Shown: piece by piece, positions 1 through 64,000 of the stretch
How positions within the stretch are numbered: the stretch's first letter is position 1
Layout of the letters: every line of letters begins with the position of its first letter
DNA from: Gymnodinialimonas sp. 202GB13-11
Lineage (GTDB): Bacteria > Pseudomonadota > Alphaproteobacteria > Rhodobacterales > Rhodobacteraceae
DNA: 64,000 nucleotides
Direction of reading: 5' to 3'
Assembly (NCBI RefSeq): GCF_040932485.1
Contig: NZ_JBFRBH010000001.1
Span: 2,964,212 to 3,028,211, forward strand
Notes under the pieces: generated by a model
What the model was told of the DNA's origin: nothing
What the model saw: the letters and a program-made list of their open reading frames with translations, nothing else
Database searches by the model: none
Program-made: the position numbers and the translations under genes

Positions 1-219
1 CGCGTAGTGGCGGTTGTCGGTCTCGTATTCCACGTGTGCCGTCGAGATCGTGATCCCGCGCGCTTTCTCTTCCGGCGCGCCGTCAATCTCGTCATACGCC
101 TTGAAGTCGCCAAACTGCTTCGTAATCGCAGCCGTCAGCGTCGTCTTGCCGTGGTCAACGTGACCAATCGTGCCGATGTTCACATGCGGCTTCGTACGTT
201 CAAACTTTTCCTTTGCCAT
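1..219 (-). CDS. tuf: Elongation factor Tu, N-terminal part (copy 1, cut by window edge)
   Basis: This is the first 73 codons of EF-Tu, the GTPase that brings aminoacyl-tRNA to the ribosome. The start ATG is at 219 and the gene runs off the left edge. The protein begins [19 protein letters not shown] and contains the P-loop GHVDHGKT. It lies 74 bp after fusA, in the usual str-operon order rpsL-rpsG-fusA-tuf. It matches the start of the second tuf copy (27694-27912) at all but one base, and that change is silent. Confidence 0.97.
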
Positions 220-293
220 GATGGCCTCCTTGAAGTTCTTCGGCACCCAAACGGATGCCTATGGGTGGGGCGGGCGGCGCGACCGCCCCGCCG

Positions 294-2411
294 TTATGCG
301 TATTTCGCCTGGATCTCGTCCGAGATGTTGTTCGGAACCGGCTCGTAATGGTCGAACTGCATCGTGAACTGCGCGCGGCCCGAAGACATGGAACGCAGCG
401 TGTTGATGTAGCCGAACATGTTCGCCAGCGGCACGAAGGCGTCGATCGCGATGGCGTTGCCGCGCGTATCCTGTCCCTGCACCTGACCGCGACGCGAGGT
501 CAGATCGCCGATGATGCCACCCGTATACTCTTCGGGGGTGATCACCTCGACCTTCATGATCGGTTCCAGCAGCTTGGCACCAGCTTTCTTCATGCCTTCA
601 CGCATGCCCATGCGAGCTGCAATTTCAAAGGCCAGAACGCTGGAGTCCACGTCGTGGAACTTACCGTCAACCAGAGCCACCTTGAAGTCGATCACAGGGA
701 AGCCAGCCAGCGGGCCGCTATCCATGACCGAGTTGATGCCCTTTTCCACACCGGGGATGTATTCCTTCGGAACGGCACCACCAACGATGCGGCTCTCGAA
801 CGAATAGCCTTCGCCAGGCTCGGTCGGGCTGATCTCCAGCTTGACCTCGGCGTACTGACCAGACCCACCCGACTGCTTCTTGTGGGTATAGGTGTGCTCA
901 ACCGCGTGAGAGATTGTCTCACGGTAAGCCACCTGAGGTGCACCGATATTGGCTTCGACCTTGAACTCGCGCTTCAGGCGATCGACGAGGATGTCGAGGT
1001 GAAGTTCGCCCATGCCCTTCATGATGGTCTGACCGGACTCAAGGTCGGTCTCCACACGGAAGGACGGGTCTTCGGCGGCAAGCCGCGCGAGGCCCTGGGA
1101 CATCTTCTCCTGGTCGCCCTTCGTCTTGGGCTCAACCGCGATCTCGATCACCGGATCGGGGAAGGTCATCGTTTCCAGCACAACCGGATCGGACTTGTCG
1201 CAAAGCGTGTCACCGGTCGTGGTGTTCTTCAGACCACCCAGCGCGATGATGTCGCCGGCAAATGCCTCTTCGATCTCTTCGCGGTTGTTGGAGTGCATCA
1301 TCATCATGCGGCCCACACGCTCGTTGTTCTCCTTGGTGGAGTTGAGCATGGAGTCACCCTTGGACAGGGTGCCGGAATAGATGCGCACGAAGGTCAGCGA
1401 ACCAACGAACGGGTCGTTCATGATCTTGAACGCAAGGCCCGAGAACGCCATGGCGTCGTCGGCACGGCGGGCAATGTCGCGGGTTTCCGTCTCATCGCCG
1501 GGCTTGAAGCCCATGTAGTCGACCACATCGAGCGGGCTCGGCAGATAGTCGATCACAGCGTTGAGCAGCGGCTGAACACCTTTGTTCTTGAACGCAGAGC
1601 CGCCCAGAACCGGAACGAATGCCATTTCAAGCGTGCCCTTGCGCAGCAATGCGCGCAGGGTCGGCACGTCAGGCTCGTTGCCTTCGAGGTATTCCATCAT
1701 TGCGTCGTCGTCCATTTCGACGGCCGCTTCGATCATCTTACCACGCCATTCGTCAGCCATGTCCTTGAGGTCAGCGCGGATCGGCGCTTTCACCCAGGAG
1801 GCACCAAGGTCTTCGCCCTGCCACAGCCACTCTTCCATGGTCACGAGGTCGATCAGACCTTCAAGCTCGGTCTCGGCACCGATCGGAATGCCAACAGGCA
1901 CCGCGCGGGCGCCGGTGCGGTCTTCGATCATGTGGACGCAGTTGAAGAAGTCCGCGCCGATCTTGTCCATCTTGTTGACGAACACGATGCGCGGAACCTT
2001 GTAACGGTCGGCCTGACGCCAAACGGTTTCGGTCTGCGGCTCAACACCAGCGTTGGCGTCGAGAACACAAACGGCACCATCGAGAACCGCCAGCGAACGC
2101 TCAACTTCAATGGTGAAGTCCACGTGGCCGGGGGTGTCGATGATGTTCAGGCGGTGCTTTTCGGTGTCGGCAGTCTGGCCGTCCTCAGTGCGCTCCCAGA
2201 AGGTGGTCGTCGCAGCGGAGGTGATGGTGATGCCGCGTTCCTGCTCCTGCTCCATCCAGTCCATGGTGGCTGCACCATCGTGCACCTCACCGATGTTGTG
2301 GGATTTGCCGGTGTAATACAGGATGCGTTCGGAACAGGTGGTCTTGCCCGCGTCGATGTGGGCCATGATCCCGAAGTTGCGGTAACGCTCCAGCGGATAT
2401 TCGCGTGCCAT
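294..2411 (-). CDS. fusA: Elongation factor G
   Basis: This encodes EF-G (705 aa), the GTPase that drives ribosomal translocation and, with RRF, ribosome recycling in the cytoplasm. The G-domain motifs are visible near the N-terminus: AHIDAGKTT (P-loop), the RGITI switch, DTPGHVDF and NKMDK. The conserved C-terminal domain stretch [14 protein letters not shown] is also present, and the length is normal. It follows rpsG by 66 bp and precedes tuf. The 74-bp tuf spacer contains a GC-rich hairpin without a U-run, so read-through into tuf is expected. Confidence 0.98.
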
Positions 2412-2477
2412 GTGAGGTATCCTCAGGCTTGAGTTTGAAAACGGATGGAGCCCCGGGGATGCGGGGCCGCCAAGGTC

Positions 2478-2960
<483 letters not shown>

Positions 2961-3332
2961 TTACTTCGGACGCTTGGCGCCGTATTTCGAACGACGCTGG
3001 CGACGATCCTTGACGCCCTGCGTATCGAGAACACCCCGCAGGATGTGGTAGCGCACACCGGGAAGGTCTTTCACACGACCGCCGCGGATCAGGACCACCG
3101 AGTGCTCCTGAAGGTTGTGGCTTTCACCGGGGATGTAGCTGATCACCTCGTAGCCGTTGGTCAGGCGCACCTTCGCAACTTTCCGCATAGCGGAGTTCGG
3201 CTTCTTCGGCGTCGTCGTATACACGCGGGTGCACACGCCACGCTTTTGCGGGCAGCTCTCGAGGTGCAGCGACTTCGAGCGTTTCACTTTGGGCTGCCGC
3301 GGCTTGCGGATCAGCTGTTGAATAGTTGGCAT
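2961..3332 (-). CDS. rpsL: 30S ribosomal protein S12
   Basis: This encodes S12 (123 aa), which monitors codon-anticodon pairing at the A site. I use the start at 3332 ([13 protein letters not shown]) because it gives the family length. An upstream in-frame extension to 3632 would add about 100 residues unlike S12. The streptomycin-relevant segments [11 protein letters not shown] and [13 protein letters not shown] carry the wild-type lysines. It is the first gene of the str operon, about 220 nt behind a near-consensus promoter (3558-3586). Confidence 0.97.
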
Positions 3333-3557
3333 TCGGGGTCCCCGTCTTGCTCTCTCATCATGTCGGCGGTGTTTCCTGCGGTGCGTGGCCATGGCACGCA
3401 ACAAACACCAAAACCGCATGCATCCTTTCCCTACCTGGAGGACGCTGCGGAGGAATTTCCAGAGGATCGGGGCTGCAAAATCGCCCGGATCGTGGCCACT
3501 CAGATCTGTATTTCGGCCACGATGGCTGCGCAGGGGCAGCCGGGCCAAGTGGCGCGG

Positions 3558-3586
3558 GGTATAGGGGGTCGCTGATTGGCTGTCAA
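3558..3586 (-). promoter_or_regulatory. Sigma-70-type promoter of the str operon (rpsL)
   Basis: Read on the minus strand, TTGACA (3581-3586) is followed by a 17-bp spacer and TATACC (3558-3563). This is the closest match to a housekeeping consensus in the window. The inferred start point near 3551 gives a leader of roughly 220 nt before rpsL. The promoter sits directly after the stop of the upstream glycosyltransferase gene, so the str operon has its own promoter. Confidence 0.75.
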
Positions 3587-3607
3587 CAGCGCCGGTATGG
3601 GGATCGC

Positions 3608-4438
3608 TTACGTTCGCGTCAAGGTCCGCCACTCAGCCTGAAATGCCGGCAGATCAATGCCGAAACGCCTTTGGATCATGGGTGCGATTTCCGCGTCCGG
3701 CACAGGCACCGGTTGGCCTGCCCCAAAGGGCGTGCGCGCGTCGTTATGGTCATGGTCGCCGCGGACGAACATGACCGAGTCGGTCAGGTTTACAAACGGC
3801 ACCCGTGCCCAGATCTTGTGATGCGGGAAGTCCATCACGATCGCCTCGTCATCGGGCTTGAGGTAAATCGCCAGCCCCGCCGACCAGCAATGGGTATTCA
3901 GAACATGCGGCTTGATTGCGCCGCCTTCGACAGCCTCCAACACCACGCCCTTGCCATGGTCCAGCGCCACCCGGCCCGCGAAGTTGGCCAACCGCCCGAC
4001 CCTGTTCCAACTGCGCCGAAGCTGTTGCATGTAATCGACGGCAACAGCGTCATCGTCATCCAACCGAAACTCCGCCACCACGGCCCGCGTTCCATCTCGC
4101 CCTCCCCACATCACATCGCGGCAGATCGCACGGTGATCGCCCGGTTCACGCCAATGGGCCTGCACCTGCGGACAATCCTTGATCGCAGCTTCAACACGGG
4201 CCCGCCACGGTTCGGGAAAATCCTCGCCCAACAGCAGATGCATGATGAAATCGCCATCGGACTGCGCGCGCAGGGGCGGCATGAACACATGCTCGAACCA
4301 GAGCGTTCGTTCATCGAGCCGCTTCGGTGCGTACAGCGCGGCACGGCGTTCCTTCAGGCTCTCATGGTACTTCTTGAAGCCACCCGTGCAAGGGAACGAA
4401 AACCGGCACAGCCCCTGGATCTGCACGCCCTCAGCCAC
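3608..4438 (-). CDS. Putative rhamnosyltransferase family protein (paralogue 1)
   Basis: This 276-aa protein resembles the 'putative rhamnosyl transferase' family (Pfam Rhamno_transf). A CRFSF segment near residue 11 is followed by a GT-A-like core with the acidic cluster FRLDDDDA (Asp127-130), probably the metal and nucleotide-sugar site. It is a clear paralogue of the gene at 5294-6193, which has GVCRFSY and FRLDDDDA at matching places. It starts with GTG and overlaps the upstream transporter gene by 8 bp, so translation is probably coupled. The family assignment is from motif recall; the sugar and acceptor are unknown. Confidence 0.75.
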
Positions 4439-5297
4439 GGGCCACCTGCCGTTCGCGGATCAGCGTGAACACGCCCGTCGCCACGACGATGGCCGCACCT
4501 GTCAGGGCCAGAGCGTTTGGGAATTCTGCAAACACGACCACTCCGAGGATCAAGGCAAAGACCAAAGCCGTATAGCGGAACGGAGACGTCACCGCGACAT
4601 CGCCCACCCGCATGACGAAGATTGACAGAACATAGCCCCCAATGATGAACAGCGCGCTACCCGCGAGATAGGCGATTTCCCGGCCCGTCATCGGCACCCA
4701 CTCGATGGTCAGCGACATGATCCCGCCGAACGCGCCGACGGACGCCGCCGTGAGAACCGCAATCGACATCAAGGGCACTTGGTTGGAAAACGCCCGCGTG
4801 GACAGGTCGCGCCCCGCCACGAGGAACACAGCCACCAAGGCCAGCAAGGAATAGGCGTTGAACCCGGCCGTCCCCGGCTGAACGATCAGAAACACGCCCG
4901 AGGCCCCGACCGCAATCGCGGTCCAGCGCCGCCAGCCCACGGGTTCCTTGAACAACAAAGCCGCACCAAGCGTCACCACAAGCGGCAATGCCGCGAGGAT
5001 CGCTGTCGCATTCGCAAGCTCCATGTTCACCAGTGCGGTCAGGAAGGTCACGACCGTCAGCACCTCGAATACCGTTCGCAAGGCCACCTTCGCGCGGTCG
5101 CCGCGCGGGATGCGAAACGTCAGCTTGCCAAACGCCGCAACCGTCGCCGCCAGCAAGACCGTGGTCATAACCCCTCGCAAGAAGACGATCTGGAACAGCG
5201 GAACCGTCTCGGCCAACAGCTTCACGAACACATCGTTCATCGTGAACGCCGCCATCGAGCCCATCATCAGCAGTGCACCCTGAAGGTTCGGATTCAT
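4431..5297 (-). CDS. EamA/DMT-superfamily transporter
   Basis: This 288-aa protein has about ten hydrophobic segments in two repeated halves, typical of the EamA (drug/metabolite transporter) family in the inner membrane. Its start overlaps the stop of the upstream rhamnosyltransferase-like gene by 4 bp (ATGA), and its own stop overlaps the next gene by 8 bp. The three genes therefore form a tightly coupled unit. Family members export small metabolites such as amino acids. The context suggests, but does not show, a link to glycosylation or to export of a sugar compound. Confidence 0.85.
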   Translation of the reverse strand: MNPNLQGALLMMGSMAAFTMNDVFVKLLAETVPLFQIVFLRGVMTTVLLAATVAAFGKLTFRIPRGDRAKVALRTVFEVLTVVTFLTALVNMELANATAILAALPLVVTLGAALLFKEPVGWRRWTAIAVGASGVFLIVQPGTAGFNAYSLLALVAVFLVAGRDLSTRAFSNQVPLMSIAVLTAASVGAFGGIMSLTIEWVPMTGREIAYLAGSALFIIGGYVLSIFVMRVGDVAVTSPFRYTALVFALILGVVVFAEFPNALALTGAAIVVATGVFTLIRERQVARG

Positions 5298-6193
5298 TCC
5301 TCGCCTTTGCTTTCCGCGATATCGGCCCGCGCCTCATCCGCCAGCTTGCGCGCCATGCCCGAGCCCTCTTCCTGCAGCTTCTCCATCATCGGTAAAAGGC
5401 GCTTGGGGTTCAGGCCAAACCGTTCGCGGAACAATTTCCGCGCCTGCCACAAAGGCAATTGGCGTGACCCCGGCGGGATGGACCGGTCGCTGTCATTATG
5501 ACCATGCAACGTGCGGACAAACATGTATTCGTGTGGATCAATCCAGCACCGCGCATGGCAGGCGAGCTTTCGGTGGTTCCAGCGGTAGATGTTATGCTGG
5601 CTGTCGGGGTGATGGATCATCGCGGAGGCCAGCCCCAATGGCTGCGGCTCGGAATAATCCCAGAACTGATCGTCGTCGCGCTTCATGTCCCAGTAGATGC
5701 CGCGGTGAAAACAGACGGCGGCAGGCGTCTCTTTCGTCGCCCAGTTCAGCTTGATCAGGTTGTCGGAGACCTCGCGCGTGCGCTCGATATAGTCGCACCC
5801 CACGGCATCATCGTCATCGAGCCGGAAGCCGGTGATGAAATCCGCCTCTTCATCCAGACCGCGCCGGAACGCACGGCGGGTGGAGTTCAACGGCCCCGCC
5901 GCCTCCAACGTGCAGATGCGCAAGTAAGGGTGCTTTTCCGCCAGCCGTTTCAGGCGCTTGCGGAAGTGAAAGGGCATCGTGTCGCCGATCAGGGCAACCA
6001 GCACGAAATCAGGGTCCGTCTGCGCATCCAGCGACGGCAGGCAAATGTTCTCAAAATAAGCAAAGCGGCGCTGCATCCGGCCGGGTGCATAAAGCTCTGC
6101 CGCTGCCTCCTCCGGGCCCTTGTTCAGCGTGCGAAATCCGGCATCCCCAAGGTAGGAGAACCGACACACGCCTATGATCTTGTTCACTGCCAT
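5294..6193 (-). CDS. Putative rhamnosyltransferase family protein (paralogue 2)
   Basis: This 299-aa protein is the first gene of the three-gene unit. It carries the family signature IIGVCRFSY at the N-terminus and the acidic motif GFRLDDDDA (Asp126-129). It also has conserved segments LYAPGRMQRRFAYFENICLP and PHEYMFVRTLHGHND shared in form with the second paralogue at 3608-4438. No signal peptide or membrane segment is visible, so a cytoplasmic glycosyltransferase is likely. A related protein, not identical in substrate, is possible. The function is inferred from family resemblance only. Confidence 0.75.
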   Translation of the reverse strand: MAVNKIIGVCRFSYLGDAGFRTLNKGPEEAAAELYAPGRMQRRFAYFENICLPSLDAQTDPDFVLVALIGDTMPFHFRKRLKRLAEKHPYLRICTLEAAGPLNSTRRAFRRGLDEEADFITGFRLDDDDAVGCDYIERTREVSDNLIKLNWATKETPAAVCFHRGIYWDMKRDDDQFWDYSEPQPLGLASAMIHHPDSQHNIYRWNHRKLACHARCWIDPHEYMFVRTLHGHNDSDRSIPPGSRQLPLWQARKLFRERFGLNPKRLLPMMEKLQEEGSGMARKLADEARADIAESKGEE

Positions 6194-6264
6194 GGAGCTG
6201 CCCTTACCCGGCCCATGGGGCAGAAGTTAGGCCAAATCCTCGGGTTGGGGAATCCCCTTGGGGC

Positions 6265-6582
6265 TCAGGACAGGGCCTGACGAAGAAAGCCTTCGACAGA
6301 CTTTGCATCGAGGTCCGCTGCGGATTCAAGCTTCACATGCCGACGCGCCTTGCCTTTCCCAGCCAGCAAGCCCCCCGGGTCATCGAAGGTCGCGCCATGC
6401 GAAAACTCGACTGAGACGTGGTCTTTGTAGATGAAGACACCACCAACGAATGCCTTTGGCTGATTGGGATCGGGCACGAAGACCTCGCCGCCATATTTGC
6501 TTTGAAAGGTGACGGTTGGCGCGATTTCTTGCGCAAGCCTCTTCACCCGGTCGGCAATGTCCAGCAACGTCGCATCAGCCAT
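6265..6582 (-). CDS. DUF1801-type small protein
   Basis: This 105-aa protein resembles the DUF1801 / YdhG-like fold: a short alpha-beta protein with the segment SKYGGEVFV and a central FIYKDHVSVEFSHGATFDD. The function is unknown; members often sit beside VOC or stress genes. It overlaps the upstream VOC gene by 8 bp, so the two are probably co-translated. The pair sits between rpoC and the rhamnosyltransferase-like operon. Confidence 0.65.
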   Translation of the reverse strand: MADATLLDIADRVKRLAQEIAPTVTFQSKYGGEVFVPDPNQPKAFVGGVFIYKDHVSVEFSHGATFDDPGGLLAGKGKARRHVKLESAADLDAKSVEGFLRQALS

Positions 6583-6934
6583 GATCTTGGTCCGCCACCG
6601 GCGTCCACACGGCCATTTCCGTTCCGCCGGGTTCGCGAAACTGGAACCTGCGCCCGCCGGGAAATTCGAAAATCTCCTGCGTGATCTCTGCCCCGGCGGC
6701 CTTCACCCGGTCCAGCATCGCCTCAAGATCATCCGCTTTCAAAACCGGCAGAGGCGGACGCAGCGCGCCCCGCTCGATCCCGCCGCCAAGCCCGGCACCC
6801 TGCACGTCGCGGTAATCGGGGCCGTAGTCGATGAAACTCCACCCGAAAGCTTCGGCGAAGAAGGCCTGCGTCTCTTCCAGCTTGGGGGATGTGAATTCGA
6901 GGTAGTCGAGCGGGGGGCGGGTGTCATTTGACAT
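6575..6934 (-). CDS. VOC (glyoxalase/bleomycin-resistance) family protein
   Basis: This 119-aa protein has the single-domain vicinal-oxygen-chelate layout: DYLEFTSPKLEETQAFFAEA at the start and FREPGGTEMAVW at the end. The start at 6934 (MSNDTRPPL) fits the fold; an in-frame upstream ATG at 6988 would add 18 unrelated residues and enter the rpoC terminator region. VOC proteins dimerise to bind metal and act as lyases, dioxygenases or drug-binding proteins, and the substrate cannot be read here. The next gene overlaps by 8 bp. Confidence 0.8.
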   Translation of the reverse strand: MSNDTRPPLDYLEFTSPKLEETQAFFAEAFGWSFIDYGPDYRDVQGAGLGGGIERGALRPPLPVLKADDLEAMLDRVKAAGAEITQEIFEFPGGRRFQFREPGGTEMAVWTPVADQDHG

Positions 6935-6986
6935 AGCGGTCTCCAAAGGGCTGAGAACATAACGTAAACAAATTATTGGAAAGCGC

Positions 6987-7021
6987 AAAAGAAAACGCCC
7001 CGCCGTTTCCAGCGGGGCGTT
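6987..7021 (-). terminator. Intrinsic terminator after rpoC
   Basis: A perfect 10-bp stem (6994-7003 with 7012-7021, arm sequence AACGCCCCGC) encloses an 8-nt loop. On the minus strand it is followed by the U-rich tract TTTTCTTTT (6987-6995). It lies 23 bp beyond the rpoC stop codon and ends the rpoBC transcript. Confidence 0.9.
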
Positions 7022-7043
7022 CCTATTTCAATCGGACGAAGGC

Positions 7044-10000
7044 TTACTCCGCCGCATCCCCTTCGGGCGCTTCGGCTTCGGCCTCGAACACCTCGGGCGC
7101 TGCAAGGGCGGCTGCTTCCGCTGCCGCGGCCTGCTGCTCCTCGATCACCACCATATCGCGCGACTTGGCGATGCGCTCCACCTTCTGGGTCGCGCCACCG
7201 GTCCCCGCCGGGATCAGACGGCCCACGATGACGTTCTCTTTCAGGCCAACAAGCTTGTCCTTCTTGCCCTGAACCGAAGCCTCCGTAAGGACGCGTGTGG
7301 TCTCTTGGAACGACGCTGCCGAGATGAACGACCGGGTCTGGAGCGAGGCCTTGGTGATCCCCAGAAGGATCGGCTCACCCTGTGCCGGACGACGACCATC
7401 TGCGATGGCCTTCTCGTTGGCCGCATCGAACTCGGCCTTATCGACATGCTCACCTTTCAGAAGCGTGGTTTCACCAGAATCCTGGATCTCCCACTTCTGC
7501 AGCATTTGCCGAACGATAACCTCGATGTGCTTGTCGTTAATCTTCACACCCTGAAGGCGATAAACGTCCTGCACCTCGTCGATCATGTAGTCAGCCAGCG
7601 CTTCCACACCCATGACCGCAAGAATGTCATGCGGGGCCGGGTTGCCGTCCATGATGTATTCACCCTTCTGGATGAAATCACCTTCGGCGACTGGGATGTG
7701 CTTGCCCTTGGGCACCATGTATTCCACCGGCTCCAAGCTCTCGTCCGCGGGCACGATGCCGATGCGGCGCTTGTTCTTGAAGTCGCGGCCGAATTTCACG
7801 TAGCCGTCGATCTCGGCGATGATGGCGTGGTCCTTCGGACGACGCGCCTCGAAGAGTTCGGCCACACGCGGCAAACCACCGGTAATGTCCTTCGTCTTCG
7901 CACCCTCACGCGGGATACGCGCGATCACGTCACCGGCTTCGACCGTCTGGCCATCTTCGATGGACAGGATGGCGTCGACCGACATCGTGTAGGTGACCGG
8001 GTTGCCCTGATCGTTGCGCATCGGCTCACCGTCTTCACCCGCGATGATGATCTCGGGCTTCAGCTCATTGCCTTTGGGGGCCGTGCGCCAATCCGAGACG
8101 ATCTTCTGGGTCATGCCGGTGGCATCGTCGGTCTCATCCCTGAGCGAGATGCCCACGGTCAGATCAACGAACTTCGCGTTACCGGCGGCCTCGGCGATGA
8201 TCGGCAAGGTATACGGGTCCCATTCGAACAGGCGGTCGCCGCGGGCGATATCAGCCCCGTCTTCCACCAGCACGTTGGTGCCGTATCCCAGCTTGAACGA
8301 GGCGCGTTCCGCACCCTGATCATCCACGATGGCCAGCTGCATGTTGCGCCCCATGACAACGGTCTGGCCGTCACGGTTCTTCAGCAGGTTGGCATTGCGG
8401 AACTCGATCTTGCCTTCGACATTGGCTTCCTGGAACGACTGCTGGCCACCCTGGGCAACACCGCCGATGTGGAACGTCCGCATCGTCAGCTGTGTGCCCG
8501 GCTCACCAATCGACTGCGCCGCGATGATGCCCACGGCTTCGCCTGTGTTCACTTTCGTGCCGCGCGCGAGGTCACGACCATAGCAGGTCGCGCAAACACC
8601 CTCTTCCGCTTCACATGTCAGCGGGGAGCGCATCTGCATCGTGGTCACACCAGCCGCTTCCACGGCGTCAGCCTTACGTTCGTCGATCAGCTCGCCCTTG
8701 GCGACGATCACCTCATCGGTGCCCGGCACAAGCACGTCTTCCCCGGCCGTCCGGCCAAGGATGCGCTCTGCCAGCGAGGCCACGACTTCGCCGTCATTGA
8801 CGGCAGCCTCGGCTTTGATCGTCTTCTCGGTGCCACAATCGTCCATGCGCACGATGCAATCCTGCGCCACGTCCACAAGACGACGGGTCAGGTAGCCCGA
8901 GTTCGCCGTCTTCAAGGCCGTATCCGACAGACCCTTCCGGGCACCGTGGGTTGAGTTGAAGTACTCAAGAACGGTCAGACCTTCCTTGAAGTTCGAGATG
9001 ATCGGCGTCTCGATGATTTCGCCGTTCGGCTTGGCCATCAGGCCGCGCATGCCGCCCAACTGCTTCATCTGCGTGACCGAGCCACGCGCACCAGAGTGGG
9101 CCATCATGTAGACCGAGTTCGGCTCCATCTCGGACCCATCGTCAGCGCGCTTGGCGGCCGAGATCGTGCCCATCATGGCGTCGGTGACCTTGTCGTTGGC
9201 TTTCGACCAGGCATCGATGACCTTGTTGTACTTCTCACCCTGGGTGATCAATCCATCCATGTACTGCTGTTCGAATTCCTTCACCTGACCACGGGTATCC
9301 TCAACGAGGTGCCACTTGTCATCAGGAATGACCATGTCGTCCTTGCCGAACGAAATGCCCGCCTTGAAGGCCTCTTTGAAGCCCATCGACATGATCTGGT
9401 CGCAGAAGATAACCGACTCTTTCTGACCGCAATAACGGTAGACGGTGTCGATGACCTGCTGCACTTCCTTCTTCCGCAGAAGACGGTTCACCAGATCGAA
9501 CGGCGCTTTCGCGTTCAGCGGCAGAAGCGCACCCAGCAACACGCGGCCCGGCGTGGTTTCGAACCGCGTCAGAACCTCGTTGCCTTCCTCATCAATCTGA
9601 GGAAGGCGCGCGTGGATCTTGGCGTGCAGATGCACCTCGCCCGCGTCGAGCGCATGGCGAACTTCATCCACGTCCGAGAAGATCATGCCTTCCCCGACCA
9701 TGCCCTCACGCTGAAGCGTGACGTAATAGAGACCCAGGATCATATCCTGCGACGGAACGATGATCGGCGCGCCGTTTGCTGGCGACAGAACGTTGTTCGT
9801 CGACATCATCAACACGCGGGCTTCAAGCTGTGCTTCCAGCGAAAGCGGCACGTGCACGGCCATCTGGTCACCGTCGAAGTCGGCGTTAAACGCGGAACAG
9901 ACCAGCGGGTGAAGCTGGATCGCCTTGCCTTCGATCAAAACCGGCTCAAACGCCTGAATGCCAAGACGGTGCAACGTGGGCGCGCGGTTCAGAAGAACCG

Positions 10001-11267
10001 GATGCTCACGGATCACCTCGTCGAGGATATCCCACACTTCGGGACGCTCTTTTTCGACCAGCTTCTTGGCCTGCTTCACGGTCGAAGACAGACCCTTCGC
10101 CTCAAGCCGCGAGTAGATGAACGGCTTGAACAGCTCCAACGCCATCTTCTTCGGCAAGCCACATTGATGCAGCTTTAGCTCCGGACCGGTCACAATCACC
10201 GAACGACCCGAGAAGTCGACGCGCTTACCCAGAAGGTTCTGGCGGAAGCGACCCTGCTTACCCTTCAGCATGTCCGACAGCGATTTCAGCGGGCGCTTGT
10301 TGGCACCCGTGATCACGCGGCCACGACGGCCGTTGTCGAACAGAGCGTCGACGGATTCCTGCAACATCCGCTTCTCGTTACGGATGATGATGTCCGGCGC
10401 GCGCAGTTCAATCAGGCGCTTCAGGCGGTTGTTCCGGTTGATCACGCGGCGATAGAGGTCGTTGAGGTCCGACGTTGCGAACCGGCCACCATCCAGCGGC
10501 ACCAGCGGGCGCAGCTCTGGCGGGATAACCGGAACAACGGTCAGAACCATCCACTCGGGCCGGTTGCCGGACTCGAGGAACGATTCAACGATCTTCAGAC
10601 GCTTGATGATCTTCTTCGGCTTCAGCTCACCCGTCGCTTCCTTGAGGTCTTCACGCAGGTTCTGCGCTTCGGACTCGAGGTCAATCTGGGAAAGCATCTC
10701 GCGGATGGCTTCCGCACCGATGTTCGCCTGGAACGCGTCGGCGCCGTAAGCATCCTGCGCGTCCATGAACTCCTCTTCCGACATCAACTGACCGTATTGC
10801 AGGTCGGTGAGGCCAGGTTCGATCACCACGTAGTTTTCGAAGTAGAGGATCCGCTCAAGATCGCGCAGCGTCATATCCAGCATCAGGCCGATGCGGGACG
10901 GCAGCGACTTGAGGAACCAGATGTGCGCAACGGGTGCGGCCAGTTCGATGTGGCCCATCCGCTCACGGCGGACTTTCTGCAGCGTGACTTCCACACCGCA
11001 TTTCTCGCAGACAACGCCGCGATACTTCATCCGCTTATACTTGCCGCACAGGCATTCGTAATCTTTGATCGGCCCGAAAATACGGGCACAGAACAGGCCG
11101 TCACGCTCGGGCTTGAACGTACGGTAGTTGATCGTTTCGGGCTTTTTGATTTCCCCATACGACCACGACAGGATGCGCTCGGGCGAAGCGAGCGAGACCT
11201 TGATCTCATCAAACGCCTTGGGCGGCGTCAGAGGGTTGAACGGGTTGTTGGTCAGTTCCTGGTTCAT
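7044..11267 (-). CDS. rpoC: RNA polymerase subunit beta prime
   Basis: This encodes the 1407-aa beta' subunit, which holds the catalytic Mg2+ and the clamp. [12 protein letters not shown] is the active-site aspartate loop. The zinc-ribbon [20 protein letters not shown] lies near the N-terminus, and a second cysteine group [19 protein letters not shown] lies toward the C-terminal third. The start is [17 protein letters not shown]. Unlike the usual rpoB-rpoC arrangement, a 90-aa ORF lies between the two genes; rpoC starts 14 bp after it. The length is normal for alphaproteobacteria. Confidence 0.98.
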
Positions 11268-11281
11268 GGGAAGACCTTTCC

Positions 11282-11550
11282 TTAATTAGCGCATTCGAAG
11301 CGCACAAAATCGGCTCCACCGGCGACGGTGATGTTCTCTTCATAGACGGCGAGTTCACCGCCGTTGCAGATCGCAGTGGCAATCGCGAAATTATCGCGAT
11401 TACCGAAGTGCTGAGGGATCACGCCTGACACGACGCCGTCGATCCATTCCATCCGAATGCTCGAATAGAACGTGCTGAGTTCGCTCCACAAGAAACCTCC
11501 TGCGGTGCAAATCGCCCCGAACAAAAGCGTTAGTGCCACACGCAGCCACC

Positions 11551-11554
<4 letters not shown>
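11282..11554 (-). CDS. Small unknown membrane/secreted protein wedged between rpoB and rpoC
   Basis: This 90-aa ORF fills the whole rpoB-rpoC gap. Its GTG start overlaps the rpoB stop (GTGA, 11551-11554) and its stop is 14 bp before rpoC, so it is almost surely co-translated with both. Residues 1-25 form one hydrophobic segment with a basic N-terminus ([20 protein letters not shown]), suggesting an anchor or signal peptide. Two cysteines (CNGG and a C-terminal FECAN) could pair outside the cytoplasm. I do not recognise the family. Its presence in an RNA polymerase operon is odd. Confidence 0.65.
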
Positions 11555-15708
<4,154 letters not shown>

Positions 15709-15843
15709 GGTTGTCGCGCACCTTTCTGTCTCGCGCGGCACCCACGCCGCCGGGGCTCGGCGGGCTGCTCGCAAGAAAATAGACGTAACGGATCAATCTG
15801 TTTGCCGTCCCACCGACAAAGCCCGACCCTCTTGTCACCGTCT

Positions 15844-15868
15844 AAGAAAAAGCCTTTTCACCAAAGGC
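15844..15868 (-). terminator. Terminator/attenuator between rplL and rpoB
   Basis: On the minus strand GCCTTT (15863-15868) and AAAGGC (15852-15857) form a 6-bp stem with a 5-nt loop, followed by TTTTTCTT (15844-15851). It lies 84 bp past the rplL stop and about 136 bp before rpoB. Partial termination here would set the known excess of L7/L12 over RNA polymerase, as in E. coli. The role is inferred from position. Confidence 0.65.
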
Positions 15869-15887
15869 GCTTTCTAAGACGACGATA

Positions 15888-15915
15888 GCTGGACCCGGAA
15901 TTCTCCGGATCCAGC
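15888..15915 (-). promoter_or_regulatory. Long GC-rich hairpin in the rplL-rpoB spacer
   Basis: Positions 15888-15899 pair with 15904-15915 over 12 positions with one mismatch (A opposite C), closing a 4-nt loop. No U-run follows. Between rplL and rpoB such a stem is a candidate RNase III or other processing site that sits just upstream of the attenuator at 15844-15868. Processing here is known for E. coli; for this sequence it is an inference. Confidence 0.5.
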
Positions 15916-15951
15916 CATATCTGATACGTCCGATTGGACGCTTTGGACCAA

Positions 15952-16326
15952 TCAGGCCAGCTCGACCTCGGCGCCAGCTGCTTCCAGCTTGCCCTTGATC
16001 TCTTCTGCTTCTGCCTTGTCCACGCCTTCTTTGATCTTGCCGCCGGCTTCGACCAGGTCCTTGGCTTCTTTCAGGCCAAGACCGGTGATGCCACGCACTT
16101 CTTTGATCACGTTGATCTTCTGTGCGCCGGCGTTCTTCAGAACGACGTCGAATTCGGTCTTCTCTTCAGCTGCACCGCCGGCATCGCCAGCAGGTCCAGC
16201 CATCATCACGGCACCGCCAGCGGCGGGCTCGATGCCGTATTCGTCTTTCAGGATGGTCTTGAGTTCCTGGGCTTCCAGGAGGGTCAGACCAACGATCTCT
16301 TCTGCGAGTTTCTTAAGATCAGCCAT
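15952..16326 (-). CDS. rplL: 50S ribosomal protein L7/L12
   Basis: This 124-aa protein forms the flexible stalk dimers that recruit translation factors. It has the N-terminal dimerisation helix ([20 protein letters not shown]), an Ala/Gly hinge around residues 34-50, and the C-terminal factor-binding domain with [20 protein letters not shown]. It follows rplJ by 64 bp. The downstream spacer holds an attenuator-like hairpin, which fits the four-to-six-fold molar excess of L12. Confidence 0.98.
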
Positions 16327-16390
16327 TTTTCAGGTTCCGTATGTAGGTATGGGTTCCAACGCCGCAAGGGGCGGGTTCTCAACGGGTGCT

Positions 16391-16903
16391 TTACGCCGCC
16401 TTCTCTTCGATGGTCGAAAGGACGGAGGCGATGTTCGAAGCAGGCGCGCCAATGGCACCGGCGATGTTGGAGGCGGGTGCACCAATGCAGCCAGCGATGG
16501 AGGCAATAAGCTCCTCGCGGGACGGCAGCTTGGCGACAGCCTTAACACCATCAGTATCCAGAACGTTTCCGCCCATCGCACCGCCGAGGATGACGTATTT
16601 GTCATTCTCTTTGGCAAACTCGTCCGCGGCCTTAGCGGCTGCGACCGGGTCTTCCGAATAGGCAAGAACGGTCATGCCATCCATCAGGTCAGCGATGCCA
16701 GCGGCAGGCGTTCCATCAAGGGCAATCTTGGCGAGCTTGTTCTTGGCGACACGCACAGATCCACCGGCCTCGCGAACGCGACCACGCAGATCCTGCATCT
16801 CTGCAACCGTGAGGCCCTGGTAGTGTGCAACCACCACGACGCCAGAGCTTTCAAAGATCTGGCCGAGTTCCTCGACCACTTTCTCTTTCTGGGCTCTATC
16901 CAC
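16391..16903 (-). CDS. rplJ: 50S ribosomal protein L10
   Basis: This 170-aa protein anchors the L12 dimers to 23S rRNA. It begins [19 protein letters not shown], with GTG as start codon at 16903 and a GGAG ribosome-binding site just upstream. The C-terminal helix that binds L12 ends [13 protein letters not shown]; it contains a repeated IGAPASNIA segment. The gene is separated from rplA by two unknown genes and a leader of about 290 nt, so it probably has its own transcription start. Confidence 0.97.
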
Positions 16904-17197
16904 AGGTTTTCTCCAAATTGGAGGGTTTCCCCTCCGGCTCAGTTTCTACCGGATCGCTCCGGCGGTTTTTGGTCCGTATCGCAACGGAACCGAAACACCG
17001 CCAAGCGCTCAAACGGATCTGAGCCCTCAAACACATGTCTGATCCCGTCTCAGGCAGGATTTATTGGGGTTTTGAGGCCCCCACCCACCGTCTCGGACGA
17101 AACGCAAAAGAGCGTCCGACGAATCGCACGCTCTGCTGCATGGGCGTCCCTAAACGGATCAGTCCAATTTGCCAAGGGGGAACGCCAGATCTCGCGC
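16904..17197 (-). promoter_or_regulatory. rplJ leader region (probable L10 autoregulatory leader)
   Basis: This 294-bp untranslated stretch holds several structures in the rplJ direction. A GNRA hairpin, GGAGGG-GAAA-CCCTCC, lies at 16920-16935 directly before the rplJ ribosome-binding site. A CCGGA/TCCGG hairpin lies at 16949-16962, and a 7-bp stem at 17093-17099 with 17113-17119. Two conserved-looking GAGACGG elements lie between. L10-L12 is known to bind such leaders and repress rplJL. A possible promoter is TTGGCA-17 bp-TAGGGA near the upstream end. No covariance model was run. Confidence 0.5.
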
Positions 17198-17968
17198 CTA
17201 ACCCGACGGGTGGATGACGTCTCCGAGATAGGTCAAAGACAGGCCATCGGCGACAAGATCGCGCGGCGCTTGGATCTGGCGGCGCGGTGTGCCCCCCGAT
17301 GTCTCGTGTCCCATCATGATGAACGCATTGGCATCAAGCCAAACCGCCTCCGGCACAGTCTCGCGCACCACGGGGGCCCAATGGCCCACCCAGGAATGCC
17401 CTTCAAACTTGGTCTCCAACGCATCGCCCGGTTTCGCAAAGCCGTACTCAACAAAATCATGGTCGTACCATGCCCCGCCCATCAAATCGGCGAATTCGGA
17501 CAATTCGATATAGGCATCCGTGCCCTCGGCCTCTTCGTTTTCCTCCGAATAATAGGCCGCGCGTTCGGCCATTACACGGTTCAAGGCCTCGGCACTCTCG
17601 GCGCGCCCCATCCACATCTGCTGCGTGATATTCTCTTTCAGCGTCGGCTCCGGCGGCGGCAGAGGTTTGCGACGCTCCTCGATAAGGTGCACCTGCGCCG
17701 CCTTGAACATCGCGAAAAGGCCGCGCGGGGCCACACTCTGCATCGACAGGCTCAGCACGTGATCATGCGGCAGCGTCACCTTGGTCTCCAACAAAGACGC
17801 ATAGCCTTGGCGCAGCTCGATCCTGACGTCGGCCTGATCCCAAAACACCGATTTCAATTCATCGGGTGCCAGATCAAACACCTTCCGTTCGCCCATGATG
17901 ACATCCACCGGCTGACCCGCATCGCCTACACCAGGCTCACGAATGATCTGCACCTTGCATCGGCTCAT
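17198..17968 (-). CDS. Unknown protein inserted between rplA and rplJ
   Basis: This 256-aa protein is not recognised. It has no signal peptide or membrane segment. Composition is acidic, with a Glu-rich patch near residues 143-150, a proline run (KPLPPPEP) near residue 101, and a Trp/His-rich segment (KFEGHSWVGHWAPVV) in the C-terminal third. It starts 53 bp after the exported-protein gene upstream, and both are transcribed in the same direction as the flanking ribosomal genes. It is probably a real gene because no competing long frame covers it. No function is proposed. Confidence 0.7.
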   Translation of the reverse strand: MSRCKVQIIREPGVGDAGQPVDVIMGERKVFDLAPDELKSVFWDQADVRIELRQGYASLLETKVTLPHDHVLSLSMQSVAPRGLFAMFKAAQVHLIEERRKPLPPPEPTLKENITQQMWMGRAESAEALNRVMAERAAYYSEENEEAEGTDAYIELSEFADLMGGAWYDHDFVEYGFAKPGDALETKFEGHSWVGHWAPVVRETVPEAVWLDANAFIMMGHETSGGTPRRQIQAPRDLVADGLSLTYLGDVIHPSG

Positions 17969-18021
17969 CTAGGGCCCCTCCAATAACACCACCTCCGGCA
18001 AGGCCAGCGTAACAGGGTGGT

Positions 18022-18450
18022 TCACTGAAACAGAACCCGCCCTTCAAATTCTTCGCCGCTTTGTTCATGCAGAACGACAATGTCGACCCCGTCCATCTCG
18101 ACCCGATCGCACGCGCCTCTGAGATACAATTCTCGCAAATAGACCCGGGACAGCCGAAGGGCATCCGCGCCCTGATATTCCACCCCACAACTCCGGTCGT
18201 AGTTCTCGATGAAGGGAATGAACCAAACGCGAACCAGAGTTCCGTCTGGGTTTTGCACCCCAACTTGAACGCGCCAAGTCTGGTTCAGGCGCAAAACACG
18301 GCCCGCCTCACCCAAGGCGTCCAAATCCGAAAAGATCAGACCGCCAACTTCGATCGATGGGGCGTCGACCGTTTGTGCTTGAGCCCCAAACACTGCACTC
18401 AGCATCAGGATCACTGCGATCACGGCAGACCTCAGCATCGAAAATCTCAT
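18022..18450 (-). CDS. Unknown exported protein inserted between rplA and rplJ
   Basis: This 142-aa protein has a clear Sec signal peptide (MRFSMLRSAVIAVILMLSAV, cleavage probably after AQA near residue 26). The start at 18450 is chosen because it places the signal peptide at the N-terminus. The mature part is beta-rich and has two cysteines (RSCGVEY and RGACDRVE). The family is not recognised; a periplasmic location is likely. It lies 93 bp after rplA and 53 bp before another unknown gene. Confidence 0.7.
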   Translation of the reverse strand: MRFSMLRSAVIAVILMLSAVFGAQAQTVDAPSIEVGGLIFSDLDALGEAGRVLRLNQTWRVQVGVQNPDGTLVRVWFIPFIENYDRSCGVEYQGADALRLSRVYLRELYLRGACDRVEMDGVDIVVLHEQSGEEFEGRVLFQ

Positions 18451-18543
18451 CACGCACGGTCTCCCAATAAGCTTAAGCAAGGTGTCAAAACACAAAGGGC
18501 AGGTCAAAGACCCGCCCTTCGCAAAACGTCATTTCACGCAGGC

Positions 18544-19242
18544 CTAGTTGCCCGTCGCGTTTTCCACGTTGATCGTCACGCCCGGACCCATGGTCGAGGA
18601 GATGGCGATCTTTTTCATGTAGGTGCCTTTGGCGCCCGACGGCTTGGCCTTGTTCACCGACTCGACGAACGCGCGGACGTTCTCGACCAGCTTGGCCTCA
18701 TCAAACGACGCCTTCCCGATGCCTGCGTGCACAACACCGGCTTTCTCGGCCTTGTACTGCACCTGACCACCTTTGGCGGCTTCCACGGCTTCTTTGACGT
18801 CCATCGTCACCGTGCCGATCTTCGGGTTCGGCATCAGGTTACGCGGGCCAAGCACCTTACCCAGACGGCCGACGATCGGCATCATGTCAGGGGTGGCGAT
18901 GCAGCGATCAAACTCGATGGTGCCGCCCTGGACGGTTTCCATCAGGTCTTCTGCACCCACGATATCCGCACCAGCCGCTTCGGCCTCTTCGGCCTTCGGG
19001 CCACGGGCGAACACGGCCACGCGGACCGATTTGCCTGTGCCGTTGGGCAGGTCGACCGTGCCGCGGACCATCTGGTCGGCGTGGCGCGGATCGACGCCAA
19101 GCGTCATCGCGATTTCAATGGACTCGTCGAACTTGGCGGTCGCGTTGGTCTTTACCAGTGCAACAGCTTCTTCAACCGTGACGTCTTCTTTGCCTTCGAA
19201 CGCTGCGCGGGCTGCGGTCAGGCGTTTTCCCATCTTACCCAT
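18544..19242 (-). CDS. rplA: 50S ribosomal protein L1
   Basis: This 232-aa protein forms the L1 stalk that guides deacylated tRNA out of the E site. It starts [20 protein letters not shown] and carries the signature [20 protein letters not shown] in the middle. It lies 4 bp after rplK, so the two are co-translated. In other bacteria L1 represses translation of rplKA by binding the rplK leader. Confidence 0.98.
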
Positions 19243-19246
19243 GGTC

Positions 19247-19699
19247 TTACCCCTTTACCTCGATACCCATCGACTTGGCGGAACCAAGGATGATCTGCAT
19301 TGCGGCTTCCACGTCGTTGGCCGACAGGTCCACCATCTTGGCTTCTGCAATCTCGCGCAGCTGCTTGGCGGTGATCGTCGCGACGGTCTCGCGGCCCGGA
19401 TTCTCGGCACCACGGGGACGGTTGCGCTTGCCCACGTTCTTCAGGCCAGCGGCCTTCTTGAGGTAGTAGGACGCAGGCGGCGTCTTGATGTCCATGGCGA
19501 AGGACTTGTCCTGGTAATACGTGATCACCGTGGGGCAAGGCGCGCCCTGTTCCATCTCCTGCGTCTTGGCGTTGAACGCCTTGCAGAATTCCATGATGTT
19601 GATGCCGCGCTGACCCAGCGCAGGGCCCACAGGGGGGCTTGGGTTGGCTTGACCTGCAGGGATCTGCAGCTTCATCGTGCCAGCAAGTTTCTTGGCCAT
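19247..19699 (-). CDS. rplK: 50S ribosomal protein L11
   Basis: This 150-aa protein binds the GTPase-associated centre of 23S rRNA and is needed for RelA-type stringent signalling. The N-terminal segment [19 protein letters not shown] and the C-terminal RNA-binding part ([20 protein letters not shown]) are typical. It is followed by rplA after 4 bp. The gene before it is not nusG but a 394-aa unknown gene; a 169-bp spacer separates the two. Confidence 0.98.
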
Positions 19700-19868
19700 G
19701 AGGCCTCTCCTTTATACCAACAGCCCGTCATCGCGTTTCAGGGCCTTTGTGGCCGTGGTCTGGTCCAGCAATCGCGATTGCTTCGCCTCCCACGGTTCGC
19801 GGTGCGCCTTGGCGCGCCCTATCGAAGGCCGCCGTATAGGACGAGATCGGGAAGGGCGCAAATGGATT

Positions 19869-21053
19869 CTACGCGCTGGCCTCAGCGCGTGCGATGAACG
19901 CCTTAGCGCCCTTTGCCAACTCCGCGGAACTCTCCGCCACGATCCGCTCCAGCACCGGGCGCACCAAGGCCAACTCCGCCCCCTCGGTCGCACACATGTA
20001 AGCGACCCAATCATGACCCGCATCCAGCAGACGATGCATGAAATCGACATCGCGCCAGTAGTATTCATGCAGGTAGAACCAGAACGCCTGCGCGCCGGGC
20101 ACATAGGGCTCCCCCATCGGATGCGCGAGGATCGCCAGAACCCAGCCATCCAAGTCAAAATCCTTGCCCGCCTCCTCAAGAAAGATCCCGAACTCATCGA
20201 ACCCGGCCACAAATCCGCCCGCCGCCGCCCGGCGGCACGATTGCAACCCGGTCAGATGCTCCAACATCTGCGCAAGCGACTTCGCCCCTTTCCCGCGCAG
20301 CCGCTCCGCGCCGTCGGAATAAGTCGCCCCCAATAGCTTGCCCGCACAGGCCGCAATCATCGGATGCGGGTCGTCCAGCTTCGGCAATATCTCCGCCTCC
20401 ACGGTCTCCCACGACAAGACCTGCCGACCTCCATCCGCAATCTGCGCCAAAGCCTGAGAGACCGTCAGCGCGTGTAGGCTGTTCCCCGTTCCAATCCCCC
20501 GCGCGTCCAGATCAGCCAGCCAATTCTCGAAAACCGTATCAAACGGCGTCACCGGACGTTTCAGCACGTCCCATGACAGCTTGAGGTGGGAATACGGAGC
20601 CTTGGCAATGCCTGCCTCCAACCGCGCCAGATAGGGTGCCGCGAGGGCTGTCGCCTCCTCCAGATCAAGCGGCACATGCGGAAGCGGAGGGGCCGGTTTT
20701 GGCGGCTTGTCACCATGCATCAGGCCAAAGGCCAAATGCCGCGCCACACTCGTATTCATGAATGACCTGTGACGCGCGGCCTCGTCCGTAACGGTCCGCT
20801 CAATAAGTTCGACGCAGATCCAATGGGCCCGCCACCCGGGCCCCGGCGGAATTTCGATACGGGCCTCGGCAAAATGCTCCAACGCCCAATTGCAATTGGC
20901 AAACAACCGAACAAGATCATCACGTGTCGGGAGGGAGGGCCGGTGGTGCTTCAGCTCAGCCAGCGCGGCAACCACCTTGTCGCCATCGGGGGTGTCAGAC
21001 GCCCTGAGGGCGTCCAACTCATCAAGCAGGGTACGGAACGTCGCCACACCCAT
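19869..21053 (-). CDS. Unknown cytoplasmic protein inserted between nusG and rplK
   Basis: This 394-aa protein starts 6 bp after the nusG stop, so it is probably co-transcribed and coupled with nusG. It lacks a signal peptide or membrane segment and looks mostly helical, with many short Leu/Ala helices that could be HEAT-like repeats. A tryptophan/tyrosine-rich stretch ([18 protein letters not shown]) lies in the last quarter. I do not recognise the family. The ribosomal operon position suggests steady expression; a role in translation is not shown. Confidence 0.7.
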
Positions 21054-21059
21054 TGCAGA

Positions 21060-21593
21060 TCAAATCTGCTTGGACACCTGCGTGTATTCCAACTCCACAG
21101 GCGTTGCGCGGCCGAAAATCGACACCGTCACCTTCAGGCGCTGGTTGTCGTCGTCCACTTCCTCGACCATGCCGTCGAAATCCTCGAACGGGCCGTCGTT
21201 GACCTTGACCTTCTCGCCCACCTCGAAGGTGATGGTCGAACGTGGCGCGGCCTCGCCCTCTTCCACGCGGTTGAGGATCGAGTTCACCTCTTCGTCGCGC
21301 ATTGGCATCGGGCGGCCCTGCGGCCCAAGGAAGCCGGTCACACGCTGGATCGAGTTGATGACATGATAGCCTTCGTCGGTCATCTCCATGCGCACCAGCA
21401 CATAGCCGGGCATGAAGCGGCGGGGCACGGTGACTTTCTTACCGCGGCGGATTTCGATGACATCCTCTTCGGGAACCAGTACCTCTTCGATGACGTCCTG
21501 AAGGCCCTTCTCCTCGACCGCCGTGCGAATCTGCTCCGCGATGCGCTTCTCGAAGTTGGACAGCACTGAAACCGAATACCAACGCTTTGCCAT
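21060..21593 (-). CDS. nusG: Transcription termination/antitermination factor NusG
   Basis: This 177-aa factor binds the RNA polymerase clamp, suppresses pausing and links polymerase to Rho or ribosomal S10. The NGN domain starts at RWYSVSVLSNFEKRIAEQI and includes PGYVLVRMEMTDE. The KOW motif is FEVGEKVKVNDGPFEDFDG near residue 120. It follows secE after 140 bp of hairpin-rich spacer, which is long for this pair. Confidence 0.97.
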   Translation of the reverse strand: MAKRWYSVSVLSNFEKRIAEQIRTAVEEKGLQDVIEEVLVPEEDVIEIRRGKKVTVPRRFMPGYVLVRMEMTDEGYHVINSIQRVTGFLGPQGRPMPMRDEEVNSILNRVEEGEAAPRSTITFEVGEKVKVNDGPFEDFDGMVEEVDDDNQRLKVTVSIFGRATPVELEYTQVSKQI

Positions 21594-21647
21594 GGCCTAA
21601 TCCCCTTTGGCGGGCCGCCTGGGCCCTCAGATGGTCCCTGAACATCG

Positions 21648-21722
21648 GGTAGAGACCCTTCGGGCCGGTTCTACCATCATCATGTCAGGAAAGTTGAGGG
21701 TGCGTATCGCCCGCGCCCTCAA
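21648..21722 (-). promoter_or_regulatory. Two hairpins in the secE-nusG spacer
   Basis: Just 11 nt past the secE stop, 21694-21704 pairs with 21712-21722 (11 bp with one G-U pair, 7-nt loop). A second hairpin, with GGTAGA/TCTACC ends and a TTCG-type loop, covers 21648-21675. The first is followed only by CTTTCC on the minus strand, so it is a weak terminator at best. They may attenuate or process the secE-nusG transcript. Confidence 0.5.
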
Positions 21723-21733
21723 AAGGCAAGCAA

Positions 21734-21925
21734 TTACCCGAACGAGGTCAGGATCAGCTCAAGGCCAGTGCGGATCAACCAATCCACACCGAAAAAGAAG
21801 ATCGCGGCAAGAACGGCCATCACAAAGACCATACCCGTCGTCACAAGAACCTCGCGCCGCGTTGGCCAAACGACCTTCGCAATTTCAGAGCGGGTCTGCT
21901 GGAGGAACTGGAACGGATTGGTCAT
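21734..21925 (-). CDS. secE: Preprotein translocase subunit SecE
   Basis: This 63-aa single-span SecE stabilises SecY in the inner-membrane translocon. The amphipathic helix QQTRSEIAKVVWPTRREV is followed by one membrane segment (VLVTTGMVFVMAVLAAIFFF) and a short tail. I use the start at 21925 (MTNPFQFLQQ); an in-frame upstream start at 22003 would lie above the predicted promoter. secE-nusG order is the bacterial norm. Confidence 0.95.
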   Translation of the reverse strand: MTNPFQFLQQTRSEIAKVVWPTRREVLVTTGMVFVMAVLAAIFFFGVDWLIRTGLELILTSFG

Positions 21926-21955
21926 GATGCTGCCATTCGGGTTTGGATGAAGGGG

Positions 21956-21984
21956 CATATACGCATGGGGCTGGCAGCTTGCAA
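21956..21984 (-). promoter_or_regulatory. Promoter of secE-nusG
   Basis: On the minus strand TTGCAA (21979-21984) is followed by a 17-bp spacer and TATATG (21956-21961). The inferred start near 21949 gives a leader of about 24 nt before secE. It lies in the short divergent gap with the YdcF-like gene, whose GTG start is only 9 bp from the -35 box. Confidence 0.65.
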
Positions 21985-21993
21985 GGCGGCAAC

Positions 21994-22461
21994 GTGACCG
22001 CAATCGTCATCCTCGGCGCAGCGGTCTGGCCTAATGGCCCCTCCCCCACGCTCCGGCGGCGCGTGCTGCACGGCGCGGCCCTCTATCATGCCGGGCGCGG
22101 AGCGTGCGTTGTCGTGTGCGGCGGGCTGGGGCGGCATCCCCCGACTGAGGCCGAGGCGATGGCCGCCCTATTGCGAGACGAGGGCGTGCCGGAGACGGCC
22201 ATCCACCTCGAAGATCGCTCCACCAATACGTCTGAAAACCTGCGCTTCGCCCTGCCGATTCTGGAACGTCTTGGGCAGGATCATATCCTGGTCGTCTCCG
22301 ACGCCTACCACCTGCCCCGGGCCAGCATGATCGCCCGCCGCCTTGGCCTGCACGTCACCGGCAGTGCGCCACCGATGCAGACCGCCCGCCTCTGGCCGCA
22401 GGTGAAGGGATGGCTCCGCGAAGGGCCGGGCCTTGTAGCGGTGCTGTTGCGCATCAGATAA
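21994..22461 (+). CDS. YdcF-like (DUF218) family protein
   Basis: This 155-aa protein has the DUF218 fold: TAIVILGAAVWPNG at the start, CGGLGRHPPTEAEAMAALL in the middle, and the conserved STNTSENLRFA followed by VVSDAYHLPRA. I prefer the GTG at 21994 because it begins exactly at the domain. An ATG at 21943 would add 17 residues unlike the family and would overlap the secE promoter. The role is unclear; E. coli YdcF binds S-adenosylmethionine and others act in envelope polysaccharide metabolism. It ends 4 bp from the convergent hydrolase. Confidence 0.8.
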   Translation: MTAIVILGAAVWPNGPSPTLRRRVLHGAALYHAGRGACVVVCGGLGRHPPTEAEAMAALLRDEGVPETAIHLEDRSTNTSENLRFALPILERLGQDHILVVSDAYHLPRASMIARRLGLHVTGSAPPMQTARLWPQVKGWLREGPGLVAVLLRIR

Positions 22462-22465
22462 GCTC

Positions 22466-23278
22466 CTATCGCGCCGCGCGCAGCTCCTGAATAAAGGCAA
22501 TCTCGCCCTGCCACAGCATTGGGTCGAACAGCACCTCGTGCCCCGCCCCCTCAATCGCAACAAAGCGCGCCCCGTCAGGTGCCGCCCGGTGCAACAACTG
22601 GCCCGAGGCGAAGGGCACAACACGATCCTCCGTCCCGTGTTGGATCAGGATCGGAGCCTCAACCACACCGATATGGTCCACACTGCGGAACCGGTCTCGC
22701 ATCAACAGGCGCACCGGCAACCAAGGATAAACATCCGCCGCCACATCATCCGTCGCCGAGTAGGGCGCGCCCAGAACCAACGCGCCCGCCTCTGCCCGCG
22801 CGGCCAGTTGAACCGCCACGCCTGTGCCAAGCGATCCGCCCACAATCACGATATCCTCAGGCGCGATCCCCTGATCCCGCAGCCATCCATATGCGGCATC
22901 GGCATCCATATGCAGCCCGGTCTCACTCGGCGCCCCCGTGCTACCACCATAGCCGCGATAGGACAGGAACGCGGCTCCAAACCCGGCCTCCTGATAGGCC
23001 GCCAACCGGTCCCACCGATGCGCCATCTCCCCGCCATTGCCATGGAAGAACAGAAGCGTGGGCTGGTCCGGTGCGGCCTCCGCATACCACATCACAAGCG
23101 CTTCGCCGTCTGCTGTCTCAACCAGTTCGACTGACACATCGGCCAGCCCAAACGCGGCAGGAGGCGGATTGTCGTTCGACGGAAAATACATCAACCGCCG
23201 TTGGCCGAAGTACATGGCCGCAACCACAAGCGCGTAAACAGCGACGGCCAGGATCGCCGTGATGACCAAAAACCGCAT
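22466..23278 (-). CDS. Alpha/beta hydrolase, membrane-anchored (BEM46/ABHD13-like)
   Basis: This 270-aa hydrolase has one N-terminal membrane segment (residues 3-22) and a catalytic domain. The oxyanion segment is FFHGNGG (78-83), the nucleophile elbow is GGSLGTG (Ser149), and the probable acid and base are Asp218 (HGTEDRV) and His247 (GAGHEVL). The substrate is unknown; relatives act as esterases or thioesterases. Convergent with the YdcF-like gene, it appears to be transcribed alone. Confidence 0.85.
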   Translation of the reverse strand: MRFLVITAILAVAVYALVVAAMYFGQRRLMYFPSNDNPPPAAFGLADVSVELVETADGEALVMWYAEAAPDQPTLLFFHGNGGEMAHRWDRLAAYQEAGFGAAFLSYRGYGGSTGAPSETGLHMDADAAYGWLRDQGIAPEDIVIVGGSLGTGVAVQLAARAEAGALVLGAPYSATDDVAADVYPWLPVRLLMRDRFRSVDHIGVVEAPILIQHGTEDRVVPFASGQLLHRAAPDGARFVAIEGAGHEVLFDPMLWQGEIAFIQELRAAR

Positions 23279-23382
23279 GGATGCCTTTCCCGAAGTTCAA
23301 GCCCCTGTACGAACGAGCCCTTGGCCCGGATATGTGGCTCCGCTAGCGTGAGCGCAACGTCTCATAACGGAATACAGGTCCC

Positions 23383-24360
23383 ATGCTCAAATGCCTCATC
23401 CACGCGTGTTTCGCGCTTGCCCTGTCTGCCGGCCTTGTCTCAGCCCAAACCATCCCCGGTGGTACCGATCCGGCATTCCGATCCGCAGTGGCTGACTGGC
23501 TTACCGGTGAGGATGACCGCGCCGCCCTTCAAGCCCTAAGTGAGCTGGCGCAGGCCGACAATGCCGCCGCCCAAATCCTGCTCGCCCGCCTAGAGCGCGC
23601 TCCGCACCTGACCGCGCACGTTACCGAAGGCATGGCCCGTGCCGAGCGCATCGCCCTGCTACGGATGCCCGGAGGCCTATCGGGGCGCAGCTGGATGACC
23701 GCAGCAGCCGAAACCGTTCCACTGGCGCAAGCGTTCCTCGACAATGCCGGACAGAACACCCGGGTCGAAAGCCTGCGCTTCCTGTTCGAGGCTGGCGAAC
23801 CCGCAGCCGCAATCCGCAGCCTGCCCGGCGCGCTCTCCTATGGAACGGAGGATCTCGTGCAGATCATGCAAGATCTCGACGCGATGCCGGATGAAGCACG
23901 TGTTTTGATCGCATCCCATGCCGCCAACGAACTCTACTGGCAAAGCGGCGCGGCCATTCAGATCACCAATCCCGTCTCAGAAAGACGCCCTCCGGAACTC
24001 GCGCTGATCTGGCGCCCGGTCTATCCGGCGGAATGGGCCGCAAACCCCGAGGCGCGCGAACTCGCGCTCGCCCATAGCATCAACATCGAAAGCCTGACGC
24101 CGCTGCGCACCTTCTGCAGCGCTGAATGCGGCGATCAGCTCAACGCCTGCATGGCCACCGGGGCTGCCCTTCTGAACGCCTTTGCGGCCACCCTGCCCTT
24201 CGCAAGCCCATCCGAGGCTTTGATCCCAACAACGGACTACTGGCAAAGTCCACGCATCGACACCGACGTCCGCCGTCTTCTCAACAGCATCGCAGACCCC
24301 GAGGAGCAATCAGGTTTCGTCGCGATGAACGCCTGCTTCATGCAAGCCGCCAGCAACTGA
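23383..24360 (+). CDS. Unknown exported protein
   Basis: This 325-aa protein has a Sec signal peptide (ACFALALSAGLVSA, cleavage likely after residue 21). The mature part is Ala/Leu-rich and helical, with an early segment (ALQALSELAQADNAAAQILL) that resembles a Sel1- or TPR-like helix pair. A cysteine-rich part (TFCSAECGDQLNACMATG) lies near residues 246-265. It is likely periplasmic. The family is not recognised. It stands alone upstream of the tRNA-Trp gene, which lies on the other strand. Confidence 0.7.
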   Translation: MLKCLIHACFALALSAGLVSAQTIPGGTDPAFRSAVADWLTGEDDRAALQALSELAQADNAAAQILLARLERAPHLTAHVTEGMARAERIALLRMPGGLSGRSWMTAAAETVPLAQAFLDNAGQNTRVESLRFLFEAGEPAAAIRSLPGALSYGTEDLVQIMQDLDAMPDEARVLIASHAANELYWQSGAAIQITNPVSERRPPELALIWRPVYPAEWAANPEARELALAHSINIESLTPLRTFCSAECGDQLNACMATGAALLNAFAATLPFASPSEALIPTTDYWQSPRIDTDVRRLLNSIADPEEQSGFVAMNACFMQAASN

Positions 24361-24379
24361 GGTTTGGAAGGTTTGGTCG

Positions 24380-24455
24380 TGGCAGGGGCGGAGAGACTCG
24401 AACTCCCGACCGTCGGATTTGGAATCCGGTGCTCTACCAACTGAGCTACACCCCT
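24380..24455 (-). tRNA. trnW: tRNA-Trp (CCA anticodon)
   Basis: The 76-nt minus-strand sequence folds as a cloverleaf: acceptor AGGGGTG pairs with the 3' arm, D-arm GCTCAGTTGGTAGAGC, anticodon loop TTCCAAA with CCA at 34-36, T-arm GGGAGTTCGAGTCTC, and an encoded 3' CCA. The last anticodon-stem pair (27-43) is C-A. It occupies the usual tRNA-Trp place between tuf and secE, although several protein genes now separate it from both. Confidence 0.95.
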
Positions 24456-24468
24456 ACGACCACGCGAG

Positions 24469-24497
24469 GGCTTAGGATGATTTCAAAACCGTGTCCA
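24469..24497 (-). promoter_or_regulatory. Possible promoter of tRNA-Trp
   Basis: On the minus strand TGGACA (24492-24497), a 17-bp spacer and TAAGCC (24469-24474) lie about 14 bp upstream of the mature tRNA 5' end. The -10 match is weak, so this is tentative. Confidence 0.35.
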
Positions 24498-24582
24498 GAC
24501 GTGAGCTACGGAAATCCCCACCGTGGATTAGCATAAGGATGTGATAAACCTGATTCATGACCCCTTCTGGAGACCCCTAACC

Positions 24583-24852
24583 ATGCGTTCCCTTATTCTG
24601 ACCCTCTCCCTTGCCATGGCCCTGCCGATGATCCCGTCCATCGCGTCGGCCGACAGCCATTCGTGCAACCAACTGCGCCAGACAATCTTCAACCAGGCCC
24701 CCGCGACCACGCGCAACCTGCCCTACGGCGCGCTGACCTGCGCAGGCGTCAGCGAAATCCATCTGCTGATCATCCGTCGCGCCACTTATTCCGGCACCCA
24801 GCTGGAATCACGCATCGAAGCCGTGTTTCGCGGCGAAGGCCTGATCCGCTAA
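24583..24852 (+). CDS. Small unknown exported protein
   Basis: This 89-aa protein has a signal peptide (MRSLILTLSLAMALPMIPSI, cleavage near ASA at residue 24) and a mature part of about 65 residues with two cysteines (HSCNQLR and LTCAGVSE) that could form a disulphide. The start at 24583 has a GGAG site 10 nt upstream; an in-frame GTG at 24541 is less suitable. A terminator follows at 24908. The family is not recognised. Confidence 0.65.
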   Translation: MRSLILTLSLAMALPMIPSIASADSHSCNQLRQTIFNQAPATTRNLPYGALTCAGVSEIHLLIIRRATYSGTQLESRIEAVFRGEGLIR

Positions 24853-24907
24853 CCGGCCTCACACGCCTGTGACCAATAAATAAATCGTATTTTATCAATG
24901 CGTTAAT

Positions 24908-24935
24908 GGCGATCCAGTGGCGGGTCGCCCTTTTT
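24908..24935 (+). terminator. Intrinsic terminator after the small exported protein gene
   Basis: GGCGATCC (24908-24915) pairs with GGGTCGCC (24922-24929) as an 8-bp stem with one G-U pair and a 6-nt loop, followed by CTTTTTC. It lies 56 bp past the stop codon. Confidence 0.8.
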
Positions 24936-25020
24936 CTTGGAACTCCGGACGGGGGCTTTGCGTCGTCTCCCCGACCGCCGCGAAGACGTGGTGGAAACGG
25001 AAAAATGAAGGAGAATTCCT

Positions 25021-25647
25021 ATGAAACGCCTGATGCTTGCCACAACCGCAGCCCTTGCTATCGCTGCCCCCGTCGCAGCTCAGACGAGCGCCGAAGCACG
25101 CGTCGAAAGTGAGTTGATGACGATGGGCTATGATGCAGCCACCATCGACATGCTAACCGATGCACAGGTGACCGAGCTGTTTGTCGCCATCTCTTCGGAA
25201 GATGAAAGCGCCGTGATGGAACTGCTGCGCGGCTATGAAGCCACGCAAAGCGATGGTCCCGATTTCCTCTACGACACGGCACGTGACGATGACACACGCG
25301 CCATCGTGGTGGAAGCTCTTGCCGAAAACGGCATGGCGCCGGGTGTCGCAGACCTTCTGTCGGACGGTGAATATACCGAGCTCTACCTGGCTGCATCTGG
25401 TGAAGACCAGACCGCCGTTGAGCAGGTCATCGCCAGCTTCGATTTCGGCAAAAACGACGATGGCGTGATGGAAATCGCGCAGTCGAGCGCCGAACGCCGC
25501 GTGATGTCTGCCCTCGAAGCCCGTGGTTACACGAGCGCCGAGCTGGCCGAAATCGAAGGCGCAGAGGTGACTGAGATCTTTATCGCAATGGTCTCCGGTG
25601 ATGAAACCGAGATCGACAATGCGATCGAAAGCGCCCTGAACTCGTAA
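25021..25647 (+). CDS. Exported protein with three internal helical repeats
   Basis: This 208-aa acidic protein has a signal peptide ending near AQT (residue 22) and a strong ribosome-binding site (AAGGAG, 8 nt upstream). The mature part contains three related units at about 28-72, 96-141 and 161-206. Each has a helix ending in Gly, a variable loop, then TE(L/I)(F/Y)xA and an S-x-(E/D)-(D/E) turn followed by a second helix. The TE pairs are at 51, 119 and 184. It ends with a terminator and is transcribed alone. The family is not recognised; a periplasmic binding or scaffold role is possible. Confidence 0.75.
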   Translation: MKRLMLATTAALAIAAPVAAQTSAEARVESELMTMGYDAATIDMLTDAQVTELFVAISSEDESAVMELLRGYEATQSDGPDFLYDTARDDDTRAIVVEALAENGMAPGVADLLSDGEYTELYLAASGEDQTAVEQVIASFDFGKNDDGVMEIAQSSAERRVMSALEARGYTSAELAEIEGAEVTEIFIAMVSGDETEIDNAIESALNS

Positions 25648-25668
25648 GAGCGTACTGGTCCGAACTGC

Positions 25669-25695
25669 AGCCCGGGGGAAACCCCGGGCTTTTTT
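25669..25695 (+). terminator. Intrinsic terminator after the repeat protein gene
   Basis: AGCCCGGGG (25669-25677) pairs with CCCCGGGCT (25682-25690) as a 9-bp stem with a GAAA-like 4-nt loop, followed by TTTTTT. It lies 22 bp past the stop codon. Confidence 0.9.
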
Positions 25696-25708
25696 CGTTG
25701 CAGCGGCC

Positions 25709-26395
25709 CTATGACCCGCCGCTGTCTATCGGCCCACTATCAAGCTTCGCATCCCGCGCCGCCTGTTGCTTCGCGGCCCGGCGCCGGCGCCAGCCTACGA
25801 ACTTCAAAACCGTTACAAGGCCAAGCACGCCGGTCAGACCCCATGCGATCAGCACAACAATCCGATTGCCAGCGACCCAATCCGTCAGCGCCGCGTCGCG
25901 CTCCCCTTCCAGAAATTCCGCCATCAAGATCGGCCCTTGGGGGAAATTCGGGTCCTCTTCGCTCAGAAACGCGATCAGATCGTCCCGGTATGAGGTCGAA
26001 TTGGTCAAAAGCCCGCGCACGACGCGGTTCTCCCAATCCTGCTCCAGCAACAACGCTTCGCGCTCGAACATCGTCTCCTCGAACGTCGCGGCGGTGAAGG
26101 CGATATAGACCGGCGGGGTGGAGAAGGACTCGATCACCAGGAACGAACGGCCACTGCGCCCCGCGTCGACCACGCCCACGTAATAACCTGCGAAATCACG
26201 CACCGCGAATTCGGAAAAGGGCGGATGGTCCGGCGCGTCAGGCAGCTCGCTCAACAAGATCGTCTCAGGTGGAGAGGCCAAAGCAGCGTCCAGATCGGCA
26301 CGATCCGCGAGATAATCGCGGGTCATGCTGACGGCGACAGCCCCGAAGAGAAGCCCGGCGAGAAGGAAGACCCACCATGGAAGAAACCTCAACAT
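25709..26395 (-). CDS. Unknown protein with two membrane segments
   Basis: This 228-aa protein has a membrane segment at residues 5-23 and a second near 175-198, with about 150 residues between that should lie in the periplasm. The C-terminal tail is basic then hydrophilic (GWRRRRAAKQQAARDAK), fitting a cytoplasmic end. The family is not recognised. It is convergent with the repeat protein gene. The 341-bp region upstream, toward tuf, carries repeats and hairpins only. Confidence 0.7.
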   Translation of the reverse strand: MLRFLPWWVFLLAGLLFGAVAVSMTRDYLADRADLDAALASPPETILLSELPDAPDHPPFSEFAVRDFAGYYVGVVDAGRSGRSFLVIESFSTPPVYIAFTAATFEETMFEREALLLEQDWENRVVRGLLTNSTSYRDDLIAFLSEEDPNFPQGPILMAEFLEGERDAALTDWVAGNRIVVLIAWGLTGVLGLVTVLKFVGWRRRRAAKQQAARDAKLDSGPIDSGGS

Positions 26396-26736
26396 CTCAC
26401 TCTCCTGAACGTCGCTTTGCTCAACGCACCCGAACGGATTGAGGCGCGAAGCACAAGGGGGCGGGCGAAGAGAAGAGCGTCAAACCGTAGACCGGGCTTC
26501 AGCCCGGCGCACCGATGCGTGATGACCTGAATGCGCTTTCAGTAAGGCGGCACTTGTCCCGCGGTCCCCCCGATCATGGTTAAGCGTTCGTTACCAATAT
26601 CGGGTTTTTCGTTTTGGATCAGAGGGATGACCCCTCTGCTCACGCGTGAGCAGCCATGGCCCGGACGCAAAAAGGCCCCGCCGGTGGGGCGGGGCCTTTC
26701 TTTGGCTCGGAGCGGTGGGGTTAGCCACCCATCCGA
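26396..26736. other. Intergenic region with hairpins, no gene seen
   Basis: No convincing coding frame is present. Reading upward: a perfect hairpin CCGGGC-TTCA-GCCCGG (26492-26507), which resembles short REP-type repeats; a 6-bp hairpin AGAGGG/CCCTCT (26621-26637); an overlapping 18-bp perfect palindrome centred on ACGCGT (26636-26653); then the tuf terminator (26669-26699). Confidence 0.6.
26669..26699 (-). terminator. tuf: Intrinsic terminator after tuf copy 2
   Basis: A perfect 12-bp stem (26671-26682 with 26688-26699, arm AAAGGCCCCGCC) with a 5-nt loop is followed on the minus strand by a five-T run. It lies 37 bp beyond the tuf stop codon. Confidence 0.9.
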
Positions 26737-27912
<1,176 letters not shown>

Positions 27913-27980
27913 GCGTTGGCACCCCATAAGTTAGGGGCCTTGCACCGGGGAGCGGTGAAGGCCCGTTTTGCATTGCGCGC

Positions 27981-28009
27981 CACCTATTCGGGCGGCGCGG
28001 AAAAATCAA
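27981..28009 (-). promoter_or_regulatory. Candidate promoter of tuf copy 2
   Basis: On the minus strand TTGATT (28004-28009), a 17-bp spacer and TAGGTG (27981-27986) give a start point about 60 nt before the tuf ATG. The -10 box is poor, but no better pair lies in the 122-bp gap. Confidence 0.4.
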
Positions 28010-28034
28010 GTCATGTTGGTGGTCAGGCTGTCGA

Positions 28035-28682
28035 TCAGTTGCCCAATGCGGCTTCATCCACAGCCTCTTCGACTGCGGCGGCTTCCTCGGCGGCCTCAGC
28101 CAGCGCTTCCACGCTGCCAAGTGCTTCGGCGGCTTCTGCATCGGAAATGTTGAACCATTCCGGGTTCTCCAGCATGAACAACTGCACGCGGCGCGCGGCG
28201 TTGCGGGCCAGAATCGCCATCTGTTCGTTGCGATTGCGCGCAATGCCGGAGCCGACCAAGAGCGTCTCAGGTGAGGCGCCTTCGAAGACGATGATCTGCT
28301 CAGGCTCTTCATGCAGCTTCCGACCGAGTGCGTCGTCCCAGATGTTCACGGACAAAACCAGCACCGAACGCGGGCTCAACACAATCGGAATGCCCGGAGG
28401 GGCCAGCGAATAGCCATCAACTGCAATACCGATGTGATACAGTCGGTCGCCTTCATACCCGCCGAAACGGCGATCGATTTCGGCCACCAAGATTTCTTCC
28501 CACTCTTCCGGCGTCGCATTCCGCGACGGGGGAACCTGCTGCATGTTGTCTGCGACCACGATGTTGTGGGCGAGGCGGAAGTCACCCATCGGGGGCAATT
28601 CTTCATCAAGCGGATCACCTGCGGCACAGGCCATAAGGGCGAGGGCTGGGGCAAGCGCGGCGAAGCGGGCTAGTCGAAGCAT
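28035..28682 (-). CDS. Putative lipoprotein
   Basis: This 215-aa protein begins with a lipoprotein signal peptide; the lipobox LMAC places the acylated Cys at residue 19. The mature part is alpha-beta (VVADNMQQVPPSRNATPEEW, then VLVLSVNIWDDALGRK) and ends in an Ala/Glu-rich helical tail of about 40 residues. It resembles Rhodobacterales lipoproteins of unknown role. A second lipoprotein gene lies 194 bp upstream on the same strand; tuf follows on the same strand after 122 bp. Confidence 0.75.
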   Translation of the reverse strand: MLRLARFAALAPALALMACAAGDPLDEELPPMGDFRLAHNIVVADNMQQVPPSRNATPEEWEEILVAEIDRRFGGYEGDRLYHIGIAVDGYSLAPPGIPIVLSPRSVLVLSVNIWDDALGRKLHEEPEQIIVFEGASPETLLVGSGIARNRNEQMAILARNAARRVQLFMLENPEWFNISDAEAAEALGSVEALAEAAEEAAAVEEAVDEAALGN

Positions 28683-28876
28683 CTTGCGGACTCCTGAAAT
28701 CAGCGTTTGAGGGAAGGTAAGGAAGGCAGGGGCGCGGGTAAAGGGGCGTTGAAAAGACTGGCGCGACTGCTGCGCGACACGTGGCCTGTGAGCGCCTAAA
28801 TCGTTATTTTATAATGATTTTAGCACTCGGCACCCTCGCGCTTTAAAGGTTCTTTCCAATATCTCAGCAAGTGCGC

Positions 28877-29548
28877 TCAACGGACGCGGTCCGTGAATGA
28901 TGCGACGCAAGCCTGTGCGAGCACGCCCATTTGGCGCGAGACGAACCCATTTGGTGCGGCCTCAACCTCGGCGCGGCGTGTACGGGTGTTCTCGCGGCAT
29001 GTGGAGCGGGCTAAGACCTCGCCGGTGCTCACATCAATGAGAGAGAGGGTGGAGGTCAGCGCAACGACGACGCGGTTTCCGCCGACCTGGGTGGCGGCCC
29101 CGCTGCCGTAGATGCGCATTTCTGTCCCGCTGACCTCGACCACTACGCCGGATAGGCCCGCAGCGCGCGCGCGCGCCGCCGCGTCGCCTGATCCGGTTCC
29201 GAGTGTGCGGCCCGAGGATGCATTTGCGCCCGCGGCCAATGCTTGCTGTGCTGCACCAGCCAGTTGACGGGCGGGGTCGGTGGAAGGATTGGGCAATTGT
29301 TCCGCCAAGCGCTGCACGGCGGAGTTGGCTTGGGCAAGATCACCCAGACCACTTCCCAAAGCGATAGCTGGATCGGCGGAGACAAAGGTAGAGCCCCCTT
29401 GTGAGCGGCTATAGCCGGTTTGCCCTGTTACAACGGTGTGAACCGCACCACCCGCGAACGTTCCCCCAGAAACGTCAGAGGACGTTGGCGCACAGGCCGA
29501 AAGAAGCAAAACCGCAGCGAATGTAATGATCAAATGCAGGCGCAGCAT
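28877..29548 (-). CDS. Putative lipoprotein (second of a pair)
   Basis: This 223-aa protein has a lipoprotein signal; LLLSAC puts the acylated Cys near residue 19. A Gly/Ser/Ala-rich low-complexity middle (about 25-125) precedes a compact C-terminal domain with EVSGTEMRIYGSG and STGEVLARSTCR. The start at 29548 was chosen to place the signal at the N-terminus. Its layout is like CsgG/curli-type outer-membrane lipoproteins of unknown role, but that is a weak resemblance. It lies between parC and another lipoprotein gene. Confidence 0.7.
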   Translation of the reverse strand: MLRLHLIITFAAVLLLSACAPTSSDVSGGTFAGGAVHTVVTGQTGYSRSQGGSTFVSADPAIALGSGLGDLAQANSAVQRLAEQLPNPSTDPARQLAGAAQQALAAGANASSGRTLGTGSGDAAARARAAGLSGVVVEVSGTEMRIYGSGAATQVGGNRVVVALTSTLSLIDVSTGEVLARSTCRENTRTRRAEVEAAPNGFVSRQMGVLAQACVASFTDRVR

Positions 29549-29605
29549 AGCATTGCTTCCTTGTCTGTATTTCTGGGCGTGAAACACCGTTTACCAATTT
29601 AGGGT

Positions 29606-31909
29606 CTATGTGAACCGATTGTCCCGCGGAAACCCGCGCGGGGCCATGCGACCGGCGGAAGCGCGCTTTGCACTCCATTCGGCCAGTTCAGTCTCGGTCC
29701 GGGTGCGGCCCGCCGGATCCAGCCATGTGAGACCCTCTGCCAGATTGAAGGTGCGCGCGTCGCTGAGGCCCCCATCCTTGAACTTCTGCAGGCGCACGCC
29801 TTTCCCGCGTCCCATCTCGGGCAGTTCTTCCAGCGGGAAGATCAGTAATTTGCGATTCTCGCCTACGGTCGTCACATGGGTGTCGCCTTCGGCAATGGCG
29901 CGGCAGACAAGGGCGGTGACACCGTCCTTCACGTTCAGCACCTGTTTACCTGAGCGGGTTTGGGCGAGGATTTCTTCCTCAGCCACCACAAAGCCGTCGC
30001 CCGCACTGGACGCCATAAGGCGCTTGGTGCCAGGGGTGTGGGTGAACAGATCGACGATCTGCACCTCGTTCGGCAGGTCAACCATCAGGCGCACAGGCTC
30101 ACCCAATCCGCGCCCACCGGGCAGGCCACTTGCACCCAGAGTGTAGACGCGTCCTTGGCTGCCGAGGATCAGGAGTTTGTCCGTGGTCTGTGCGTGGAAG
30201 GCGAAACGCGGGCCATCGCCATCGCGGAACTTCATTTCGCCCGACAGGTCCACATGGCCCTTCATCGCCCGAATCCAGCCCATCTGAGAACAGACGACGG
30301 TGATCGGCTCTTTCTCGATCATCGCCTCAAGGGGCACGTCTTCGACTTCGCCCGCTTCCGCAAAGATCGTACGGCGTGCGCCACCTTCGACCTTGGCACC
30401 GAACTTTCCACGAACTTCGCGCAGCTCTTCAGCGATCTTGTTCCATTGCAAACCTTCTTCGGCCAGCAGGTCGTCCAGATCGGCACGCTCTTCCATCAGG
30501 CGGTCGCGTTCGGCCTGAAGCTCCATCTCTTCCAGACGGCGCAAGGAGCGCAGGCGCATGTTGAGGATGGCCTCGGCCTGCACCTCGGTCAATTCGCCCT
30601 CACCCTCAGCGGGGCTGCGATAGTCGGCCTCGGACGTGGCGCGGACGAAATCCTGATCCCAGGTTTCGCGCATCAACGCGGCCTTGGGGGCATCATCGTA
30701 GCGGATAATGTCGATCACGCGATCGAGGTTGAGGAAGGCGATCAGGAAGCCTTCAAGGACCTCAAGCCGATGGTCGATCTGCGCCATGCGGTGTTTGGAG
30801 CGGCGGATCAGCACGACGCGGCGGTGATCGAGGAAGGCGCGCAGAACCTCTTTCAGCGAACAAACCTTGGGCGTGCGTCCGTCGATCAGCACGTTCATGT
30901 TGAGGCTGAAGCGGTTTTCCAGATCGGATTGTCGGAACAGCGTCCCCATCAGGACTTCGGGATCGACCGTCTTGGCGCGGGGCTCCAGTACGATGCGGAT
31001 GTCATCGGCGGATTCATCCCGCACATCGGCGAGGATCGGAACTTTCTTCAGCTGGATCAGCTCAGCCAGTTTCTCGATCAGCTTAGACTTCTGCACCTGG
31101 TAAGGAATTTCGGTGACAACGATCTGCCATTGCCCGCGACCCAGGTCTTCGATCTCGTACCTCGCACGAACACGGAAGCCGCCTTTGCCTGTGCGATAGG
31201 TCTCGGCGATGGATTCCGGCGGCTCAACAATCACGCCACCGGTCGGGAAGTCGGGGCCCTGCACATAGTTCAGCAGCGTGTCATCGCGGGCATCGGGCGT
31301 TTTGATCAGGTGCAGGCAGGCGGCGATCAACTCGTCGAGGTTGTGGGGCGGTATATTCGTCGCCATGCCCACGGCAATCCCGGAGGACCCATTGGCCAGC
31401 AGGTTTGGCACCTGCGCAGGCAGAACCTCAGGCTCCGTCAGGGTACCATCGTAATTGTCACGGAAATTGACGGCGTCCTCGGACAAACCCTCAAGCAGCG
31501 CTTCGGCCATCGGCGTCATGCGCGCTTCGGTGTAGCGGGAGGCAGCCGGGTTATCGCCGTCGATGTTTCCGAAGTTTCCCTGCCCATCGACGAGCGGATA
31601 GCGGATCACGAAATCCTGCGCCAAACGCGCCATCGCATCGTAGATCGCGGCATCGCCGTGCGGGTGGTAATTGCCCATTACGTCGCCGGAGATTTTGGCC
31701 GATTTGCGGAAACCACCGTTTGAGGCCAACCGCAATTCACGCATCGCATAGAGAATCCGGCGATGAACCGGCTTCAGCCCATCGCGCGCGTCCGGAAGGG
31801 CGCGGTGCATGATCGTCGACAGGGCGTATTGCAGGTAGCGCGAGCCAATTGCACGGCTCAGCGATTCCTGTTCCTGCCGGTCATCTTGTGTGTCGTTATC
31901 ACTGCTCAT
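29606..31909 (-). CDS. parC: DNA topoisomerase IV subunit A
   Basis: This 767-aa subunit cuts and passes DNA to unlink daughter chromosomes. The catalytic tyrosine is Tyr126 in AASRYTEARMTP, and a winged-helix part holds YHPHGDAAIYDAMAR (81-95). The C-terminal beta-pinwheel begins near residue 510. Length, and the lack of a canonical GyrA box, fit ParC rather than GyrA. Ala87 stands where E. coli ParC has Ser80, and Asp91 where it has Glu84. It is transcribed away from the SH3 gene. Confidence 0.93.
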   Translation of the reverse strand: MSSDNDTQDDRQEQESLSRAIGSRYLQYALSTIMHRALPDARDGLKPVHRRILYAMRELRLASNGGFRKSAKISGDVMGNYHPHGDAAIYDAMARLAQDFVIRYPLVDGQGNFGNIDGDNPAASRYTEARMTPMAEALLEGLSEDAVNFRDNYDGTLTEPEVLPAQVPNLLANGSSGIAVGMATNIPPHNLDELIAACLHLIKTPDARDDTLLNYVQGPDFPTGGVIVEPPESIAETYRTGKGGFRVRARYEIEDLGRGQWQIVVTEIPYQVQKSKLIEKLAELIQLKKVPILADVRDESADDIRIVLEPRAKTVDPEVLMGTLFRQSDLENRFSLNMNVLIDGRTPKVCSLKEVLRAFLDHRRVVLIRRSKHRMAQIDHRLEVLEGFLIAFLNLDRVIDIIRYDDAPKAALMRETWDQDFVRATSEADYRSPAEGEGELTEVQAEAILNMRLRSLRRLEEMELQAERDRLMEERADLDDLLAEEGLQWNKIAEELREVRGKFGAKVEGGARRTIFAEAGEVEDVPLEAMIEKEPITVVCSQMGWIRAMKGHVDLSGEMKFRDGDGPRFAFHAQTTDKLLILGSQGRVYTLGASGLPGGRGLGEPVRLMVDLPNEVQIVDLFTHTPGTKRLMASSAGDGFVVAEEEILAQTRSGKQVLNVKDGVTALVCRAIAEGDTHVTTVGENRKLLIFPLEELPEMGRGKGVRLQKFKDGGLSDARTFNLAEGLTWLDPAGRTRTETELAEWSAKRASAGRMAPRGFPRDNRFT

Positions 31910-32014
31910 CTAGATCATGTGCATATCCTGCGGGCGCTTGCATCGGCAAGGGAACAAAGCCGCCCGATCAAGTTTTTCCCCCGAAGAATCACTATTTTCG
32001 AATCGGCAGAAGGC

Positions 32015-32023
32015 TTATCCACA
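32015..32023 (+). promoter_or_regulatory. Perfect DnaA box in the parC/SH3 gap
   Basis: TTATCCACA occurs at 32015-32023 in the 149-bp gap between parC and the SH3 gene, about 110 bp upstream of parC. It is a perfect consensus DnaA box. One such 9-mer could appear by chance in a window of this size. Confidence 0.4.
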
Positions 32024-32058
32024 GATTCTCCGGGGCAAATTGAAATGAGGGGCGCGGT

Positions 32059-32652
32059 ATGATCCGCATGACCGTCACGTTGATCGTGGCCATCTATATC
32101 GTTTTGATTGTAGTTCCGGGTGAGGACCACGGTGCGCAGGTCGAAGTGACTCGCAGCGAGGGACAGAATTGGCTCGTAGCAATAATCAGTGACGCACAGG
32201 CCGGTGCACAGCGCCCGCCCCGTGTCGCCCCGCCCGATGCGTCGCGCACGCTGCGGCATGAGTTGACCGACGATCTTCTGGAAACCGATGATGGCTATGC
32301 GCTTGAGCGCGCCGATGGCGAGTTGCTAGAGATCACTGCCGTGATCGACCCGGTTGATCTAATGCCTGATGATGGAAGCAGCGCCGTAGCTGCCGTGTCC
32401 GTCGTGGACCCCGGCGCCGTCGAGATTGCGCAGGCACAAGCACGGGCAGAGCGTGTCATCTGGCGCGTCACGGGCAACAACGTAAACTTCCGTGCGGGCC
32501 CCTCGACCAACACCGCCGTTCTGGCCGGACTGGTACGCGGGGATGAGGTTGAATTCCTCGCCGACGCGCCCGACGGGTGGGCGCATTTGCGCGTGCTCAG
32601 CAGCGGTTTGGAAGGGTACATGGCGGCGCGGTTCCTTGAACCCGTGAACTGA
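32059..32652 (+). CDS. SH3-domain protein with N-terminal anchor
   Basis: This 197-aa protein has an N-terminal hydrophobic segment (residues 4-20), a disordered middle, and a C-terminal bacterial SH3 (SH3_3) domain: WRVTGNNVNFRAGPSTNT, GDEVEFL, GWAHLRVLSSG and GYMAARFLEPV. Such domains often bind peptidoglycan or peptides in the periplasm. It is divergent from parC across a 149-bp gap that contains a perfect DnaA box. Confidence 0.85.
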   Translation: MIRMTVTLIVAIYIVLIVVPGEDHGAQVEVTRSEGQNWLVAIISDAQAGAQRPPRVAPPDASRTLRHELTDDLLETDDGYALERADGELLEITAVIDPVDLMPDDGSSAVAAVSVVDPGAVEIAQAQARAERVIWRVTGNNVNFRAGPSTNTAVLAGLVRGDEVEFLADAPDGWAHLRVLSSGLEGYMAARFLEPVN

Positions 32653-32712
32653 CTTGCGCGCCTTGCACGCTGTGCCTATCCCGTAAAGGCACGGAAAACG
32701 CGGGCAGGACCT

Positions 32713-33540
32713 TTGACAAAAAGCATATTGATTACAGGATCCTCCAGCGGGATCGGCTATGCAGCGGCCCACACATTGCAAGGGCGTGGCTGGCGCGTTT
32801 TCGCAAGTGTCCGCAAACCGGAAGACAAGGCCCGGCTGGAACAGGAAGGCTTTGAAAGTGTCCTTTTGAACTGTGCCGATACGACCAGCATCGACGGCGG
32901 GTTGGCCGAAGTGCTGGAACGCACTGGCGGAAGGCTGGACGCACTCTTCAACAATGCAGGCTTTGGGCTGCCGGGCGCTGTGGAAGACCTGCCCACCGAC
33001 GGTCTGCGCGAAACGTTTGAGACCAACGTCTTCGGCCTGCACCATCTGACCCGCGCCGTGATACCGACGATGCGCGCGCAAGGGCATGGGCGCATCGTGC
33101 AGCATTCGTCGGGCTTCGGACGCCACGTGATGAAATGGCGGGGGGCCTACAATGCCTCCAAACACGCGGTTGAGGGGCTGACGGACACTTTGCGTTTGGA
33201 AATGCGTGGCACGGGCATTTTCATCTCGACCCTCAACACGGGGCCGGTGACATCCAAGTTCCGCATCAACTCCATCCCGCATTTTGAGCGCTGGATTGAT
33301 TGGGAGAATTCAGCCGACCCGGACCGTTACAAGCGCGAGCTGTTCCATCACCTGTATGAAGACACCGGGCGCGCACCGTTTCAAAAGGAACCCGATGCCG
33401 TGGTGCGCCGGTTGATCCACGCCATCGAGTCGCCGAACCCGCGCCCGCGCTATCACATCACGGGCGCCACCCACATTGCCGAAGGCCTGCGCCGCTTTCT
33501 GCCGCAGCGCGCGCTGGACGCAATCGCGGCACGCCTCTAG
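32713..33540 (+). CDS. Short-chain dehydrogenase/reductase
   Basis: This 275-aa classical SDR has the NAD(P)-binding TGSSSGIGYA near residue 9, NNAGFG near 80, and the YNASKHA motif with the catalytic Tyr/Lys near 150. The start is TTG at 32713, with an AGGA-type site upstream; no in-frame ATG exists before the nucleotide-binding motif. The substrate is not known; relatives act on acyl-lipids, steroids or retinoids. It is followed after 52 bp by the HIG1 gene. Confidence 0.85.
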   Translation: MTKSILITGSSSGIGYAAAHTLQGRGWRVFASVRKPEDKARLEQEGFESVLLNCADTTSIDGGLAEVLERTGGRLDALFNNAGFGLPGAVEDLPTDGLRETFETNVFGLHHLTRAVIPTMRAQGHGRIVQHSSGFGRHVMKWRGAYNASKHAVEGLTDTLRLEMRGTGIFISTLNTGPVTSKFRINSIPHFERWIDWENSADPDRYKRELFHHLYEDTGRAPFQKEPDAVVRRLIHAIESPNPRPRYHITGATHIAEGLRRFLPQRALDAIAARL

Positions 33541-33592
33541 CCTTTTGCGCCTGAGCCGCTAGGTAGGGCGCGAGGTATCGAGCGGAGAGACC

Positions 33593-33802
33593 ATGACAGA
33601 CGACCCCCTACTGATTGCGGCACTGGTGGCTTGCGCCGCCGTGTTGATCATCCTGCTTCTGGGCATCAACTCGTTCCGTAAGGGCGGGCAAGAGGCATCG
33701 AAGGAATCCAACAAGTTCATGCGCTGGCGGCTTGCGGCGCAGTTTGTGGCGATCCTGCTTATCCTCGCCTTCGTTTATTTCCGTCGCCAATCGGGGGGCT
33801 GA
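33593..33802 (+). CDS. HIG1-domain twin-membrane-span protein
   Basis: This 69-aa protein has two membrane segments (about 8-26 and 47-63) joined by the basic loop RKGGQEASKESNKFMRWR, which fits the HIG1 domain. HIG1 proteins associate with cytochrome oxidase in bacteria and mitochondria. It ends 3 bp before the cobalamin adenosyltransferase gene, an arrangement seen in many alphaproteobacteria. Its own function in bacteria is not well known. Confidence 0.8.
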   Translation: MTDDPLLIAALVACAAVLIILLLGINSFRKGGQEASKESNKFMRWRLAAQFVAILLILAFVYFRRQSGG

Positions 33803-33805
33803 TCC

Positions 33806-34378
33806 ATGGTGGTACTGAACAAGATTTACACGCGCACGGGCGATGCCGGTGAAACAGCATTGGGCGATGGCAGCCGTGTGGCGAAGCATTCCGCGCGGGT
33901 CACGGCCTACGGCACCGTTGATGAGCTGAACGCGACGCTTGGCGTGGCCAAGTTGCATGCAGACGGGCAAATGGCCGAACGTCTGGCGATGATCCAGAAC
34001 GATCTTTTCGATCTGGGCGCAGACCTTTGCACACCGAACATGGAAATGGACGGCGAACGCGAATACCCGCCACTGCGTATCGCAGACGCGCAGGTCGACC
34101 GGCTTGAGGCGGAAATTGACGAGATGAACGGCGCGCTGGAGCCTTTGCGTTCTTTCATTCTGCCCGGTGGATCAGCGCTTGCCGCGCATCTGCACATCTG
34201 CCGAACGGTCGCCCGTCGGGCAGAGCGTTTGAGTGTTGAACTTGGCGGAGTGGAATCGATCAATCCGGCGGGCGTGAAATACCTCAACCGCCTGTCCGAC
34301 TGGTTCTTCGTTGCCGGGCGCATTGCCAACAACAACGGCAAGGATGACGTTTTATGGGTCCCCGGAGCGAACCGCTGA
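33806..34378 (+). CDS. Cob(I)alamin adenosyltransferase, PduO type
   Basis: This 190-aa enzyme transfers adenosyl from ATP to cob(I)alamin, making adenosylcobalamin. The N-terminal ATP-binding segment is IYTRTGDAGETALGDGSRV. The conserved helices include YGTVDELNATLG, FILPGGSALAAHLHICR and RRAERL, and LNRLSDWFFVAGR near the end. Length and helices fit the PduO family. A product use here would be methylmalonyl- or ethylmalonyl-CoA mutase. The 3' end overlaps the first copy of a 47-bp tandem repeat. Confidence 0.93.
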   Translation: MVVLNKIYTRTGDAGETALGDGSRVAKHSARVTAYGTVDELNATLGVAKLHADGQMAERLAMIQNDLFDLGADLCTPNMEMDGEREYPPLRIADAQVDRLEAEIDEMNGALEPLRSFILPGGSALAAHLHICRTVARRAERLSVELGGVESINPAGVKYLNRLSDWFFVAGRIANNNGKDDVLWVPGANR

Positions 34379-34482
34379 AGGCGGCGAAATCACTGATTTC
34401 GGCGGAGGGGAGAGCGAACCGCTGAAAGCGGCGAAGTAACCGATCGCGGCGGAGTGGAGAGCGGGCCGCTGATGACGGCGTT
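34365..34482. repeat. 47-bp tandem repeat, two full copies and a partial third
   Basis: Units begin at 34365, 34412 and 34459 with an exact 47-bp period. The first starts inside the last codons of the cobalamin adenosyltransferase gene. Each unit contains GAGCGAACCGCTGAA, or GAGCGGGCCGCTGAT in the partial third, and the first two end with a GGCGGAG block. The first two differ at a few bases. The repeat covers most of the gap to the convergent gene at 34492. Confidence 0.8.
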
Positions 34483-34491
34483 GTGCTCCCG

Positions 34492-35364
34492 TTAGAACTT
34501 CCCGTCTTTGTACGAGGAATAGCGGGTGGATAGGATCGTCGCTTCGCGCCACTCCATCAGGTTCGAGAGGTACTGCAACCACTCCTCATCTTTGGCGTGC
34601 ACAGCATAGCGTTCCAATAAATCGCCGACCGTCTTCGACTCCAATGTCGCCAGCAACAGGTCCCGGTCGGATCGGGGCATCCCGCGGTAAAACAGATGAA
34701 TGTCTTTGCCCCGGTGCATGGTGTTCGCCTCTTTCGTGGCAAAGCCACGCGCTAGAGCGGTCCACAAACGCAAGTGTTTTCGCTGCGGCCCTGATTGGTA
34801 ACTTTCCAGAAAGCCGGGAAACCTATCGGTGAAAATCGTGAGGTAAGTGAGCGCCGTATCCACGAAACGAGAACCGGACGCGACGGCGTAATGTGCAACG
34901 TCCAACAAATAATCGTCGATCTGTGCACGCTGCTCCTGCGGCAGGTGGGAAAGCACATTGGTGGCCAACAGATCGGGCAGAAGGTAATCGGCATCGAAGT
35001 AAGACATGCTGCGCCGCGCGTTGTTCGGGTCGTCTGAAGGGCGCGCGACTGTCTTTCCAAATAGCGCGATCACGTGGGTCAGAATGACACGTGCCTCATT
35101 GCGCGTCTCGTCGTTTGCCTCGACCAGAACCGCGCCCACACCTCCGAAATACTGGCTGATGACACGCTCGGTCAGGTTCGGCGGTGACACGCGACGAAGC
35201 TGTTGGAGCGCGTCCGCGTTAATGCAATTGTCGCAATTGCAGGCCAGATAGATGGTGCCAAGTGGGGCAGTCGGAAGGTCAGCGACAAGCGCGGTCGACT
35301 GGGCCCGGATCCGGTCGACCAAGCCCCTTAATTCTCCTTTCGTGTACCCTGTTTTGACGGCCAT
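34492..35364 (-). CDS. Unknown protein with N-terminal CxCxxC motif
   Basis: This 290-aa protein has no signal peptide. A CNCDNC motif (Cys42, Cys44, Cys47) lies after a short helix and strand, and could bind a metal or be redox-active. The rest is helix-rich, with YFDADYLLPDLLATNVLSHL near 123-142. The family is not recognised. It is convergent with the cobalamin adenosyltransferase gene and divergent from the hemolysin III-like gene. Confidence 0.7.
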   Translation of the reverse strand: MAVKTGYTKGELRGLVDRIRAQSTALVADLPTAPLGTIYLACNCDNCINADALQQLRRVSPPNLTERVISQYFGGVGAVLVEANDETRNEARVILTHVIALFGKTVARPSDDPNNARRSMSYFDADYLLPDLLATNVLSHLPQEQRAQIDDYLLDVAHYAVASGSRFVDTALTYLTIFTDRFPGFLESYQSGPQRKHLRLWTALARGFATKEANTMHRGKDIHLFYRGMPRSDRDLLLATLESKTVGDLLERYAVHAKDEEWLQYLSNLMEWREATILSTRYSSYKDGKF

Positions 35365-35435
35365 GACGCAACGACACCAAATTGTTTACCAATCTTTACA
35401 TGGTTGTTAACCGATCTTGGTCTACAGTTAATCTC

Positions 35436-36086
35436 ATGTCGCACGTCAAACCGAACCGCGAGTACAGCAGGGCCGAATATATATCGGACGCTATCGTGCA
35501 CGGTATTGGGATTGGCGGCACACTGATTGCCGGGCCCGTTCTCGTGACCCTCGTCGCCGTATGGATCGGCGACGCAGGCAGTGTCACCGCCGCCGTGATC
35601 TACGCCGTGACGATGCTGGCAATGTGGATCTGCTCCGCCCTCTACAATCTGGTGCAGCGGGAAGACCTGGTGCCGCGCCTGCGTCGGTTGGATCAATCGG
35701 CCATATCGTTGAAGATCGCGGGGACCTACACGCCGTTCATTGCATTGGCGTCAGGCTCACTTGGATTTCTCGCCGGCATTTGGGCTGTGGCTTTGGCGGG
35801 CGCGACCCTCATCTTGGTGTCGCGCCGTCAGTTTAGCGTTTTGACCATCCTTCTCTACCTCGGCCTAGGATGGGCCGGCGCCGTGCTAGGCGGCCCGCTT
35901 GTCAGCACCCTGTCGCCGGTAGCCTTCTGGCTTTTGGTTGCGGGCGGGCTGACCTACTCCGCAGGTGTCGTGTTCAACGTCTGGGACAGCCTACCCTTTC
36001 ACAACACGATCTGGCACATCTTTGTGCTCGCGGGGACCGGCCTCTGCTACGCCGCCATCGCAGCCGAAGTCGCCTTCATAGCCTAA
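35436..36086 (+). CDS. Hemolysin III / PAQR-family membrane protein
   Basis: This 216-aa protein has seven hydrophobic segments and the conserved polar positions of the HlyIII/YqfA family: SDAIVHGIGIGG in the first, SALYNLVQREDLV after the third, and HNTIWHIFVLAGTG in the last. The family includes bacterial hemolysin III and eukaryotic adiponectin receptors, many with a metal site formed by His. The start at 35436 (MSHVKPNREYS) is used; an upstream ATG at 35382 would lie in a low-complexity AT-rich gap. Confidence 0.88.
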   Translation: MSHVKPNREYSRAEYISDAIVHGIGIGGTLIAGPVLVTLVAVWIGDAGSVTAAVIYAVTMLAMWICSALYNLVQREDLVPRLRRLDQSAISLKIAGTYTPFIALASGSLGFLAGIWAVALAGATLILVSRRQFSVLTILLYLGLGWAGAVLGGPLVSTLSPVAFWLLVAGGLTYSAGVVFNVWDSLPFHNTIWHIFVLAGTGLCYAAIAAEVAFIA

Positions 36087-36273
36087 AAATCGCCGCGACA
36101 GATTCGCCTTTGATCGGCGTCTTGCGCCGTCATTCACGTTGACGCTCGCGTAACGCGGCGTCGGAACGCAGCCTCGTGTCGATTTTGGCCTATTTTCCCG
36201 CGCCGCTTGGGTCTATCTCTCCCAGCAAGATTATTGCTTGGGTCCGCCCCGGCTTGTGACAGAGGAGAACGCC

Positions 36274-37035
36274 ATGAAGGTCCTGGTGCCTGTAAAGCGC
36301 GTGATCGACTACAACGTGAAGGTTCGCGTGAAAGCGGACGGTTCGGGCGTCGATCTTGCCAACGTGAAAATGTCGATGAACCCCTTTGACGAAATCGCCG
36401 TCGAAGAGGCCATCCGCCTGAAAGAAGCCGGAAAAGCCGACGAAGTCGTCGCGGTTTCCATCGGCGTGAAGCAAAGCCAGGAAACCCTGCGCACCGCTTT
36501 GGCCATGGGCGCTGATCGCGCGATCCTTGTGGTCGCTGCTGACGATGTGCACACCGACATCGAGCCGCTGGCCGTCGCCAAGATCCTTAAGGCTGTCATC
36601 GATGAAGAGCAGCCCGGCCTCGTTCTGGCGGGCAAGCAAGCCATCGACAATGACATGAACGCCACTGGCCAGATGCTGTCTGCGCTTCTGGGCTGGTCGC
36701 AAGGTACCTTTGCCTCCGAAGTTGATATCGACGGCGACACCGCAAAGGTGACGCGCGAGGTCGATGGAGGTCTGCAGACCATCGAAGTGAAGATGCCCGC
36801 CATCATCACCGTCGACCTGCGCCTGAACGAGCCGCGCTATGCCTCGCTGCCGAACATCATGAAGGCCAAGAAAAAGCCGCTGGATGAGAAAACGGCCACC
36901 GATTACGGCGTCGACGTCACTCCGCGCCTTGCGGTCGTCTCCACGACGGAGCCTGAGGCCCGCGCCGCTGGCGTCAAGGTTGGTTCGGTCGACGAACTTC
37001 TCACGAAACTCAAAGACGAAGCGGGGGTCATCTGA
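36274..37035 (+). CDS. etfB: Electron transfer flavoprotein subunit beta
   Basis: This 253-aa subunit binds AMP and, with EtfA, carries electrons from acyl-CoA and other dehydrogenases to the quinone pool via ETF-QO. The family start [18 protein letters not shown] and [16 protein letters not shown] are present. The start at 36274 follows AGAGGAG by 7 nt. It shares TGATG with etfA (1-base overlap). The methylsuccinyl-CoA dehydrogenase in this window could use this ETF. Confidence 0.97.
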
Positions 37036-37961
37036 TGGCTGTTCTTCTCCTTGCCGAAGTGAATTCGGGCGAACTGGCGATGGACGCCACCGCCAAGGCT
37101 GTCACGGCCGCCAAGATGTTGGGCGATGTGACCGTGCTGTGTGCCGGAGCCTCCGCGAAGGCGGCTGCTGACGAAGCGGCCACCATCGACGGCGTCGCCA
37201 AGGTGCTGTGCGCCGAAGACGACACGCTTGGCCACCGTTTGGCCGAACCCACCGCAGCGCTGATCGTTGCGCTGGCTGGCGATTACGACCACATCGTTGC
37301 CCCCGCCACGACCGACGCCAAGAACGTCATGCCGCGTGTGGCCGCGCTGCTGGACGTCATGGTGATCTCGGACGCCTCCGCCGTTGTGGATGCCGACACG
37401 TTCGAACGCCCGATCTACGCGGGCAACGCGATCCAGACCGTGAAGTCCTCGGACGCCAAGAAAGTCGTAACCTTCCGCACCTCCACCTTCGACGCCGCCC
37501 CCACCGGTGGGTCCGCAGCGGTCGAGATGATCGACGCAGCCGGCAATCCCGGCCTCTCGAGCTGGATTGAGGACAAGGTTGCGGCGTCGGATCGCCCGGA
37601 ACTGACCTCCGCCGGTATCGTTGTCTCCGGCGGTCGTGGCGTCGGCTCGGAAGAGCAGTTCGCCCTGATCGAAGGCCTCGCCGATAAGCTTGGTGCCGCT
37701 GTTGGCGCCTCCCGCGCTGCGGTCGACTCGGGCTATGCTCCGAACGATTGGCAGGTGGGCCAGACCGGTAAGGTTGTGGCACCTGAACTGTACGTCGCAG
37801 TGGGCATTTCGGGGGCCATTCAGCACCTTGCAGGTATGAAGGACTCCAAGGTGATCGTCGCGATCAACAAGGACGAAGAGGCCCCGATTTTCCAGGTTGC
37901 CGATTATGGTCTGGTTGCGGACCTCTTCGATGCTGTGCCGGAGCTGACGGGCAAGCTCTGA
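37035..37961 (+). CDS. etfA: Electron transfer flavoprotein subunit alpha
   Basis: This 308-aa subunit holds the FAD. The C-terminal FAD domain shows [45 protein letters not shown] and [10 protein letters not shown]. It starts within the etfB stop codon, so the two are coupled. A terminator follows. ETF receives electrons from beta-oxidation and ethylmalonyl-pathway dehydrogenases. Confidence 0.97.
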
Positions 37962-37981
37962 TCGCAAAGCCGTTCAATCAC

Positions 37982-38020
37982 AAAAGGCCCCGCCCGGATC
38001 GCCGGTGCGGGGCTTTTTTT
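37982..38020 (+). terminator. Intrinsic terminator after etfBA
   Basis: GCCCCGC (37987-37993) pairs with GCGGGGC (38007-38013), extended by one G-U pair, with a 13-nt loop, followed by seven T (38014-38020). An A-run on the other arm (37982-37985) means it may also stop minus-strand transcripts, though the minus gene ends at 38029 and reads toward it. Confidence 0.85.
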
Positions 38021-38028
38021 AAGCTCAA

Positions 38029-38844
38029 TCAGAGCTTTCGTAACAATTCCTCGGTGGCCAACGCGTGCAATTTTGGGCCGGGCAAAAGGCGCGCGGCGGC
38101 TTCCTCCTTCGGGCCGAAGAACTTTCCCTGCAGGTCATCAGGCGCTTGGACCGCATCGGGCGTAACAACCGTCAGGCTGTTGGCATAGCGCGCGACGCTG
38201 TCCAGCATTTTGGGTGACACAAAAAGCGGGTCCGTCGACATATCGCCACTCTCTTCAGCATCTGGGGATCGGTTGGACAGCCATAGTAGGTGCACAGGGG
38301 CCGATACCTGACCCAGAAACCGGATCATGCGCGCGGTCCACGCAGCCTCAAGTTCGTTGCGAACGATCTCAAACCGGTCTGGTGACAATTCGTGAAGCTG
38401 GGTCAGCATGTGGCGGGTAAAGTTGAACTCGGTGAAATCCACCTGCGGATAGATCGTGCGCAACATGGTGCTGGCCTTCAAAAACCGGTCATTGCGGCGC
38501 GGATGCACTGTGTAAAACCGGTTCGACATGTTGTGCGCCGAGATGATTTGCAGGATCACGGCCTCCGCATCATCCAACGCTCCAAGAATGGCATGGTCTG
38601 TCATCAGGACATCCAAGCCCGCATTCATCACCCCAAGGTTGATGACAGGCTGATCGCTGTGTTCGTTCAACTGCGCCGGGAAGGGCGCATCTATGAACCG
38701 CCCAAAAGTTTCCGACCCGCCAATACAGACAATCGACGGCTGCCGATCCGTTGCCAGTGGCCCACGAAATCGCAGGGCCGAGCCCGGCAGGACCACAGGA
38801 TTATAGTCGAGGGGCATACGCCCTCGTTGTTCAATGCTCATCAA
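38029..38844 (-). CDS. DUF6473 family protein
   Basis: This 271-aa protein matches the DUF6473 layout found in Rhodobacterales: [20 protein letters not shown] at the start, [56 protein letters not shown] and [20 protein letters not shown]. The GGSET near residue 43 recalls the nucleophile block of SGNH hydrolases, but activity is not known. No signal peptide. It faces the hydroxybutyryl-CoA dehydrogenase gene across a 203-bp gap. Confidence 0.8.
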
Positions 38845-39047
38845 TCTCGCTCCGACTCATAGGAGACTCACCCAGAGATAGATTTGACCGACAATCGTTG
38901 ACATTTCTCTAAATGATTGTTTTGCCTATAATTTTACGACATTCTGACAAAACTGGCGCGCCAATATGCGCGGCCTTGATGGCTTGTCCTTACCTGCCCT
39001 GCGCGCATAGTCTGCGCCCAACACACGGGAACACAAAGGGGCCGGGT

Positions 39048-39923
39048 ATGGGCATCCAAAGCATCGGAATTGTCGGCGCCGGCCAAATGGGCAACGGGAT
39101 CGCGCATGTTTGTGCGCTGGCCGGCTACGACGTCATCATGTCTGATGTCAGTCAGGATGCATTGAACGCGGCCACGGCACTGATCGACAAGAACCTTGAG
39201 CGTCAGGTCAGTCGGGAAAAGATCGCGGCGGCCGAGAAAGACGCCGCAATGGGCCGCATCCGGACGACGCTTCAACTGTCGGACGTGGGGCCAACGGACC
39301 TGATCATCGAGGCCGCGACTGAGCGAGAAACTGTCAAACAGGCGATATTCGAAGATCTTCTGCCGCATCTGAAACCGAACACGATCCTGACGTCGAACAC
39401 CTCTTCCATCTCAATCACGCGGCTGGCCAGCCGCACAGATCGGCCAGAGAAGTTCATGGGATTTCATTTCATGAACCCCGTGCCAGTGATGCAGTTAGTC
39501 GAATTGATCCGCGGCATTGCAACGGACGAGGATACCTTCAAGGCGTGTAAATCCGTGGTCGACGCACTCGGCAAGACCGCGGCCACAGCAGAGGATTTCC
39601 CAGCCTTCATCGTGAACCGCATCCTGATGCCGATGATCAATGAGGCGGTCTACACTCTGTATGAGGGGGTCGGCAACGTGACCTCCATCGACATGGCAAT
39701 GAAGCTGGGCACGAACCATCCGATGGGTCCGCTGGAACTGGCCGATTTTATTGGATTGGACACATGCCTCGCGATCATGAATGTCTTGCATGACGGTTTG
39801 GCCGACACGAAATATCGGCCCTGCCCGCTTCTGACGAAATATGTGGAAGCTGGCTGGTTGGGCCGGAAGACGGAACGTGGGTTCTACGATTATCGCGGCG
39901 AAACCCCGGTTCCGACACGGTGA
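39048..39923 (+). CDS. 3-hydroxybutyryl-CoA dehydrogenase
   Basis: This 291-aa NAD(P)-dependent enzyme oxidises 3-hydroxyacyl-CoA, or reduces acetoacetyl-CoA, in beta-oxidation or polyhydroxybutyrate and ethylmalonyl-CoA metabolism. The Rossmann motif GAGQMGNGIAH is at residues 10-20. The catalytic segment is FHFMNPVPVMQLVELIRG, and the C-terminal domain holds NRILMPMINEA and GTNHPMGPLELADFIGLD. The start at 39048 was chosen over upstream frames because it sits at the motif. It lies downstream of etfBA but is separated by a DUF6473 gene. Confidence 0.93.
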   Translation: MGIQSIGIVGAGQMGNGIAHVCALAGYDVIMSDVSQDALNAATALIDKNLERQVSREKIAAAEKDAAMGRIRTTLQLSDVGPTDLIIEAATERETVKQAIFEDLLPHLKPNTILTSNTSSISITRLASRTDRPEKFMGFHFMNPVPVMQLVELIRGIATDEDTFKACKSVVDALGKTAATAEDFPAFIVNRILMPMINEAVYTLYEGVGNVTSIDMAMKLGTNHPMGPLELADFIGLDTCLAIMNVLHDGLADTKYRPCPLLTKYVEAGWLGRKTERGFYDYRGETPVPTR

Positions 39924-39930
39924 TCAACGG

Positions 39931-40827
39931 CTACTGATCGGGGTTGTCCCGAAGCGACAAGGTCCGCTCACGTAACCAGGCCATGAACTCCCTCGGCTTG
40001 CCAATCCGGTCCTTCCACTCATCCGGCGTGATCGGGTTGCCGATGATCGGGGCCTGAGGTTTGTCGAAGCTGCGCACAACCTCATGGATCAGCAGGCCCT
40101 GACGGATCACCGGGCTGATGCGGTTCGCAATCTGGTATGCGCGGCTGTTCTGGCCGGTGAAGAAACACGGCACGATCGTCGCGCCCGAGGTGCGGATCAT
40201 CTTGGCTGTAAACACGTTCCACTCGCCCTCAATGGGTTGCCCCATCATCCGGTCCGACGCCGCAACGGCGCCTGAGGGGAACAGGGCAATCAGCCCATTC
40301 TCTTTCAGATGCGTCATGGCCTGCGCGCGCATATCCAGCATCTTCTGCTGCGCATCGGCTTCGTGCGGAAAGGGCACGGAGATCATGTAGCTCGACGCGG
40401 ATTCGTCGATGCCCGTGAGCAAAGCGCGCGTCAGGATGCGGTAGTCATTGCGGCGACGGCCGATCAGATCCGCCAGGATCATGCCATCAACCAGACCGTG
40501 CGGATGGTTGGCCACAAACACCACCGGGCCTTCCGCCGGAATGCGCGCAAGCTGGCTTTCGGGCGTCTGCAATTCAATGCCCATCACCTTCATCGTCGCG
40601 GGCCAGAACGCCTGGCCTTTGAACTCGCCCAGGCTCTCAAACTTGCGCACCCGGTTGATGATGGTGATTTTTCCAGTCATCCACTCGATCGCCTTGATCG
40701 TGAAGCGAACCAGCGGGTTGGGGAACGAATTTGCATAGGTGAGCGAACGGCGGTCATAGGTTCCGTCCGGCCCGGGGGTCCGGGTCGGCGCAGGTGCCGA
40801 AATGTTTCGGGAACCCAAATCCGTCAA
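39931..40827 (-). CDS. PlsC-type acyltransferase
   Basis: This 298-aa protein has an acyltransferase core: NHPHGLVDGMI (HxxxxD-like motif), then FPSGAVAASDRMM, FTAKMIRTSGATIVPCFFTG. Family members make phosphatidic acid or acylated ornithine lipids from acyl-ACP or acyl-CoA. The start is TTG at 40827 after GGAAGGGACA, chosen because conserved-looking sequence starts before the first ATG. Convergent with the hydroxybutyryl-CoA dehydrogenase gene, it lies 57 bp behind ptsH and may belong to that operon. Confidence 0.85.
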   Translation of the reverse strand: MTDLGSRNISAPAPTRTPGPDGTYDRRSLTYANSFPNPLVRFTIKAIEWMTGKITIINRVRKFESLGEFKGQAFWPATMKVMGIELQTPESQLARIPAEGPVVFVANHPHGLVDGMILADLIGRRRNDYRILTRALLTGIDESASSYMISVPFPHEADAQQKMLDMRAQAMTHLKENGLIALFPSGAVAASDRMMGQPIEGEWNVFTAKMIRTSGATIVPCFFTGQNSRAYQIANRISPVIRQGLLIHEVVRSFDKPQAPIIGNPITPDEWKDRIGKPREFMAWLRERTLSLRDNPDQ

Positions 40828-40884
40828 CTGCTCTTGTCCCTTCCAAACTGCCCGATCAACCCGCGCGGCAGAGCGCCGATATGA

Positions 40885-41169
40885 TCAGCTGTCTTCGCCG
40901 AACCGGTCGGCGACCAGAGCTTCCAAAGCGTCTGCCAAGGCGTCTGCCTCGGCCCCAATGGTTTCGACTTCAATAAAGGTTCCCTTGGATGCTGCCAACA
41001 TTAAAAGGCCCATAATGCTGTCCCCGGCGGCGCTCAGCCCATCCTTGCGGACCTCGGCAGAGGCGTTGTGATCTTCTACAACTTCCACAAAACGCGCAGA
41101 TGCGCGGGCGTGCAGACCCTTGGTATTCACGATTTCCAGGGTGCGTGTGGTGGTGGCAGTGTCGTTCAT
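40885..41169 (-). CDS. ptsH: Phosphocarrier protein HPr
   Basis: This 94-aa protein accepts phosphate from enzyme I at His20 (GLHARASARF) and passes it to the EIIA protein. Ser51 in DSIMGLLML is the site modified by HprK. The rest fits the HPr fold. With EIIA, RapZ and HprK it forms a PTS with no sugar permease in this window, so it is probably regulatory. It is the last PTS gene of the operon led by chvI. Confidence 0.96.
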   Translation of the reverse strand: MNDTATTTRTLEIVNTKGLHARASARFVEVVEDHNASAEVRKDGLSAAGDSIMGLLMLAASKGTFIEVETIGAEADALADALEALVADRFGEDS

Positions 41170-41184
41170 GAAATCACATATTTC

Positions 41185-41577
41185 CTATTCAGGCGTGCCA
41201 TCGAAGCTGTTGATGTAACGCCGCCCTGCCTCCGCCGCTCGGCTGACGGCCTCCTCCACCGGCAACTGCCGCGATTTGGCCAGTTTAACCAGCATGGGCA
41301 AGTTCATTCCTGTCAGGATCTTGCGATTGGCCGGACGGCACGCGCGCAAAGACAGGTTCGAAGGACTGCCTCCATACATATCCGTCACCACAACCACACC
41401 GTCGCCCTGATCCACAGCGTCCGCTGCATCGCAGATTTCGCGGGTTCGCATGGTGCGATCATCTTCAGGACCGATGGAGATGGCGACCATTGCATGTTGT
41501 GCACCCACAACATGTTCTGTTGCGCGTTTCAGCTCTTTCGCTAGGCCACCATGGGCAACGATGACGACGCCAATCAC
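41185..41577 (-). CDS. PTS EIIA component, mannose family
   Basis: This 130-aa protein is an EIIA of the mannose family: MIGVVIVAHGGLAKELKR with phospho-accepting His9, DMYGGSPSNLSLR and GMNLPMLVKLAK. Without EIIB, C or D nearby it is likely a regulatory phospho-sensor in place of a sugar transporter. It overlaps the end of rapZ by 4 bp and precedes ptsH by 15 bp. In rhizobia the equivalent protein is called ManX or PtsM. Confidence 0.93.
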   Translation of the reverse strand: MIGVVIVAHGGLAKELKRATEHVVGAQHAMVAISIGPEDDRTMRTREICDAADAVDQGDGVVVVTDMYGGSPSNLSLRACRPANRKILTGMNLPMLVKLAKSRQLPVEEAVSRAAEAGRRYINSFDGTPE

Positions 41578-42479
41578 GGTTTGGCAGCCTCTTCCGGTTT
41601 GATCGCAGTACGGGCGCGATCGTTCTCAACATCTCGGTGCCGTATAGACACCTGCCAGCCCTGTTCCGCAAGCGCCTGTCCCGTAATCTCGGTCATCGCA
41701 ACAGACCGGTGCTTGCCGCCCGTGCAGCCAAACGCCACGGTCAGGTGGCTTTTCCCCTCCTCCTTGAAGGCTGGAAGGAGGAGTTCAAGCATTCCCAAAA
41801 CCTGCTCTCGAAACGATGCGAAACGCGCATCTTCCCCGATATAGGCACGCACCTCGTCGGAGCGCCCATCCTTAGGGCGCAAATGGGCATCCCAATGCGG
41901 ATTTCGCAGAAAGCGGCAATCAAACACCATGTCTGAGGCTTGCGGCACACCGCGCCGGTACGAGAAGGACGTCAACTGAACCGCCATCCGCACCCCATCA
42001 CCCGGGGCGAAAACATGTTCGATCCGGGCGCGCGTATCATGAACGCTCAAGGTGGTTGTATCGATCAGCACATCCGCCCTGTCCCGAAGCGGTGCAAGCA
42101 TTTGCCGTTCCAACGCAATCCCGTCCGCCGGATCCGCGTCCGGGGCAAGTGGGTGGCGCCGGCGGGTTTCCGAATAACGGCGCAAAAGCGTGCCAGGTTC
42201 GCAATCAAGGTATACGAGATCAATCGTGTATGCCGCATCCGCCCGCAGGCCATCATAGGCCTCCAATAGCTCGGACGCCCCGAAATCGCGGGTGCGCGGG
42301 TCAATCCCCAAAGCAAGAGGGCGGTCCGGCGGCGTGCCTTTCAGAAGGCGTGGAAGCAGGCGCAGCGGCAGATTGTCGATGGCCTCAAACCCTAAATCCT
42401 CCAACGCGTTGATCGCAGTACTGCGCCCGGCACCAGAGGGACCAGTAACGATGACAACATGGGCAGTCGGGCCGGGCAT
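41574..42479 (-). CDS. rapZ: RNase adapter protein RapZ (nucleotide-binding)
   Basis: This 301-aa protein belongs to the RapZ/YvcJ family: the N-terminal P-loop-like GPSGAGRS (13-20), DLGFEAIDNLPLRLLP, ALGIDPRTRDF, and a C-terminal FGCTGGKHRSVAMTE. In E. coli it directs RNase E to the sRNA GlmZ in amino-sugar control. The P-loop Lys is Arg here. It sits between hprK and the EIIA gene, as in many alphaproteobacteria. The RNA partner in this group is not known. Confidence 0.95.
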   Translation of the reverse strand: MPGPTAHVVIVTGPSGAGRSTAINALEDLGFEAIDNLPLRLLPRLLKGTPPDRPLALGIDPRTRDFGASELLEAYDGLRADAAYTIDLVYLDCEPGTLLRRYSETRRRHPLAPDADPADGIALERQMLAPLRDRADVLIDTTTLSVHDTRARIEHVFAPGDGVRMAVQLTSFSYRRGVPQASDMVFDCRFLRNPHWDAHLRPKDGRSDEVRAYIGEDARFASFREQVLGMLELLLPAFKEEGKSHLTVAFGCTGGKHRSVAMTEITGQALAEQGWQVSIRHRDVENDRARTAIKPEEAAKP

Positions 42480-42493
42480 TCGTGGCTTTCAGG

Positions 42494-42952
42494 TCAAGTG
42501 TCGCTGCGTCCGTGACGCAGGATTTGCAGGATCGCTGGAACAAGGGTGGGCCTGTGTTCGGTCCGGATCAACGGAACATTTTCGTCATCGACGGCGACGA
42601 ACCGTCGCGGAGGCAGGCGCTGAGACTCGTCCTCGCCAAGCACCACCACCAGCGACAGCGGGGCAGAAGGACAAAGTGTGGCGGTCTTCAAAAGCCCGAT
42701 ACCGCGCGCTTCTATGAGACACGGCGCGCTGTGTGGCGGCACAAGCGATCCGTCCCTCAGCCATACCCCATCATCTGAGATCAACGCGGCCCCATAGGCC
42801 ATAAGCCCAAGCGCAGTAGAGGATTTACCACTGCCCGAGGACCCCAAAAGCAGAACGCCGCGACCCTGAAGGGCAACGGCGCTTGCGTTGAAGTAACAGC
42901 CTTCCCCGTCGCGCGCAGCAATCCAAGGATCGAGCGGTTCGACTATATCCAC
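42494..42952 (-). CDS. hprK: HPr kinase/phosphorylase, short form
   Basis: This 152-aa protein contains only the C-terminal kinase domain, as is usual in alphaproteobacteria. The P-loop GSSGSGKS is at residues 37-44, ALISDDGVWLRDG follows, and EARGIGLLKTATL is the conserved HprK signature region. It phosphorylates HPr on Ser51. The start is GTG at 42952, only 3 bp after the chvG stop, so it is coupled to the sensor kinase. The link between envelope sensing and PTS state is notable. Confidence 0.92.
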   Translation of the reverse strand: MDIVEPLDPWIAARDGEGCYFNASAVALQGRGVLLLGSSGSGKSSTALGLMAYGAALISDDGVWLRDGSLVPPHSAPCLIEARGIGLLKTATLCPSAPLSLVVVLGEDESQRLPPRRFVAVDDENVPLIRTEHRPTLVPAILQILRHGRSDT

Positions 42953-42955
42953 GCC

Positions 42956-44677
42956 TCAGATCGGCAAGCCGACAACAAAGCGCGCGCCAAGCGGCTCGGA
43001 TGTCACGTCGGCCTCGGTCGGGCGAATATTCTCGGCCCAGATCACACCGCCATGGGCTTCCACGATCTGCTTCGAAATAGCGAGGCCCAGGCCGGAGTGA
43101 TTGCCGAACTGCTGCACCGGGCGTTCAGAGTAGAAGCGATTGAACACCTTTGTCAGCGCCTCTTCCGGGATGCCGGGGCCTGTATCCTCAACCACGATGA
43201 GCACACGATTTTCGCGCTGCCGGGTCCAAAGGCGGACGGCATCACCTTCCTCACAGAAGGAAATCGCGTTGCCGATCAGGTTGACGAAGACCTGCGCAAG
43301 ACGCCCTTCCAAACCAGCGATGCTGATCGAGCGGTCCGGCAGGTCTGTGATGAACTCAACGCCCTTCTTGGCCGCTTCTTCCGAGTGATAATGGCTAATA
43401 TTGTCGAGTGTACGGACGAGGTCGAATTCCTCTTCCTCTTCCTTCACCAGCTCAGAATCGAGGCGCGACGCGTTTGAGATGTCGCTGACCAACCGGTCCA
43501 GGCGCTGAACGTCGTGTTCAATCACCTCGACCAAGCGCGCGCGCTGTTCATCCGTTTTCGCCACGTTCAAGGTCCCAACCGCAGAGCGCAGCGAGGCCAG
43601 TGGATTCTTGATCTCATGGCTCACGTCGGCAGCGAACTGTTCGTTGCTGTCAATGCGGTCATAGAGTGCCGCAACCATGCCCCTGAGCGCGCCAGACAGC
43701 CGCCCGATCTCATCCGGCCGTCCTGTCAGGTCAGGAATGCGGACACGCGTGGGCGACATCTTGCGCGCGTTCTTGTCACGCCCAAGCTCTGCGGCCGCCG
43801 AAAGGTCAGCAAGGGGGTTCGCAATGGTCGATGCCAAAACCAGCGACAGGGCAATCGACACGATCAAGGCGACCACGAAGACCTGCATGGCCTGTTCCTG
43901 GTTCACGCGCACAAGCTGGTCAATTTCGCCCGCAGCCGTTGTCACAACCAGAACGCCCAATGGTCCGGACGCCCCATCAATCGGTGTAGCTGCAGCGAAC
44001 AAGGTGCCGGTTGCATCCTCGCCCCTTTGCAGGATTGTTGCACCGCCAAGGGCCGCTTCAACCATCGCCACATGCGCTTCGGGGCCAGCCGGCACAGCGG
44101 CAGTTTCCGACCGCCCCAGGATGCCGGAAAGGCCGTTCCAGATCGAATTCAGGAAGTCCGTGATCAGAAGCGTCTCACCGGCCTGTGGCTCCAACCCACG
44201 CACCGGGCGCGCCACGCTGCGGCCCACTTCCTGCGTCGATGTCACCAACGTGCCATCCGCCGCGAAAACGAAGATATCAACGCCTTCCGTCAGCCCGATC
44301 CGCGACAATACGGCTTCCGCATCTACGCCGTCACCTGTCACAAGATCGGCAGGTGCTGCTTCGGGCAGGTTCGCCTCGAACACATCTGCGATCAGTTGTG
44401 CTTCCACGGCGAGCGCGCGCTCACGCTGCGCGACAAGGGAGTCGCGGAACGGGTTCAGCCACATGAACCCGATCCCGAGGATCAGGATCGCGAGCAGGTT
44501 GAACAGAATGATCTTGCGCGCAAGCGGTGATGAATTCAGCGAAATCAGCGACCGGCGCGCGCGCGCGGCCCTGAGTTCGCTTTCCAGGTTCGCCTGCGGG
44601 CGATCCCAATCCTCACCCAACACAATGTCCGCCCGCTCTGCGGCGCGGCGGTTGGTCATCGAGACGTCGGCTGGCAC
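42956..44677 (-). CDS. chvG: Sensor histidine kinase, ChvG family
   Basis: This 573-aa inner-membrane kinase has segments near 54-74 and 264-284 with a periplasmic domain between, a HAMP linker, the phospho-acceptor His354 (DVSHEIKNPLASLRSAVGT) and ATPase motifs NLIGNAISF, DTGPGIPEE and GLGLAISKQIVEAHGG. Start is GTG at 44677 with AAGGGG upstream; an ATG at 44659 lacks a site. ChvG/ExoS proteins sense acid or envelope change and phosphorylate ChvI. In other alphaproteobacteria the periplasmic protein ExoR inhibits them; none is seen here. Confidence 0.93.
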   Translation of the reverse strand: MPADVSMTNRRAAERADIVLGEDWDRPQANLESELRAARARRSLISLNSSPLARKIILFNLLAILILGIGFMWLNPFRDSLVAQRERALAVEAQLIADVFEANLPEAAPADLVTGDGVDAEAVLSRIGLTEGVDIFVFAADGTLVTSTQEVGRSVARPVRGLEPQAGETLLITDFLNSIWNGLSGILGRSETAAVPAGPEAHVAMVEAALGGATILQRGEDATGTLFAAATPIDGASGPLGVLVVTTAAGEIDQLVRVNQEQAMQVFVVALIVSIALSLVLASTIANPLADLSAAAELGRDKNARKMSPTRVRIPDLTGRPDEIGRLSGALRGMVAALYDRIDSNEQFAADVSHEIKNPLASLRSAVGTLNVAKTDEQRARLVEVIEHDVQRLDRLVSDISNASRLDSELVKEEEEEFDLVRTLDNISHYHSEEAAKKGVEFITDLPDRSISIAGLEGRLAQVFVNLIGNAISFCEEGDAVRLWTRQRENRVLIVVEDTGPGIPEEALTKVFNRFYSERPVQQFGNHSGLGLAISKQIVEAHGGVIWAENIRPTEADVTSEPLGARFVVGLPI

Positions 44678-44689
44678 GAGAGGCGCCCC

Positions 44690-45391
44690 TTATTCTTCGT
44701 TGTAGCGATAACCAATGCCGTAGAGCGTCTCGATGGCCGAGAACTCATCGTCAACCGAGCGCATCTTCTTGCGCAGGCGCTTGATGTGGCTGTCGATGGT
44801 ACGGTCGTCGACATAGACCTGCTCATCATAGGCCACGTCCATCAGCTGATCGCGCGACTTCACGAAACCGGGCCGTTGCGCCAGTGCCTGAAGCAGCAGG
44901 AATTCCGTGACCGTCAGCGTCACATCCTTGCCCTTCCAGCTTACGGCGTGGCGCAGCGGATCCATCTGCAGATCGCCACGGTCCAGAACCGTACTTTCCT
45001 CGGGCGCGCCGGTAGCATCGGACGCAATCGCATCCTGACGACGCAGGATCGAACGGATGCGTTCCACCAAAAGGCGCTGCGAGAACGGTTTTTTCACGTA
45101 GTCGTCCGCGCCCATGCGCAGGCCCATCAACTCGTCGATCTCATCGTCTTTTGACGTTAGGAAGATCACGGGCATCTGGGATTTCTGGCGCAGGCGTTGG
45201 AGCAAATCCATGCCATCCATGCGCGGCATCTTGATGTCGAAGACACCTAGATCCGGCAATTTGCGGTTGAAGGCGTCCAGCGCGGACTGACCATCGTTGT
45301 AAGTTTCTACGTCAAAACCCTCTGCCTCAAGGGTCATCGACACAGACGTCAGGATATTCCTGTCGTCATCGACAAGTGCGATGCGGGCCAT
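44690..45391 (-). CDS. chvI: Response regulator ChvI (OmpR family)
   Basis: This 233-aa regulator has a receiver domain with phosphorylation Asp52 ([12 protein letters not shown]) and Lys101 (KPF), and an OmpR-type winged helix ending [15 protein letters not shown] and [10 protein letters not shown]. It starts at 45391 ([12 protein letters not shown]); upstream in-frame codons up to 45604 are not part of the family. It is 12 bp before chvG. In Agrobacterium the system acid-induces pckA, and here pckA lies divergently next door, 369 bp away. Confidence 0.95.
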
Positions 45392-45760
45392 ACTTTCATG
45401 TCCTCGATTACTGCTCGGTACATTTATTTTTTCGGGCAGCTTCCAGTTTTCGCGCTTGAGAATCAATCGGAAATCTCCCGCACGACTCACCAGCACGCCG
45501 GAAGTGTGGCCATTTTGCGTTAATGCAGGGTGAAGGCACGGCCAGTTCGCAGTCATTTGCGCAGGAAACAGGCGATTTCGGCATAAGCCCGCCACGCGCA
45601 ACATTATTTCGCGCTGATTGCGCTAATGGTTGCGCTAACTGTGCGCTCGCGTCCTGTTCAGGCCGAAAAACGTCATGTTATAGCTCGGATCAGGCGGCGC
45701 AATTCTGCGCTCCGGCAAAACGGACCCGGGCAAATTCAGCCCTTCAGGAGCATTCCAGCC
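45392..45760. promoter_or_regulatory. Divergent chvI/pckA regulatory region
   Basis: This 369-bp gap contains no supported gene. It holds three near-copies of TTGCG(C/T)TAA on the plus strand: 45515-45523 with T in the sixth place, and 45618-45626 and 45630-45638 with C. The last two are 12 bp apart, close to one helical turn, as expected for tandem OmpR-family sites. A further GTGCGCT follows them. The pckA ribosome-binding site AGGAG is 11 nt before its ATG. Confidence 0.55.
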
Positions 45761-47356
45761 ATGACCAATGGACGCGTGAACCCCGCACACACGCTTGATC
45801 AACACGGCATTACGGGGCTCGGATCGGTCTATTATAACTTGTTGGAGCCCGCCTTGATGCAAGCTGCAGTTGAGCGCGGCGAAGGTCGGATCGGGAAAGG
45901 CGGCACCTTCCTCGTGTCGACAGGCCAATTCACCGGACGCTCCCCCAACGACAAATTCGTTGTGCGCACACCCGCCGTTGAAGACACCATCTGGTGGGAC
46001 AACAACGCCCCCATGGCGCCCGAGGCCTTCGATGTGCTCCACGCTGATATGCTGGAGCATATGAAGGGCAATGATTACTACGTTCAGGACCTCTACGCAG
46101 GCGCCGACCCCGAGCATCGCCTCGATGTGCGCGTCGTCAGCGAGCTTGCCTGGCACAACCTCTTCATCCGCCACCTTCTGCGCCGCCCCGAGGCCAGCGA
46201 GCTGGCATCGTTCATCCCCGAATTCACCATCATCAACTGCCCGACCTTCAAGGCAGACCCGGCGCGCCACGGCTGCCGCTCGGAAACGGTGATCGCACTG
46301 AATTTCGAGAGGAAGCTGATCCTGATCGGCAACACGGAGTATGCCGGCGAGAACAAGAAGTCCGTCTTCACCCTTCTCAACTACATGCTGCCTGAAAAAG
46401 GCGTCATGGCCATGCACTGCTCGGCCAACCACGCCATTGGCGACCCGGATGATGCGGCCGTCTTCTTTGGCCTCAGCGGCACTGGCAAAACCACGCTCTC
46501 TGCTGACCCGTCGCGCACGCTCATCGGCGACGATGAACATGGCTGGTCTGACAATGGCACCTTCAACTTCGAAGGCGGTTGCTACGCGAAGACGATCAAC
46601 CTCCGCGAAGAGGCCGAGCCTGAGATTTACGCAACCACTCAGAAGTTCGGCACCGTGATCGAGAACATGGTCTACAACGAAGACACGCTGGAACTTGATT
46701 TCGACGATGACAGCCTGACCGCCAACATGCGCTGCGCCTACCCGCTCGACATGATCTCGAACGCGTCGGACACGGGGCTTGCGGGCCACCCCAAGAACAT
46801 CGTGATGCTGACCTGCGATGCGTTCGGCGTCCTGCCGCCCATTGCACGCCTGACGCCCGCGCAAGCCATGTACCACTTCCTCAGCGGCTTTACCGCCAAA
46901 GTCGCCGGAACCGAACGTGGCGTGACCGAGCCTACGCCAACCTTCTCCACCTGCTTCGGCGCACCCTTCATGCCGCGCCGGCCAGAGGTCTACGGCGACC
47001 TGCTGCGCGAGAAGATTGCCGAACATGGCGCTACATGCTGGTTGGTCAACACGGGTTGGACCGGTGGTGCGTTCGGCACCGGCTCCCGCATGCCGATCAA
47101 AGCCACCCGCGCCCTGCTGACCGCAGCCCTTGATGGCACGCTCAACCGCGGCAAGTTCCGCAAGGATCCACACTTCGGGTTTGAAGTGCCGACCACTTGC
47201 CCCGGCTGTGAAGACGATTTGCTCGATCCGCGTGGCACATGGGCCGATGGCGCGGCTTACGACAAACAGGCACAGAAACTGGTGCAGATGTTTGCCGACA
47301 ATTTCGCGCAATACGTCGCCCATATCGACGAAGATGTGCGGGCCGCCGCCATCTAG
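45761..47356 (+). CDS. pckA: Phosphoenolpyruvate carboxykinase (ATP)
   Basis: This 531-aa enzyme converts oxaloacetate and ATP to PEP and CO2, the entry to gluconeogenesis. The kinase P-loop GLSGTGKT is at residues 237-244, followed by GDDEHGWSD with the metal-binding Asp and RSPNDKFVV (60-68) upstream. It starts at 45761 ([16 protein letters not shown]); the in-frame upstream reading is in the regulatory gap. It ends with a terminator and is transcribed away from chvI. Confidence 0.97.
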
Positions 47357-47388
47357 GACAGGCGCAAGAGCCTTACCTTGAGAAACAG

Positions 47389-47422
47389 GGGCTGGTGGTT
47401 ATCTAACCTCCAGCCCTTTTTT
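47389..47422 (+). terminator. Intrinsic terminator after pckA
   Basis: GGGCTGG (47389-47395) pairs with CCAGCCC (47410-47416); inside, GGTT (47397-47400) pairs with AACC (47405-47408) around a 4-nt loop. Six T follow. The next gene starts at 47439. Confidence 0.85.
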
Positions 47423-47438
47423 GTGTTCCGGAGGCACC

Positions 47439-47987
47439 ATGCTGGCCCGTATTCTTCTCGCCCTTGCATTGATCTTGCCCGCATCCGCGTTTGCGCAGTC
47501 GGAAACCGCGAACCCTCGCATCAGCGACCGCATCGGCGAATTGATCTACGGCATATATTGCGCGCAAGAGCCTGAGCGCCGTGACCCAGCCCCCGATACT
47601 GCGTCCGGCCATCTCAACATCGTTCCAATCATTCCGGATTTCCAATTCCGCCAGAAACTCGTCCCCGCAGAAATCGGCATCGGGTTCGGCGTCTTGGCCA
47701 CCGCCACACCGGGTATGCTGCATGACCCGGTCACAGTGACGGTCACGCACCCGCCCTACCCCGACAGCGGGATTGAAGTGGAACGCTGGATCACGGATGT
47801 CGATGATTTGGGCCCCAGCCTGATGGGCTTCAGCTTCGATACCGCCAATGAGCTCCTCCTGGGCGAATGGACCTTCTCTGCGCATACGCTCGATGGAGAA
47901 GAGCTCTTCCATATCGCGTTCGAAGTCGTACAGCCCGAGCTCATGCCGCAGGTCGTCAGCACCTGTTTCGGATCTTTCATGTCCTGA
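47439..47987 (+). CDS. Unknown exported protein
   Basis: This 182-aa protein has a signal peptide (MLARILLALALILPASAFA) and a mature beta-rich domain with conserved-looking ISDRIGELIYGIYC, GIEVERWITDV and EWTFSAHTLDGEELFHIAFE. A last Cys is near the C-terminus. The start at 47439 follows GGAGG by 4 nt. The family is not recognised; a periplasmic location is likely. Confidence 0.7.
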   Translation: MLARILLALALILPASAFAQSETANPRISDRIGELIYGIYCAQEPERRDPAPDTASGHLNIVPIIPDFQFRQKLVPAEIGIGFGVLATATPGMLHDPVTVTVTHPPYPDSGIEVERWITDVDDLGPSLMGFSFDTANELLLGEWTFSAHTLDGEELFHIAFEVVQPELMPQVVSTCFGSFMS

Positions 47988-48038
47988 TCCGCCGGTCAGC
48001 GGCCCTCGCCCCCGCGACCGCGTAAGCGGGCGCAATCC

Positions 48039-48812
48039 CTAGCCCATCAAACCGCGCCGGATCAGGTTTGCGCCGGCAACCACCAGAACGATCAAGATAA
48101 CCTTTCGGATGCGCTCACCATCCATCCGATCGCCAATCCGAAACCCGATCTGCATCCCGATAAAGGTCGGGATAAGCAGCAGCGCCGAAAACCAGAACGT
48201 CACCCCGTTCAGAACGCCCGATTGAACATGGCCCGCCACCAGCGCAACGGCGCCGATCGAGTAGATAACGCCCTGCACCAGCATTTGACGCGCCTTGGGC
48301 GTCTCCAGCGCCATCAAGTACAGGACAGTGGGCGGCCCCCAACTGCCGGTGATCCCGCCAGTGCATCCGGCCAACCCACCGATGACCCATTCTGCAACCC
48401 GCCGCCGATGAGCCGGTATCGCCAGCCGCAAACCGAACAGCTGCACCATGGACAGGCCGATCACTGGAACGCCGAGGATGAGATAGAACGCCCGCTGCGG
48501 CAACAGCACAACGATCTGCGCCACGATCAGGATCATCACGCACACCATCAAGATGAAACGCCAATGCTCCCGAATGGCATCCTTGATCTCGGACACCGGA
48601 TGGCGTCCCGCTTGCAGGACATTGGAAAACAGCGCGGGTAGGATCACGCCCGCCAGCGCAAGCAGCGGGTCGAGGACCAAGGACAATCCCGACACGATGA
48701 TCAAGGGCAGTGCAAAGCCAATCGCTCCCTTCACCAGCCCGGCCAGCAAGGTGATCCCAAGCACGACTAAAAGGGTCCAAAGGGGCATCAGAGACATCAA
48801 TTCAGCCAGCAT
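48039..48812 (-). CDS. TSUP (TauE/SafE) family membrane transporter
   Basis: This 257-aa protein has about eight hydrophobic segments in two homologous halves, typical of the TauE/SafE family, which exports sulfite, sulfonates or organosulfur ions. The motif pair GLVKGAIGFALPLI near the start and GCTGGITGSWGPPTVLYL in the middle mark the two halves. The substrate is not shown. It is divergent from mcd across a 172-bp gap. Confidence 0.88.
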   Translation of the reverse strand: MLAELMSLMPLWTLLVVLGITLLAGLVKGAIGFALPLIIVSGLSLVLDPLLALAGVILPALFSNVLQAGRHPVSEIKDAIREHWRFILMVCVMILIVAQIVVLLPQRAFYLILGVPVIGLSMVQLFGLRLAIPAHRRRVAEWVIGGLAGCTGGITGSWGPPTVLYLMALETPKARQMLVQGVIYSIGAVALVAGHVQSGVLNGVTFWFSALLLIPTFIGMQIGFRIGDRMDGERIRKVILIVLVVAGANLIRRGLMG

Positions 48813-48898
48813 GAATTCCTTCTATGCCCTGCACTCACCCACCGCACCCCAATTTCCGCTGCGACATTTTCATGCGCATTATGATGCAATGCAGCATT

Positions 48899-48950
48899 TT
48901 TGTTGCGCTGCACCTGCAAACAAACTAGGTAGGTCCGAACGTGCTATTCT
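48899..48950 (+). promoter_or_regulatory. Candidate operator and -10 box of mcd
   Basis: An imperfect inverted repeat, TTTGTTGC (48899-48906) and GCAAACAAA (48916-48924), lies 20 bp before a -10-like TATTCT (48945-48950). The -35 position 17 bp upstream is AAACTA, a poor match, which suits an activated promoter. The start near 48957 would be 28 nt before mcd. Known short-chain acyl-CoA regulators of this pathway could bind here, but this is inference. Confidence 0.4.
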
Positions 48951-48984
48951 GCCATGACACCCGCTTTTGCTGAGAGGTGATTCC

Positions 48985-50670
48985 ATGCCCCGTGACGGCC
49001 AATTCGAAGCTGACCAAACCATCATCTTGCCCGACCTTCTGTCCCTGACAGGCGCTGCAGTTGCCCCGGCTGAGGCGCTTCTGGCCGCGGCAAAAGACCG
49101 GGTCCGCGCATTGGTCAGCGATGGCGACCGCGTCTCGAATGCTTTGATCGAAGCGAACCAGACCGCCGCCCATGGCCTCGCTTGGCTGGCTACTTACGTC
49201 GAAGCGCTGCGCCAGATGCACAAATGGGCCGAGCGGCTGGGGGCGGACGGCAAGTTCGGCGAGGTTGAGCAGCTGATCCTGCAAATCACCTTCGGTGAAT
49301 ACCTCTGGCAGATGTACGGCGGCCTTCAGATGAACCAAGGCGAGATGCTGCGCCCGCAGGATATGGGTCTCACGCAAGACGACCAGCGCGCCATGATGGA
49401 CAGCGCCGTCATGACGCTCACCCAAAGCGGCAACACTCAAGATGCCCGCACCCGTCTGGTTGAACTGATGCGCGAACGTTCCGCTGAGATCACTGTGGGC
49501 AATTGCGGCCTCGATGACGAGCTCGAAATGATCCGCGAGCAATTCCGCCGCTACTCCGTCGACCGCGTCATCCCCGAGGCCCATGAATGGCACCTGAAGG
49601 ACGAACTCATCCCGATGGACGTCATCAACGAACTGGCCGAGATGGGCGTGTTCGGCCTGACGATCCCTGAAGAATTTGGTGGCTTCGGCCTGTCGAAGGC
49701 GTCGATGTGCGTCGTCTCCGAAGAACTCAGTCGCGGCTATATCGGTGTGGGTTCGCTTGGCACGCGCTCGGAAATCGCCGCTGAACTCATCCTTGCCGGT
49801 GGCACCGACGCGCAGAAGGAAAAGTGGCTGCCCGGCCTCGCCTCGGGGGAAATTCTGCCCACAGCCGTCTTCACCGAACCCAACACCGGCTCCGACCTCG
49901 GGTCGCTCCGCACAAAGGCTGTGCAGGACGACAACGGCGACTGGACAATCAACGGCAACAAGACGTGGATCACCCACGCCGCCCGCACCCATGTGATGAC
50001 CGTTCTCGCCCGCACCGTGCCCGACACCGACAATTACAAAGGGCTGTCGATGTTCCTTGCCGAAAAGACCCCCGGCACAGATGAGGCCCCGTGGCAGGAC
50101 CCCGGTATCTCGGGCGGCGAGATCGAGGTGCTCGGCTATCGCGGCATGAAGGAATACACGGTCAATTTCGACGATTTCAAAGTGAAGGGCGAAAACCTTC
50201 TGGGCGGCAAGGAAGGCGAAGGCTTCAAGCAGTTGATGCAAACCTTCGAATCTGCCCGCATCCAGACTGCGGCTCGCGCCGTTGGCGTTGCTTGCTCCGC
50301 GCTCGATGCAGGCATGGCCTATGCCGAAGACCGCAAGCAATTCGGCAAAGCGCTGATCGAATTCCCGCGTGTATCTGGCAAGCTAGCGATGATGGCGGTC
50401 GAGATCATGGTGGCACGGCAGCTCACCTACTTCTCCGCTTGGGAAAAAGACAATGACCGCCGCTGCGATGTAGAGGCCGGCATGGCCAAACTCCTCGGCG
50501 CGCGCGTCGCTTGGGCCTGCGCCGACAATGCGCTGCAAATCCACGGCGGCAACGGCTTTGCGTTGGAATACGGCATTAGCCGCATCCTGTGTGACGCCCG
50601 TATCCTCAACATCTTTGAAGGCGCTGCCGAGATTCAGGCGCAAGTGATCGCGCGCCGTTTGCTTGGTTGA
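48985..50670 (+). CDS. mcd: (2S)-methylsuccinyl-CoA dehydrogenase (probable)
   Basis: This 561-aa acyl-CoA dehydrogenase has a family core preceded by an N-terminal extension of about 150 residues, a layout known for methylsuccinyl-CoA dehydrogenase of the ethylmalonyl-CoA pathway. Core motifs are FGGFGLSKASMCVVSEELSR, AVFTEPNTGSDLGSLRTKA (flavin and acyl binding), YAEDRKQFGKALIEF and the catalytic Glu in ILNIFEGAAEIQAQVIARRL. It turns methylsuccinyl-CoA to mesaconyl-CoA, passing electrons to ETF, for acetate assimilation. A simple acyl-CoA dehydrogenase is the alternative. Confidence 0.8.
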   Translation: MPRDGQFEADQTIILPDLLSLTGAAVAPAEALLAAAKDRVRALVSDGDRVSNALIEANQTAAHGLAWLATYVEALRQMHKWAERLGADGKFGEVEQLILQITFGEYLWQMYGGLQMNQGEMLRPQDMGLTQDDQRAMMDSAVMTLTQSGNTQDARTRLVELMRERSAEITVGNCGLDDELEMIREQFRRYSVDRVIPEAHEWHLKDELIPMDVINELAEMGVFGLTIPEEFGGFGLSKASMCVVSEELSRGYIGVGSLGTRSEIAAELILAGGTDAQKEKWLPGLASGEILPTAVFTEPNTGSDLGSLRTKAVQDDNGDWTINGNKTWITHAARTHVMTVLARTVPDTDNYKGLSMFLAEKTPGTDEAPWQDPGISGGEIEVLGYRGMKEYTVNFDDFKVKGENLLGGKEGEGFKQLMQTFESARIQTAARAVGVACSALDAGMAYAEDRKQFGKALIEFPRVSGKLAMMAVEIMVARQLTYFSAWEKDNDRRCDVEAGMAKLLGARVAWACADNALQIHGGNGFALEYGISRILCDARILNIFEGAAEIQAQVIARRLLG

Positions 50671-50686
50671 TCTTCCTTGATCAACC
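50665..50686 (+). terminator. Hairpin at the end of mcd
   Basis: GGTTGATC (50665-50672) pairs perfectly with GATCAACC (50679-50686) around a 6-nt loop and includes the stop codon. No T-run follows, so it may stabilise the 3' end rather than terminate by itself. Confidence 0.35.
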
Positions 50687-50700
50687 GCCAATGGCCCCTA

Positions 50701-50734
50701 CATCGCAAGTGAACTAAACAGTTCACTTGCGATG
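50701..50734 (+). promoter_or_regulatory. Perfect 15-bp inverted repeat (probable operator)
   Basis: Positions 50701-50715 (CATCGCAAGTGAACT) are the exact reverse complement of 50720-50734, with 4 bases between. It ends 12 bp before the reductase start at 50747. The inner GTGAACT-N4-AGTTCAC has the form of TetR/AcrR-family sites. A regulator of that kind is not encoded within the window. Confidence 0.7.
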
Positions 50735-50746
50735 AGCGGAGCCAAC

Positions 50747-51745
50747 ATGTCCCAAACAATCTTTCTGACCGGTGTGACCGGCTTCATTGCCAAACGCATC
50801 GCACTCGACTTGCTGGAAGCAGGACATACCGTCACCGGCTCCCTTCGCAGCATGGCGCGGGCCGCCGAAGTCCAGGACGCCATTCGCCCCCATTTGACCG
50901 ATCCGGGCGCGCTGGACCGGCTCTCATTCACTGAGCTTGACCTGACTCGCGACGATGGCTGGCCTGAGGCCCTCACCGGCCATGATGTGCTGATGCACAC
51001 GGCCTCCCCCTTCCCGATGGCGCAACCAAAGAACGAAGACGATGTGATCCGCCCCGCCGTAGACGGCACGCTGCGCGCCCTCAAGGCGGCCCACGCAGCA
51101 GGTGTAACGCGCGTGATCCTGACCTCCTCGGTCGTTGCGATCGAGGCCAACGACAAACCCAATCCCAAGACCCCAGCAGATTGGACGGATGTGACCCACC
51201 CCAAGGCCAACGCCTACTACAAATCCAAAACATTGGCCGAACGCGCCGCCTGGGATTTTGTCGAAGAAACGCCGGTGATGAAGCTGACAACGATCAATCC
51301 AGCCCTGGTGCTCGGCGCGCCGCTGGACGGGAATTACGGCACGTCGCTCTCACTGATCGAGCGTGTGATGGGCGGCAAGGACCCCGCCCTGCCCGACCTC
51401 GGCTTTGGCGCTGTGGATGTCGCCGACATCTCAGCCATGCACATCGCAGCGATGGATCGGCCAGAGGCGATTGGCAATCGCTACATCGGGTCCGCCGGGT
51501 CCATCACCATGCCGGAGATCGCGAAGCATCTGAAAGCCAAGTACCCCGACCGCAAGATCGCAACCGCAACCGCTCCGAAATTCCTTCTGCGGGTCATGTC
51601 CTTGTTCGACCCGTCGATCAAATCCGTCCTGCCCGGCATCGGCAACACGCCCGAATTCGATGCCTCCGCGACCGAGCGGGATCTTGGGCTGACCTTCACG
51701 CCAGTGAATACAGCCATCGACCGGGCGGCTGCCGCAATCGCCTGA
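50747..51745 (+). CDS. NAD(P)-dependent epimerase/dehydrogenase (dihydroflavonol reductase-like aldehyde reductase)
   Basis: This 332-aa extended SDR has the Rossmann motif TGVTGFIAKR (8-17), LMHTASPFPM, the YYKSKTLAERAAWDF active-site motif, and LTTINPALVLGAP after it. Relatives reduce aldehydes or ketones such as methylglyoxal-like compounds. The ATG at 50747 follows GGAG by 5 nt; an upstream ATG at 50732 would lie inside the operator. It ends on the start of thpR (TGATG), so the two are coupled. Confidence 0.85.
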   Translation: MSQTIFLTGVTGFIAKRIALDLLEAGHTVTGSLRSMARAAEVQDAIRPHLTDPGALDRLSFTELDLTRDDGWPEALTGHDVLMHTASPFPMAQPKNEDDVIRPAVDGTLRALKAAHAAGVTRVILTSSVVAIEANDKPNPKTPADWTDVTHPKANAYYKSKTLAERAAWDFVEETPVMKLTTINPALVLGAPLDGNYGTSLSLIERVMGGKDPALPDLGFGAVDVADISAMHIAAMDRPEAIGNRYIGSAGSITMPEIAKHLKAKYPDRKIATATAPKFLLRVMSLFDPSIKSVLPGIGNTPEFDASATERDLGLTFTPVNTAIDRAAAAIA

Positions 51746-52281
51746 TGCGCAGTTTCGTTGCCCTGCCGATGGAGGAGGTGGCAGTTGCCCGCCTCATCGA
51801 AGCACAGGCCGATCTGCCCTTTGGCAAACCTGTCCCGGAAGAGAACCTGCACCTGACCCTCGCCTATCTGGGCGAGGTGTCCGAGACGGTGCTGGAAACC
51901 CTTCATGATTTGCTTGGCAGCGCCCGCCTGCCCGCGCCGGAGATCACCTTCGGCGCGCTTGGTACGTTTGCGGAGATGGAGCGCGGCCTTGTCTTTGCCG
52001 AAGTCCATCCGAACGAGGCCCTCACAGCGCTGCATGCCAAGGTCGCCCAGTGCGCGCGCCAAGCCGGGGCAGACCTGCCGCGCCGCCGGTTTCGGCCCCA
52101 TGTCACCCTGATGCGCGCCAACCGGCAGCCCGTCGGCCCGGCCCGCGACCGGCTGGCCGCCGTCATTGGCCAGCCTTGCGCCATACCGAGCTACACCGCG
52201 CGGCGCATGTGCCTTTACCAATCCACACTCACACCCCATGGCGCGGTGCACGAGGTTTTGGCTGACTATCCGCTCGGCTGA
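51745..52281 (+). CDS. thpR: RNA 2',3'-cyclic phosphodiesterase (2H family, LigT-like)
   Basis: This 178-aa enzyme has two HxTx motifs, HLTL at residue 36 and HVTL at residue 119, the catalytic pair of the 2H family. ThpR opens 2',3'-cyclic phosphates, or ligates tRNA halves in vitro. The ATG at 51745 lies within the preceding stop codon. Its last 53 bp overlap the end of recO on the other strand. Confidence 0.9.
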
Positions 52282-52984
52282 TCAGATCGACATAACGTTG
52301 ACGTGCCGCAGGCAGGGGGCGGTCCCCGAGGCTCTTCGCAAGCTGATGAGTCAAGAAGTATCCGGTCGTTTGCAGCGCCAGGGACACATCCCTTGGTGTC
52401 GACGGCTCGCCGCGCAACACCGGAGGCAGTGGCAAAAGGCGATCCACCCACTCTCCTGCTGCGCCGCGCGACACCGCTCGGCCCGACTTGGGCGACACAT
52501 AGACAAGCTCTTCGGTGGATCCGGTCACCGCACAGGCGCTGAGATCCAACCCGAACCCCATCTCCTCCAACAGCGCCATTTCCCATCCTAGATAGGCTTC
52601 CGCCCATTTCTCCGCCCCCAATCCGTCGAGCAGAGCAACGGAGCGCGCATAAAGCGCTGGATAGGGCGCGCGTTCAGGCAGGGTGAAGGACAGAAGCGCG
52701 CAAACAGCCGTCATGCCTGCCAGCGCGGTGCGATCATCAAGAACCTCGGCCGCACGGCTTTGCCTGAGTTCAACCGTGAAGCTGCCGATATGCTCGGACA
52801 AGCGCGCCTTCCACGTGGCATCGAGCTGCGCCCCGACCTGTAATAGTGGGGCCATCTTGCGCGACGCCCCACCGCGTACAACGCCCAAATGCCGCCCATG
52901 CTCAGCTGTGAACAGCTCCACAATCGCCGCGGATTCTCCGTGGCGGCGCAGTGCAATCAAGATGCCATCGGCACGCCACTCCAT
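52229..52984 (-). CDS. recO: DNA repair protein RecO
   Basis: This 251-aa protein loads RecA on single-stranded DNA as part of the RecFOR pathway. It begins [20 protein letters not shown], with the OB-fold segment [19 protein letters not shown], and has the C-terminal helical part with [20 protein letters not shown]. The start at 52984 is used because upstream in-frame codons to 53158 are not part of the fold. It overlaps thpR convergently by 53 bp and is separated from era, its usual neighbour, by two genes. Confidence 0.92.
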
Positions 52985-53019
52985 GCGTGCAACTATCCGG
53001 CAGTCGGGTGCTGTTGTCG

Positions 53020-53038
53020 ATCCACACCCTGTGGATAA
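53020..53038 (-). promoter_or_regulatory. DnaA-box pair upstream of recO
   Basis: The minus-strand sequence TTATCCACA at 53030-53038 is a perfect DnaA box. A second, weaker copy lies inverted at 53018-53026, so that ATCCACA (53020-53026) and TGTGGAT (53030-53036) form a 7-bp inverted repeat with a CCC centre. It sits 36-55 bp upstream of the recO start. Binding is not shown. Confidence 0.45.
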
Positions 53039-53088
53039 AATTTTGCAGGCTGCTGGAAACGCGCTCAGACAAATGGCATGGATCACCC

Positions 53089-53706
53089 ATGTTTCCCGCA
53101 CTCCCCCTTCGCGCCCGTATTTCGGCCTTTCTGATCGCCAGCGTCTCGGTGGCGTCACTGGTGGGGATTTACGCGTTTAATCTGCAAACAGACCGCTATG
53201 GGTCTGAATGGGCCACCATCTGGGGCATGGCCCGATTCTTCACAATCCTCAGCCACGTTCTGATCGTGCTGACGTTTCTGGCGGCGACCTTCCGCCGCGA
53301 AGGCATCGGCGCGCCATGGGTTGCCGCACTGACACTGACAATCGTTTTGGTCGGGGCCGTTTATCATGCACTTCTGCGCGGGATCACTGAGTTTACCGGG
53401 ATCGGATACTGGGCAGATATCGGTCTGCACACCGTGGTCCCAATCGCGGTTTTGCTCTGGTGGCTGGCCTTCGCACCCAAGGGCCGGCTGCGCTATGGGG
53501 ATCTGCCGATGTTCATCATGTGGCCCTGCGTCTACGTCGCCTATGCCTTGGGGCGTGGTGCTTCAGATGGGATATATCCCTATCCGTTCATGAACGTCGC
53601 CGAGATTGGCCCACTTGCCGTGGCCACGAATCTGGCGGGCCTTCTGCTGGCGCTTTTGCTTGGTGGCGTGATCTTCGTGATGATCGGGCGCTTCGCAGAC
53701 AGGTGA
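53089..53706 (+). CDS. Pr6Pr-family membrane protein
   Basis: This 205-aa protein has six membrane segments and matches the Pr6Pr (FAR-17a/AIG1-like) family: a start [20 protein letters not shown], then [40 protein letters not shown] and [20 protein letters not shown]. The function is not known; eukaryotic relatives AIG1/ADTRP hydrolyse certain lipids through Thr and His. The start at 53089 is used. It is divergent from recO. Confidence 0.82.
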
Positions 53707-53818
53707 GACGTGGCGCCGCGCTATGCGCGCATCCGGTCTCTTATCTGGCGCAAAGCCAGAGACCGAAACGAGGCGCGTCCGCGACGGTTTTGCATTTTCA
53801 GAAAGAAGTTGGGGGGAG

Positions 53819-54154
53819 TCACTCCAGACCGGGCGCATCCAACAAATGGCGACCGGCTCGATCTTCGACTTCGATCACCCACAGGTCTGGGTCAAAGTCA
53901 CGTTGCCGGGCAACGGCTGCATCAACGTCTGCCTCCGGCCCTTCGGCAAGAACCATCCACTGCCGCGCACCGGTGAGCGGGTCAAAACTGCGTTGATGCA
54001 AAGTGGCCGTGCCATCCAGCGGCGATTGTTTGACAAGGATCGCACCAGCCGTGCCATCCCCCCGCGCCACCACAAAGGCTGGAATATCCTCGAGCCTCAG
54101 TCGCGCCAGATAGGCCGCAACCCAAAGATCTGCTGTCAGGCGCGGGCCGCTCAT
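53819..54154 (-). CDS. DUF1491 family protein
   Basis: This 111-aa protein fits DUF1491, an alphaproteobacterial family of unknown function: RLTADLWVAAYLARLRLEDI, FVVARGDGTAGAILVK and RQRDFDPDLWVIEVEDRAGR. It overlaps the end of era by 4 bp (ATGA) and is the last gene of the acpS-lepB-rnc-era run. Its conservation beside era suggests a role tied to RNA or ribosome assembly, but no evidence shows this here. Confidence 0.8.
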   Translation of the reverse strand: MSGPRLTADLWVAAYLARLRLEDIPAFVVARGDGTAGAILVKQSPLDGTATLHQRSFDPLTGARQWMVLAEGPEADVDAAVARQRDFDPDLWVIEVEDRAGRHLLDAPGLE

Positions 54155-55059
54155 GCGTTTCCGTCTTTGAAATCCAGCCCCATTTCGGAATAACGCTCCG
54201 CCTCGTCCAGCCAGTTCGGGCGCACCTTCACTTGCAGAAACAGGTGCACCGGATGGCCCGCAAACTCCGCAATCTCTTCACGCGCGGCTTTCGAGACCGC
54301 CTTGATCGTCTCACCGCCCTTGCCCAACACGATGCCCTTATGGCCGTCCCGCGCGACGTAGATGATCTGCTCGATCCGGGCCGAGCCGTCTTTCTTGGCC
54401 TCCCAACTCTCCGTCTCCACGGTCAGCTGATAGGGCAGCTCCTGATGCAGGCGCAGCGTCAGCTTCTCGCGCGTCATCTCGGCGGCGATCATGCGCATCG
54501 GAAGATCGGCAATCTGATCCTCAGGGTACAGAAAAGGCCCTTCCGGCACTTCACCGGCCAGCCATTTGCGCAAATCCTCCACGCCGTGACCCTTCTCTGC
54601 CGAGATCATGAAGGTCTCTGCAAACTCAAACGCGCCGTTAAGGTCCTCGGTCAGCTTCAGTAGCGCCTTGGCCTCCACCCGGTCGATCTTGTTGATCGCC
54701 AGCGCGATATTGCTAGCCTGCGTCCGCTCCGCCAGACCATCCAGAATGGCCCGCACCCCTTCGGTCAACCCGCGATGGGCCTCAACCAGCACAACAACCA
54801 CATCGGCATCCGCCGCCCCCGTCCACGCCGCCGCGACCATGGCCCGATCCAGCCGCCGCTTTGGGCGGAACAGGCCCGGCGTATCGACGAAAATCAGCTG
54901 GCTCTCCCCCTCCATCGCGACACCGCGAATGCGCGCGCGCGTGGTCTGCACCTTGTGCGTCACGATGGAGACTTTCGCCCCCACCATGCGGTTCAGTAGC
55001 GTGGATTTGCCCGCATTGGGCTCTCCGATCAGGGCAACGAAACCGGCGCGGGTGGTCAT
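54151..55059 (-). CDS. era: GTPase Era
   Basis: This 302-aa protein is a ribosome-assembly GTPase that binds 16S rRNA near its 3' end. GEPNAGKST (12-20) is the P-loop, DTPG and NKID the other G motifs, and the C-terminal KH domain is IEQIIYVARDGHKGIVLGKG and following. It lies 66 bp after rnc and overlaps DUF1491. Confidence 0.97.
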   Translation of the reverse strand: MTTRAGFVALIGEPNAGKSTLLNRMVGAKVSIVTHKVQTTRARIRGVAMEGESQLIFVDTPGLFRPKRRLDRAMVAAAWTGAADADVVVVLVEAHRGLTEGVRAILDGLAERTQASNIALAINKIDRVEAKALLKLTEDLNGAFEFAETFMISAEKGHGVEDLRKWLAGEVPEGPFLYPEDQIADLPMRMIAAEMTREKLTLRLHQELPYQLTVETESWEAKKDGSARIEQIIYVARDGHKGIVLGKGGETIKAVSKAAREEIAEFAGHPVHLFLQVKVRPNWLDEAERYSEMGLDFKDGNA

Positions 55060-55125
55060 GGGCGATCCTTGGCAAGTTGGGGTCGAGGCGGCATAGCCGG
55101 ATTCAGCTCGCGACGTAAGGGGCGA

Positions 55126-55803
55126 CTAGTCCAAGCGTCCCAGCAGGTCTTTGGCCGCCGCCTGTTCGGCCTGCCGCTTGGCCTTGGCCTCGGCCTCGGC
55201 ACTTTCACCACTGGGCAGGGTCACACGAATGCGAAAGATCGGTGCATGATCGGGGCCGGAGCGGGCCACCTCTTCATAGACCGGCGGCGTCATCCGCCGC
55301 GCCTGCGCCCATTCCTGAAGCGCCGTCTTCGCATCCCGCGCATCTTCCTCAACCGAGGCGATGCGATCCCCCCACAGCCGCAGGATAAGCGCCTTTGCAT
55401 CCGCAAAACCGGCATCCAGATAGACGGCCGCAATAACGGCCTCCATCGCATCGCCAAGCAAAGCCATACGGCGACGCCCGCCCGCACTCATCTCGGATTT
55501 ACCAAGGCGCATGGCAGCACCCAGATCAATCTCGCGCGCGACGTCCGCGCAGGTCTCCTTGCGGACAAGCGCGTTGAAGCGCGGGGCCAGCTGGCCTTCC
55601 TTGGCCTCAACATCTGCGGCCAGAACCGCCTCAGCCATCACAAGGCCCAACACACGGTCGCCCAAAAATTCCATGCGCTGATTGTCGGGCCGTGTCGGCG
55701 AAGACAGCGAGGAATGCGTCAGCGCGCGTTGCAACAGGGCCGGGTCCGCGAAATCGTGTCCCAGCCGCCCCATGAACGCAACGAGATCCTTACCTGGCTT
55801 CAC
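55126..55803 (-). CDS. rnc: Ribonuclease III
   Basis: This 225-aa enzyme cuts double-stranded RNA, including rRNA precursors. The catalytic segment is [20 protein letters not shown] near residue 43, with [19 protein letters not shown] downstream holding the second acidic residues. The C-terminal double-stranded RNA-binding domain is seen around 153-225. It starts with GTG and overlaps the lepB stop by 4 bp (GTGA). Confidence 0.97.
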
Positions 55804-56579
55804 TCGATCTCCCGGAAGAAGCGATCCGATCGCCAGGTCCAGAAATAGACCATGCGCGCCCCGGCGGAGGAGAAGATGACACGATCCGCCCGACCCAGAA
55901 GGTTCTCGAACGGCACGAACCCAACACCACCGATGCTCTGCGGGAAGCGCGAGTCAATGGAATTGTCGCGGTTGTCACCCATGACAAAGTAATGCCCTTC
56001 AGGCACCACGAATTCCGGCGTGTTGTCGCCACGGGTCCCATCTTCGATGTTGAGGATCGAATGGGTCACACCGCCGGGCAAAGTCTCTGTCGCGCGCTCC
56101 TTCGTGCAAAGCGCGCCTTCACCCACAGGCGCGTTGCTGCACCGTGGCTGATGACCCTGCGGGCCTTGCGGGCCAACGACTTCCTCAAAATCAGGCTGCG
56201 GCGTGATTTCCACTGGCTCACCGTTCAGATGCAGTACACCGTCGATCATTTGTACCCGGTCGCCGGGAAGGCCGATCACACGCTTGATGAAATCGGTGCC
56301 ATTGGTCGGGTGGCGGAAAACAACCACATCGCCACGCTCCGGCTCAGAGCCAAAGATACGACCCTCGAACGGGCAGGCCGAAAACGGGCAGGAATGACGC
56401 GAATAGCCATAGGCCATTTTATTGACGAACAGGAAATCGCCGATCAACAGCGTGTCTTTCATTGACCCTGACGGGATCCAGAACGGCTGGAAAAACAGGG
56501 TGCGAAAGATGCCTGCGATCAACAAGGCCCAGAACACGGTCTTCACCGTCTCCATGATCCCGCCTTCGGATTTGGCCAT
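55800..56579 (-). CDS. lepB: Signal peptidase I
   Basis: This 259-aa membrane enzyme removes Sec and Tat signal peptides. The N-terminal anchor ([19 protein letters not shown]) is followed by the nucleophile Ser in [15 protein letters not shown], the general-base Lys in [13 protein letters not shown], and [11 protein letters not shown]. An insertion with three Cys ([15 protein letters not shown]) is usual in alphaproteobacteria. It begins 165 bp after acpS, and the spacer holds a GC-rich 7-bp hairpin without a T-run. Confidence 0.96.
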
Positions 56580-56744
56580 GCTCTGGCTCTCCTGCCGTTA
56601 GATGTCGTTCGGGCGGTTCTGGCCCGCGCCCCTGCCCTAGTCAAGCAAAGCGGCGCCACTTTCGTGTCAGGACGCGGGTTCGCGCCAGCCCCTCGGGACG
56701 GCGGGAGGGGCGACGCGCCTTGCGCGAGCGTCTCCCCGACGTCC

Positions 56745-57197
56745 TCAGGACATACGCCGGGGCGCCCGCCGCTCAGGCACCGGGCGCAATTCCTCAACGT
56801 CCGCCGGCAAGGCCTCGATCACCACCATCGCCTGCGCCCAGGGGTGATCATCGGTCAGCGTCACATGGATCACGGCCACATGGCCCTCCGGTGTCATGGC
56901 GTCCAACCGCTCCTTGGCCCATCCCGTGACCTCCATCACCGGCTGACCCGTCCGCAAATTGCGCACCGCCATGTCTTTCCATGCAATCCCCATGCGCAGC
57001 CCTGTGCCCAAAGCCTTGGAGCAAGCTTCTTTCGCCGCCCACCGCTTGGCATAAACCGCCGGTGGCTCCGGTACCCGTTCGGCGCGGGCCTGCTCAACCT
57101 CGGTATAAACACGGTTGCGAAACCGGTCGCCAAACCGTTCCAGCGTGCGCTCGATCCGTTCGATATTGGCCAGGTCCGTACCGATCCCAAGGATCAT
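56745..57197 (-). CDS. acpS: Holo-[acyl carrier protein] synthase
   Basis: This 150-aa enzyme adds 4'-phosphopantetheine from CoA to acyl carrier protein. The family start is [20 protein letters not shown] (with metal-binding Asp8), and the second motif is [16 protein letters not shown]. Length is slightly above the typical 130, due to the C-terminal tail. It overlaps the upstream exported-protein gene by 4 bp (ATGA). Confidence 0.95.
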
Positions 57198-57634
57198 CGC
57201 AGCGTAACCGTCCCAGTCGCTTGGTTTACCGCAAAGGTCACGGGCCGCGTGCCACTGCCGTCCGCAAACGCAATTGGCACCGTGATGATCAACCCGGCTG
57301 ACGCATCGTAAACCGCCGTCGCCTGATTGATGAAGGCCTGCCCAAAGAACCGCGTCACGCCCGATGCATAAATCGCAGTGCAGCGACGGAACGGGCCACC
57401 TGCATCAGATGGCACCGGGTGCAACACACCCAGAGCCGCACCGCTGGCAACATTCGGGTCAATGAAGACCTCGAAGATACGGATCGCCCCGTTGGCAAAG
57501 GCTTGGGAGCTTTCCTCCCACGGCTCGGTGATCGTCATGGGCGTGAATTCAGGACCGCATTCGTCAACGACAAAGGCGCTGGCCGGTGCGGCCAAGGCGC
57601 AGATGGCGGTCAGGGTGGAAAGGGCTCTCTTCAT
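57194..57634 (-). CDS. Unknown exported protein coupled to acpS
   Basis: This 146-aa protein has a signal peptide ([20 protein letters not shown]) and a mature part with two Cys (VVDECGPEF and [11 protein letters not shown]). The start at 57634 places the signal at the N-terminus. Its stop overlaps the acpS start by 4 bp. It interrupts the otherwise conserved pdxJ-acpS neighbourhood, and is separated from pdxJ by 70 bp. No family was recognised. Confidence 0.7.
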
Positions 57635-57704
57635 CGGACACTCCAAATTCATTGATCTCAATAGACCGGAACTTTTCCGCATCCGGGCCGCCCGCGCAAT
57701 GGCG

Positions 57705-58445
57705 CTAAACCCGCGCTGCATCCATGCGGGCGCGCATTCCCGCAATCGCCGCCTCAAGGCCCACGAACAGCGCCTCACCCATCAGGAAATGCCCGATGTT
57801 CAGCTCTCGCACCTCCGGCAGGGCGGCAATTGGCGCAACCGTGTCGTAGTTCAACCCGTGGCCCACGTGCACCTCAAGACCCAGATCGTGACCCAGCTTC
57901 ACCCCGTCCACAATCCGCGCAAGCTCTGCATCGCGCGCCTCGATATTCCCCTCACTGTCGAAATCCGTGTAAGCGCCCGAATGGATCTCGATCACCGGCG
58001 CACCGATCCGGGCAGCAGCTTCAATCTGCGACCGTTCGGCGGCGATGAAAAGTGACACGCGAATGCCCGCATCGCGCAGCGGCCCGATATAATGCGATAG
58101 CCGGTTCTGGTCGCCCGCCACCTCAAGCCCGCCTTCCGTCGTCCGCTCTTCCCGCTTCTCGGGCACGATGCACGCCGCGTGGGGCATATGCTGCAACGCG
58201 ATCCCCTGCATCTCGTCCGTCGCCGCCATCTCGAAATTCAGCGGAATGGAAATCGCCTCCATGATCGCCCCGATATCCGCATCTCGAATATGCCGACGAT
58301 CCTCCCGCAGATGCGCCGTGATCCCGTCGGCGCCCGCCTGCTCGGCCAGCACAGCCGCGCGCACCGGGTCCGGCGTGGCCCCGCCCCGCGCATTGCGCAG
58401 CGTCGCCACATGGTCGATGTTCACACCCAGCCTTAGCTTTTCCAT
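57705..58445 (-). CDS. pdxJ: Pyridoxine 5'-phosphate synthase
   Basis: This 246-aa enzyme condenses 1-deoxy-D-xylulose 5-phosphate and 3-amino-2-oxopropyl phosphate to make pyridoxine phosphate. The family start [19 protein letters not shown] holds the conserved Asp-His, followed by [17 protein letters not shown] and IEIHSGAY. Its start lies 4 bp after the DUF2062 gene, so the two are co-translated. Confidence 0.97.
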
Positions 58446-58449
58446 CTGC

Positions 58450-59082
58450 TCACTCCGCTGCTTCCGCCTGCTGGCGGAGCTTGTCCATCTTCTTGCGCAG
58501 TCGCGCCGCGCGGCGGTTCTGATAGGCCCGGATCACCGGAACGCTCAGATAATAGCAAACGATCCCGCAGATCAGGCCGGGCAGAATACCCCCGACCGTC
58601 CAGGGCCACACCACCGTATCCCAGAAAATATGCAGCTCCCGCCACGAGGCCACATCATCTGTGAACATCGCCTTGAAGTTATGCCACAAATCGCCCGCCG
58701 CATTGCCAAACCGCGCGAACATGGAATCGTTGATTTCGCCATGCATCCGCGTGCCCAGCATGAAATGCCCGATCTCAAGCGAGATGAACGCGATCGGCAC
58801 ATAGGTCAGCGGATTACCTATGAACGTCGCCAATAACGAAGCGATGATCGACCCTCGCATGACCCGCGCCAGAAACGCGGCCAAAACGAAGTGCAGTCCG
58901 AAATAGGGGGTGAAAACAACAAACGCCCCGGCCATGATCCCGCGCGCAATCTGCTCTGGCGTGCCAGGCAGGCGCCGCATCCGGTGTTTGACATATTGCG
59001 CCGCACGCACCCAGCCGCCCCGGGGCCACAACGCCTCGAGGATCACACGATACCAGGGTCTGTAATCACGGCGTCTGAACAC
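58450..59082 (-). CDS. DUF2062 membrane protein
   Basis: This 210-aa protein has a basic N-terminus, then about four hydrophobic segments and the DUF2062 signature [20 protein letters not shown] and [19 protein letters not shown]. Start is GTG at 59082 with GGAAGG upstream. The function is unknown. Genes of this family often sit beside pdxJ or rsh in alphaproteobacteria, as here. Confidence 0.82.
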
Positions 59083-59203
59083 GCGCCGCCCCTTCCGTCA
59101 TGATGCTGTCCTAAGTCACAGATATGGACCGCATAACCCCGTTGAACAACTCTTGTTCCCGCGAAGCCATGCGCCTTCATGGTCGGCGTTGCATACGTGC
59201 CCG

Positions 59204-61372
59204 TCAGGGCCGCCGATCCAGATCACGAAACCGGTCCAGCGTGGCAACGTCGCCTTCGGCCTCAACTGCGATCATGACCGCATGCAGATGCTCTGCATCA
59301 CGCACATCCACATCAATCAGCAGACGGAAGAAATCCGGCTTCCGGTCTACGAAGTGCAGGTCCGATATATTCGCATTCTGCTCCCCGATCAGAGTGCAGA
59401 TCCGCCCGAGCACGCCATTCTCGTTCGAGATCGTCACATCCAGAGTCACATTGTGGATCGCGGCATGCCGACCCTCGGTCCAATGCAGATCAATCCAGCG
59501 ATCCGGCTGGTCGTCAAAGGCCGCTAAGGCTGCGCAGTCAATCGAATGCACCAACGGCCCTTTGCCCGGATAAGCAATCCCGATGATCCGCTCACCCGGA
59601 ACCGCCTGACAGCATTGCGCCCGCTGCGTGCGCGCGCCCGGCGGCAGGCCGATCACGGCGCGCGTCTCTTCGATTACCGCTTCGTCGCCCTTGTCGGCCA
59701 ATTCCGGGTAAAGCTGCTGCACCACGTCCCGCGCGCTCAGCTCAGCCGATCCGATCCGCGCCAGAACCTCGTCTGCATCTTTCAACGCCAGTGCCTTGGC
59801 CGCTGTCGAAAGCGCCTGATCCGTCGCCTTCTTGCCGAATTGCTCAAACGCCACTCGGGCCAGCTCACGGCCCAGCTTGATATAACGGTCCCGATCCACT
59901 TCGCGCAGCGAGCGTCGGATCGCGGCCTTGGCCCGGCCCGTCGTGGCAATGTCGATCCATGTGGCCTGCGGCGTCTGCCCCTCCGCGGTGATGATATCGA
60001 CCGATTGGCCGTTCTTCAGCCGCGTCCACAGCGGCACACGAATGCCGTCCACCTTGGCACCCACGCAGGAATGCCCGATCCGCGTGTGGATCGAATAGGC
60101 GAAATCAATCGGCGTCGCCCCACGCGGTAGCTTCACCACATCGCCTTTGGGCGTGAAGCAGAAGACCTGGTCCGAATACATCTCAAGCTTCACATGCTCG
60201 AGGAATTCGTCGTGGTCGTCGGCGTTCTCAAACCGCTCGGTCAGGCTTTCCAACCATTTGGCAGGATCGACGGCAAAGGGGTTCTGGACCCGCACACCGT
60301 CCCGATAGGCCCAGTGGGCCGCAACACCGGCCTCGGCCACTTCGTGCATCTGGCGGGTGCGGATTTGTACCTCCACCCGCTTCCCATCACGCCCGCTGAC
60401 GGTGGTGTGGATGGACCGGTAGCCGTTCGACTTCGGCTGGCTGATATAGTCCTTGAACCGCCCCGGCACCGATTTCCACCGCTGGTGGATCGCTCCCAGA
60501 ACGCGGTAGCAATCGTCTTCCGTCTCAGTAATCACGCGGAAACCGTAGATGTCGGACAACCGGCTGAAAGCCAGCTTCTTATCCTGCATCTTGCGCCAAA
60601 TCGAATAGGGCTTCTTCGCCCGCCCAAAAACCTGACCCGTCACGTTGTGCTTGGCCAGAACCAGATCAATATCGTCGGTGATTTTCGGGATCACGTCGCC
60701 CGTCTCACGTTGCAACGTGATGAACCGCCGCAAGATAGAAGACCGCGCCTCAGGATTGACCACCCGGAAGGAGAGGTCTTCGAGCTCCTCCCGCATCCAG
60801 TGCATGCCCATCCGCCCCGCCAAAGGCGCAAAGATGTCCATCGTCTCCTGCGCCTTCTGGCGCTGCTTCTCTGGGCGCATATGCCGGATCGTGCGCATGT
60901 TGTGCAGCCGGTCGGCCAGCTTGACCAGGATCACCCGCAGGTCCTTTGACATCGCCATGAACAGCTTGCGGAAATTCTCCGCCTGCTTGCTTTCACGGTT
61001 GCTGAGCTGCAGGTTCGTCAGCTTCGTGACGCCATCGACCAGCCCGGCGATTTCCTCGCCGAACCGATCCGCCACTTCCGTGTAGGTCGAGCGTGTGTCT
61101 TCAATCGTGTCGTGAAGAAGCGCCGTGACGATGGTGGCGTCGTCCAACTGCTGCTCCGTCAGGATTGCGGCGACGGCAACAGGGTGGGTGAAATACGGCT
61201 CACCAGAATGCCGCGTCTGCCCTTCGTGCATCTCGCGGCCATAGTCAAAGGCGCCGCGGATCAGCGCCTCGTTCGTGTTCGGATTGTAGTTGCGGATCAG
61301 GCTGAGCAGATCGTCGGCGTCGATGGCCTCATCGGCGCCGGTGCTATGATCGAGCGCAGCCTGCCTGTTCAC
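59204..61372 (-). CDS. Bifunctional (p)ppGpp synthase/hydrolase (Rsh)
   Basis: This 722-aa enzyme makes and degrades (p)ppGpp. The HD hydrolase part is [20 protein letters not shown] and [10 protein letters not shown] near residue 87. The synthetase part has [13 protein letters not shown] and [22 protein letters not shown] ([20 protein letters not shown]) and C-terminal ACT domains follow. Start is GTG at 61372 and overlaps the rpoZ stop by 4 bp. In this clade the single Rsh usually serves both RelA and SpoT roles. Confidence 0.95.
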
Positions 61373-61722
61373 TTCTGGCCCTGAGCTTCCATGAGCGCGC
61401 GCAGCATCTGCTCTTCGCTCATGTCATCCTGGGCCGGGCGATCCTGCTCGACACCCTGCAGAAGCGCCATGGCATCTTCTTCCGGCTCGTCGACTTCGAT
61501 CTGGGTCTGATGGCTCTCGATCAGGCGCTCGAGCAGATCGTCGGCCTGCTGGGTTTCGTCTGCAATCTCACGCAGGGCAACGACGGGATTCTTGTCGTTG
61601 TCGCGGTCAATGGTCAGCGGATCACCAGCGGAAATCTCACGCGCGCGATGCGACGCAAGCATCACCAGCTCAAACCGGTTCGGGACCTTATCAACGCAAT
61701 CTTCAACCGTGACGCGGGCCAT
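61369..61722 (-). CDS. rpoZ: RNA polymerase omega subunit
   Basis: This 117-aa subunit helps beta' fold and can mediate ppGpp effects. The family core [34 protein letters not shown] is present, followed by an acidic tail. It starts at 61722 with a visible promoter upstream (61765-61793) and is translationally coupled to rsh. Confidence 0.95.
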
Positions 61723-61764
61723 GGGGGCACTCCAGACGTGTAGAACAGATGGATTAGAGCGGCC

Positions 61765-61793
61765 TACATAGTGGCCAATCCCTTTATTGACAA
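61765..61793 (-). promoter_or_regulatory. Promoter of rpoZ-rsh
   Basis: On the minus strand TTGTCA (61788-61793), a 17-bp spacer and TATGTA (61765-61770) give a start near 61757, about 35 nt before rpoZ. Both boxes match at five and four of six positions. Confidence 0.65.
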
Positions 61794-61806
61794 CCTGATT
61801 CCACCC

Positions 61807-62382
61807 TCAACCCAAGGGGCAGATTGTTTCCAATTCTTCCGGGTCGAGCGCGTCCAGCATGGCGCGCACCGAAAGCCCCGTCGACGGGTCCACCCAATCG
61901 GGCGCAACATCGGCCAGCGGCACCAACACAAAGCCACGGTCGGCCAGCCTCGGATGCGGCAGGATCAACTGATCCGGTACCACCTTCGCAGCCTCTTCCG
62001 GCGACAAGGCCGCCCACTCGGCGCGCACCTCAGGGCTTGGCAGAACCGCATCGCCAAACCCGATCAAATCAAGGTCCATCACCCGCGCTTCCCAGCGGTT
62101 GGCCCGCGTGCGCCCGAACTCTTCCTCAATACCGTGAAGGGCTTGCAGCAACGCTTCTGCCGAGCGGCGCCACATCACACGCATCGCGGCATTGACGAAA
62201 TCAGGCCCCGAACCTGCCGGGAAGGCAGGGGTGGAAAACAATCGGCTCCGCACCGCGCCCGGCCCACAAATCGCCTCGAGTCGATCCATCGCCAGCGGCA
62301 CGCTGTCTTCCGGCGGAATGTCGCCCGAAGGCAGGTTCGCGCCTAGCGCAATCAAGCCAGTCGTCGTGTCACCTGTATACAT
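61807..62382 (-). CDS. folK: 2-amino-4-hydroxy-6-hydroxymethyldihydropteridine diphosphokinase
   Basis: This 191-aa enzyme transfers pyrophosphate from ATP in folate synthesis. The family start GLIALGANLPSG is near residue 8, with FSTPAFPAGSGPDFVNAAMR, RANRWEARVMDLDLIGFGD, ILPHPRLADRGFVLVPLADV. The ATG at 62382 is preferred; an in-frame GTG at 62394 is possible and has a similar site. It is not coupled to folP or folB here. It is divergent from the NYN-domain gene. Confidence 0.93.
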   Translation of the reverse strand: MYTGDTTTGLIALGANLPSGDIPPEDSVPLAMDRLEAICGPGAVRSRLFSTPAFPAGSGPDFVNAAMRVMWRRSAEALLQALHGIEEEFGRTRANRWEARVMDLDLIGFGDAVLPSPEVRAEWAALSPEEAAKVVPDQLILPHPRLADRGFVLVPLADVAPDWVDPSTGLSVRAMLDALDPEELETICPLG

Positions 62383-62511
62383 GCCGTATTGCACCTGCCC
62401 CGTCGAACATCCATATTGGCATGCATCCCGTGCCGCGGGCGCCCGGCCTCACTCTCCGGACATTACTTTGCTTGCGGTGCATTACACTCACTCACGGGCT
62501 TTGGACATATT

Positions 62512-63084
62512 ATGTTTTATCGTGACGAACGTTTGGCGCTGTTTATCGACGGCTCCAACTTATACGCCGCTGCAAAAGCGCTTGGATTCGACATCGACTA
62601 CAAGCTGCTGCGGCAGGAATTCATGCAGCGCGGCAAACTCCTGCGGGCCTACTACTACACCGCCCTGCTTGAGAATGATGACTATTCGCCGATCCGGCCA
62701 CTGGTCGACTGGCTGCACTATAACGGCTTCACCATGGTCACCAAACCGGCCAAGGAATTCACCGACAGCCAGGGCCGCCGCAAGGTCAAAGGCAACATGG
62801 ATATCGAGCTGACGGTCGATGCCATGGAAACCGCCGAGCATGTTGATCACATCGTCCTGTTCTCAGGCGATGGCGATTTCCGGCCTCTGGTCGAAGCGCT
62901 CCAGCGCAGAGGGTGCCGCGTCTCCGTGGTCTCCACGATCCGGTCGCAGCCTCCGATGATCGCCGACGACCTGCGCCGGCAGGCCGACAATTTCATTGAG
63001 CTGGAAAGCCTCAAGGACGTAATCGGCCGCCCGCCACGTGAGCCTCGTCCGATGGACGACCACGCGGAAGAAGCCGTCGAATGA
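62512..63084 (+). CDS. NYN-domain (LabA-like) protein
   Basis: This 190-aa protein has an NYN/PIN-like nuclease fold: ALFIDGSNLYAAAKAL near residue 9, KGNMDIELTVDAM, and VLFSGDGDFRPLVEALQRRG with the acidic residues expected for a metal-dependent ribonuclease. The LabA family is known in the cyanobacterial clock output and in RNA turnover. The ATG at 62512 is chosen because it begins the domain. It overlaps the next gene by 4 bp. Confidence 0.88.
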   Translation: MFYRDERLALFIDGSNLYAAAKALGFDIDYKLLRQEFMQRGKLLRAYYYTALLENDDYSPIRPLVDWLHYNGFTMVTKPAKEFTDSQGRRKVKGNMDIELTVDAMETAEHVDHIVLFSGDGDFRPLVEALQRRGCRVSVVSTIRSQPPMIADDLRRQADNFIELESLKDVIGRPPREPRPMDDHAEEAVE

Positions 63085-63542
63085 TCCGTCGCCTGGGCGC
63101 AATCGCGGCTGCGGCGCTGATCATCGGCGCCCCGGCAGCATTGGCCCAGGATGAACAGGTCTGCTCCAGCACAGGTGCCGCCGCCACCGATGAAAGCTAC
63201 ACCACCTTCGCCGCTCAGGCCTTCCTGAACAGCGAATGGGGCCAACCGGATGAGACCATTGCCACGGTCACACCCGGCGACCATGAACGCATCATCACTG
63301 AAGGCGAAGATCCCACACTTTACCCCGGTGCGTTTGTCAAAACCTCCTCTGGGCGCATGTTGCATGTCACCACGTTCGGCGATGTGCAGGGCGGCGGTCT
63401 GATCCCCTACCATCGCGTGGGTGTTGTCAGGTCCGCCGATGTGCAGGGTATCCTTGCGCTGACAGCCTGTGGCGAGGTCTATTTTCACACCTGGACGCAG
63501 CCGAGCTTCCTTTCGCAATTCACTTGGCCGGAGCCGGGCTGA
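63081..63542 (+). CDS. Unknown exported protein coupled to the NYN gene
   Basis: This 153-aa protein has a signal peptide (MIRRLGAIAAAALIIGAPAA, cleavage near LAQ) and a mature domain with two Cys (QVCSSTG and TACGEVYF). The ATGA overlap with the NYN gene indicates coupled translation. The family is not recognised; a periplasmic location is likely. Confidence 0.7.
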   Translation: MIRRLGAIAAAALIIGAPAALAQDEQVCSSTGAAATDESYTTFAAQAFLNSEWGQPDETIATVTPGDHERIITEGEDPTLYPGAFVKTSSGRMLHVTTFGDVQGGGLIPYHRVGVVRSADVQGILALTACGEVYFHTWTQPSFLSQFTWPEPG

Positions 63543-63550
63543 CCGACCAC

Positions 63551-64000
63551 TCAGGGCTTCGCCCCCAACGCGACCAAACCCAAGCCTGTCAACACCAACG
63601 CCCCGCCCGACGCGCATGTCCGCACGATGTTAAAGGTCTGCCATCTGGGTGAATATTCAGTCCAGATCGCGCGCGCAGCTTCGACATCAGTAGGCACCAC
63701 CACCTCAGCCAAAGCCTCGTTCATCGGCACGTTGACCATCATGGTCAGGACCAACCCGCCAACTAGATAGAGCACACCGGCAACGGCAAAGATCCGGCCC
63801 GCGCGCCTGTTGCCAGCGCCATACGCCAAGGCCCCCGTCACAAACAGGGCAAAGGGCGTGCCAAAGAAAGCCGGTGCAAATACCGCGTTTCGCACGCTCG
63901 CATTCATCCCCTGCATCGCCTCGATCGCCACGCGCGGATCAATTGCGTCCAGCCCCCACATGGTCGAACAAACCCAGGCGTAGAAAAACCCGAAAATCGC
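63551..64000 (-). CDS. DUF1772 (anthrone oxygenase-like) membrane protein, N-terminal part cut
   Basis: The visible part (149 codons to the stop) has four hydrophobic segments and the DUF1772 pattern: WGLDAIDPRVAIEAMQGMNA, FFGTPFALFVTGALAYGAG and VNVPMNEALAEVVVP. The frame stays open to 64000; the 13 codons upstream of the ATG at 63961 read GFFYAWVCSTMW at their end, as in the family, so the gene begins outside the window. The role is unknown, perhaps an oxygenase-like membrane enzyme. Confidence 0.8.
   Translation of the reverse strand, partial: AIFGFFYAWVCSTMWGLDAIDPRVAIEAMQGMNASVRNAVFAPAFFGTPFALFVTGALAYGAGNRRAGRIFAVAGVLYLVGGLVLTMMVNVPMNEALAEVVVPTDVEAARAIWTEYSPRWQTFNIVRTCASGGALVLTGLGLVALGAKP

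Follow-up and report, generated by a model that had tools for sequence, protein, structure and literature searches.

The neighbouring position of rpoB and rpoC is generally assumed to be invariable, and rpoB is among the standard marker genes. Accessory-gene hotspots, the surface-polysaccharide loci among them, exchange their contents by homologous recombination through conserved flanking genes; integrons carry promoterless gene cassettes; translationally coupled genes overlap at ATGA or GTGA junctions; and lineage-specific small membrane or secreted orphan proteins are a known class. The locus considered here, an open reading frame (ORF) for a 90-residue protein between rpoB and rpoC in a 64,000-nucleotide stretch of Gymnodinialimonas sp. 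202GB13-11 DNA (the window), can be set beside each of these, and is probably an accessory-gene cassette in an exchangeable rpoB-rpoC slot.

The slot resembles a hotspot in its conserved flanks, in cargo that differs between close relatives and is partly surface-related, and in phylogenetic conflict that is confined to cargo and edges. It is unlike a hotspot in that its cassettes are mostly single genes inside the rpoB-rpoC operon, and in that the flanking essential genes supply the start codon and often the stop codon. All 12 of the cassettes counted overlap the rpoB stop by 4 nt, and 8 overlap the rpoC start in this way too, as coupled genes do, but the middle gene of the slot is optional and exchangeable. 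Slot ORFs of 90-125 aa, with their hydrophobic N-terminus, lack of a family match and narrow distribution, are like orphan proteins, except that they lie at one chromosomal slot in every carrier found. Promoterless cassettes, in tandem in one genome (G032; G-numbers designate genomes compared with that of the window, which is G000), recall integrons; the edges of the slot, however, are the end of rpoB and the start of rpoC, and it is partial copies of the rpoC start that lie between the G032 cassettes. No integrase or transposase gene lies beside the cargo in the window slot, where there is no room for an integrase because the 273-bp ORF almost fills the 283-bp gap. A literature search with narrow phrases yielded no earlier description of an rpoB-rpoC slot, a weak hint that it is previously undescribed. 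If the slot is what it appears to be, essential operons can host fast-changing cargo with coupling kept, the ends of marker genes are themselves open to recombination, and the capture or birth of orphan genes can be followed at this site in a natural series of cases.

Position and occupants of the rpoB-rpoC junction

The gene for ribosomal protein L7/L12, rpoB, the 90-aa ORF and rpoC are all on the minus strand of the window. The features referred to below are:

7044..11267, minus strand: rpoC (Pfam)
11208..11267, minus strand: first 60 nt of rpoC, grouping with G009 against the sister genomes; putative right edge of the exchanged tract (sites +17, +59)
11275..11281, minus strand: GGAAAGG, ribosome-binding-like sequence of rpoC; motif enriched in long gaps
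11282..11554, minus strand: 90-aa cassette ORF, GTG start inside the rpoB stop, TAA stop (ORF list)
11554..11566, minus strand: last rpoB codons, grouping with G009 against the sister genomes; putative left edge of the exchanged tract (sites -13, -7, -4)
11551..15774, minus strand: rpoB (Pfam and NCBIfam TIGR02013, 1926.6 bits; start codon assigned solely from the longest ORF)

The original prediction, of an ORF between rpoB and rpoC whose GTG start overlaps the rpoB stop by 4 bases and which ends 14 bases before rpoC, agrees with the ORF coordinates and with the Pfam and NCBIfam assignments of the flanks. The last codon of rpoB and its stop provide the overlapping start codon, GTG (11554-11552) and TGA (11553-11551) together forming the 4-nt GTGA. 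The 14 nt between the ORF's TAA and the rpoC ATG read AAGGAAAGG; with the stop codon included, the distance is 17 nt. The Rfam cis-regulatory family Rhodo-rpoB (RF03074; 15739-15829, minus strand; 51.3 bits, gathering threshold 33.6) has a match at the 5' end of rpoB, an element that may act on the same operon.

Among 13 same-genus genomes, two (G000 and G009) have this ORF in the slot, one has a different 101-aa ORF, one a 304-aa ORF, and nine a gap of 72-111 bp. A protein search finds the ORF in 2 of 61 genomes, its own included, with 83% identity in G009; a profile search of 394 family genomes, sampled at about one per genus, finds the ORF family in three, namely G000, G220 and, as a distant member (pairwise E 7e-6), G224. 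Each of the four known copies is located at the rpoB-rpoC junction. The idea that the same insertion might recur in other genera holds for the slots of G220 and G224, and not for the 391 of 394 sampled family genomes in which the profile does not find it. The further claim that selection has kept the ORF within the essential operon is not upheld, in view of these 391 genomes and of its absence from 11 of the 13 same-genus genomes, sister genomes having a 72-bp gap or a different gene in its place; the ORF seems, moreover, to have been transferred by recombination (see below).

Ends of rpoB were found in at least 163 of 189 family genomes, among the matches listed, and the junction was read at 113 loci, the 13 of the same genus and 100 others. 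Eighty of the 100 were taken in list order, by similarity to the rpoB of the window (G216, at a contig end, and the first place of G187 were skipped), and 20 were hand-picked before any gap was known, G129 being chosen for its long frame. L024 (contig end) and L053 (in G032, where the gap exceeds the piece, and was later found to be 1740 bp) gave no gap, leaving 111 measured gaps (13 + 98). Short gaps, of 45-122 bp, number 92, and long ones, of 175-959 bp, number 19; these counts refer to related genomes and not to independent events. (G386, contig C12 of G187, G257, G243 and G032 come from targeted searches and are outside the 111.) The slot is empty, at 45-122 bp, in most sampled family genomes, and is otherwise occupied by one of several genes.

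Bacterial lipoproteins have a lipobox Cys following a hydrophobic segment. A lipoprotein-like family occupies the slot in four genera, with G011 and G099 coming from the survey and G187 and G257 from profile searching of the 394 genomes; three of the four members have a lipobox (LAAGC or LAGC), and that of G099 has F in place of C. (G187 has rpoB ends on two contigs, C12 and C56, one with a 49-bp gap and one with the lipoprotein-like cassette, perhaps signifying a mixed assembly.) Other small, secreted-looking ORFs are in the slots of G175, G148 and G108. Hexapeptide acyltransferases, 32% identical to each other, are in those of G017 (45.1 bits) and G030 (24.9 bits, below the cut-off of 27). 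A 300-aa family that has no Pfam match is represented in G006 (survey), G032 and G243; its sole member found outside the slot, in G325, has neighbours that were read by eye as a GDP-mannose dehydratase and a membrane acyltransferase. The slot of G133 contains a glycosyltransferase-like ORF (by eye; no Pfam match), and that of G386 a sulfotransferase (PF13469, E 5.8e-20), which came from a DNA-pattern search with nine matches, one of them (G061) not at rpoC. Coiled-coil ORFs are found in G101, G152 and also G032; those of G101 (L073) and G032 (L129), two genera, are 83% identical over 63 aa, and have no overlapping start. A few long gaps contain no clear gene.

Thus one cargo family can be found at one site in different genera (with the exception of G325), and close relatives, as the 13 same-genus genomes show, have different cargo or none at that site, as is expected of a slot whose contents are exchanged. 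In G032 (L129), three cassettes lie in tandem between rpoB and rpoC, and two incomplete copies of the initial 15-17 rpoC codons stand between them, recording serial insertion at the start of rpoC. The 299-bp gap of G203 (L021) has no long ORF and contains a 22-nt, 91% copy of the rpoC start, which is possibly the scar of a lost cassette.

Proposed translational coupling at the two ends of the slot

A start codon overlapping the rpoB TGA is present in 14 long gaps, and in 12 of the 14 the ORF from that start fills the gap (the 12 are not 12 independent events). In 7 of the 19 long gaps no start-coupled ORF does so. Short gaps also have the -4 start (36 of 92), and none of these gives a gap-filling ORF reaching 60 codons. 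At the other end, the TGA of the rpoC ATGA is in the frame of the ORF in 11 of the 12 start-coupled cassettes, as against 27 of 92 short gaps (Fisher p 4.8e-5); counted by family, with families grouped by hand, the agreement is 6 of 7 (p 0.007). Eight of the 12 end exactly on this TGA; the window ORF does not. In 9 of the 12 the start has a GGAGG-type sequence ahead of it, and 76 of the 92 short gaps have one in the same position; the window genome has none before its GTG. GGAAAGG occurs no more than 30 nt from rpoC in 7 of the 19 genomes with a long gap and in none of the 92 with a short one (Fisher p 1.5e-6).

This arrangement suggests that termination-reinitiation at the rpoB stop would bring ribosomes onto the cassette. 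Translation of rpoC would start from a ribosome-binding site of its own, with reinitiation at ATGA as a further route in most start-coupled cassettes. Passage of ribosomes by reinitiation from rpoB through the cassette to rpoC would allow an insert to be tolerated and leave the essential operon unbroken. In this way the slot would provide an incoming frame with a promoter and a start, and often with a stop. The rpoB-rpoC junction of this family might even be thought of as a "start-stop trap" for the capture, exchange and perhaps birth of genes, a speculation that we consider somewhat unlikely to be right. The acidic tail of rpoB would encode the ribosome-binding-like sequence and often the -4 start (at the short-gap frequencies given above), and the rpoC ATGA would supply the stop; DNA entering in frame would at once be transcribed and translated with rpoC still coupled, making an essential operon a standing site of gene capture.

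Vertical descent or exchange

A tree of gyrB and parE (G007 omitted) makes G009 the sister of G010, whose slot is 72 bp, and groups G000 with G004 (72 bp) and G006 (the 304-aa cassette), both with support 1.0; the closest sampled relatives of both carriers are without the 90-aa ORF. Between the carriers, dS is 0.317 for the ORF vs 0.819 for gyrB and 0.757 for parE. This is not decisive by itself because the adjoining pieces of rpoB (0.387) and rpoC (0.556) are near the value of the ORF, and low dS may partly be a local property.

Individual sites are more informative. With G004 and G010 as the sisters, 160 sites are informative, of which 130 agree with the species tree, 15 unite the carriers and 15 do neither. 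Five of the 15 carrier-grouping sites are consecutive around the cassette (rpoB -13, -7 and -4; rpoC +17 and +59), an unbroken run that is equalled in 14 of 20000 shuffles; from rpoC +81 on and beyond rpoB -298, sites mostly follow the species tree. (Replacing G004 by G006 places the left edge between -28 and -19; replacing it by G008 leaves the right edge less clear, further carrier-grouping rpoC sites at +116, +122, +212 and +290 then being mixed with species-tree sites.) The cassette and the very ends of rpoB and rpoC group the two carriers against the species tree. Exchange by way of the conserved rpoB and rpoC ends would produce such a run, and the site patterns indicate that roughly 20-30 nt of rpoB and 60-80 nt of rpoC would have moved together with the cassette. 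The argument that cargo and edges differ in history from flanks and species is one of moderate strength, drawn from four genomes and five sites. On this evidence, homologous recombination would transfer cassettes from one species to another, and the conserved rpoB and rpoC ends would serve as its arms.

The principal alternative is a small envelope gene, ancestral at this junction in the family, that would have descended vertically with very rapid evolution and many losses, the small slot ORFs being its diverged descendants. The nine small start-coupled ORFs of the survey do share an N-terminal segment with a 17-residue hydropathy of 1.39-2.74 (G148 and G099 are lowest, and moderate) and a Cys near the C-terminus, GGAAAGG precedes rpoC at seven of these nine loci vs none of the 92 short gaps, and the lipoprotein-like family spans its four genera; the slot ORFs of G187 and G257 have N-terminal values of 2.04 and 1.58. 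(The first G032 ORF, of 107 aa, is start-coupled yet not hydrophobic, at 0.56, and the coiled-coil ORFs are not hydrophobic.) Against common ancestry, profile comparison of two small families gives only a C-terminal match of 10-11 columns (probability 1.9%, E 0.026; then 0.3%, E 0.19), and different enzymes occupy the same slot. Moreover, GGAAAGG is also found before rpoC after the G386 sulfotransferase and after a partial rpoC start in G032, and sister genomes differ in cargo where the two carriers share a short local tract. Vertical descent is accordingly judged improbable, though with a minor share of credence, and exchange of cassettes at a common slot is the reading that is followed below.

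The encoded protein

The hydrophobic N-terminal segment of the original prediction is confirmed: the best 17-residue Kyte-Doolittle mean is 2.05, from residue 6. An AlphaFold model made with four sequences (mean pLDDT 80.6) predicts a helix (residues 2-31) followed by a ββαββ domain (strands 34-38 and 41-47, helix 55-62, strands 68-77 and 81-88). Cys63 is common to all four aligned family members and Cys88 to three of the four (the G220 ORF has an out-of-frame tail); the window ORF has no lipobox. By the positive-inside rule, the N-terminus of the predicted helix would be inside. The protein may be anchored in the inner membrane by this single helix, with its small ββαββ domain in the periplasm, perhaps closed by a Cys63-Cys88 disulphide.

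Database searches do not place the protein. There is no Pfam family at E 0.001, no PHROG family below E 0.15, no PADLOC match, one non-significant NCBIfam match, and no clear match in a PDB fold search. The NCBIfam match is to the DarA cyclic di-AMP receptor (NF058593), which is rejected at 15.1 bits and E 0.022 against a curated cut-off of 140 bits. A PDB profile search lists 26 sequences, mostly plant leucine-rich repeat receptors, with a best whole-sequence E of 3.9e-11; in 25 of the 26 no single stretch passes, one part of ~20-30 residues matching many repeats weakly. The ORF has one SGxIPxxFGN-like stretch and no tandem repeats, and a leucine-rich repeat relationship is also rejected. No plasmid match was found, nor any in viral contigs (two-pattern scan), and with the PHROG search likewise negative, plasmid or phage origin is without support.

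Several slot enzymes are transferases of acyl or sulphate groups or look like glycan enzymes. The predicted anchor, together with the lipoprotein-like proteins, the acyltransferases, the sulfotransferase and the single occurrence of the 300-aa family in a glycan locus, suggests that slot cargo might vary the cell envelope or its glycans and be made in step with growth, from an operon that is strong and growth-linked. An envelope role for the window protein and other slot cargo is the likeliest of the functions considered but a tentative proposal, for which we would put the chances a little short of even.

Placement and translational overlap with rpoB might instead suggest a functional partner or regulator of RNA polymerase, co-translated with β and β' to set its stoichiometry. 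This is very improbable: only 3 of 394 sampled family genomes carry the ORF, other genomes fill the slot with unrelated enzymes, no polymerase-associated family is among the Pfam or NCBIfam matches, and the predicted N-terminal membrane helix, if correct, argues against polymerase contact. The expectation that ORF stoichiometry would be matched to that of the polymerase is plausible for the mRNA.

Returning to the cassette as an accessory gene, it is a coding gene under purifying selection. The dN/dS ratio, which had been proposed as a check, is 0.267 between G000 and G009 (bootstrap 0.13-0.52) and 0.107 between G009 and G220, of another genus (dS is saturated for G000-G220). Of the changes that separate the window ORF from its homologues, 16 of 33 are synonymous in the comparison with G009 (24% expected, p 0.0016) and 40 of 83 in that with G220 (23% expected, p 5e-7; 75 codons, before the frame break of the G220 copy), and both length differences between the G000 and G009 ORFs are whole codons. 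The rule that absence from close relatives would mark a chance frame fails here because absence goes together with dN/dS well below 1. The GTGA overlap alone is weak evidence for a gene because rpoB often ends GAG-TGA, as the -4 starts of short gaps attest; it is the synonymous excess that weighs most. That the ORF is a chance open frame in a spacer is scarcely credible: a GTG within GAG-TGA does arise without selection, an open frame of this length is expected at this G+C in a few per cent of cases (a rough estimate) and the G220 copy is frame-disrupted near its end, but the two synonymous excesses, the whole-codon length differences and a fairly confident predicted domain are against it.

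In the G220 homologue (L133, 4202-4498, plus strand), the C-terminal pattern of the family carries on in another frame, so that this copy is either disrupted or wrongly sequenced.
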